42,813 nucleotides of DNA from an uncultured Caryophanales bacterium (GCA_946623125.1 CAMOQR010000010.1:1-42813); one strand, 5' to 3'. Shown: positions 1-42,813, counted from the stretch's first letter. A program made the numbers and translations. Notes: a model not told the origin generated them from the letters alone.

Positions 1-1
1 G

Positions 2-790
2 GAGCAGTTAAATTTAGTAGATATAGTATATGAAGTGGTTGATGCTAGAATGCCTTTATCTAGTAAGGTTGTTGATATAGATGATTTAATTAAAAATAAA
101 CCTCGTATTTTGGTTTTTACGAAATATGATTTATGTGATAAGACTGAGACTGATCTTATATCCCATTATTACCAAAAACAAGGGTATCGTGTTGTTTGCT
201 TAGATTTGATGAATGGAAATGTTTCTAGTTTAATTCAGATGACAAATGAGGTTATGGCACCGATTCATTTAGAACGTAGTAAGAAAGGATTCAAAGAAAG
301 AGCTACTAGAGTTCTTGTAATTGGATCTCCTAATGTTGGAAAAAGCACTTTGATTAATCGTCTTGTTGGACGTAAGTCTGCAGGTGTTGGTAATACTCCT
401 GGATATACAAAAAACTTATCTTGGATTCGTGTTAATAAAAATATAGAATTATTAGATTCTCCTGGTATTTTATGGCCTAAATTGGAGAATCAGGAGTCTG
501 CACATGTTTTGGCAGCATTGTCTTCTATTAAAGAAGAAATTCTTAATAAAGATGAGATTGCTTGTTTTATATTAAAAAAATTAATGGAATTATATCCTCA
601 AAAAATAAAAGATCGTTATGGAATTGATACTTTGGATGATGATTTTATTGAGGCTTATGAGATGATTGGTAAGAAAAGAGGTGCTTTGTCTAAGGGGGGG
701 ATTGTAGATTATGAAAAGGTTTCTAATCTTATTATTCATGATCTTAAAAATAATGCATTTGGTCCTATTACCTTTGACCGTTTATCATGA
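2..790 (+). CDS. rbgA: Ribosome biogenesis GTPase RbgA/YlqF, 5' truncated by the window edge
   Basis: Reading frame stays open to base 2 (EQLNLVDIVYEVVDARMPLSSKVVDIDDLI); circularly permuted GTPase motifs TKYDLCD, GSPNVGKSTLINRL, DSPGILWP. Confidence 0.93.
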   Translation, partial: EQLNLVDIVYEVVDARMPLSSKVVDIDDLIKNKPRILVFTKYDLCDKTETDLISHYYQKQGYRVVCLDLMNGNVSSLIQMTNEVMAPIHLERSKKGFKERATRVLVIGSPNVGKSTLINRLVGRKSAGVGNTPGYTKNLSWIRVNKNIELLDSPGILWPKLENQESAHVLAALSSIKEEILNKDEIACFILKKLMELYPQKIKDRYGIDTLDDDFIEAYEMIGKKRGALSKGGIVDYEKVSNLIIHDLKNNAFGPITFDRLS

Positions 791-1578
791 TGGATATTAC
801 AGAATGTATACAAGATAATACTAGTTTATATATAGTGGGTGATGATACTCATAAAAGAAGACGTTTTTTTAAAAAAAAGGAACCTAAGATTTATCGTAAA
901 CATTTTAATCATGCAGAGTTTATTGGGGAAGAGTTATGTGGAATTAGAAATTTAAGATGTGTTCATTATTTTTTGATTGGGGAAGGATCTTTTCATCTTA
1001 ATTCTTATATGAATTATGGTGATATTCAAGATAAATGTTATGCTATTAAGTTAGGTTCTTATGATTTTAAAAATCCCGATTCTGAGTATTTTTATATTCG
1101 AGATTATTCTAAAAGTTCAAATGTTAATTATTTGGATGTTCTTTTATCCTATACATCTAGTGATAAAAATTATTGTGAATTATTAGATGAAGTTGAAGAG
1201 ATGTTTGCACTTGATACTTATATGGGGCAGATGGATCGTTTTTCAACTAATATATTGTTTGAACTGGATTCGAAAGATGAAATTCATTTATCCCCATTAT
1301 TTGATTTTGAATATTCCTTAAAATCCTCTTATTTAGATTCCCATTGTATTTATGGAAATACTTTGTTTCATTTTCGTACTTTAGATGATTATTATGAATT
1401 TTTAAATGCTCATCCAGAGTTTTATGATAAATTAAAGAGTTATTTAGATGTTAATTTGGATGATGTTGTACGTAGGTGTTATCAAGTAAGGGGATTAGTT
1501 GTACCTAAAGATAAGTATTATTATTATCAAGAATTTGATGAGAATCAAAAAAAATTAATTAAGAAAATTTTACAATGA
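787..1578 (+). CDS. Putative HipA-like-fold kinase domain protein
   Basis: Intact ORF overlapping the rbgA stop; DTYMGQMDRFSTNILFE...LSPLFDFEYSL resembles the HipA_C catalytic 'DRHxxN' and 'PLFD' motifs. Confidence 0.45.
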   Translation: MMDITECIQDNTSLYIVGDDTHKRRRFFKKKEPKIYRKHFNHAEFIGEELCGIRNLRCVHYFLIGEGSFHLNSYMNYGDIQDKCYAIKLGSYDFKNPDSEYFYIRDYSKSSNVNYLDVLLSYTSSDKNYCELLDEVEEMFALDTYMGQMDRFSTNILFELDSKDEIHLSPLFDFEYSLKSSYLDSHCIYGNTLFHFRTLDDYYEFLNAHPEFYDKLKSYLDVNLDDVVRRCYQVRGLVVPKDKYYYYQEFDENQKKLIKKILQ

Positions 1579-1602
1579 ATAGAAATAATCTTTCTATTTT
1601 TT
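1579..1602 (+). terminator. Rho-independent terminator
   Basis: ATAGAAA-taatc-TTTCTAT followed by a T run. Confidence 0.6.
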
Positions 1603-1656
1603 GTTGCAATAATTTTTTTTTCTTGTCAAAATAGATTTAAGTAGGAAGTGATTTGT

Positions 1657-2907
1657 TTGAGTTTAGAAGAACTATTTCAGACTAGAGAAGGATTATTATT
1701 TAAAGAGGCTTATCAAAAGTATACTTTTTTTGATATTATGGATCTTTTTCGATATGAAGATGCAAATACAAATTTTTTAGCAAGTTTTCTAGATTATAAA
1801 AGGAATATTTTTGGACTTGGAGAAGAACCTTTAAAGGCTTTTTATCAATTGATATGTCAGAGGGGTAAAGTTATAGGGGATTCTAATTCTTTTTTTGATA
1901 TTGATCTTTCTTGTCCTAATCCTATTATTGTTAGGGGAGGACTTACTTCTAATTTGCATCCTGATTTAATGATTCTTCAAAATAATTGTTTATTATTATT
2001 AGAGGCTAAGTTAGAGTCTTTAGAAAGTCATGAGAATCAGTGTTTGGATTATTTTCAAAAAGTAGAAGAACTTTATCCTAATATTTCTTCTAAAGCATTT
2101 GTTTATTTATCTCTTTCTAAGAATGATTCTATATCTGATGAAGAACATTATTTTAAGATAACTTATCAAGATTTAATTGATTCTTTATATGAACCATTTT
2201 TAAATCATTCTAAGTTAAGCAAGGAAGGTAAGATTTTTTTAGAACAGTATTTGAATAGTTTTTGTTATTTATATAAAAAAAATTATGTCTCTAATGATTT
2301 GTTATATCCAATACCTAGTTCTTTTAGGGAGTATGCTTATTCTTTATATATTTCTAATAAAGAGATTATAGATGCTACTACTAATTATTTGATTGATAAA
2401 AAGGAGTCTTCTTTGATTATTTCTGATTTTTTGAATCAAAAGATTTATTCTTCTCATGAAGATATTAGAATGTTTCGTTATTTTTTACTTTGTCTTTCTA
2501 AAAAGGAAGAGTTTTCTTATTTAAAAAGTATTTTTCGAAAGAGTTATTTTACTATATTAATAGGGAATCAATATATAAAAATGCATTATGGTTCTTTGAT
2601 AGAGACTATTGTTTCTATGTTATTTCAGAATCATAATTCTTTCCAAGATATTAATTCTATTATTTCTTATCAGAATTTATCTTTATTGTATATGGAGTCT
2701 GATTCTATGTTTTCTTCTTTATCTTTGACGCAGAAGAGTTGGTATAAAGATTATGAGTTTAATGGTAATCATTATCAATTGCTTTCTTCTTATTATTTTG
2801 ATGAGGTATTGTTGTTTTTGGATGCTTTAAAAAAATCAAATCTTAATATTTGTGGGATTCATGTATTATTATGTAATGGTTATGATGAGGGGGTTACTTT
2901 ATTATGA
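1657..2907 (+). CDS. PD-(D/E)XK nuclease superfamily-like protein
   Basis: [23 protein letters not shown]-terminus and [21 protein letters not shown]...ENQCLDYF fit the PD-(D/E)XK core (PDDEXK_4-like). TTG at 1657 is preferred over GTG at 1648 because AGGAAG lies 8 nt upstream. Confidence 0.6.
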
Positions 2908-3839
2908 AGAAAAAAGATATTTTGAAAAGACTTAGTGAAATTCCACTTTCTAGAGATTCTTTTGTTATTGTTGGAGATGCTAGTATTGTATGTCATGGCC
3001 TAAAAAGAGAATGTGAATCTATTTTAGTTTATACGAATTTTAATTTTTCTATTTCTGATATTGAAATTGAACATAATAGTGTTTCATCTTTTGATGTAAT
3101 TGATGAGTATCATTTTATGAGGCTAGAGGATTGTTTAAAATTAAAAATGAAGGATCCTGTTTCCAATAAAGCCATTATCAAAAAGATTAATCTTTATCTA
3201 GAGTGTTTAGATAATTATCACTATGAAAGAGATTTAAGAAAAAAGGGTTATACTTTAATTGGTGGAGTGGATGAAGTTGGAAGAGGACCACTAGTTGGAC
3301 CTGTTGTTGCGGCTTGTGTTATTTTGCCAGAAGATTTTCATTTAGATGGTCTTACGGATAGTAAAAAATTGAGTGAAGCAAAAAGAGATTATTTTTATGA
3401 GGAAATAAAAAAGCAGGCTATTTCTTATGGAATAGGAATCATATCAGAGAAAAGAATTGATGAGATTAATATATATGAGGCTACGAAAGAGGCTATGATG
3501 GAGGCTATTCGTAATTGTCATATTCAACCTGATTATGTTTTAACGGATGCGATGAAGTTAGATATTGATATTCCTATTACTCCAATTATTAAGGGAGATT
3601 TAAAGAGTATTACGATTAGTGCTGCTAGTGTTATTGCTAAAGTAACTAGAGATCATATGTTATATGAATTGGATAAAAAATATCCTATGTATGATTTTAA
3701 GCATAATGTGGGGTATCCTACTAAGAAGCATTTAGATGCTATTTCAAAATATGGTATTATTGAGGAACATCGAAGAAGTTATGGACCTGTAAAAGAATTT
3801 TTAGAGAAAAGTGTAAATTTAGGGAAAAAAACAATATAA
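2904..3839 (+). CDS. rnhB: Ribonuclease HII with atypical N-terminal extension
   Basis: [61 protein letters not shown] motifs; about 110 aa precede the RNase H core. Confidence 0.93.
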
Positions 3840-3855
3840 TATAAATAGATAATAG

Positions 3856-3884
3856 TTGACAAAACTATTTTTTATGGCTATAAA
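3856..3884 (+). promoter_or_regulatory. Sigma-A-type promoter for topA
   Basis: TTGACA (3856-3861), 17 nt, TATAAA (3879-3884), 24 nt before the GTG start. Confidence 0.65.
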
Positions 3885-3907
3885 TTATAAATGACTGGAG
3901 TGATACT

Positions 3908-5932
3908 GTGGCAAAAAATTTGGTAATTGTGGAAAGCCCAAGTAAAAGTAAAACAATTGAAAAGTATTTAGGAAAAGATTATAAAGTTATGTCTTCAAAG
4001 GGACATATTCGTGATTTAGCAACAACAGGTACTTATGGACTTGGGGTTGATATTGAAAATGGATTTAAGCCTAATTATGTTCCTATAAAGGGAAAAAGTA
4101 GTGTTATTAAAGAATTAAAAAAGAATGTAAAAGATAGTGATATGATTTATCTTGCAAGCGACCCTGACCGTGAAGGAGAGGCTATTGCTTGGCATTTAAA
4201 GGATGCTTTGGGGATAAAGGATAAACAATATAAGAGAGTTTTGTTTAATGAGATTACTCATGATAAAGTAATAGAGGCTATTAATAATCCTACAGTAATT
4301 GATGATAATTTAGTTAAAAGCCAAGAGACAAGGAGAATTCTTGATCGTATTATTGGTTTTCGTCTTAGTAAATTATTACAGAATAAGATTGGTGCAAAGA
4401 GTGCAGGAAGAGTGCAGAGTGTTGCTTTGAAATTAATTGTTGATAGGGAACGAGAGATAGAGGCGTTTGTTCCAGAAGAATATTGGAAGATTATTGCTGT
4501 ATTTCCAGAATATGAAGCAGAACTTTTTAAATATAGGGATGAGGAGATTACTCTTCATAATGAAGATGAGGCCAATCATGTTCTTAATTCTTTGAAAGAG
4601 GAATATACAGTTGAGTCTGTTGAGAAGAAAGAAAAGGCTAAGAAGAGTAAGTTCCCATTTACAACTTCTACTTTACAACAAGAGGCTTCTACGAAATTAG
4701 GTTTTCCTGCTAGAAAGACGATGAGTATTGCTCAAAGGCTTTATGAAGGAATTGATATTGGATCGGAAACTGTTGGTTTAATTACTTATATGAGAACGGA
4801 TTCTATTCGTTTATCAGATGACTTTGTTCGTCCTGCTATGAAATATATTGAAGAGAATTATGGAAAAAAGTATGTTGGTTACGTGAAGCAGGCTAAGAAA
4901 AAAGATAATGTTCAAGATGCTCATGAAGGAATTCGTCCAACTAGTGTATTGAGAGAGCCATCTAAAATGAAACAATATTTAAGTAATGATGAGTTTAAAT
5001 TATATAGCCTAATTTATAAGAGAACTCTTGCTTCTTTAATGGCTGATGCTAGTGTTAATCAAACTACTATTATTTTTGATAATAATGATTATAAGTTTAA
5101 AACAACTGGGCAAATCTTATTATTTGATGGATATTTAAAAGTATATAAAGATTATGAATCTTCTGAGGATAAAATATTACCAGAAGTAGGAGACGGAGAA
5201 GTTGCTGTTACGAATCAAGTTGAATCTACACAACATTTTACCCAACCACCTGCGCGTTATAGTGAAGCAAAACTTATTAAAGAGTTAGAAGAGTTGGGAA
5301 TTGGTAGACCTAGTACTTATGCTACCATAATTGATACGATTAAGAGTCGTGATTATGTTACTTTAGAAGATAAGAAATTTAAGCCTACTAGTGTAGGGAT
5401 TGAAACAACTGATAAGTTACAAGAATTCTTTAGTGATATTATTAATACAGATTATACACGTGATATGGAAAATGATTTGGATGAAATTGCTGAAGGACAT
5501 ATGGTTTGGAATGAGGTTCTTGCATCTTTTTATAAATTGTTTGAGCCACGTGTTAAAAATGCTTTTAGTGATATGGAAAAAAAAGCGGCAACTGAGACAG
5601 GAGAGATGTGTCCAGAATGTGGTAGGCCTTTAGTTGTTCGTCGTGGTAAATATGGAGAGTTTGTTGCATGTAGTAATTATCCTGAATGTAAATATATTAA
5701 AAAAGAAGAAGTAGTAGAGAAAGAAATTTGTTCTTGTCCTAATTGTGATGGAATGATTGTTGAAAAGAAGAGTCGCAAGGGAAAGGTTTTTTATGGATGT
5801 AATCATTATCCAAAATGTAAGACTGCTTATTGGGATAAGCCAGTTAATCGTAAGTGTCCAGAATGTGGTGAGATGCTAACGGATAAAAATGGAAAGATAA
5901 AATGTTCTCAATGTGATTATAAAGAAGAGTAA
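3908..5932 (+). CDS. topA: DNA topoisomerase I
   Basis: GTG start with GGAG upstream; LVIVESPSKSKTIEKYLG, ASDPDREGEAIAWHL, GLITYMRTDS, C-terminal zinc ribbons. Confidence 0.98.
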   Translation: MAKNLVIVESPSKSKTIEKYLGKDYKVMSSKGHIRDLATTGTYGLGVDIENGFKPNYVPIKGKSSVIKELKKNVKDSDMIYLASDPDREGEAIAWHLKDALGIKDKQYKRVLFNEITHDKVIEAINNPTVIDDNLVKSQETRRILDRIIGFRLSKLLQNKIGAKSAGRVQSVALKLIVDREREIEAFVPEEYWKIIAVFPEYEAELFKYRDEEITLHNEDEANHVLNSLKEEYTVESVEKKEKAKKSKFPFTTSTLQQEASTKLGFPARKTMSIAQRLYEGIDIGSETVGLITYMRTDSIRLSDDFVRPAMKYIEENYGKKYVGYVKQAKKKDNVQDAHEGIRPTSVLREPSKMKQYLSNDEFKLYSLIYKRTLASLMADASVNQTTIIFDNNDYKFKTTGQILLFDGYLKVYKDYESSEDKILPEVGDGEVAVTNQVESTQHFTQPPARYSEAKLIKELEELGIGRPSTYATIIDTIKSRDYVTLEDKKFKPTSVGIETTDKLQEFFSDIINTDYTRDMENDLDEIAEGHMVWNEVLASFYKLFEPRVKNAFSDMEKKAATETGEMCPECGRPLVVRRGKYGEFVACSNYPECKYIKKEEVVEKEICSCPNCDGMIVEKKSRKGKVFYGCNHYPKCKTAYWDKPVNRKCPECGEMLTDKNGKIKCSQCDYKEE

Positions 5933-5945
5933 TCTTCTTTTTTTT
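5921..5945 (+). terminator. Terminator overlapping the topA stop codon
   Basis: AAAGAAGA-gtaa-TCTTCTTT plus T run. Confidence 0.75.
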
Positions 5946-5975
5946 GTGGTATAATATGTAACCAGAGGTGATGAT

Positions 5976-7052
5976 ATGGCAAAAACTCGTTATTATTTAT
6001 TTGCTAGAGATTGTGAAAGTAATCATCTTTCGGTTATATCTTTTCCAGATGAGAATAATTATTCCAATTGGATTCATTCTTTAGAAGATATTGATTTATA
6101 TACGTCTCAGTTTTCTACTCGGGAAGAATTTATTCTTTTTTTAAAGAATAATGGACAGATTTCTACCTATGATGTTGATTTCTTTATTGCATCTCGAAAC
6201 GCAAATAATATACAATATTTAGAACCTATTTTTGGGAAGTCTTCCAGATTATCTGAAATTGCTCATCAAAAGAAGAATGGGTCAATGAACTTAGAAAGTG
6301 TTTCTTCTATATTGGATGATTTTAGTCGTAGAATGATGCAGGATTCTTCTTTTTATTATTTTGTTGTTTATGGCTTTAGTGATATTTTTCAGAAATATAT
6401 TGATTATTATAAACAAAATCGTGGATCTGTTTCTTGTTTTTCTAATAAGTACCGTGATGGTAAGTGGGCCTTTCAATCCTATCCACTACTTCGTAATATC
6501 ATAGAGTCTTATATTCGATATGAGAATATGGGAAATGATTTTTTTGCAATGTCTAATCAAATTATTAATAAGAAGAAGGAAAGAGATACTTACCATGATA
6601 TGGTTAATATGATGACAGATAAAGAATATATTAACGGACAATTGTCTTTCTTTGAACCAAACGTTAAAATAGATAAATTGTCTTATATTTTAGAACATTT
6701 ATCTTCCTTAACTCTTGATTTATTTTCGTCCTCATCTCAAGTTGAATTAAATAATTATTTTAAAAATCAAACTTTTATGGAAGAGTTACGTTCCTTATTA
6801 GATCCTAATATTTTAACCTTGTTTTATCAATATGTAAGAGATCAACATGATTTATCTTATTCTCTAGATTATGACTTTTTTTCGATTTCTGATTCTTTGA
6901 AAAAAGATAAGAAAATGCTTGTTGATTTACTCATGTCTAATTCAAAACTTTTAGATAAGACATATTCTTTCTTTTTATTGTATAATAAATGTAGGAAGGA
7001 TCAAGGTGGAGAATATGGAGATGGAAGTTCAGGGAAAGAAAGAATTAAATGA
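5976..7052 (+). CDS. Hypothetical protein
   Basis: Long ORF with 'accagaggtgatgat' RBS upstream; no family recognised. Confidence 0.8.
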   Translation: MAKTRYYLFARDCESNHLSVISFPDENNYSNWIHSLEDIDLYTSQFSTREEFILFLKNNGQISTYDVDFFIASRNANNIQYLEPIFGKSSRLSEIAHQKKNGSMNLESVSSILDDFSRRMMQDSSFYYFVVYGFSDIFQKYIDYYKQNRGSVSCFSNKYRDGKWAFQSYPLLRNIIESYIRYENMGNDFFAMSNQIINKKKERDTYHDMVNMMTDKEYINGQLSFFEPNVKIDKLSYILEHLSSLTLDLFSSSSQVELNNYFKNQTFMEELRSLLDPNILTLFYQYVRDQHDLSYSLDYDFFSISDSLKKDKKMLVDLLMSNSKLLDKTYSFFLLYNKCRKDQGGEYGDGSSGKERIK

Positions 7053-7929
7053 GTTTTTAGAATATTTAAAGTTTCAAAAGAATTATTCTGATTATACGAT
7101 TCGTAGTTATCAAAATGATATTTGTGAATTTTTAAATCATGTTTCTAGTGAAGGTTTATCTTTTAAAAAACTAGAGTATAGTGATATTCGTTTTTATTTA
7201 ATGTTTTTAAAGGATGAAAAATGTGATGATAATTCTTCTATTGATCGTAAACTTAGTGCTTTACGTACTTTTTATAAATATTTAGCCAATGAAGGAATTG
7301 TTTCAAGTAATGTTTTTTCTTTGGTAAGTGGTCCTAAAAAAAGTAAAAAACTTCCTCGTTATTTTGAATATAATGAGCTTGAAGAGATGTTTTTAGTTCC
7401 TGATACTCATACGGCTCTAGGTCAGAGAGATTTGCTTCTTTTGGAGATGCTTTATGCAACTGGGTGTCGTGTTGGGGAACTTGTTTCTATTAAGGTTTCT
7501 GATATTGATTTTGGTAGACGTAATATATTAATATTAGGAAAAGGAAATAAAGAAAGATATGTAACATATGGAGAATATTGTGAAGATGCTTTGATGAATT
7601 ATTTAAATGATGGATATCATTCTTTAAATTGTCAAAATAATGGGTATTTATTTTTAAATCATAATGGTGGTGTTTTAACAGAAAGAGGAGTTCGTTATAT
7701 TTTAGATCATATTATTAAACAAACTAGTATTCATAAGAATATTTCTCCTCATATGATTCGTCATTCTTTTGCAACACATCTATTAAATGAGGGGTGTGAT
7801 TTATTAACGGTTCAGAAATTACTTGGACATGAAAGTATTAAAGCAACACAGATTTATACTCATGTTACGACAGATCGACTTAAAGAAGTTTATTTTCGTA
7901 GTTTTCCAAGGGCTAAAAAAGATGATTAA
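7015..7929 (+). CDS. Tyrosine recombinase XerC/XerD
   Basis: LEMLYATGCRVGELVSIKVSDID, HMIRHSFATHLLNEGCDLLTVQKLLGHESIKATQIYTHV; start overlaps the upstream ORF (GTG 7006 or ATG 7015). Confidence 0.95.
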   Translation: MEMEVQGKKELNEFLEYLKFQKNYSDYTIRSYQNDICEFLNHVSSEGLSFKKLEYSDIRFYLMFLKDEKCDDNSSIDRKLSALRTFYKYLANEGIVSSNVFSLVSGPKKSKKLPRYFEYNELEEMFLVPDTHTALGQRDLLLLEMLYATGCRVGELVSIKVSDIDFGRRNILILGKGNKERYVTYGEYCEDALMNYLNDGYHSLNCQNNGYLFLNHNGGVLTERGVRYILDHIIKQTSIHKNISPHMIRHSFATHLLNEGCDLLTVQKLLGHESIKATQIYTHVTTDRLKEVYFRSFPRAKKDD

Positions 7930-7941
7930 TCATCTTTTTTT
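7915..7941 (+). terminator. Terminator after xerC/D
   Basis: AAAAAAGATGATTAATCATCTTTTTT palindrome with T tail. Confidence 0.75.
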
Positions 7942-8013
7942 GTTTAATTTACTTTTCTTTTATTTTGTAATTCGTTATAATATTATTAGTTCCTATAAAG
8001 GGTGTGATTTTCT

Positions 8014-8244
8014 ATGATAGAAGAATTTCAGTCCGAATATGAATTATATCGAAGAGTATTACCTGCACTTCGATATAAAATTTTTGAATTTTCTGCTCTA
8101 GGTTATTTTGATATTGATGAAAAATATCTTTGGAATTATCTATCTCAAAACACTTGGAAGATGGGAAATGGATTAACTTTATATGATATTGTTTTAGATA
8201 TTTTACAAGTTAATGTGATGGATGTTCTTTCTTATAGAAGATAA
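8014..8244 (+). CDS. comN: ComN-like post-transcriptional regulator
   Basis: 76-aa ORF; LGYFDIDEKYLWNYLSQNTWK...LYDIVLDILQVNVMDVLSYR matches the remembered Post_transc_reg pattern; adjacent to secDF as I recall in Bacillus. Confidence 0.6.
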   Translation: MIEEFQSEYELYRRVLPALRYKIFEFSALGYFDIDEKYLWNYLSQNTWKMGNGLTLYDIVLDILQVNVMDVLSYRR

Positions 8245-8284
8245 TACTTTGATAAGGATTTAATAAAAATAGGGAGTGAATAGA

Positions 8285-10561
8285 ATGAAAAAACAAAAGA
8301 ATGGAAAGAAAAGAGTAATTATTACTTCTCTTATTTTAATTGTTTTGATTGTTGGAATTGGTTTTTCATTTATACCATTATTTAAAAATTTGAAATTTGG
8401 ATTAGACTTACAAGGTGGTTTTGAAATTCTTTATAAGGCTAGTTCTATTGATGGTTCTAAAATGACAAATGAAAAAATTACAGCAACGTATAAAACATTA
8501 AGTAAGAGAATTGATAGTTTAGGGGTTAGTGAACCTGAAATTATTATTGAAGGTAATGATAAAATACGTGTAAAGTTGGCTGGTGTTAAGAATCCAGAAG
8601 AGGCTAGAACACAGTTATCTACAGTTGCTACTTTATCATTCCGTGATACGGAAGATAATTTATTGATGAGTAGTGATGTATTAAAAGCAGGTGGTGCTAA
8701 AATTAGTCAAGATTCTGCTGGTAATCCTGCTGTTTTATTAACTGTTAAAGATAAAGATAAATTTTATGAAGTTACTAATACCATTAGTAAGCAAGATAAT
8801 AATATGATTGTTATTTGGCTTGATTATAATGACTTGAGAGATAGTTATGAAAAAGAGGGTAGTAAGTGTGGAACAAGTGAATCTAATTGTTTAAGTGCTG
8901 CTACGGTATCTCAAGGATTTGCAAGTGACGTTATTATTCAAGGTAATTTTACACAAGAAGAGGTAAGCAATTTGGTGGATTTAATTAATAGTGGATCTTT
9001 ACCAAGCAAATTAACTGAGATTAGTTCTAATACAGTTGGTGCATCTTTTGGTGAGAAAACATTATCAACTACTTTAGTTGCTGGTATTATTGCCATTATT
9101 GCTATTGCATTTATTCTAATTTTTGTATATCATTTTGCAGGATTTATATCTTCTGTTTCTATGATTCTTTATACCTTTTTAGTATTTGGTGTATTTTGGG
9201 TAGTAGGTGGCGTTTTAACATTACCTGGAATTGCTGCTTTGGTACTTGGTATTGGTATGGCGGTAGATTCTAATGTTATTACATTTGCTCGTATTCGTGA
9301 AGAATTATTAAAAGGTAGGAGTCTACCTACAGCATTTAATGAGGGTTCTCGTGAAAGTTTTAGTGCTATTTTAGATTCTAATCTTACTACTTTAATTGTT
9401 GCTATTATTATGTTTGTGTTAGGAGAATCTAGTATTAAAGGTTTTGCTACGATGTTAATTATCACAATTATAGTTACGATGTTTACTATGGTATTTTTAA
9501 CTAGATTCTTATTAAAACAATTTGTTAAAACAGATTATTTTAATGATAGGCTTGGATTGTTTTTAAATGTTCGTTCTAGTGATATTCCAGATGTTTCTCG
9601 TAATGAGAAAGCAAAACCTAGTAAATTTTCTCAGGTTAACTTCTTAAAACCTCGTTATCTATGTTTAGGCGTTTCTTGTCTTATTATTGTAGTTGGATGT
9701 TTCTTCTTTGCTTTTAAGGGATTTCATTTAAGTATTGATTATAAAACCGGTACTGATATTTCTATTGTTACAGATCAGAAAGTAACAAAGACTCAATTAA
9801 AAGAGGATTTAAATGAATTGGGATTAAAATCAAGTAGTATTACGATTACATCGGATGAGACTGATATTCGTATTAATGATGCAATTGACGGAGATAAAGT
9901 AAAAGAAGTTAATGCTTTCTTTGAAGAAAAATATGATGCTAAAGTAAATATTGGTGTTGTTACAAATATTGTACAAAGAGAACTTGTTAAAAATGCTATT
10001 TTATCAGTATTGATTGCATTTTTAGGAATTATTATCTATATTTCTATTCGTTTTAAATTTAGTTATGCTATTGGTGGTACAATTGCTTTAATTCATGATG
10101 TTTTGATTATGTTTAGTGTATTTGCAATTTTCCGTTTTGAAGTTAGTTCTATGTTTATTGCAGCAGTTCTTGCAATTATTGGATATTCTATTAATGATAC
10201 GATTGTTTCTTTTGATCGTGTACGTGAAAATATTCGTAATTACGATTCTAAAAAATTAGATGCTAATGCTTTAGAAGAGATTGTTAATCGCAGTATTCAA
10301 GAGACTTTCTCAAGAACAATTTATACAACTATTACTACTGTTTTACCAGTTGTTGTATTAATGGTTCTTGGTTCTCGAGGAATCTTTACTTTTAATATTG
10401 CTATGTTAATTGGTTTAATTGCAGGTACTTATTCTTCTATCTTTATTGCAGCAACTTTCTTCTTAATGATAGAAAAACGTTTCTTAGGAAAGAAGAGTAA
10501 ACCAAAAAAAGTATATAAAGATGATATGGAAGAAAAGATGATTAAAGGAATTAATTGTTAA
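8285..10561 (+). CDS. secDF: SecDF protein-export membrane protein (SecD-SecF fusion)
   Basis: GLDLQGGFEILY, GIGMAVDSNVITFARIREEL (SecD), IDYKTGTDI, IGYSINDTIVSFDRVRENIR (SecF) in one ORF. Confidence 0.97.
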   Translation: MKKQKNGKKRVIITSLILIVLIVGIGFSFIPLFKNLKFGLDLQGGFEILYKASSIDGSKMTNEKITATYKTLSKRIDSLGVSEPEIIIEGNDKIRVKLAGVKNPEEARTQLSTVATLSFRDTEDNLLMSSDVLKAGGAKISQDSAGNPAVLLTVKDKDKFYEVTNTISKQDNNMIVIWLDYNDLRDSYEKEGSKCGTSESNCLSAATVSQGFASDVIIQGNFTQEEVSNLVDLINSGSLPSKLTEISSNTVGASFGEKTLSTTLVAGIIAIIAIAFILIFVYHFAGFISSVSMILYTFLVFGVFWVVGGVLTLPGIAALVLGIGMAVDSNVITFARIREELLKGRSLPTAFNEGSRESFSAILDSNLTTLIVAIIMFVLGESSIKGFATMLIITIIVTMFTMVFLTRFLLKQFVKTDYFNDRLGLFLNVRSSDIPDVSRNEKAKPSKFSQVNFLKPRYLCLGVSCLIIVVGCFFFAFKGFHLSIDYKTGTDISIVTDQKVTKTQLKEDLNELGLKSSSITITSDETDIRINDAIDGDKVKEVNAFFEEKYDAKVNIGVVTNIVQRELVKNAILSVLIAFLGIIIYISIRFKFSYAIGGTIALIHDVLIMFSVFAIFRFEVSSMFIAAVLAIIGYSINDTIVSFDRVRENIRNYDSKKLDANALEEIVNRSIQETFSRTIYTTITTVLPVVVLMVLGSRGIFTFNIAMLIGLIAGTYSSIFIAATFFLMIEKRFLGKKSKPKKVYKDDMEEKMIKGINC

Positions 10562-10576
10562 TAAGAATGAGGGGAG

Positions 10577-12739
10577 ATGAGTTCTTTGTCTAAAAAATTA
10601 GATGATATAAAATTAGAAGATATAATGGAAAAAGTCCATAATTATATTGAAGATGAAGAACAGATTCGTATTATTGAGAAGGCATATCATTTTGCCTTCT
10701 CCAAACATAATGGACAATTTCGTAAGAGTGGGGAGGCTTATATTTATCATCCGATGAATGTTGCTTTGATTCTTACTACTATTTATGCGGATTATGAGAC
10801 TATATCTGCTGGGCTTTTGCATGATGTTTTAGAAGATTGTGATTGCACACCTGAAGAGATGGAAGAAGAGTTTGGGCCTGTTATTACGAAATTAGTAAAG
10901 GGAGTTACTAAATTAAGTAATATTAATTTTTCTACGGAAAATGAATATTTAATTGATTATTATAAAAAAATAATTGTTGGAATGAGTGAAGATGTTCGTG
11001 TTATTATTGTAAAACTTGCCGATCGTCTTCATAATATGAGAACTTTGTGGGCTATTCCTGAAGATCGTCAAAAAGTAAAGGCTCATGAGTCTTTAGATAT
11101 TTTTGCACCGATTGCTCACCATTTAGGTATTCATAAAATTAAAAGTGAATTAGAAGATCTTTCTTTACGTTATTTAAAACCAGATGTCTTTTATGATATT
11201 GCTGAAAAATTAAATAAAACAAAAATTGAAAGAGATCGTATTGTTTATGATATGCAAACTGAAATCACTGATTTATTAAATGAGCATCATATTCCACATG
11301 AAATTAAGGGTCGTGCGAAATGTATTTATAGTATTTATAATAAGCTTGATAAAGGAAAAAAATTCAGTGATATTTATGATTTGTTGGCTCTTAGAATTCT
11401 TGTTAATACAGAACAAGAGTGCTATTTAACTTTGGGTTTAATTCATTCTAAGTTTCGTCCATTACCTAAACGTTTTAAAGATTATATTGCAATGCCAAAA
11501 CCTAATATGTATCAATCTTTACATACTACTATTTTTGGAATAGATGGATACTTATTTGAAATTCAGATTCGTACTCATGAAATGGATGAGGTTGCTGAAA
11601 ATGGTATTGCAGCACATTGGTCTTATAAAGAGAATAAAGGAAGTAATAAGAATGCAAATCTTACCAGTACTACAGAGCAAAAATTACAATTTTTTAAATC
11701 TATTATTGATTTAAGTCATGATAAGATGACAAGCGAAGAGTTTGTTAATAGTGTAAAAGATGAAGTTTTAAATAATAATATTTATTGTTTTACTCCTAAA
11801 GGGGATGTTATGGAATTGCCTCGAGGGGCTACTCCTTTGGATTTTGCTTATAAAATTCATACTAGGGTTGGAGAAACTACTGTAGGTGCTATTGTTAATA
11901 ATAATATTGTTCCACTTGATTATGAATTAAAAGATAATGATATTGTAAAAATTAATACTAATAAAAATTCTACTCCTTCTAAAGAGTGGCTTAATATGGT
12001 TAAATGTAGTACAACTAAGAATAAAATTCGTGCTTTCTTTACTAGAAGTGAAAGAGATATTTATATTGAGCGTGGAAAATATTCTTTAGAAAAAGAATTA
12101 CGCAAAAGAAAAATTGTTTTTTCAGAGTTTTTACAAGATGAGAATATTAAAAAGATTTGTGATACTATTAAAGTTGATGATTTGGATGATATTTATTTAT
12201 CAATTGGTAATGGTAAGGCAACTGTTAATGGTGTAATTAATATTATTTATAAAGAAGAGGAGAAAACTCCTCCTAAAGTTGTTAAAGTAACGCCTAAAAA
12301 TAAAGATGCTGATATTATTGTTAGTGGTATTGATAAAGTTAAAGTAAACTTAGCCAATTGTTGTAATCCAGTTTATGGAGATGAAATTGTTGGTTATATT
12401 ACGAGAGGAAATGGAATAACAGTACATCGTATTCATTGTCATAATTTGGAGATGTTAGAAGAACGTACTGTTGATGTTAGTTGGAATGATAATACGGATA
12501 AAAGGTATTTAACTTGTATTCTTGTACATACAATAGATAATGTAAATCATGTTTTAGATATTATTCAAACCATATCTTCTATGAATGTTAATGTTGATGG
12601 TATTAAAATGATTTCTCATGGAGATACTTCTACTTATGAAGTGAATTGTTATGTAACTGGAATTGATCAGTTAAATAAAATGTCTGTTAATTTATTAAAA
12701 AATAAGTTTATTGAGAAGATTGAGAGGGCAATGAGATGA
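10577..12739 (+). CDS. rel: Bifunctional (p)ppGpp synthetase/hydrolase Rel (RelA/SpoT family)
   Basis: HD motif GLLHDVLED, KLADRLHNMRTL, synthetase GRAKCIYSIYNKL and YQSLHTTIFG, TGS domain CFTPKGDVMELPRGATPLDFAYKIHT, C-terminal ACT-like region. Confidence 0.97.
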   Translation: MSSLSKKLDDIKLEDIMEKVHNYIEDEEQIRIIEKAYHFAFSKHNGQFRKSGEAYIYHPMNVALILTTIYADYETISAGLLHDVLEDCDCTPEEMEEEFGPVITKLVKGVTKLSNINFSTENEYLIDYYKKIIVGMSEDVRVIIVKLADRLHNMRTLWAIPEDRQKVKAHESLDIFAPIAHHLGIHKIKSELEDLSLRYLKPDVFYDIAEKLNKTKIERDRIVYDMQTEITDLLNEHHIPHEIKGRAKCIYSIYNKLDKGKKFSDIYDLLALRILVNTEQECYLTLGLIHSKFRPLPKRFKDYIAMPKPNMYQSLHTTIFGIDGYLFEIQIRTHEMDEVAENGIAAHWSYKENKGSNKNANLTSTTEQKLQFFKSIIDLSHDKMTSEEFVNSVKDEVLNNNIYCFTPKGDVMELPRGATPLDFAYKIHTRVGETTVGAIVNNNIVPLDYELKDNDIVKINTNKNSTPSKEWLNMVKCSTTKNKIRAFFTRSERDIYIERGKYSLEKELRKRKIVFSEFLQDENIKKICDTIKVDDLDDIYLSIGNGKATVNGVINIIYKEEEKTPPKVVKVTPKNKDADIIVSGIDKVKVNLANCCNPVYGDEIVGYITRGNGITVHRIHCHNLEMLEERTVDVSWNDNTDKRYLTCILVHTIDNVNHVLDIIQTISSMNVNVDGIKMISHGDTSTYEVNCYVTGIDQLNKMSVNLLKNKFIEKIERAMR

Positions 12740-13170
12740 GAGTTTTAGTACAGAGAAGTGGAGAATCTTCTGTTTCTGTCAATCATAAAATTGTTGGTCA
12801 AATATCACAAGGGTTAGTGTTGTTTGTTGGCTTTACGGATGGAGATAGTCGTGATGAGATTCAGTACTTGGCTAAAAAAGTTGTTAATTTGAGAATTTTT
12901 CCTGATGAAGATGGAGTTATGAATAAGAGTTTATTAGATTATGGGGGAAGTATTTTGTCAATTTCTCAATTTACATTATATGCTGATACTCAAAAGGGAA
13001 ATCGTCCAAGTTATATTCGGGCAATGAAGGGTGAAGAATCAATTCATTTATATGATTTATTTAATGAAGAATTAAGAAAATATGCAGATGTTGAGACTGG
13101 AATTTTTGGTGCCGATATGGACGTTTCCATTACGAATATTGGTCCAACTACTATTTTGTTAGAGAGATGA
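12736..13170 (+). CDS. dtd: D-aminoacyl-tRNA deacylase
   Basis: MRVLVQRSGESSVSVN, SISQFTLYADTQKGNRPSY, NIGPTTILLE. Confidence 0.97.
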   Translation: MRVLVQRSGESSVSVNHKIVGQISQGLVLFVGFTDGDSRDEIQYLAKKVVNLRIFPDEDGVMNKSLLDYGGSILSISQFTLYADTQKGNRPSYIRAMKGEESIHLYDLFNEELRKYADVETGIFGADMDVSITNIGPTTILLER

Positions 13171-13174
13171 TAAT

Positions 13175-14233
13175 ATGTTTAAAGATAGATTTAATTATAA
13201 AGTGATTAATGCTACTTTTTTGATAATTCTATTTTATGTTTTATTTAATAGTATTAGTTTATGGATAGGTATTTTGCATAAATGTATTACGGTTTTAGGA
13301 CCATTTATCATTGCTTTTGCTTTTGCTTATGCTTTTACACCACTTGTTCGATGGCTTCAAAAAAAGAAAATGAATAAAGGGCTTGCTGTTACCGTTGTTG
13401 TTTTGGGAATTGTTGTTTTCTTTGGTATTTTATTATGGATTACACTACCACTTATTTATGATCAGTTATCTTTACTTGCTAAAATGGTAGTTGAAATTAT
13501 TAATAATTTTGATGCAAGATTTGATGTTAATTTAGGTAGTTATGAAATTAAAATTACGGATTATCTTAATGATTTATTAAAAGAGTTAGGTTCTTTTGCT
13601 TCTTCTACAGGTGTAGATATTGTTAATAAGTTTTTAGGTTTTGCTGGTAAATTTATAGTTGGTTTTGTTGGCTTTATTTACTTTTTACTTGATATGGATA
13701 AGATTCGTGCTAGTATTCGTGATTGGCTAAAATCTTTTGATTTAAGAGGATTTCAATATATTCAGTTAATGGATGGTGAAATTACAAATTATTTAAAGGG
13801 ATTAGAAATTTTTATGGTAATTCAGTTTTTTGAATATAGTTTCTTATTCTTAGTAACAGGGCATCCGAACTGGTTAATTTTAGGAATTCTTGCTTGTATT
13901 ACTACTGTTATTCCTTATTTTGGAGGTTTGATTACCAATTTAATTGCCATTGTTCTTGCTAGTGTTGTATCAACTAAACTTGTTATTTTAACAATTATTA
14001 TCTGTTTGATTTTCCCACAACTTGATGGATATTTAATTTCTCCTAAAGTATATGGTAAAACGAATAATGTTAATCCTTTAATAACAATTATGGCTGTATC
14101 TATTGGAGGCTCTATTGGTGGAGTTGTTGGAATTATTGCAGCATTACCTTGTTATTTATTAATTCGTACAACTTATCATTTCTTTTTAAAGGATTTGCAA
14201 AAGGGAATGGTTATGGTAAAAAAGACTATTTAG
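13175..14233 (+). CDS. AI-2E family transporter (YtvI/PerM-like)
   Basis: Multi-TM; FAYAFTPLVRWLQKKKMNKGLAV, PQLDGYLISPKVYGKTNNVNPLITIMAVSIGGSIGG. Confidence 0.92.
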   Translation: MFKDRFNYKVINATFLIILFYVLFNSISLWIGILHKCITVLGPFIIAFAFAYAFTPLVRWLQKKKMNKGLAVTVVVLGIVVFFGILLWITLPLIYDQLSLLAKMVVEIINNFDARFDVNLGSYEIKITDYLNDLLKELGSFASSTGVDIVNKFLGFAGKFIVGFVGFIYFLLDMDKIRASIRDWLKSFDLRGFQYIQLMDGEITNYLKGLEIFMVIQFFEYSFLFLVTGHPNWLILGILACITTVIPYFGGLITNLIAIVLASVVSTKLVILTIIICLIFPQLDGYLISPKVYGKTNNVNPLITIMAVSIGGSIGGVVGIIAALPCYLLIRTTYHFFLKDLQKGMVMVKKTI

Positions 14234-14242
14234 TCTTTTTTT
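14218..14242 (+). terminator. Terminator
   Basis: AAAAAGACTA-TT-TAGTCTTTTTTT. Confidence 0.7.
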
Positions 14243-14273
14243 ATGTTATAATGTTTATAAAGGTAGTGGTTAT

Positions 14274-14900
14274 ATGTTTTTAGATCGTAATCATATTAAT
14301 GAGAATTCTTTTCAAAATTTTGCTAAGTTTTTTGGATTATATTTTCCAAAAGAAGAAAATTTTGATGAAAAATTAAATTGTATTTATGATTTGATTGTAA
14401 ATAAAAAAATAATGGATATCAATGAAATTTCAAAGGTGAGTAATTGTACTTTAGCAGAATGTGTTTTAAAAATTAAATATTTAAAAAATAAAAGAATGAT
14501 TGGAGATTATTATATTGATACGGTCCATCATCAATTATTAGAATGTAGTGAGGATGATCAAAAATTATTAAAACGTTATACTCCTTTTATTTATCATTCT
14601 CATTTACAAATAGATGAAATGATTCCTCAAATGGCAACCTTAAATGTTTATGATTTAAAAGATAAAATTTTTCAAGATTTGAAGCACCTTGATTCTAAGG
14701 GGTTATTAAATGGTGTTAAAATAGATGATGTGAATCGTAGAATTATTTATTATTCTTTAGAAAAAAGAAAAGCAGATCCTCAGTATGAATCTATTCATTG
14801 TCCTAATTGTGGCGCTTTAAATGATGTTAATGTGTTTGGAAATGCAAAGTGTGGTTATTGTGGATTTATTCTTTCTGGTAGTCAGTTTCATTCCTCTTAA
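14274..14900 (+). CDS. Hypothetical protein with winged-helix-like segments and C-terminal zinc ribbon
   Basis: CPNCGALNDVNVFGNAKCGYCG is a CxxC...CxxC zinc ribbon; preceding ISKVSNCTLAECVLKIKYLKNKRMIGDYYID looks wHTH-like. Confidence 0.75.
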   Translation: MFLDRNHINENSFQNFAKFFGLYFPKEENFDEKLNCIYDLIVNKKIMDINEISKVSNCTLAECVLKIKYLKNKRMIGDYYIDTVHHQLLECSEDDQKLLKRYTPFIYHSHLQIDEMIPQMATLNVYDLKDKIFQDLKHLDSKGLLNGVKIDDVNRRIIYYSLEKRKADPQYESIHCPNCGALNDVNVFGNAKCGYCGFILSGSQFHSS

Positions 14901-14982
14901 AAATTTTTTTAAATAAAAGACTAGATAGTGTTTTTTCTTTTTTTTAAAAGAGCTATAATAAATATTTAATTGGGGGCTTATT

Positions 14983-16134
14983 ATGATTCGCACAGATTCA
15001 AAAACATTATATCGTAAATTAGATCTTGCTCGTAGACTTATGAGGAATGCTAAAAATTCTGATGAGAGATTAGCACTTGTTAATTATATTGGAAATTTAT
15101 ATCATTCTATTTATTGTTTAGGAGAGAAGAATTTAACTTTTGATCATGATAAATCTTTTGGTGGAAAAAAGAATTATAAGAAGTTTATGAGAAAGTTAGA
15201 TATTTATACAGATCGGCTTCTTCAAAATTATGTTTCTTGTAAAGATTTTCATCAATCTTTTTTTGGGGAAATATTACCTGAGATTGAGGCTAGTATTAAT
15301 ACTGTTCTACCTTCTTCTTATGATGTTGATTCTCAATTTACTAAAGCAGATTTTTTAACTATTGTTCATGATTTTATGAGTAGTCTGAAGTTAGAAGATT
15401 TATGGAATTTTTTCTATCAAAATGGAAATATTTATTCTACTGTATCGGGTACAACTCGTGATAATTTAGGATTTACTTTATATAATCCTATTAATGGGGA
15501 TATTGATCTTTTTGTTAAAGATTTTCAGTATGATATGGAAAGTATGAATACATTAGTTCATGAAATGGGACATGGGTATGATTTAAGTCGTTTTGATGGA
15601 TCTGTTATTGATTATAATCATTATTTTTATTTGTCTTTTTATGGGGAAGTTGTTTCAAGATTGTTTGAACGATTACTCTTTCGTTATTTGTTAAAAAATA
15701 ATATCAAAAAAGATACGGTAAAAGATAGAATTCTTTTTTTTGAGGATTTAAATCATGATTTAATATTACAATCTTATATTTTAAGTTTATTAGATGAGAA
15801 TTTTTTTATAGATGATGATTATTTAGATTTTACTGCAGAGGAAATTGCTAAAATGGTTAAGAAGTATTTTCTAGAAGATGCTGATATTCAAGGGTTTATT
15901 AGTCAAATAGATGATATGAATTTATCGGATGTTTATTCTTATTCTTATGGGGATATTATTTCTATCTTTTTATGTGATGCGGTAGAAGAGGATGGGTTTG
16001 ATACGGAAATATTTTCTTACTTTCTTGATAATCGTAAAGAGTTATTTCAGGAAAGTTTTATGAGAGAATGTGGTTTTGGGCCTGGTAATTATATTAAACA
16101 GTATCACAAGGAGTTGAATCTCTTAAAAAGATAA
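14983..16134 (+). CDS. M3-family-like zinc oligopeptidase
   Basis: LVHEMGHGYDLSRFDGS (HExxH) and downstream FYGEVVSRLFERLLF. Confidence 0.8.
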   Translation: MIRTDSKTLYRKLDLARRLMRNAKNSDERLALVNYIGNLYHSIYCLGEKNLTFDHDKSFGGKKNYKKFMRKLDIYTDRLLQNYVSCKDFHQSFFGEILPEIEASINTVLPSSYDVDSQFTKADFLTIVHDFMSSLKLEDLWNFFYQNGNIYSTVSGTTRDNLGFTLYNPINGDIDLFVKDFQYDMESMNTLVHEMGHGYDLSRFDGSVIDYNHYFYLSFYGEVVSRLFERLLFRYLLKNNIKKDTVKDRILFFEDLNHDLILQSYILSLLDENFFIDDDYLDFTAEEIAKMVKKYFLEDADIQGFISQIDDMNLSDVYSYSYGDIISIFLCDAVEEDGFDTEIFSYFLDNRKELFQESFMRECGFGPGNYIKQYHKELNLLKR

Positions 16135-16214
16135 TTGTATTAAATTGGTTTTTTGTATATAATATAGGTGACTTTACTTATGTATTAGTTTTAAAGGGAA
16201 GAGAGGAGAAGTGT

Positions 16215-17594
16215 ATGATACAAAGACAGAAAGGTTGTAATGATATATATGGAAGAGATGCTAAGGTTTGGAAGTATGTTGATCAAGTAATTGATGCTTT
16301 GATGGAAAAATATAATTATAATTATATTCGTACTCCAATTTTTGAAGCAACTGAGCTTTTTCATAGAGGAGTTGGAGAAACAACTGATATTGTTACAAAA
16401 GAAAGTTATGATTTTGTTGATAAAGGTGGAAGAAATATAACTCTACGTCCAGAAGGAACTGCTGGAGTTGTTAGAAGTTATATTGAAAATAAAATGTATG
16501 GAGATCCTAATCAACCCGTTAAGGTGTATTATAATGGTACGATGTATCGTTATGAAAGACCTCAATCTGGAAGAGATCGGGAATTAACTCAGTTTGGTAT
16601 GGAAATATTGGGTAGTGATGATCCTTTAAGTGATGCAGAAATTATTAGTGCTGCTGTTAATCTATATAAGATGCTTGGTTTAAAAGAAATTAAAGTTAAT
16701 ATTAACAGTTTAGGAGATAATGATTCTAGAGCAAAATATCGGGATGCTTTGGTTGAATATTTTAAACCACATATCAAAGATTTTTGTGAGGATTGCCAAG
16801 AGCGTTTAAATAAAAATCCTCTTCGTATTTTAGATTGTAAAGTTGATAAAGATAATGAGTATTTGAAGAAGGCTCCAAAAACTTTAGATTATTTAAATGA
16901 TGAAAGTCGCGATCGTTTCGAGAAGGTTCAAGAGTTCTTAGATATTATGCAAATAGAATATGTAATTGATCCTAATATTGTTCGAGGACTTGATTATTAT
17001 AATCATACTGTTTTTGAAATTGAGGCTAAGGTAGAAGGTTTTGGTTCTAATAATGTATTAGGTGGTGGAGGAAGATATAATGGTCTTGTGAATCAATTAG
17101 ATGGACCTGATACTCCATGTGTTGGTTTTGCATCAGGAATTGGAAGACTTGTTAAGGCTTTAGAACTTGAAAAAGTTAATCTTCCTATTGTTGAAGATAT
17201 TGATTTGTTCTTGATGTATGTGAATGATGATGAAAAGAAATATGCTGCATATCTTTCTCAAGAATTACGTCTTGCAGGTTTTATTGTTGATACAGAATAT
17301 ACTGGTCGTGGATTAAAAGGACAATTTAAACAAGCGGATCGTTTAAATGCTAAGTTTACTTGTGTTCTTAATTCAGAAGATTTAAATAACAATGAAGTTA
17401 AAATCAAAAATAATCATACAAAAGAAGAAGAAATTATTTCTTTGGATGTATTAATTTATTATTTAGATGAGAAAATTAATGCGGGTATGAGTGATGAATA
17501 TGAGGAAGGAGAATGTCAATGTCATCATGATCATGAATCTGTAGAGTGTTGTCATCATGGTCATAGCGGATGTTGTCATTCTCATGATGAGTAA
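16215..17594 (+). CDS. hisS: Histidyl-tRNA synthetase with Cys/His-rich C-terminal tail
   Basis: GCNDIYGRDAKVW, TLRPEGTAGVVRSY, YRYERPQSGRDRELTQFGMEILG, RGLDYYNHTVFEI, GGGGRYNGLV; tail ECQCHHDHESVECCHHGHSGCCHSHDE. Confidence 0.97.
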   Translation: MIQRQKGCNDIYGRDAKVWKYVDQVIDALMEKYNYNYIRTPIFEATELFHRGVGETTDIVTKESYDFVDKGGRNITLRPEGTAGVVRSYIENKMYGDPNQPVKVYYNGTMYRYERPQSGRDRELTQFGMEILGSDDPLSDAEIISAAVNLYKMLGLKEIKVNINSLGDNDSRAKYRDALVEYFKPHIKDFCEDCQERLNKNPLRILDCKVDKDNEYLKKAPKTLDYLNDESRDRFEKVQEFLDIMQIEYVIDPNIVRGLDYYNHTVFEIEAKVEGFGSNNVLGGGGRYNGLVNQLDGPDTPCVGFASGIGRLVKALELEKVNLPIVEDIDLFLMYVNDDEKKYAAYLSQELRLAGFIVDTEYTGRGLKGQFKQADRLNAKFTCVLNSEDLNNNEVKIKNNHTKEEEIISLDVLIYYLDEKINAGMSDEYEEGECQCHHDHESVECCHHGHSGCCHSHDE

Positions 17595-17597
17595 TTT

Positions 17598-17626
17598 AAA
17601 AAGAGAATTTATTTCTCTTTTTTTTC
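17598..17626 (+). terminator. Terminator after hisS
   Basis: AAAAAGAGAA...TTCTCTTTTT plus T run. Confidence 0.75.
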
Positions 17627-17671
17627 TTTTTATCTTTTGATATACTTATATATATAAAGTAGGGTGTTTAT

Positions 17672-18259
17672 ATGGCAAAAAAAATTAAAGGTGTGAAATT
17701 AAAAGAGGCAGATATTCATAAAAATAGTGGAAAAGAAATATCACATACAATTTCTAAAATTAAAGAGAATGAAAGATTTTATACGATTCTTTTAGTTCTT
17801 GTTTTTATGGTTACAATATCAGTATCTATTTATATAGGTTTAAGAGTAAATCTATCATCTCTTTCTGCAGACGAGCTATCTACTTATGCATCTGGTTTTA
17901 GTTACTCTGGGCAATTGATTCATTTAGATTCTACTAATATTGGAATGGAAAATGCAAAAACATATACGATTTCTTCTTCTAATTTTACAAGTGATGATAT
18001 TAATTATCTTATGAAGATTGTTTTAGATCAGCATTTTATCAAAGAGTGTAGATGTGAAGATATGATTGCTAGTTATGATCAGATACATTTCTCGTTTGAA
18101 GATAAAGAGGTTCGATCATTTTCTAATTCTGATTTAGTTTTAAAGACAGGATTTTTACCTCGTGGTAAAAAGGACAGCCTTCGTGTATCTATTTGGTTAG
18201 ATGAAAGTGTTGATACGAACGTACATTTTTATGGAAGAATAGAAATAAATGAATTATAG
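17672..18259 (+). CDS. Hypothetical single-pass membrane protein
   Basis: ORF with one TM segment (FYTILLVLVFMVTISVSIYIGL) and an extracytoplasmic C-terminal region. Confidence 0.8.
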   Translation: MAKKIKGVKLKEADIHKNSGKEISHTISKIKENERFYTILLVLVFMVTISVSIYIGLRVNLSSLSADELSTYASGFSYSGQLIHLDSTNIGMENAKTYTISSSNFTSDDINYLMKIVLDQHFIKECRCEDMIASYDQIHFSFEDKEVRSFSNSDLVLKTGFLPRGKKDSLRVSIWLDESVDTNVHFYGRIEINEL

Positions 18260-18276
18260 ATTCATTTATTTTTTAT
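18243..18276. terminator. Bidirectional terminator between convergent genes
   Basis: AAATAAATGAA...TTCATTTATTT at convergent gene ends. Confidence 0.7.
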
Positions 18277-19028
18277 TTAAAAAATTCTTTTAATATTATT
18301 ACTGTTTTATTATTTTCTAAATAGGAAAAGTGATCAGCATTTTTATAAATAATTAGACCGGAATTCTTAATTATTTTATTTAATAGATAAGCATCTTTTA
18401 ATGGAGTATCTTGATCATTTTCTCCCCATATGATTAAGACTTCATCTTCTATTTTTTTATAATATTTTTTTAAATCTTCTGAAATAATATTTTGAAATGT
18501 TTTTCTCATTTTTTCTGGAATTGTTTTATAGTCAGAAGATGAATATTTTAAAAATAATTGATTTAATTTTTCTTTTTGTCTTTCTTTAGAGAATGTTAAA
18601 ATTATTTTTTTTTCTAATTTATATATTTTTTCTTTTATCCATGTTTTTAATTTTTTCCATCTTTTAATACCTGCGACATCTATTAAAACTATTTTATTTG
18701 CTTTTATTTGTTCTTTTCCTATTAGAATAGATGTTATTCTTCCACCAAAAGAGTGAGCAATGATGTAGGGATTTTTAATTTTTTCTTTTTTTATCCAATA
18801 TTTTATACTTTCTGCATAATCATATATTGTAAATTCTTGTTTTAATGGTTTGCTGTTTCCGAATCCTGGATAATCTAGTATATAAATTGTGTGTGTATCT
18901 TTGAAAGCATTTATAATATTTGTAAAAGTTTTTCGTGTATTTCCCCATCCTGGTAGTATGATAATAGTATTATTTTGATTTCCTATTTTTTCATAATACC
19001 ATTTTTGATTTTTATACTGAAAATACAT
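18273..19028 (-). CDS. Alpha/beta-fold hydrolase
   Basis: IILPGWGNTRKTF, YIIAHSFGGRITSILIG (GxSxG), VLIIWGENDQDTP, catalytic His region NADHFSYLE. Confidence 0.92.
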   Translation of the reverse strand: MYFQYKNQKWYYEKIGNQNNTIIILPGWGNTRKTFTNIINAFKDTHTIYILDYPGFGNSKPLKQEFTIYDYAESIKYWIKKEKIKNPYIIAHSFGGRITSILIGKEQIKANKIVLIDVAGIKRWKKLKTWIKEKIYKLEKKIILTFSKERQKEKLNQLFLKYSSSDYKTIPEKMRKTFQNIISEDLKKYYKKIEDEVLIIWGENDQDTPLKDAYLLNKIIKNSGLIIYKNADHFSYLENNKTVIILKEFFK

Positions 19029-19080
19029 ATTTATTCACCTGGTGTATTTTATGATGATTTTTTAAAAGATGTGAAAAGAC

Positions 19081-19109
19081 TTGTTCCTTATTTTAGAATA
19101 TGATATAAT
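19081..19109 (+). promoter_or_regulatory. Promoter of 6S RNA
   Basis: TTGTTC (19081-19086), 17 nt, TATAAT (19104-19109); predicted start near 19116. Confidence 0.7.
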
Positions 19110-19115
19110 GAAATT

Positions 19116-19298
19116 GTCAGAGAGATACGAACAGGCTCAATTAAAACCGACTAAAATAACGATACGGGAGTTTTGATCAGTCATCGGTGTTGAATACTTA
19201 TTTATTAAGGATCCTAATGATGACGTACGAACACCCACCTGCACATACGGTACAGGTTTTATCGTTGCCGACGACGTATCTCAATTCTGACTTTTTTT
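19116..19298 (+). ncRNA. ssrS: 6S RNA
   Basis: About 180 nt noncoding; closing stem GTCAGA..GAGATACG / CGTATCTC..TCTGAC; 3' half ACACCCACCTG...CAGGTTTTATCGTTGCCGACGACGTATCTC resembles the E. coli 6S 3' half CACCTTG...GGTTACAGCCTGCGGCGGCATCTC; ends in a T run; lies upstream of tcdA/yrvM as Bacillus bsrA does (from memory). Confidence 0.8.
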
Positions 19299-19353
19299 AT
19301 TGATTTTTAATAGTAAGAATGATAAAATATGCCTTGATGAGGTGGTGGTATTA

Positions 19354-20169
19354 ATGCTTGTTTTACCAATTGTTAATAAGAGAAGAGTAATGAATGTTGA
19401 AATACGTCTAAAGAATGCTTCAAAGATTCGTAAAAATGTGTCTTTTGATGATGCGAAAGAAGGAGATATTATTGTAAATCGAGAGAAGTTTTCAGAATCC
19501 TCTTTTCATCATTCTAAAGATATTAATGCTCCCATTGATTTTATTCGTAGTCGTTCTATTTTATATCCTAGAAATTTTTTAATTACCACTCAATTAAAAA
19601 CAGATTCTAATTGTTATGATGTGTATGAAGTTCCACAACCTCCTAAGAAAGTAAATAGTAATTTAGATAAATTATATAGTAAAACAATTACTGATATGCA
19701 AAAGGAAATACCTGGTTCTCCATCTAGAGGAAGATATGTTTCTTTTGAAGATTTAGGAATTGATCATCATTTAAGTAATAGTAAGATTGCTTTACTACAG
19801 AGAATAGTAAAAGAAGATCGAAATCCTGAAATGATATCTCGTAAATTACAAGAGGCTGGTATTTCTGATTTAGAGGATACGATTCATTTTTTAGAAAATT
19901 TTGATTGTACGGTTATATCAGATTCTGTGATTCCTGAAGATAGTTTACAGGATACCTTAAGAGCACTTGGTTCTATTAATAGTCGTGATTATCGTAATTT
20001 AAAAAAATATTATCATATGGCAAAGGCTAATACGGATATTTATACAAAAATTTCCTATATTCATAAAATGATTTATGATAAGCCTCTTACTTTATTAAAA
20101 ACAGATTCTTTTAAGCAAAAACAATTAATTAAAAAGAAAGAAGAAAGTGATTTTTCAAATGTTGCATAG
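19354..20169 (+). CDS. Hypothetical protein
   Basis: ORF open from TTG 19300; ATG 19354 preceded by GATGAGGTGG is a more plausible start and avoids the 6S 3' end. Confidence 0.75.
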   Translation: MLVLPIVNKRRVMNVEIRLKNASKIRKNVSFDDAKEGDIIVNREKFSESSFHHSKDINAPIDFIRSRSILYPRNFLITTQLKTDSNCYDVYEVPQPPKKVNSNLDKLYSKTITDMQKEIPGSPSRGRYVSFEDLGIDHHLSNSKIALLQRIVKEDRNPEMISRKLQEAGISDLEDTIHFLENFDCTVISDSVIPEDSLQDTLRALGSINSRDYRNLKKYYHMAKANTDIYTKISYIHKMIYDKPLTLLKTDSFKQKQLIKKKEESDFSNVA

Positions 20170-20848
20170 ATTTTCTAGATTTGAAACTTTAATTGGAGAT
20201 GATAATCTCCTTTTTTTAAAAAATAAAAGTGTTTTAATCCTTGGTTGTGGTGGTGTCGGTAGTTTTGTTTGTGAGGCACTAGCAAGAAGCGGTATTGGTA
20301 CTTTAATTATTGTTGATTATGATCGTGTTGATATTACCAATATTAATAGGCAGCTTATTGCTCTTGATTCTACTATAGGACAATTTAAAGTGGATGTTAT
20401 GAAAAAAAGAATTCATGATATTTCACCTGAATGTCGGGTTATTTCAATTTGTGAATTTATTGATTCTGAACATCTTCATCTTTTGTTTCAAAAAAATGTT
20501 GATTATGTAGTAGATGCTTGTGATACGGTTTCTACGAAGAAAGCAATTCTTTTGGAATGTATTAAAAGGAATATTCCTATTATTAGTTCTATGGGTACTG
20601 GTAATAAATTAGATCCTAGTAAATTGGAAATTATTGATATTCGTAAGACTATTAATGATCCATTGGCTAGGATTATGAGAAAATTTGTAAAGGATGAAAA
20701 AATATCTCAAAAAGTAATGGTTCTTAGTTCACGTGAATTGCCAATTAAAATTCATCAACGTACACCTGGTTCTTCTGCTTTTGTTCCATCTTCGGCTGGC
20801 CTTTTGATAGCAAGTTATATTGTACGAGATTTTCTAAATTTGTTATAA
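20159..20848 (+). CDS. tcdA: tRNA threonylcarbamoyladenosine dehydratase TcdA (ThiF/E1-like)
   Basis: RFSRFETLIGDDNLLFLKNKSVLILGCGGVGSFVCEALARSGIGTLIIVDYDRVDITNINRQ, SSMGTGNKLDPSK. Confidence 0.95.
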   Translation: MLHRFSRFETLIGDDNLLFLKNKSVLILGCGGVGSFVCEALARSGIGTLIIVDYDRVDITNINRQLIALDSTIGQFKVDVMKKRIHDISPECRVISICEFIDSEHLHLLFQKNVDYVVDACDTVSTKKAILLECIKRNIPIISSMGTGNKLDPSKLEIIDIRKTINDPLARIMRKFVKDEKISQKVMVLSSRELPIKIHQRTPGSSAFVPSSAGLLIASYIVRDFLNLL

Positions 20849-20869
20849 TGGATTAGAGAAGGTGTTGTT

Positions 20870-22219
20870 ATGGATTCTTTTAAAGAGATTCTTCATATTC
20901 GATATCAAGGGGATCAATATAAAGTATATTTAAATTCTGATTTAGAGTTTTACTTTTTAAAATTGGTTGGGAATCAGTATTATTATCCTTCAGAGGATGA
21001 ATATAAAGATTTATATTCTTTCTTTCATTCTTATCCAAAATATGATTATTATTTTAAAAATAATCTTTCTGTAGATCCTAAAATTATTTTAAAGTCTGGA
21101 AAAATAATTGCTTTAGCAACTTTTTTATCTCTTCAATTAGGATTTTCTTCTTCTGCATCTAGTGTTTCATCTGAAGTTTCTGATCCTTCTTATCAGGAAT
21201 ACTTTCAATATGATACTGATACTATTTCTGGTAGAGGAGAAAAAAAGGTTTATTATGTAAATGAATATTATGATTCTTTATTACAAATGCCTGTTACTGT
21301 TTGTAAGTCCATGAAAGAGTTTAGCAATTATGTTTTTGAGGATCGTCCTACTTATGAAGAGGTATGTGCAACTATTTCTCATAATCCATATATTCCTGAA
21401 AAATTTAGAGATTGGTTGTATGAAGGAATCTCTAATCTTTTGTCTGAAATGCCAACTTATGATTTAAGTGTTTTAAATTATAATTTGAAAAATATGGTAT
21501 GTCAAGGTGTACCTTATTTGGGTGATGGTGTTGTTGGAAACTATAGTGCTTTAACTAATTATGTTTTGTATGTTAATAATGAGGATGATGAAAAATTAAA
21601 ACCGGTTATTTTACATGAAATCTTAGGGCATGCATCTACAATTGGGGCAAAAATCGAGGATGGTAAAATTGTTCAATATAATCAGTCTTTAATTTATTCT
21701 CTTGATCAGAAGGAGCAGTATGTTTTTGATTCTGTTTTAGAAGGAGAGGCTGAAATCATTACTCAGATTGCGATGGGTAAAAAATATGAGGATTATTTTG
21801 CCTCTGGTTATTATTCTGAAAGCGAGGCTCTTCGTTGTTTTATAAAAAGTATTCATGATGATAGTCTTCAAAATATGATTGAGAATGGTGGAGTACGATA
21901 TCTAATCTCTAAAATGAATCAGAATGGAATTGATTATCCTTTATATTTTTTTCAAAGGTTAAATATTATTAGTGATGCGAAAAAACAAGAAGATATTGAG
22001 ATTATGGATTCTGAAATGGATTTATATGAAGATTTAATGACAGATTATTTTTTGGATTATATAGAATCTTCCAATGATATTGAAGAGTCTTATAGTGATA
22101 TCTATACTTGGCTTTCTGATCGTGGTTTTCATGATCTTGCTAAAAATGTTGTTTTAAGATTATACGATCGTTATCCTAATAAATTTACTCCTGATGAAGA
22201 ATCTATTATAAAAAAATAA
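20870..22219 (+). CDS. Putative membrane-anchored gluzincin-type metallopeptidase (uncharacterised)
   Basis: TM segment IIALATFLSLQLGFSSSAS; HEILGH (HExxH) followed about 40 aa later by VLEGEAEIITQ as possible third ligand. Confidence 0.6.
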   Translation: MDSFKEILHIRYQGDQYKVYLNSDLEFYFLKLVGNQYYYPSEDEYKDLYSFFHSYPKYDYYFKNNLSVDPKIILKSGKIIALATFLSLQLGFSSSASSVSSEVSDPSYQEYFQYDTDTISGRGEKKVYYVNEYYDSLLQMPVTVCKSMKEFSNYVFEDRPTYEEVCATISHNPYIPEKFRDWLYEGISNLLSEMPTYDLSVLNYNLKNMVCQGVPYLGDGVVGNYSALTNYVLYVNNEDDEKLKPVILHEILGHASTIGAKIEDGKIVQYNQSLIYSLDQKEQYVFDSVLEGEAEIITQIAMGKKYEDYFASGYYSESEALRCFIKSIHDDSLQNMIENGGVRYLISKMNQNGIDYPLYFFQRLNIISDAKKQEDIEIMDSEMDLYEDLMTDYFLDYIESSNDIEESYSDIYTWLSDRGFHDLAKNVVLRLYDRYPNKFTPDEESIIKK

Positions 22220-22247
22220 AAAGTATAAGAAATCTTATACTTTTTTT
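22217..22247. terminator. Bidirectional terminator
   Basis: AAAAAGTATAAGA...TCTTATACTTTTTT between convergent genes. Confidence 0.8.
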
Positions 22248-22863
22248 ATAATTTTCGATATAATCCAATTACTTTTCCTAAAATCGTTACCTCTTTTAAG
22301 ATAATAGGATCCATTGTATCATTTTCTGGTTGTAATCTGAAGTATCCGTTTTCTTTATAAAATGTTTTAACAGTTACTTCATTATCTTCATTCATTGCTA
22401 CTACAGTTTCACCATTTCTTGCTGTGTTCTGTTTTTCAATAATTAAGATGTCTCCATCATAAATTCCTACGTTGATCATAGATTCTCCACTTACTTTTAA
22501 AGTAAATACTTCTTTATTTGTGTTGATTAAATTTGATGGTAGTGAAAAATATTCATCAGGCATTTCAATGGCTTCGATAGGGGAACCGGCAGTTACTTTT
22601 CCAAGAAGTGGAACATCCACTATTTTTTCATCTTTTTCTAAATATTCATTTGGTACTAATATTTCTAATGTACGATTTTTATTATCATCTTTTTTAATAT
22701 ATCCTTTTTCCTCTAGTTGTTTTAGATGAAAATGGATTGTTGCTGGGGAAGATAAATTTGCTTCTTCTCCAATTTCTCTAACAGTAGGTGGATAACCATT
22801 TTTGGCAATTAATTTTTTTAATATGTCTAATATAAATTTTTGTCTTCCAGTAAGTTTTTCCAT
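22246..22863 (-). CDS. lexA: SOS repressor LexA
   Basis: MEKLTGRQKFILDILKKLIAKNGYPPTVREIGEEANLSSPATIHFHLKQLEEKGYI; VPLLGKVTAGSP (cleavage region), SGESMINVGIYDGD, ARNGETVVA catalytic Ser/Lys. ORF extends to 22914 but MEKL at 22863 is the likely start. Confidence 0.97.
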   Translation of the reverse strand: MEKLTGRQKFILDILKKLIAKNGYPPTVREIGEEANLSSPATIHFHLKQLEEKGYIKKDDNKNRTLEILVPNEYLEKDEKIVDVPLLGKVTAGSPIEAIEMPDEYFSLPSNLINTNKEVFTLKVSGESMINVGIYDGDILIIEKQNTARNGETVVAMNEDNEVTVKTFYKENGYFRLQPENDTMDPIILKEVTILGKVIGLYRKL

Positions 22864-22885
22864 AGCATCCCTTCTTTCATTTTTA

Positions 22886-22924
22886 ATTTTAACATTTCTT
22901 TTGTAAAATGTCAAACAAATGTTT
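22886..22924 (-). promoter_or_regulatory. lexA promoter with LexA-box-like operator at 22913-22924
   Basis: Minus strand TTGACA-17-TAAAAT; AAACAAATGTTT overlaps the -35. Confidence 0.65.
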
Positions 22925-22934
22925 TAATTTATTC

Positions 22935-22963
22935 TTGACACGAACAAAATTTCGAACTATACT
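22935..22963 (+). promoter_or_regulatory. SOS promoter with LexA box between -35 and -10
   Basis: TTGACA (22935-22940), 17 nt, TATACT (22958-22963); spacer contains CGAACAAAATTTCG, one mismatch from CGAACNNNNGTTCG. Confidence 0.8.
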
Positions 22964-22994
22964 AAATTTGTAAGATGAAGGGAGAGATGTTTTT

Positions 22995-23153
22995 ATGAAT
23001 CGTGTAGGAAGTGGTATTAAAACTGGACTAATTATTTTATTAATTTATATTTTGTTTGTTTTATATTTATTATTTGTCAGTAACCGTATGGAATCATTAG
23101 ATAATCGTTCTTTGGATGAAGATATTTATTTTACTTTAAAAATTGGTGATTAA
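22995..23153 (+). CDS. 52-aa single-pass membrane microprotein, candidate SOS-induced division inhibitor
   Basis: ATG with GGGAGAG RBS; MNRVGSGIKTGLIILLIYILFVLYLLFVSNRMESLDNRSLDEDIYFTLKIGD; below the ORF-track size cut-off. Confidence 0.8.
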   Translation: MNRVGSGIKTGLIILLIYILFVLYLLFVSNRMESLDNRSLDEDIYFTLKIGD

Positions 23154-23188
23154 TCTTTAATTATGGTATACTAATAATGGTGATTAAC

Positions 23189-25789
23189 ATGAAGAAGATT
23201 ATATTAGTAGATGGTAATAATTTGTTATTTCGAAGTTTTTATGCTACGGCATACCAAGGCGTTATTATGAGAAATTCAAAAGGATTTCCAACAAATGCTT
23301 TATATGGTTTTATTAATATGATGAATAAAATTATTAAAGAAGAAAAACCAAGTTATATTTTAGTGGCTTTTGATAAAGGAAAGACTTTTCGTCATGATAA
23401 ATATGAGGATTATAAGGCTGGTAGAGCAGCAATGCCTGATGAACTTAAATTACAATTTCCTAAGGCTAAAGAAGTATTGAATACAATGGGTATTAAATAT
23501 TTTGAAATTGATAATTATGAGGCAGATGACATTATTGGTACTCTTGCAAAAAAAGTAGATGAAGAAGAAGAATTCATTGGTACGATTATTAGTAGTGATA
23601 AAGATTTATTGCAATTAATTAGTGATGAGGTTGTTGTTAAATTATTAAAATCCAATGATTCTATTATGATGACCAAAGAAGAATTTCGTAATACTTATCA
23701 AGTTGATCCAATTCATATGATTGATTTGAAGGCTTTGATGGGAGATAGTAGTGATAATATACCAGGTGTAAAGGGAATTGGTGAGAAAACTGCTATTTCT
23801 TTACTATCTAAATATGGTTCTTTAGATGGTGTTTATGAAAATATTGATAGTATTTCTGGTAAGACAAAAGAAAAACTAGAAAATGATAAAGAAAATGCTT
23901 ATATGAGCTATGATCTTGCAACTATATATCGTGATGTTGATTTAGGTTTTACTTTAGATGATTGTAAATATGAAGGTTATCATCCAGAAGAGTTTAAGAA
24001 AGAATTAGAAGAACTTGAGTTTTTCTCTTTGCTAAAAAAGATTGATTTTTCATCTATTACAGAAGATGAGAAAAAAGAAGAAAAGAGTTTGGAAGTAAAA
24101 GATATTTCTGAGTTTACTTTAAAAGATTTTTCATTTTATTTAGAAACAAGAGGATCTATATATAGTAAAAGTACGATTCTTGGAATGGGAATATATGATG
24201 GAGAAAAAGGATTCTTTATTCCTTCTGATCAAATTGCAAATTATTCATCTATTTTTTCTAGTGATGTATGTAAATATACTTATGATTTTAAAAAGAGTTT
24301 GGTTGTTTTAAATAACATTATATCTTTTCAAAATGTAGAATATGATGCTATGATTGCAACTTATTTGCTAGATTATGTTGTAAAAGATGATATCAGCTTT
24401 GTTGCACGTAGTTTTGATTATTCGATAGATGATTATGAGTCCTTATATGGTACGGATAAAAGACCTAAAGAGATTGATTCTGATACTTTAAAGCGTGTTT
24501 GTTGTGAGAAGGCGAAATTTATCTATGAGACAAGAGAGGAAATAATAAAGAAATTAACAGAGGAAGAGGAACTTGATTTGTTTCAAAAAATTGAGATGCC
24601 ATTAACGCGTGTTCTTGCAGATATGGAAAATACGGGTATAAGAGTTGATGCTTCTTATTTGAAAGAGGTTGCAAAGAATTTAGAAAAACAAATGGTAGAA
24701 GTAGAAGATGAAATTTATCAAATGGCTGGTTCTAAGTTTAATATTATGAGTCCTTCTCAATTAGCAAATGTTTTATTTGTTGATTTAAAGATTCCGTATC
24801 CTAAGAAGATTAAGGACAATAAATATTCTACTAGTAAAGATATTTTGGATAAAATTATTCCTTTGCATCCTATTGTATCCAAGGTTTTAGAATATCGGAC
24901 TTTAGCAAAATTATATACGAATTATGCGGTTGGATTGCAAGAAGAGATTAGAGAAGATGGAAGAATTCATACCATTTTTACTCAAACATTAACAAGAACA
25001 GGAAGACTTTCTAGTATTGAGCCTAATTTACAAAATATTCCAGCACGAAGTGATTTTTCTAAAATTATTCGTACTGCCTTTATTCCAGATGATAATTCTG
25101 TTTTATTATCTAGTGATTATTCTCAAGTTGAACTTCGTATTTTTGCTCATATTTCTCATGAGAAAAATTTAATTCAAGCATTTATTGATGAAAAAGATAT
25201 TCATGCAAAAACTGCTGCTGACATTTTTCATGTACCAGAAGAGAACGTTACAAAAGATATGAGACGTACTGCTAAGGCTGTTAATTTTGGTATTTTATAT
25301 GGTATTAGTGGATTTGGTTTATCAGAAGATTTAGGTATTGATATTGCTACGGCTAAAAATTTTATTGATAATTATTTGCAGACTTATCCTGGTATTTCTC
25401 AATATATGGAAAATGAGAAGGCTAAGGCTTATCAATTTGGATATGTTAAAACTTTAATGAACCGTAAAAGAGTTATTGAAGAGTTAAAAAATAAGAATTA
25501 TATGATTCGTAGTAGTGGAGAGAGAATGGCTCTTAATACTCCAATTCAAGGAACTGCTGCAGATATTTTAAAGAAGGCAATGGTAGAAATATATGATGAA
25601 TTTCAAAAGAGAAATTTAAAAAGTAAAATGTTAATTCAAGTTCATGATGAATTGGTATTTAATGTTTTAAAAGATGAGCTTGATGAAGTAAAATCTCTTG
25701 TTAAAAATATTATGGAAAATACATTTCAATTAGATGTACCATTGAAAGTTGATATTGAGGTTGGTAATAACTGGTATGAAGCAAAATAG
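23189..25789 (+). CDS. polA: DNA polymerase I
   Basis: 5' nuclease domain (LVDGNNLLFRSFYA, SSDKDLLQL, GDSSDNIPGVKGIGEKTA) and polymerase motifs SSDYSQVELRIFAHIS, RRTAKAVNFGILYGISGFGL, QVHDELVF. Confidence 0.98.
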   Translation: MKKIILVDGNNLLFRSFYATAYQGVIMRNSKGFPTNALYGFINMMNKIIKEEKPSYILVAFDKGKTFRHDKYEDYKAGRAAMPDELKLQFPKAKEVLNTMGIKYFEIDNYEADDIIGTLAKKVDEEEEFIGTIISSDKDLLQLISDEVVVKLLKSNDSIMMTKEEFRNTYQVDPIHMIDLKALMGDSSDNIPGVKGIGEKTAISLLSKYGSLDGVYENIDSISGKTKEKLENDKENAYMSYDLATIYRDVDLGFTLDDCKYEGYHPEEFKKELEELEFFSLLKKIDFSSITEDEKKEEKSLEVKDISEFTLKDFSFYLETRGSIYSKSTILGMGIYDGEKGFFIPSDQIANYSSIFSSDVCKYTYDFKKSLVVLNNIISFQNVEYDAMIATYLLDYVVKDDISFVARSFDYSIDDYESLYGTDKRPKEIDSDTLKRVCCEKAKFIYETREEIIKKLTEEEELDLFQKIEMPLTRVLADMENTGIRVDASYLKEVAKNLEKQMVEVEDEIYQMAGSKFNIMSPSQLANVLFVDLKIPYPKKIKDNKYSTSKDILDKIIPLHPIVSKVLEYRTLAKLYTNYAVGLQEEIREDGRIHTIFTQTLTRTGRLSSIEPNLQNIPARSDFSKIIRTAFIPDDNSVLLSSDYSQVELRIFAHISHEKNLIQAFIDEKDIHAKTAADIFHVPEENVTKDMRRTAKAVNFGILYGISGFGLSEDLGIDIATAKNFIDNYLQTYPGISQYMENEKAKAYQFGYVKTLMNRKRVIEELKNKNYMIRSSGERMALNTPIQGTAADILKKAMVEIYDEFQKRNLKSKMLIQVHDELVFNVLKDELDEVKSLVKNIMENTFQLDVPLKVDIEVGNNWYEAK

Positions 25790-25814
25790 AATATGTAGTA
25801 AGTAGGTGATGGAT

Positions 25815-26645
25815 ATGCCAGAAAAACCAGAAGTAATTACAGTTGCTAAAAAATTGGAAGAGAAGATTCTTTCTAAAACAATAACAGGATGTCATGTATT
25901 GTGGGATAATATTATTGCTGAACCAAGTGTTTCTGATTTTGAAAAGCAAATTATTGGGGAGAAGATCCATTCTATTTCAACTAGAGGGAAGTTTATTGTA
26001 ATAGAATTGGATCACTATTCTTTATTAATTCATCTAAGAATGGAAGGAAAATTCTTTTTTCGGATGATTGGTGATGAATTTCAAAAACATGAACATGTTG
26101 AGTTTCAATTAGATCATAAAGTAAGTCTTAGATATCATGATGTTCGAAAATTTGGAAAAATGTACTTGATATTAAAAGAAGATACTTATAAAGTAAAACC
26201 TTTATCGTTGCTTGGTGTTGAGTACTATGATTCATCTTTTACAGGAGAGTATTTATATCGTTGCTTTCAAAAGAAGAATCTTCCAATTAAAAGTGTTTTA
26301 CTTGATCAGAGTATCATATCTGGAATTGGAAATATTTATGATGATGAAATATTGTTTTTAAGTCATATCCATCCTTTAAAAAAAGCATCTTCTTTAACTA
26401 AAAAAGATTGTGATGCGATTGCTTTTCATACCAAAAATATTTTAGAACATGCAGTTTTATTAGGAGGTACTACAATTCGAAGTTTTACTTCTAGTGAAGG
26501 AGTTCATGGACTTTTTCAAAATGAACTTTTAGTTCATGGGAAGGAAAATGAGCCTTGTCCAAATTGTGGTATGAAAATTCAAAAGATATTTGTAAATGGA
26601 CGTGGAACTTATTATTGTTCTTGTTGTCAAAAACAAAAAAAATAA
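25815..26645 (+). CDS. mutM: Formamidopyrimidine-DNA glycosylase
   Basis: MPEKPEV start providing catalytic Pro, SGIGNIYDDEILF, C-terminal zinc finger CPNCGMKIQKIFVNGRGTYYCSCCQ. Confidence 0.97.
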   Translation: MPEKPEVITVAKKLEEKILSKTITGCHVLWDNIIAEPSVSDFEKQIIGEKIHSISTRGKFIVIELDHYSLLIHLRMEGKFFFRMIGDEFQKHEHVEFQLDHKVSLRYHDVRKFGKMYLILKEDTYKVKPLSLLGVEYYDSSFTGEYLYRCFQKKNLPIKSVLLDQSIISGIGNIYDDEILFLSHIHPLKKASSLTKKDCDAIAFHTKNILEHAVLLGGTTIRSFTSSEGVHGLFQNELLVHGKENEPCPNCGMKIQKIFVNGRGTYYCSCCQKQKK

Positions 26646-26670
26646 TAGTGTATTACTATTATTTTTTTTT
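26639..26670 (+). terminator. Terminator after mutM
   Basis: AATAATAGT-gta-TTACTATTATT followed by T run. Confidence 0.7.
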
Positions 26671-26722
26671 ATTTTATTATATAATGTTATCGTATATTAG
26701 GGTTTGGCTAGGAGGATGCTTT

Positions 26723-28126
26723 ATGAAAAAAACAAAAGTGATATGTAGTATTGGACCAGTTAGTAATAATGTTGATGTAATGACAGAATTGGTTTTAAAT
26801 GGAATGAATTGTGCACGTATTAATCTTTCCCATGCAGATCATGAAAGTATTAAAGAAACGATTAGTGTTGTAAGAAAAGTAAGAAAAAAAACAGGGTTAC
26901 CTGTTGCTATTATGTATGATACTAAAGGACCTGAATTTCGTACTCTAGAAATTGCTCGTAATGGTTTTTTTGTTACGAAAGATCAAACAATTAAAATTAC
27001 GAAAAAACCTGTACTTGGAAATAAAGGACAATTTAGTGTAAATCATCCGGAGGCTATTGATTTTATTAAATTAGGGGATCATGTATTAGTTGATAATGCA
27101 CTTCTTGATTTATTAGTCATTGAAAAAGGGGATGATTATGTAATTGTTAAGGCTTTAAATGATGGAGAAATTAAAAGTCATAAAACAATTAATGTACCTG
27201 GTGTTAATCTTAATTTATCTTTTGTCAGTGATAATGATCGGGAAGATATTATTTTTGCAGCAAAGCATTCTTGTGATTATCTTGCTTTATCTTTTGTTGA
27301 AACGAGAGAAGATGTTTTACAGGTGCGTAAATTAATTGAAGAGGCTGGGGGAGATGCTAGAATTATTTCTAAGATTGAGAGTCAGGCAGGAATTGATAAT
27401 ATTGATGATATTATTGAGGTTAGTGATGGTATCATGGTTGCTCGAGGGGATTTAGGAGTAGAGGTTCCTATGGAATATTTACCAGTTTTACAAAAAGAAA
27501 TTATTCGTAAGTGTCGTGAAAATGGTAAATTTGCTATTGTTGCTACAGAGATGCTAGCATCTATGTATACCAATCCTCGTCCTACTCGGGCTGAGGTTTC
27601 TGATATTGCCAATGCGGTTATTGATGGAACTGATTGTGTGATGTTATCAGGTGAGACAACTGTTGGAAAATATCCAGTAGAGGCAGTATCTATTATGAGT
27701 CGTATTTGTGAGTATGTGGAGTCAACGATTGATTATACAAAACATACGGCTTATAAACGTCAGATTGGTATTTCTGATACGATTGCAAAATTAGTTGTAG
27801 ATGCAGTAGAATATGATGATATTAAATTGATTGTTACAACTACTATGACTGGTTATACGGCAAGAAAGATTAGTAATTTGAGACCAAATTGTACGATTTT
27901 AGCATGCTGTCCTTCTAATCATATTGCGGAAAAGGTTGCATTAAATTTTGGAGTTGAGCCAGTTGTTACAGAAGTATTTGAACATACTGATGAGATGATT
28001 GATGTTGCTAAAAAAATTGCAAAAGAAACTTTTCATTTGCAATCTGGTGATTTGATTATAGTTACTGGAGGCTTTCCTTTAGGTAAGTCTAGAACAACCA
28101 ACTCTATTCGCATTTTAGAAGTATAG
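26723..28126 (+). CDS. pyk: Pyruvate kinase
   Basis: ATG after AGGAGG; TKVICSIGPVS, INLSHADHE, ISKIESQAGIDNIDDII, MVARGDLGVEVP, ATEMLASM. Confidence 0.97.
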   Translation: MKKTKVICSIGPVSNNVDVMTELVLNGMNCARINLSHADHESIKETISVVRKVRKKTGLPVAIMYDTKGPEFRTLEIARNGFFVTKDQTIKITKKPVLGNKGQFSVNHPEAIDFIKLGDHVLVDNALLDLLVIEKGDDYVIVKALNDGEIKSHKTINVPGVNLNLSFVSDNDREDIIFAAKHSCDYLALSFVETREDVLQVRKLIEEAGGDARIISKIESQAGIDNIDDIIEVSDGIMVARGDLGVEVPMEYLPVLQKEIIRKCRENGKFAIVATEMLASMYTNPRPTRAEVSDIANAVIDGTDCVMLSGETTVGKYPVEAVSIMSRICEYVESTIDYTKHTAYKRQIGISDTIAKLVVDAVEYDDIKLIVTTTMTGYTARKISNLRPNCTILACCPSNHIAEKVALNFGVEPVVTEVFEHTDEMIDVAKKIAKETFHLQSGDLIIVTGGFPLGKSRTTNSIRILEV

Positions 28127-28155
28127 AAAAACAACCTTATTTGGTTGTTTTTTCT
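28127..28155. terminator. Bidirectional terminator
   Basis: AAAAACAACC-ttat-TTGGTTGTTTTTT. Confidence 0.75.
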
Positions 28156-28469
28156 TTTAATTCAAAATACAAGTCATATAATTTTTGAGTTCCATTTTCA
28201 AGATGATAATAATATAGTATATATGGAATAAATAAACATAGTGTAATTATAAAAAGAATTAATAGCGAGATTGTTTCAAAATATAATAATCCTATTAAAA
28301 ATAGAATTGTTGCAATTCCTGTAAAAAAAGTAACAATTAAATGAACTAATCTTTCATGTTGATAGAACTGTATTTTGGTTAAAACATCACTTACAAATTC
28401 TTTTGTTATTTCTTTTTCGTTTTTCTTTTTTTCTAATTCATTAATATAATCACTTAGTTTTTGTTTCAT
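28137..28469 (-). CDS. Small hypothetical membrane protein
   Basis: 110-aa ORF with two TM segments, overlapping the gmk 3' end. Confidence 0.75.
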   Translation of the reverse strand: MKQKLSDYINELEKKKNEKEITKEFVSDVLTKIQFYQHERLVHLIVTFFTGIATILFLIGLLYFETISLLILFIITLCLFIPYILYYYHLENGTQKLYDLYFELKEKTTK

Positions 28470-29149
28470 TCCATTTTTTCTCCTATTCCTCTATTATCAA
28501 AATTTCCATTCATTATTAATTCATGGATTTCTTCTTCTTTTGTATCAAGGTATACTTCTTCAATACGATCAACTCTACATTTTTCTGCTTTGATGATGGC
28601 TTCTATTTTATTTACAGCATTATCAATTTCATCATTTACTACAACATAATTGTATTTTGTTACTTCATTGATTTCTTTATAGGCTTCATGAAAACGTTTC
28701 ATGATTTTTTCATTATCTTCTGTACCTCGCATTTTAAGTCTCTTAATTAATTCTTTCATAGAAGGTGGCATGATGAAGATGAATAATGCTTCTGGAATCA
28801 ATTTTTTGATGTTCATGGCTCCTTCAATTTCAATTTCTAGGATGACATCTATTCCTTGATTTATTTTTTCCTTGATGTATTTTTTGGGAGTTCCATAATA
28901 ATTATCGGCGTATTTTGTATATTCTAAAAAATAATTTTCTTTTATTCTTTTTTCAAATTCTTCTTTTGTTAGGTAGCAGTAGTTTATTCCTTCTTGTTCT
29001 CCTTCTCTTGGGGCTCTACTAGTTGCCGATACAGATAACCATAAAGATTTTTTATTATTTTCTAATAAATGCTTAATAATCGTTCCTTTTCCGGCTCCTG
29101 ATGGGGCACTAATTACAATAATTTGACCTGTTTTTTTATTCTTTATCAT
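28466..29149 (-). CDS. gmk: Guanylate kinase
   Basis: IVISAPSGAGKGTIIKHLL, SVSATSRAPREGEQEGINYCYL, NYYGTPKKYI. Confidence 0.96.
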   Translation of the reverse strand: MIKNKKTGQIIVISAPSGAGKGTIIKHLLENNKKSLWLSVSATSRAPREGEQEGINYCYLTKEEFEKRIKENYFLEYTKYADNYYGTPKKYIKEKINQGIDVILEIEIEGAMNIKKLIPEALFIFIMPPSMKELIKRLKMRGTEDNEKIMKRFHEAYKEINEVTKYNYVVVNDEIDNAVNKIEAIIKAEKCRVDRIEEVYLDTKEEEIHELIMNGNFDNRGIGEKME

Positions 29150-30284
29150 TTTGATCTCCTATTATTATTCTTTCAAATTCTTTTTTATCTAAATTCTCTT
29201 TTTTGGGAATATCATATATCTTTGTTGTTTCTATTTCAAATTCTAACATAGAATCTTTTTCTTTTGATATTTTACTTATGATAGGAAGAGTAACATCTTT
29301 TTTTATCTGATTTAAATAGTATTTTCCTTTTTCATTTAATCCGAGAATTCGAATATAGGAAATATCTTTCCATTCTTCTTTCTCTTTCTTTGTAAAATTA
29401 CATAAAATATGATTTAACATTCTCATGATTTTATTGTAGGTAAATCTTTTACTTTTTACTTTTTCTATTAATTCTTCTATTGTATTTACAGATGTGATTT
29501 CTTTTTTTAAAGTATGTTCCATTCCTTCATTTACAGTTTCATAAATAGATAAATCTTTTTCTGTGATAATTTTATATTTTAAGATGTCAAAATAATCATT
29601 CCAATGATGTGTATTTTTTAAATAAGGATATACTTCCGGTGGGACATATTCTTGGACTTTCTCCTTCCTGTTTATGGCCTCTCGGATAGATGAGGCACTT
29701 GAGAAGGATTGAAGATTTTTATCATGATAATTATTGATTCTTTTGATTGTTTCTGCTTTTATTTGATAGTTATTTTGAATTATTGTTTTTAAATAACTGA
29801 TTCCTAATAAATCATTTGGTGTATTTATATTTTTTCCTGTTAAATCATAGACTGCTTTTGAAATGGCAGTTGGATAGTTATTTCCAAATTTAGAATATAT
29901 TTTTACTAGTTTTTCAAAGTCATCATTTTCAATTTGCGTTTTAGCAATAATCTCTAAATCTTCTATATTATCGGATTCACTTCCAAATATTAGTTTTTCT
30001 ACTTTTAAGTTTTCTAATATGGTTATAGCACCATATGCGAAAAAGTCTGCTGATTGTGTTGCGAATGGATAGGGTAGTTCTATTACGAGATCTACTCCCA
30101 TTTTTAGTGCAATTTCTGTTCTTTTCCATTTGTCGATGATTGAAATATCTCCTCTTTGGGTAAAGCCTCCATTCATTACAACAATGATTGCATATTCAGG
30201 ATATTTTTCTTTTATTGTATTTAAATGATATAAATGACCATAGGTAAAAGGGTTGTATTCTGCGATAATTCCAATTGCTTTCAT
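29136..30284 (-). CDS. tmcAL: tRNA(Met) cytidine acetate ligase (YlbM family)
   Basis: GIIAEYNPFTYGHLYHL, VMNGGFTQRGD, ELPYPFATQSADFFAYGAI. Confidence 0.94.
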   Translation of the reverse strand: MKAIGIIAEYNPFTYGHLYHLNTIKEKYPEYAIIVVMNGGFTQRGDISIIDKWKRTEIALKMGVDLVIELPYPFATQSADFFAYGAITILENLKVEKLIFGSESDNIEDLEIIAKTQIENDDFEKLVKIYSKFGNNYPTAISKAVYDLTGKNINTPNDLLGISYLKTIIQNNYQIKAETIKRINNYHDKNLQSFSSASSIREAINRKEKVQEYVPPEVYPYLKNTHHWNDYFDILKYKIITEKDLSIYETVNEGMEHTLKKEITSVNTIEELIEKVKSKRFTYNKIMRMLNHILCNFTKKEKEEWKDISYIRILGLNEKGKYYLNQIKKDVTLPIISKISKEKDSMLEFEIETTKIYDIPKKENLDKKEFERIIIGDQNDKE

Positions 30285-30454
30285 TTTATCCCTCTTTTCT
30301 TTGAATGTATTTTATCATATTCTTTCTCTTTTTACAATTGTTCTAAGATTAATGAGCTTTTCATATATATTTCATGTAAAGTTCTTATTTTTTATCTATT
30401 TCTATTATGGAAAATAAAAAGTGTGATATAATTTGATTGAGTGGAGGGTGAGAT

Positions 30455-31531
30455 ATGAGAGCAATTATTGTTGCCGGTGGTACGGGTGGACATATCTATC
30501 CTGCTATTGCTATTATGAATAAAATAAAAGAAAAGGAAGATTCTTCTGAATTTTTATATATTGGTACGAATGATCGAATGGAAAAAGATATTATTCCTAA
30601 GATGGGAATTTCTTTTATTGGACTTGATATGAAAGGATTAAATCGTCATAGTCTTTTATCAAATGCACAAGTATTATCCATGTTTTTTAAGGCTGTTTCT
30701 CGTAGTAAAAAGATTATTAAAGATTTTCAACCGGATGTTGTGATTGGGGCAGGTGGTTATATTACGGCTCCTGTTTTATATGCTGCTTCTCAGTGTCATA
30801 TTCCTACTTTGATTCATGAACAAAACTCTATTCCAGGAGTTTCCAATCGTTTTATTAGTCGTTTTGCAGATCGTATTTGTGTATCTTTACCAAATAGTCT
30901 TTCTTTATTTCCAAAAGACAAATGTGTATATACAGGAAATCCTAGAAGTGAAGAAATTATTAAGACAGATAAAATGCTAAAGACTGATTTTGGTTTTGTA
31001 GAGAATAAAAAATTAGTAATTATTGTTATGGGGTCATTAGGAAGTACTACTATGACAGAAAAGTTGAAAGAGTTAATTCCATCTTTTACTGGTAAAGATT
31101 ACCAAGTCTTAATTATTACTGGTAAAAAGTATTTTGATGACTATAAAGATATTTCAGTTGGGGATAATGTTCGTATTGTTCCTTTTATGGATAATTTAAT
31201 TCAATTAATGAAAGATACCGATTTGATGGTATCTCGTGCAGGGGCATCTACGATTGCCGAGATTACAGCAATAGGGCTTCCTGCAATTTTAGTTCCTTCT
31301 CCTTATGTTACTGCAAATCATCAATTTAAAAATGCAAAAGAATTATCTGATGCTGGTGCTTGTGTCATTGTTGAAGAAAAAGATTTTTCAAAGGATGTTA
31401 TTTTAAATGAAATTGATTCTTTAATTCATGATTCTTTGAAAATGGCTGAGATGTCTCGTTGTAGTAAAAAGTTTGGAATTAGTGATTCTTCTACCCGTAT
31501 TTATGAGGAAATTAGAAAGATAATTAGGTGA
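30455..31531 (+). CDS. murG: UDP-GlcNAc:undecaprenyl-PP-MurNAc-pentapeptide GlcNAc transferase
   Basis: IVAGGTGGHIYPAIAI, GAGGYITAPVLYAA, HEQNSIPGVSNRF, SRAGASTIAEI. Confidence 0.97.
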   Translation: MRAIIVAGGTGGHIYPAIAIMNKIKEKEDSSEFLYIGTNDRMEKDIIPKMGISFIGLDMKGLNRHSLLSNAQVLSMFFKAVSRSKKIIKDFQPDVVIGAGGYITAPVLYAASQCHIPTLIHEQNSIPGVSNRFISRFADRICVSLPNSLSLFPKDKCVYTGNPRSEEIIKTDKMLKTDFGFVENKKLVIIVMGSLGSTTMTEKLKELIPSFTGKDYQVLIITGKKYFDDYKDISVGDNVRIVPFMDNLIQLMKDTDLMVSRAGASTIAEITAIGLPAILVPSPYVTANHQFKNAKELSDAGACVIVEEKDFSKDVILNEIDSLIHDSLKMAEMSRCSKKFGISDSSTRIYEEIRKIIR

Positions 31532-31536
31532 TTAAA

Positions 31537-32445
31537 ATGAATGACACAATTGAAAAAATCAAAAAATTAAATCTAGGAAAAGTAGAAGAGAAGGTATCTT
31601 TAAAAAAGTATACAACTTATTGTGTTGGTGGTATTGCTAGAGCAATTGTTTATCCTAAAAATACTACTGCTTTGGTTCGATTATTAAAAATTCTACGTGG
31701 AGATAATATTCCTTTTAAAATTTTAGGGAATGGCTCTAATTTGCTTTTTAGTGATAAGCCATATGAAGGAGTTTTAATTAAATTAAGTGAATTTAATACG
31801 ATGAAGTATATTGGAAAAAAGAAAGTTCGTGTTGGGGCTGGATATTCTTTAATTAAACTTTCTCTTCAGACTGCAAAAAAAGGGTTAACTGGTTTGGAGT
31901 TTGCATCAGGAATTCCTGGTAGTGTAGGTGGAGCAGTTTTTATGAATGCAGGTGCTTATAAATCAGATATGGGGTATGTTGTTCAATCTGTAAAAGTATT
32001 AACTCCTGAGTTAAAAGTGATTACTTTAGTGAATAAAGAGATGGATTTTCATTATCGTAGTTCTTTTTTACAGTCTCATCCTGGTTTCATTTGTTTAGAG
32101 GCTGTTATTCAATTAGAAATTGGAAAAAAGGATGCTATTGAGGAGATCATTCGAGAAAGAAGAGCAAGAAGAATGGAGTCTCAACCTTTAGAATATCCGT
32201 CAGCTGGAAGTGTATTCCGTAATCCTACTGATAATTTTGCAGGTAAATTAATTGAAGATGTTGGACTTAAAGGCTTTCAAAAAGGGGGAGCCATGGTAAG
32301 TGATAAGCATGCTAATTTTATTATCAATTATAAAAATGCTACGAGTAGTGATATTAAATATTTAATTGATATGTGTCATGATAAAGTTTTAGATGAATAT
32401 GGAATTGATATGAAAATAGAACAAGAATTTGTTAATTGGGAGTAG
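31537..32445 (+). CDS. murB: UDP-N-acetylenolpyruvoylglucosamine reductase
   Basis: KILGNGSNLLFSD, GLEFASGIPGSVGGAVFMNAGAY, QPLEYPSAGSVFRNP. Confidence 0.97.
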   Translation: MNDTIEKIKKLNLGKVEEKVSLKKYTTYCVGGIARAIVYPKNTTALVRLLKILRGDNIPFKILGNGSNLLFSDKPYEGVLIKLSEFNTMKYIGKKKVRVGAGYSLIKLSLQTAKKGLTGLEFASGIPGSVGGAVFMNAGAYKSDMGYVVQSVKVLTPELKVITLVNKEMDFHYRSSFLQSHPGFICLEAVIQLEIGKKDAIEEIIRERRARRMESQPLEYPSAGSVFRNPTDNFAGKLIEDVGLKGFQKGGAMVSDKHANFIINYKNATSSDIKYLIDMCHDKVLDEYGIDMKIEQEFVNWE

Positions 32446-32449
32446 ATTT

Positions 32450-33139
32450 ATGGCTAAAAAAGTTGTTAAAAAAACAAGAATTAAACTATTCAATTTATTG
32501 CTAGTTCTTCTTATTTTAACAGGACTATTTTTTGGTGTAAAATTTTTATTTCAAATTCCTATTCAAAATATTATAATAGTTGGAAATCAATATTTAGAAG
32601 ATGATTATATTCTAAATCTTACTGATATTGGGGATTATCCTTCTTTTTTATTAACTCCCATCCATTCTAATGAGGAAAAAATTTCAAAATCTAATTATAT
32701 TGATTCTTGTAAGATTCGAAAGAAGTGGGGTTTTTTATTAGAAATAGAGATTAATGAGAATCGTGCTTTATTTTATGATATGAATCAAGAAAAGTTTGTT
32801 TTTAATAATGGTGAAAGTGTTGAAAAAGATGATATTTCACGTTCTTTTCGTGTTCCTAGATTATTAAATTATGTACCTGATAAAAAGTTTAAAAAGTTTT
32901 TAAAAGGAATGGGTAATATAAAAAATGATATTTTATCTAAGATTAGTGATATTGAATATCAACCAAATGATTATGATAAAGATCGTTTCTTATTATATAT
33001 GGATGATGGAAATATGGTATATCTTACTTTGACTAAGTTTAAGATGATAAATCAGTATAATAATGTATTATCTCAATTAGAAAATCATAAGGGTATTTTG
33101 TATTTAGATTCTGGAAATCATTTTCAAATTAAGGAGTAG
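32450..33139 (+). CDS. divIB: Cell-division protein DivIB/FtsQ
   Basis: Basic N-terminus, one TM, POTRA-like start IPIQNIIIVGNQYLEDDYIL; position after murG-murB. Confidence 0.85.
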   Translation: MAKKVVKKTRIKLFNLLLVLLILTGLFFGVKFLFQIPIQNIIIVGNQYLEDDYILNLTDIGDYPSFLLTPIHSNEEKISKSNYIDSCKIRKKWGFLLEIEINENRALFYDMNQEKFVFNNGESVEKDDISRSFRVPRLLNYVPDKKFKKFLKGMGNIKNDILSKISDIEYQPNDYDKDRFLLYMDDGNMVYLTLTKFKMINQYNNVLSQLENHKGILYLDSGNHFQIKE

Positions 33140-33141
33140 TT

Positions 33142-34446
33142 ATGTGTATTATAAAAAAAATAGTTCCATATGTTTTTCTTTATTGTTTTATCTTACTTTG
33201 TCTAATTTTATTTGGATATAATAATACGGATAATATTTGGAATTTTGGTATGGCATTTGCGATACGGAATGGAGAAATTCCTTATGTAGATTTTAATATT
33301 ATTACAACACCACTTTATGCTTTTTGCATGAGTCTTTTTTTGTTATTTAAAAAGAGTTATTTCTTATTTTTAATGGGCCAATCTTTTTTATGTGTTTGTT
33401 TTTTTTCTCTTATTTATAAAATGATTGGTAAAAAGATTGTTTTTTTAATTCCTATTATTTTTTTATCTTCTTGTTACATGATTTTTCCGAATTATAATTT
33501 TTTAGTTACTTTTTTTATTTTGCTTCTTATTTATTATGATTCAAAAAATGGTAATGATTATTGGATTGGATTTTTATTAGGATTATTGTTTCTTACTAAA
33601 CATACCATAGGTTTTGTTTTTATTGTCTTTTCCCTTATTTCTACTTTTTCTACTTCTAAGAGTTGGAAGAGAGTATTAGGGTGTATTGTTCCTTTGTTTT
33701 TCTTCTTTTTCTATTTAGTTTTTACAAATTCTCTTTCTTCTTTTATCAATCTATCCATTATGGGGTTATTTGATTTTGGACATGATAATGGAGGCGTTTT
33801 ATATTTTTTCCTTATTTTATCATTTTTCATTTTCCTTTATACTATTTATCATTTTTATAAAGAACCTAAAAATAAAAACAATTATTATTTATTTGCCAGT
33901 ATAAGTTTTGTTTTTCCTATTTGTGATTTTTTTCATTTTAATTATTTATTATTGATATTTTTTGTTCTTTTTCTATCTCGAAAGGATTTTGTTTTAAAAA
34001 AATATTATTATATCTCTTATATTTTTGTATTATTTTTCTTTATTTTAAATATTCGTAATAATATTGATACTTATCGATCTTTTTCTTTTTCTTCTCTTCC
34101 ACATTTTGAGGGATTGGTTGTGACGAGGGAGTTAGATTCTTATTTAAGAATGGTAAAAAGTCAATATCAAAAAAGAAAAAACTCTGTGATGATTAGTATG
34201 TCTAATATGATTTTTGATGTATCTCTTGATCATAAAATCACATATTTTGATATTCCTTTATATGGTAATTTTGGATATCATGGAGTAGATTCTATGATTT
34301 TAAAAATAGAAGATATGCATGATACTTATTTTTATATTCAAGATAGTCATAATGTTCAATTTTGTATTGAACTAAATCAGTATATTAGAAAACATTATGA
34401 ATTAATTGATAAAATAGAGGGGTATGAAATTTATTATAAAAAATAA
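33142..34446 (+). CDS. Polytopic membrane protein, putative GT-C/GT39-like glycosyltransferase
   Basis: About 10 hydrophobic segments; AIRNGEIPYVDFNIITTPLYAF resembles the 'G.iPY.Df....Pl' loop of GT-C transferases. Confidence 0.6.
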   Translation: MCIIKKIVPYVFLYCFILLCLILFGYNNTDNIWNFGMAFAIRNGEIPYVDFNIITTPLYAFCMSLFLLFKKSYFLFLMGQSFLCVCFFSLIYKMIGKKIVFLIPIIFLSSCYMIFPNYNFLVTFFILLLIYYDSKNGNDYWIGFLLGLLFLTKHTIGFVFIVFSLISTFSTSKSWKRVLGCIVPLFFFFFYLVFTNSLSSFINLSIMGLFDFGHDNGGVLYFFLILSFFIFLYTIYHFYKEPKNKNNYYLFASISFVFPICDFFHFNYLLLIFFVLFLSRKDFVLKKYYYISYIFVLFFFILNIRNNIDTYRSFSFSSLPHFEGLVVTRELDSYLRMVKSQYQKRKNSVMISMSNMIFDVSLDHKITYFDIPLYGNFGYHGVDSMILKIEDMHDTYFYIQDSHNVQFCIELNQYIRKHYELIDKIEGYEIYYKK

Positions 34447-34457
34447 ATTGTTTATGA

Positions 34458-34463
34458 TATACT
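34458..34463 (+). promoter_or_regulatory. Extended -10 (TGaTATACT)
   Basis: TGATATACT upstream of the 34486 ORF; no convincing -35. Confidence 0.4.
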
Positions 34464-34485
34464 AAAAAAGTAGGATGTGATTTAT

Positions 34486-34629
34486 ATGTATTTTGATCCA
34501 GGAACTGGAAGTTTAGTAATTCAATTGTTATTAGCCTTTTTTGCATCTATTGGTGCTTTTTTTGCTTTTTTTCGTACGAAAATAAAAGGATTATTTCATA
34601 GAAAAGATGATGAAAATGAAAAAAAATAG
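34486..34629 (+). CDS. 47-aa 'DPGTGS' membrane microprotein
   Basis: ATG after GGATGTG; MYFDPGTGSLVIQLLLAFFASIGAFFAFFRTKIKGLFHRKDDENEKK; overlaps the next gene by 23 nt; not in the ORF track. Confidence 0.85.
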   Translation: MYFDPGTGSLVIQLLLAFFASIGAFFAFFRTKIKGLFHRKDDENEKK

Positions 34630-35980
34630 AGACTTTTCTTCTTTCAGAGATCCTTCTGGATATATCTATTATCAAGATGGGGTTGTTATGAGATATATAT
34701 ATCCCTGTTATTTTAAACAATATGATCATTTGATGAGGAGTGGATTATATCAAGAATTAGTTGAGAAGGGGCTTTTAATACCTCATGAAGAAGTAGAAAG
34801 AGATTCTAATCACATTCTTTTGAAAGTTCAAAAGATTCCTTTTATTTCTTATTCTTATGAATGGGTTTTTGAACAATTAAAAGATGCTGCTTTATTAACT
34901 CTTTCCGTTTTACAAATTTCTTTAAAGTATGGAATGATTTTAAAAGACTGTAGTAGTTATAATGTACAGTTTTTAAAGGGAAAAGCAATTTTTATCGATA
35001 CCTTATCTTTTGATTTTTATCAAGATAATATGCCTTGGTTATCTTATGGACAGTTTAGTAGACATTTTCTTGCTCCTTTAATTTTAATGAAATATGTCGA
35101 TTATCGATTAAACTCTCTTATGAAAAATTATATTGACGGAATTCCTTTAGATTTATGTTCTCATTTATTAGGAAGAAGAGGGGGATTTATTGGATATTCT
35201 CATATAAAATTACAGAATAAGAGTATACAAAATCATCAAATGGATGGTAGAGAAGAAGTACCTCAAGTTCATATTTCTAAAAAGTCTTTATTTCAGATGA
35301 TTCAAATGGTAGAAAGACAAATTAAAAGACTTTCTTTAAAAGATTTTTCTAGTGAATGGGATGACTATTATCAAAATTCGAATTATTTTGATGCGATGAA
35401 TGAAAAGAAAAGAATTATTTCTGAAATGTGTCAGAAAATAAGTATATCAGATGATTCTCTTTCTTTTGATTTAGGGGGGAATGATGGAAGATTTTCTTCT
35501 TTGATATATCATATTTTTCATAATCATGTTGTATCTTTTGATATTGATTCAAATGCAGTTAGTCGCAATTATTTAAAGAATAAGGAAAAACAAACTTCTA
35601 TTTTACCTCTTGTTATGGATTTTACAAATCCATCTAGTGGGATAGGATTTGCAAATTGTGAAAGAATGAGTTTTATGGAAAGAGGAGGAGCATCTCTTAC
35701 TTTAGTTTTAGCCTTTCTTCATCATTTAGTGATTTCTAATAACTTATCTTTTGAAATGGTATCTCATTTTCTTTCGTCTATTACGCATTATCTTATTATT
35801 GAATTTGTACCTAAAGAGGATTCTCAAGTACAATTACTTTTAAAAACAAGAGAAGATATTTTTAAAGATTATGATATTCAGCATTTCAAAGATGTATTTT
35901 CAAATGATTTTAATATTTTAGAAGAGGTTTTAATTCCTAACACGAAAAGGACTTTATTCTTAATGGAGGTTTTGAAATGA
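34607..35980 (+). CDS. Kinase-like N-terminal domain fused to class I SAM methyltransferase
   Basis: RDPSGYIYYQDGVVMRYIYP, LKDCSSYNVQFLKGKAIFIDTLSF (kinase-like loop) and C-terminal LSFDLGGNDGRFSSL..VSFDIDSNAV (Rossmann). Confidence 0.75.
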   Translation: MMKMKKNRDFSSFRDPSGYIYYQDGVVMRYIYPCYFKQYDHLMRSGLYQELVEKGLLIPHEEVERDSNHILLKVQKIPFISYSYEWVFEQLKDAALLTLSVLQISLKYGMILKDCSSYNVQFLKGKAIFIDTLSFDFYQDNMPWLSYGQFSRHFLAPLILMKYVDYRLNSLMKNYIDGIPLDLCSHLLGRRGGFIGYSHIKLQNKSIQNHQMDGREEVPQVHISKKSLFQMIQMVERQIKRLSLKDFSSEWDDYYQNSNYFDAMNEKKRIISEMCQKISISDDSLSFDLGGNDGRFSSLIYHIFHNHVVSFDIDSNAVSRNYLKNKEKQTSILPLVMDFTNPSSGIGFANCERMSFMERGGASLTLVLAFLHHLVISNNLSFEMVSHFLSSITHYLIIEFVPKEDSQVQLLLKTREDIFKDYDIQHFKDVFSNDFNILEEVLIPNTKRTLFLMEVLK

Positions 35981-37527
35981 AAAATAAATATTTTTCAGTT
36001 TTTACAATTCTTCCTGTTTTGTTTTCTTTTACTTGTCTTTTGTTCTTATATACTTCTAATTTTTCTATTAATGGTGCAAGTTATGAGATATTTTTTGTTG
36101 AAGTTCTTAAAGTGTTCTTCTTATTTTTTATGATACATATACTTTTCTATTTTATCATGTCTCGTTTTTCTTTCTTTCCTCATTTTCTTCTTTATTTTGA
36201 ATTGCTTTTTATTCTGTTTTTTTTCTTAAAATTTCCTGTATGGATTTTATTCCTTTCTTTTTTTATTCTTTTATCTTTTAAAAAAGTATCTGTTACGTTT
36301 TCTGCTTTTTTTGATGCTTTTACTACTATTTTTTCTATTATGACGTGTTTTTTATTTCTTTATCATTTTGGATTATCCCTTTATTATATTGCATCTTTTC
36401 ATAATAGAGAAAAAGTAGTAGAACCACAGTATCCTACTAATATTGATTCTTCTCTTCCTAGTCCTAATATTTATTGGATTCATATGGATGGAATGCCTAG
36501 TCTTTCTTTTATGGAAAAGTATTATGATGCTTCTTATCCTGAGTTTACTAACTTTTTAGAAGAGCATCAGTTTCGTACTTCATTTGATTCATCTCTTCAA
36601 GTAGGTCATCATACTTTAACTTCTTTGGCTGCTATGTATAATCCTAATTATTATGATTCTTTTTTGAAGAGTTATTTAAAAGAACTTGATGATTGTTCTA
36701 TCAAGCATTGCAAAGTGAAGGATACAGTTTCTTTTGATGAGATTACTTATCATAGACTTTATAATGAGATGTTTCATGCTTTTCAAAAGAAGGGATATTC
36801 TATTGTTTCTGTTACAGAATTTAATCAATATACTTCTTTTTTAAGTGATTATACTTATGATCTTTCTTCTTTAAATGCTTCTTTTATTCCTAAGTATTCT
36901 CATATTTCGGACGAAGATACATTTTCTTATATTTATGATAGTCATTTTCATTCTTTTATTCAAAATATATTTGGTTATTCTTATCCTTTAAAGAATTATA
37001 CTTCTCAAAAAGTAAAATATTCTAATTTTTCTGCATATCCATTTATTTCTAAAAGTTCTTATTTACCAGTGCGTGCTGCCCTTAGTGGGATTGAGGATAG
37101 TAAATTATCTCTTTCAAATCCTAGGTTTACTTTTATTGACCAATCTATTATGCATCTTAATTGGAATTATGATGAGAATGGTAAAAAAATTGGGGATCAT
37201 AATACCAATTTAGATGATTTTTTGGGGAATTATACTTATACATTGAAATTATTAGAAGAGATGATTTTATATATTCAAGATAGGGATCCTTCTAGTGTTA
37301 TTATTATTCAGGGGGATCATGGAATTCATTTTTTAGATGAAAAAACTTTAATGAATTATTTCCATATTAGTAGAGAAGAGACTCTTTCTTTTAGAAATTC
37401 TGTTATGAGTGCTTGCTTTATTCCAGATAAATCTTTGGATAATCAAAAGATACTTGATAATCCTTTAAATATTAGTAGATATTTAATAAATCATTATGTT
37501 GGAAATAATTATGAATACCTCAAATAA
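35977..37527 (+). CDS. Membrane alkaline-phosphatase-superfamily (sulfatase/phosphoglycerol-transferase-like) protein
   Basis: N-terminal TM bundle then extracytoplasmic domain NIYWIHMDGMPSLSFMEKYY...VIIIQGDHGIHF (metal-site DHG). Confidence 0.75.
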   Translation: MKNKYFSVFTILPVLFSFTCLLFLYTSNFSINGASYEIFFVEVLKVFFLFFMIHILFYFIMSRFSFFPHFLLYFELLFILFFFLKFPVWILFLSFFILLSFKKVSVTFSAFFDAFTTIFSIMTCFLFLYHFGLSLYYIASFHNREKVVEPQYPTNIDSSLPSPNIYWIHMDGMPSLSFMEKYYDASYPEFTNFLEEHQFRTSFDSSLQVGHHTLTSLAAMYNPNYYDSFLKSYLKELDDCSIKHCKVKDTVSFDEITYHRLYNEMFHAFQKKGYSIVSVTEFNQYTSFLSDYTYDLSSLNASFIPKYSHISDEDTFSYIYDSHFHSFIQNIFGYSYPLKNYTSQKVKYSNFSAYPFISKSSYLPVRAALSGIEDSKLSLSNPRFTFIDQSIMHLNWNYDENGKKIGDHNTNLDDFLGNYTYTLKLLEEMILYIQDRDPSSVIIIQGDHGIHFLDEKTLMNYFHISREETLSFRNSVMSACFIPDKSLDNQKILDNPLNISRYLINHYVGNNYEYLK

Positions 37528-37530
37528 TAT

Positions 37531-37558
37531 TTGCAAAAATAATAAAATATTGTATAAT
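37531..37558 (+). promoter_or_regulatory. ftsAZ promoter
   Basis: TTGCAA, 16 nt, TATAAT with TG extension. Confidence 0.6.
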
Positions 37559-37575
37559 TAATTTTAAGGTAGGAG

Positions 37576-38820
37576 ATGAGGATTGTGAGCGATGTTTATA
37601 CTGGTATTGATTTAGGTACAGATAGCATTAAAATCATAGTTTGTGAAAAATTTCATGATCAATATCATGTGTTGGCAACTCATTGTGCATCATCTGCTGG
37701 CATTAAAGATGGATTTGTTGTTGATATGAAGTCTTGTGTTAATAGTGTGAAAAATGCTGTTAAAAATGCAAATGATCTTTTGGGAATTGCTATTAATAAA
37801 GTGGTTTGTTGTGTTCCTCCAAAAGATTGTAAGATGGATATTGTAAGTGGTTCGTGTTCTGTAGTAGATTATAATGAAATAACAGGACTTGATGTTAGTA
37901 ATGTATTGTTGGATGCTTTGAAAAAAGTAAATCTTACAAATGATGAATTGGTTACTGCTATGCCTATACATTTTACGATTGATGATGATGTTGTTGTTCA
38001 TGATCCTAAAGGTATGCATGGTAGTGTTTTAAATGCTAAAGTTGTTGTAAGTACTACGCCGAAAGAGCCTTTATATCGTATTTTAGAAGTATTGAAGTTA
38101 AGTGGTTTAGAAACTGTTGATATTTGTTATTCTTCTTTTGGGGATTATTATTCTTTGGCAGATAAGAAGTATGATGAATTGGTTGGTGCGATTATTAATA
38201 TTGGGGAAGAATCTACCAATGTTTCTGTGTTTAATCGTGGAATTCAAATAAAAAATGGAGTTTTACCTGTAGGAAGTAAAAACGTTGATAAAGATTTAAT
38301 GTATGCATTTAAGGCTAAATTAAGTGATTGTCGAGAGTTAAAAGAAGAGTTTGCAATTTCTGTTTCTGCTTTGGCTAGTGAGGATGATATTTGGGATTTG
38401 ACAGTTGATAATAATGAGGTAAAAAAAGTTTCTCAATTGTCTGTTTCTAAGGTAGTTGAGGCGCGTGTTCGTGAAATTTTAAAACTTGCCAAAAATGAAA
38501 TAAAAAACTTAACAAATAGAGAAATACGTTATATAATGATAACAGGTGGCTTAAGCGAATTGGCTGGTTTTTCTACTTTGGTAGAACAGGAATTTGGTTT
38601 CGTTGCTAAAGTAGGAAATATTCCTATAATTGGAATTCGACATAATAAGTTTAGTAGTTGTTTTGGAATTATTAAATTTTTTAATGATAAATTGGAATTA
38701 AGAGGAAAAGATTATAACATGTTTACGAAGGAAGAGTTGGAGTCTATAATGTTATCTTCCCGCGATATGTCTGGAAATAACCTAACTAGTAAAATGTTTG
38801 ATCATTATTTTGATGATTAG
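37576..38820 (+). CDS. ftsA: Cell-division protein FtsA
   Basis: [46 protein letters not shown]; upstream of ftsZ. GTG at 37585 has better RBS spacing. Confidence 0.93.
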
Positions 38821-38831
38821 GAGGAAATGAT

Positions 38832-39971
38832 ATGATAGGCGGATTAGAAATGGATCAATTGGCCAAGATTAAGGTTATTGGTTTAGGTGGCGGTGGTGGA
38901 AATGCCGTTAATCGAATGATAGAGTCTGGTGTTAAGGGCGTTGAGTTTATTGCTGCTAACACTGATTTACAAGTTTTAAATACATCTAAGGCTGATGTTA
39001 AAATTCAAATTGGCGCTACTTTAACAGATGGCCTTGGTGCTGGTGGAAAGCCTGAAGTTGGAAAAGAATCTGCAGTTGAATCTAAAAAAGAGATTGAGGA
39101 TGCTTTGAGTGGTGCTGATATGGTTTTTATCACTGCTGGAATGGGTGGTGGAACTGGAACCGGTGCTGCTAGTATTGTTGCAGAAATTGCTCAAGGTTTA
39201 GGTGCTTTAACTGTTGCAATTGTTACAAAGCCATTTTCTTTTGAAGGAAAGAGAAGAATGGATAATGCTTTGGCTGGAATTGAAGAGTTAAGAAAACATG
39301 TTGATACTTTAATTGTTATTCCAAATGATCGTTTACGTGAGATTATTGATAAATCTACTCCAATGTTAGAGGCATTTAAAGAGGTTGATAATGTTCTTCG
39401 TCGTGGTGTTCAATCTATTTCTGATTTGATTGCTGTTGTTGGACTTGTTAACTTGGATTTTGCAGATGTTAAAGCAATTATGGAAAAATCTGGACGTGCC
39501 ATTATTGGTATCGGTATTGGTATGGGAGAGGATCGTGCATTAGAGGCTGCAAAGCAGGCTGTTTCTTCTCCATTGCTAGAACAATCTATTGAAGGTGCAA
39601 CGGATGCTATTATTAATATTACTGGTGGTGTTAATTTAACGTTGTTTGAGGCTGAACAGGCTGCAGAGGTTGTTCGTAGTGCTGCTAATACAGATATTAA
39701 TACTATTTTTGGATCTGTTATTAATGAAAATTTAAGTGATGAAGTTATTGTAACTGTTATTGCTACAGGATTTGATAAGAAGAAGCAACAAGAGGCTGTT
39801 AATGCTACTCCTGTTGTTCCTACTACTTCTCCTGCTGCTCAAAGTGGTCGTAGAAGTGTTCCTTCTCGTGAGGATTATTCTTATCAACCAGAAATATTAC
39901 AAGATGATGTTCCTACAAGTAATAGTGGTGAGTTGGAAATTCCATCTTTCTTACGTGATCGTAATTTTTAA
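38832..39971 (+). CDS. ftsZ: Cell-division protein FtsZ
   Basis: [46 protein letters not shown]-terminal [11 protein letters not shown]; possible alternate ATG 38850. Confidence 0.98.
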
Positions 39972-39992
39972 AAGGCTTATGCCTTTTTTTTT
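39970..39992 (+). terminator. Terminator after ftsZ
   Basis: AAAAGGC-ttat-GCCTTTTTTTTT. Confidence 0.8.
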
Positions 39993-40077
39993 ACGTAAAC
40001 TTTTATTTCTTCTAAATTTTTTCTTTTTTTTTACTACTTATAAATATATAATAAAATTAGAATATGGGATGGTGTTT

Positions 40078-42666
40078 ATGAAAAAAAAATATCTTTTTAA
40101 ATTATTCGTTTTCTTGCTTCTTTGTTTTAATTCTTTTTCTGTTTTTGCAAAAGATGTTGAAATTGAAAATGTTCGTATTGTCGAAAAAAGTGGAACAGTC
40201 GATGCAGATAATATTTCTTATCAAAATAGTACGATTTCTCCTAAGATTGTATTTCATCAGCTAAATGATTTTATAACATTAGAGGTAAATATTCAAAACA
40301 AAAGTAATATAGATTATCGACTTTCTTCTATTTCTAATGAGTTGAATAATAATTATTTAATGCTTGATTCCTCTTCTTATGGTAGTGTTATTCCAGGCAA
40401 TAGTACACAATCTTTTTTAGTTAAAGTTTTATATAATAATCAATTATATAATCAAGATGAATTTGTATCAAAAGATTTATCATTTTCTTTAGTTTTTGTT
40501 GATAGTACTAAGTTAGAAAATGCATTTACGGGAAATACGATATTTTTAATTATTGTGTTTATTCTTTTAACTTTTGCGGTTTGTTTATGTTATTTTTTAT
40601 TTACGAAGAGAAAGAAAAGAGTATGTTTATTATTTCTGTTATTTGTCCCATTAGTTGTTCTTGCTAAAGAAGAAGACATAAACTGTAAAATATCATTTGA
40701 TCAATTGGTTGTTAAAGGAACATTTTTAGATTATCAAGTAGTTTTAAAAGATGATAATAATATAGTAGATTCTTATGTTAAAGTTTATGGAAAAAAGATT
40801 GATGCTCTTCCTGTAATGGAAAAAGATGGTTATGTATTTAATGGATGGGTTGATCAATTCAATAATGATGTTTCAAATGATTTGATTGTAACTCAAGATC
40901 TTAATTTAGTTGCTTCTTATCTTCCTATATCTTATTCCATTACTTATCAATTAAACGGTGGTATTGAGAAGACAAATCCAACTAAGTATACGATTGAAGA
41001 TGAATTTATGTTAAAAAATCCTACAAAGGTTGGTTATACTTTTTCTGGATGGAGTGTAGATGATGATAATAGTCTTCAAACTAATATTACTATTTTTAAA
41101 GGAACAAAAGGTGATAAAGTATTTACTGCTCATTATTCTACTAATAAAAATACTGAGTATACTGTAATTCATAGATTAATGGATATGAATGGAAATTATG
41201 TCGAAAAAGATAGAGAAACATTACATGGGGCAACTGATACGACTGTTTCTCCTCAAGTAAAAACATATGAAGGATTTATTTCTCCACCAAAACAATCTAA
41301 GGCTATTTCGGGAGATGGATTAACAACATTCATTTATGATTATCAAAGAGCAAAATATTCTTTTACGATATCAGATCGTTCTCATCTAACATCATCTTCA
41401 TCGCCTAATGGAGAATATTATTATGGAACTTCTTTAAGTGTTTCTGTCAATCCTATTAGCGGTTACCATATTTCTTGGAGTGATGGAGATACAAATTATA
41501 ATCGTACGTTTTCTATTAAAGAAAATCTTACGTTAAGTTATCAATATCTACCAAATACAGACACAGAATATACCGTTATTCATAAGAAGATGAATCTCGA
41601 TGGAACATCTTATACTACTGCAGATCATGCAATATTTAAAGGTACGACAGATTCTACTGTTACACCTAATGTAAATCAATATGAAGGTTTTACCTCTCCA
41701 AATGTTCAAAGTTTATTGATTACAGGGGATGGTAATGCAACAATAACCTATTATTATCAAAGAAATAAATATCATTTAACTTTAAAAGATGCAGGTCGTA
41801 TTACGACAAGATTTTCCTCAGGAGATTACTATTATGGTACATCTATTACGATTAAGGCCAATTGTATTACAGGTTATAAATTCTCTAAATGGAGTAATGA
41901 AATTACTCAGTATAATTATACTTTTGAATTGAAAGAAGATGTTACTTTATCACCAGTTTATGTTACAAGGCCATCTGGTACAACACCTTCAGAATGTTCA
42001 ACTAATAATAATCCTTTGTGTTTAAGTGGAGAGATGGAAGTGGTGATATATGATAAGAAAAAGAAAAAAAGATTTATGAAAAAATTAAAAGATGTTACTT
42101 TAGATGATTTAATTCTAACTTGGAATTTTGATACTGGCGAATTTGAATTTGTTGAGCCTTCTTTTATCCGAAAAATAGTAGTTTCTGATACTCATTATGT
42201 TTTAACATTTAGTGATGGAAGTATTTTAGATGTTATAGGTGATCATAGACTTTTCAATTTAGATAAGAACGAGTTTACTCATTGTGTTTCTGATATTGAA
42301 ACTCCTATTGGAACTAAAACGATAAATGATAAAGGTGAGGTTATTGTATTAGTTTCTAAAGAGATTGTGTATAGCCCAGTTGATGTATGTAGTGTTATTA
42401 CAAAGAAGAATTTTAATTTTTATGCAAATGGGATTTTAACTTCTATTTCGTTAAATAATCTATATCCTATTCAAGATATGAAATTTGTTAAGACTTCTCG
42501 TAAAACGATTCAATTTAATGATTTAGATGTTGATAGAGAATTATTTGATGTTTTGCGTTATGGTGAGTTTAGTGATGATTTTGATGGCGAGTTTGAGTAT
42601 ACTAAGCGCTTTTTAGAACATTATGCTAAAGATTTAGCATCTGATCAATTTATTTCAAAAAAATAA
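40078..42666 (+). CDS. Large surface protein: signal peptide, two TM segments, InlB-type B-repeat-like and MucBP-like repeats, C-terminal Hint domain
   Basis: Start MKKKYLFKLFVFLLLCFNSFSVFAKD; GYVFNGWVDQFNN, GYTFSGWSVDDDN; paired TEYTVIH...repeats; CLSGEMEVVIYD...GDHRLFNL...NFYANGILTS Hint motifs. Track start 39760 overlaps ftsZ and is not credible. Confidence 0.85.
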   Translation: MKKKYLFKLFVFLLLCFNSFSVFAKDVEIENVRIVEKSGTVDADNISYQNSTISPKIVFHQLNDFITLEVNIQNKSNIDYRLSSISNELNNNYLMLDSSSYGSVIPGNSTQSFLVKVLYNNQLYNQDEFVSKDLSFSLVFVDSTKLENAFTGNTIFLIIVFILLTFAVCLCYFLFTKRKKRVCLLFLLFVPLVVLAKEEDINCKISFDQLVVKGTFLDYQVVLKDDNNIVDSYVKVYGKKIDALPVMEKDGYVFNGWVDQFNNDVSNDLIVTQDLNLVASYLPISYSITYQLNGGIEKTNPTKYTIEDEFMLKNPTKVGYTFSGWSVDDDNSLQTNITIFKGTKGDKVFTAHYSTNKNTEYTVIHRLMDMNGNYVEKDRETLHGATDTTVSPQVKTYEGFISPPKQSKAISGDGLTTFIYDYQRAKYSFTISDRSHLTSSSSPNGEYYYGTSLSVSVNPISGYHISWSDGDTNYNRTFSIKENLTLSYQYLPNTDTEYTVIHKKMNLDGTSYTTADHAIFKGTTDSTVTPNVNQYEGFTSPNVQSLLITGDGNATITYYYQRNKYHLTLKDAGRITTRFSSGDYYYGTSITIKANCITGYKFSKWSNEITQYNYTFELKEDVTLSPVYVTRPSGTTPSECSTNNNPLCLSGEMEVVIYDKKKKKRFMKKLKDVTLDDLILTWNFDTGEFEFVEPSFIRKIVVSDTHYVLTFSDGSILDVIGDHRLFNLDKNEFTHCVSDIETPIGTKTINDKGEVIVLVSKEIVYSPVDVCSVITKKNFNFYANGILTSISLNNLYPIQDMKFVKTSRKTIQFNDLDVDRELFDVLRYGEFSDDFDGEFEYTKRFLEHYAKDLASDQFISKK
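41152..41972 (+). repeat. Two diverged tandem copies of about 137 aa (41152-41562, 41563-~41972)
   Basis: Both run TEYTVIH..M...G......ATDTTVSP/GTTDSTVTP..YEGF.SP..QS..I.GDG..T..Y.YQR.KY........YYYGTS. Confidence 0.85.
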
Positions 42667-42690
42667 AAAGGAATCTTTGAAGTGTGAAGT

Positions 42691-42813
42691 TGTCAATTAA
42701 AAGTAGACACTAAAAAAGAATTATTTAAACCCTAGTTGAGTTTTATAATCGACTGGGGTTTTATATTTTAACGCAAAACTCGGACGATAATTATTATTAT
42801 CCCAAATTATATC
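42691..42813 (-). mobile_element. IS3-family (IS150-like) element, one end only, truncated by window
   Basis: Terminal-repeat-like TGTCAATTAAAAGTAGACAC at 42691 plus the transposase C-terminus. Confidence 0.7.
42721..42813 (-). CDS. IS3-family transposase OrfB, C-terminal 30 aa
   Basis: Reverse strand reads DIIWDNNNYRPSFALKYKTPVDYKTQLGFK-stop, typical of the IS3 OrfB C-terminus. Confidence 0.8.
   Translation of the reverse strand, partial: DIIWDNNNYRPSFALKYKTPVDYKTQLGFK

Follow-up and report, generated by a model that had tools for sequence, protein, structure and literature searches.

How should four genes lodged between the division genes divIB and ftsA of an uncultured Caryophanales bacterium be understood: as part of cell division, or as cargo that lies beside it? 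A preliminary description of the window, by which we mean the whole 42,813-nt stretch that was analysed (GCA_946623125.1 CAMOQR010000010.1:1-42813), took them for a four-gene cassette and read it as a septum-coupled system that decorates a surface glycopolymer. Its coordinates (33142-37527) and gene order, with four cargo genes between divIB and ftsA, hold on re-analysis, and the features are as follows.

32450..33139, + strand: divIB/ftsQ, bordering the variable site on the upstream side; exceeds the Pfam cut-offs for POTRA_1 and FtsQ_DivIB_C
33142..34446, + strand: GT-C-fold polytopic membrane protein, 434 aa; AlphaFold2 model, ArnT fold match, family of 41
34486..34629, + strand: DPGTGS microprotein, 47 aa; translation, with homologs beside noeA
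34607..35980, + strand: NoeA-family kinase-like/methyltransferase fusion, 457 aa; full-length NoeA homology
35977..37527, + strand: NoeB-position membrane protein of the alkaline-phosphatase (AP) superfamily, 516 aa; conserved catalytic residues and Foldseek matches
37530..37558, + strand: promoter-like element of ftsA, TTGCAA / TATAAT; promoter scan, with TATAAT conserved across related loci
37576..38820, + strand: ftsA, bordering the variable site on the downstream side; NCBIfam TIGR01174 above cut-off

The ftsZ gene begins at 38847, after ftsA. The overlapping starts ascribed to the last three cargo genes are borne out by the coordinates, since the microprotein and fusion frames share 23 nt if the first ATG of the fusion is used and the fusion and AP-superfamily genes share ATGA (35977-35980), and the GT-C gene ends 39 nt before the microprotein with no overlap. 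When the window proteins were searched singly against Pfam and NCBIfam, none of the four cargo proteins matched a family above cut-off, and for this reason alignments, homologs and structure form the basis of their assignments. By these means the gene identities of the preliminary description prove right in outline, although the NoeA and NoeB identities of the fusion and the downstream enzyme had been missed and the overall interpretation is supported only in part. We propose, with a probability of roughly 0.6, that the last three genes form a NoeA-NoeB module with a dedicated microprotein and that the GT-C gene belongs to a variable surface-glycan island. The term four-gene cassette is then inaccurate, as the trio is one unit and the GT-C gene represents a separate, variable family found at the same site.

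The fusion protein is, as judged by alignment, a full-length homolog of NoeA in both of its domains. A tblastn search of plasmids returned 65 records, 62 of them covering at least 80% of the protein, and the homology to NoeA spans 98–99% of the fusion, both domains included. Identity to Sinorhizobium/Ensifer NoeA is 30% (98% coverage, E 2e-49) and reaches ~40% for proteins of Singulisphaera and Gemmatirosa (Planctomycetota and Gemmatimonadota; E about 1e-100) and of a deltaproteobacterium. Among 12 aligned NoeA homologs, the kinase-type residues D114, N119 and D131 (D-x4-N...D; encoded at 34946, 34961 and 34997) and residues D288, G290, N292 and G294 of the SAM motif DLGxNxG (encoded from 35468) are invariant. 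A PDB sequence search with the fusion profile and the AP-superfamily profile returned noise only.

Is the kinase domain of the fusion an enzyme? The text of a Legionella kinome paper describes the Lani_1194/NoeA family as a kinase joined to a methyltransferase in about 1200 species, with a conserved active site (PMC9758233). The same text finds no ion-pair glutamate in the family and proposes that an Arg stands in for the catalytic Lys, and such atypical motifs would suit a pseudokinase or a sugar-recognition domain, in which case NoeA would only methylate and NoeB would be a plain phosphodiesterase or phosphatase, as hydrolases do occur among the AP-superfamily folds. The kinase domain may thus be inactive. 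Against this, D114, N119 and D131 are invariant through five lineages at near-canonical spacing, in line with the published conservation of the active site, and we regard the purely methylating version as rather unlikely.

The gene directly 3′ of noeA encodes membrane helices followed by an AP fold, as expected of a NoeB-type protein. An alignment of 11 homologs, rhizobial NoeB included, shows D171, T213, H393 and D447 to be invariant and H448 nearly so (D171, T213, H393 and D447/H448 are encoded at 36487, 36613, 37153 and 37315), and the window protein shares these catalytic residues with rhizobial NoeB at an identity of about 14% in the multiple alignment. The LtaS/EptA membrane transferases are characterized by a threonine nucleophile with D, H and DH metal ligands, a catalytic set that the window protein carries in full. 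An AlphaFold2 model, built from seven Bacilli sequences only and of moderate confidence (pLDDT 77, pTM 0.81), has five N-terminal helices and in Foldseek matches PbgA/YejM, BcsG, LtaS, EptC and MCR-1, with sulfatases ranking lower; the match to LtaS types is clear by E-value and modest by TM (0.35–0.5).

The enzyme had been called phosphatase/sulfatase-like, and of this the AP-superfamily membrane enzyme stands and the sulfatase does not. A formylglycine sulfatase editing a sulfated glycan would agree with the Pfam Sulfatase matches in 6/11 NoeB-position homologs and with the annotation of the rhizobial protein as sulfatase-like. However, the nucleophile site reads GHHT with the invariant Thr213 in place of a C/S-x-P/A-x-R motif, a conserved Cys is absent from the 11 homologs and phospho-transferases give the best folds; a sulfatase is therefore very improbable, and that candidate was rejected. 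On residues and predicted fold, the assignment should be narrowed to a putative phosphotransferase or hydrolase of the LtaS/EptA type. Counting against an active enzyme, PbgA-type relatives can be non-enzymatic.

The third member of the trio is the 47-aa microprotein, MYFDPGTGSLVIQLLLAFFASIGAFFAFFRTKIKGLFHRKDDENEKK, which carries its motif at the extreme N-terminus, followed by one hydrophobic segment, in keeping with the membrane character ascribed to it, and a basic tail. Thirteen aligned homologs have Y[FLI]D[PA] ... S ... Q in common, and the motif is degenerate in Novosphingobium (YLDAASAS). Across 59 related genomes searched, the microprotein is present in 5/5 that are noeA-positive and in 0/54 that are noeA-negative, with E<1e-12 in only those five and a next best value of 0.0185, so that its co-occurrence with the fusion in exactly the same 5/59 genomes is far beyond chance. 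It adjoins noeA in 12/12 loci (seven Bacilli and five plasmid lineages), preceding it in 11 and following it in one. In 72,556 plasmids searched at E<=1, the deltaproteobacterial microprotein matches only Sinorhizobium, Rhizobium, Ensifer and itself, and the genera with plasmid microprotein matches at this threshold all hold NoeA matches too. A literature search with the motif letters DPGTGS and DPGSGS gave no relevant paper. The microprotein travels with noeA and noeB across phyla and is probably an overlooked partner of theirs.

The orientation of this small protein can be approached through its homologs. Those of Proteobacteria and Singulisphaera have 16–24 signal-peptide-like residues before YLDPG(TGS), ending in A(H)A in most, and in the Bacilli and Gemmatirosa homologs the motif begins at residue 2. 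The tails are mostly basic, and that of the G031 homolog has a net charge of 0. Leader residues together with basic or neutral tails fit an N-out/C-in topology, which would place the motif at the outer face of the membrane and the tail in the cytoplasm.

How widely does the trio recur? According to the preliminary description, small DPG(T/S)GS proteins recur next to methyltransferase and sulfatase-like genes in other bacteria, and a gene-neighbourhood search bears this out, the latter being AP-superfamily genes: the trio of microprotein, NoeA and NoeB-position gene is complete in 7/7 Bacilli loci examined and recurs on plasmids of other phyla, and is thus not an insertion confined to one strain. 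The plasmid loci of Singulisphaera, Gemmatirosa and Novosphingobium carry the same trio, and the deltaproteobacterial locus has the microprotein after the fusion, with no NoeB seen there. Ensifer and S. meliloti 1021 have the order nodL-microprotein-noeA-noeB, the small gene being a 71-codon ORF between nodL and noeA on pSymA of S. meliloti 1021, with overlapping frames. The NoeA proteins of the seven Bacilli form one clade with 100/100 support, which makes a single acquisition with later moves or losses likely. A NoeA profile run against 296 genomes of the class and 295 of the phylum gave, besides the window, only partial matches to the methyltransferase domain, and the trio is therefore rare in the phylum. 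Absences of trio genes are approximate, because the trio-carrying Bacilli genomes are draft metagenome assemblies or otherwise fragmented, the window genome being 71% complete.

Does the location between divIB and ftsA then reveal a role in division? If the system were septum-coupled, the trio product would decorate a glycan at the division site and be co-regulated with ftsAZ. The trio does occupy the same site in three Bacilli genomes (G000, G019 and G031), and the GT-C gene starts directly after divIB, which makes a murG-murB-divIB-cargo transcript likely. The three same-site trios, however, may by the NoeA tree go back to one ancestral placement or to more than one, and the other four Bacilli trios (G003, G008, L013 and L014) lie outside the division cluster, so that linkage to ftsA/divIB amounts to 3/7 Bacilli trios and 0/5 plasmid loci; the rhizobial trio sits in a nodulation operon, and the site is empty (at most 116 bp) in 6/26 genomes of the same genus. 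The promoter of ftsA adds to this. The claim that ftsA has its own promoter draws nothing from a consensus scan of the window, which was at chance level (66 found, 58.8 expected), and is supported by conservation, since TATAAT upstream of ftsA is kept in 39/40 related loci whatever the cargo. The cargo therefore precedes a standing promoter of ftsA, which separates it from ftsAZ. Septum coupling, rejected on genomic linkage and on this promoter, appears improbable; the tie to the division genes is one of location, as the trio is found at this site in three genomes and elsewhere in four, and nearness to them probably reflects an insertion site rather than a function.

What kind of site this is can be seen from the GT-C gene and its neighbors. 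The AlphaFold2 model made from 41 relatives (pLDDT 93.9) best matches ArnT in the PDB (5f15, E 2.2e-4, Foldseek probability 1.00), followed by archaeal OST and PglB; GT87 and PMT_2 matches occur in six family members each, and the acidic residue expected of a GT-C glycosyltransferase after helix 1, here D30, is kept in 90% or more of the 41 members. Other genomes of the same genus, and of sister genera, encode relatives of this protein at the divIB-ftsA site. Of the same-genus genomes, 26 have both genes on a single contig; six of these show a divIB-ftsA gap of 57–116 bp, two a gap of 0.43–0.79 kb and 18 a gap of 1.4–9.9 kb. Six related genera also hold GT-C genes there (gap 2.7–7.1 kb). Farther out in the family, 35 genera have the two genes on a single contig, and by a count from coordinates these are <180 bp apart, mostly about 100 bp, in 28 of the 35. 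GT-C paralogs number one to four in the islands, which also contain a flavin amine-oxidoreductase-like protein and several other polytopic GT-C-like families; the island of G007 alone has a canonical-looking LtaS with a CDP-alcohol transferase-like protein. Two of the seven Bacilli loci (L009 and L014) likewise pair the trio with flavin-enzyme and GT-C-like genes. In this genus, the divIB-ftsA interval is a variable island rich in GT-C and other glycan genes, and the surface-glycan theme of the preliminary description is sustained by these contents together with the ArnT and LtaS-type folds.

How might the parts work together? The NoeA-NoeB reading is founded on homology, gene neighborhood, folds, catalytic residues and co-occurrence, and what it suggests about substrate, order of steps, microprotein topology, physical contact and activities is inferred. 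A cytosolic NoeA-type enzyme would work at the membrane on a lipid-linked precursor, either a sugar or a glycan, phosphorylating it and then methylating the product, much as WbdD does. Outside, the phospho-substituent would be transferred or trimmed by the NoeB-type enzyme, which has five membrane helices at its N-terminus and an LtaS-like domain predicted to face outward. The microprotein would link NoeA to NoeB by crossing the membrane, the DPGTGS end lying outside and the basic tail inside. The GT-C protein would use a polyprenyl-phosphate donor to add a sugar on the outer side of the cell. Rhizobial noeA and noeB are reported as host-range genes whose products may modify Nod factor, which fits a system that decorates secreted or surface glycans; a strict relay from NoeA to NoeB is not universal, because NoeB is found in only 38% of the NoeA neighborhoods reported in PMC9758233.

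A broader hypothesis, which we put forward tentatively and at somewhat less than even odds, has two separate parts. In the first, the microprotein serves NoeA-NoeB as a dedicated third subunit: with its mature N-terminus outside, it would bridge the membrane and join the cytosolic kinase-methyltransferase to the outward LtaS-like transferase, and, being conserved in gut Bacilli and nodulating rhizobia alike, it would be an overlooked gene under nod box n5. In the second, this clade uses the interval between divIB and ftsA as a dedicated place for exchanging surface glycosyltransferases. Since 1995, NoeA and NoeB have been known as host-range genes, and the strict motif of their tiny conserved partner opens the system to testing. 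The glycosyltransferase island, for its part, breaks a usually tight adjacency in one clade, and its variability suggests a place where gut bacteria exchange surface antigens.

Comparison with known systems helps to define what is shared. The closest is the nodL-noeA-noeB operon of Sinorhizobium under nod box n5 (Ardourel 1995, as cited in PMC9758233), which has the same full-length NoeA, an AP-superfamily gene right after it and a microprotein right before it in overlapping frames; the window differs in holding neither nodL nor Nod-factor genes, in a microprotein without signal peptide, in NoeB identity of only about 14% and in its host, a small-genome gut member of the Bacilli. In Legionella, Lani_1193 and Lani_1195, the latter a NoeB homolog, adjoin Lani_1194 in 65% and 38% of 816 neighborhoods in the account of PMC9758233, so the core association around NoeA is already published; there, too, a NoeA-family kinase-methyltransferase has two conserved neighbors, and Lani_1193 may, by gene position, be the equivalent of the microprotein, although the text of that paper attaches no DPGTGS description to it and reports no placement in a division cluster. 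WbdD of E. coli O9a, from a family that the same text calls remotely related to NoeA, phosphorylates and then methylates a polyprenol-linked glycan, the O-antigen (PMC3482155), and thus shares with NoeA the pairing of kinase and methyltransferase and works at the membrane; unlike NoeA, it places the methyltransferase first, has a coiled coil and lacks a microprotein or NoeB. With LtaS, EptA and PbgA, the NoeB-position protein shares five predicted N-terminal helices, an outward AP fold, the Thr nucleophile and the D/H metal ligands, although identity is 10–16% and it is not the LtaS ortholog, a separate LtaS being present at this site in G007. Likewise, although identity to ArnT is about 11% and the C-terminal part of the window protein is smaller, the GT-C protein has the fold and the conserved Asp after helix 1 of ArnT and other GT-C glycosyltransferases.

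The divIB-ftsA gap was read in another genome of the same genus, G007:

C6:57800-65291 (locus L024), divIB-ftsA gap of G007.

Besides three GT-C paralogs, this gap encodes a canonical-looking LtaS (614 aa) and a protein resembling CDP-alcohol phosphatidyltransferases. At another locus, L009, the genome has the trio at the divIB-ftsA site, and the TATAAT box is absent upstream of ftsA (about 9165-9240), the sole such case among the loci compared (1/40). In the window itself, ftsZ is directly followed by a large surface protein:

40072-42666, large surface protein with InlB-type repeats; domain matches Flg_new and Flg_new_2.

Judging by eye, the protein may end in a Hint/intein-like domain (C-terminal part, CLSGEMEV...DHRLF). 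Near the window start, the ORF at 787-1578 carries a DxxxN...DFE-like pattern (GQMDRFSTNILFE...PLFDFEYS), and its product, also judged by eye, looks HipA/kinase-like.

Directly 3' of the trio in G008 (L007 4418-5777), visual inspection picked out two items: an ORF of BRO-like antirepressor type, and a partial sequence similar to the C-terminus of a serine recombinase. They hint at a mobile element adjoining the trio in this genome.

A small DPGTGS ORF is also present in S. meliloti 1021:

pSymA about 419091-419306 (locus L102), 71-codon DPGTGS ORF.

The gene table used for pSymA, which consists of one feature for the whole record, has no gene at this ORF, which lies between nodL and noeA.
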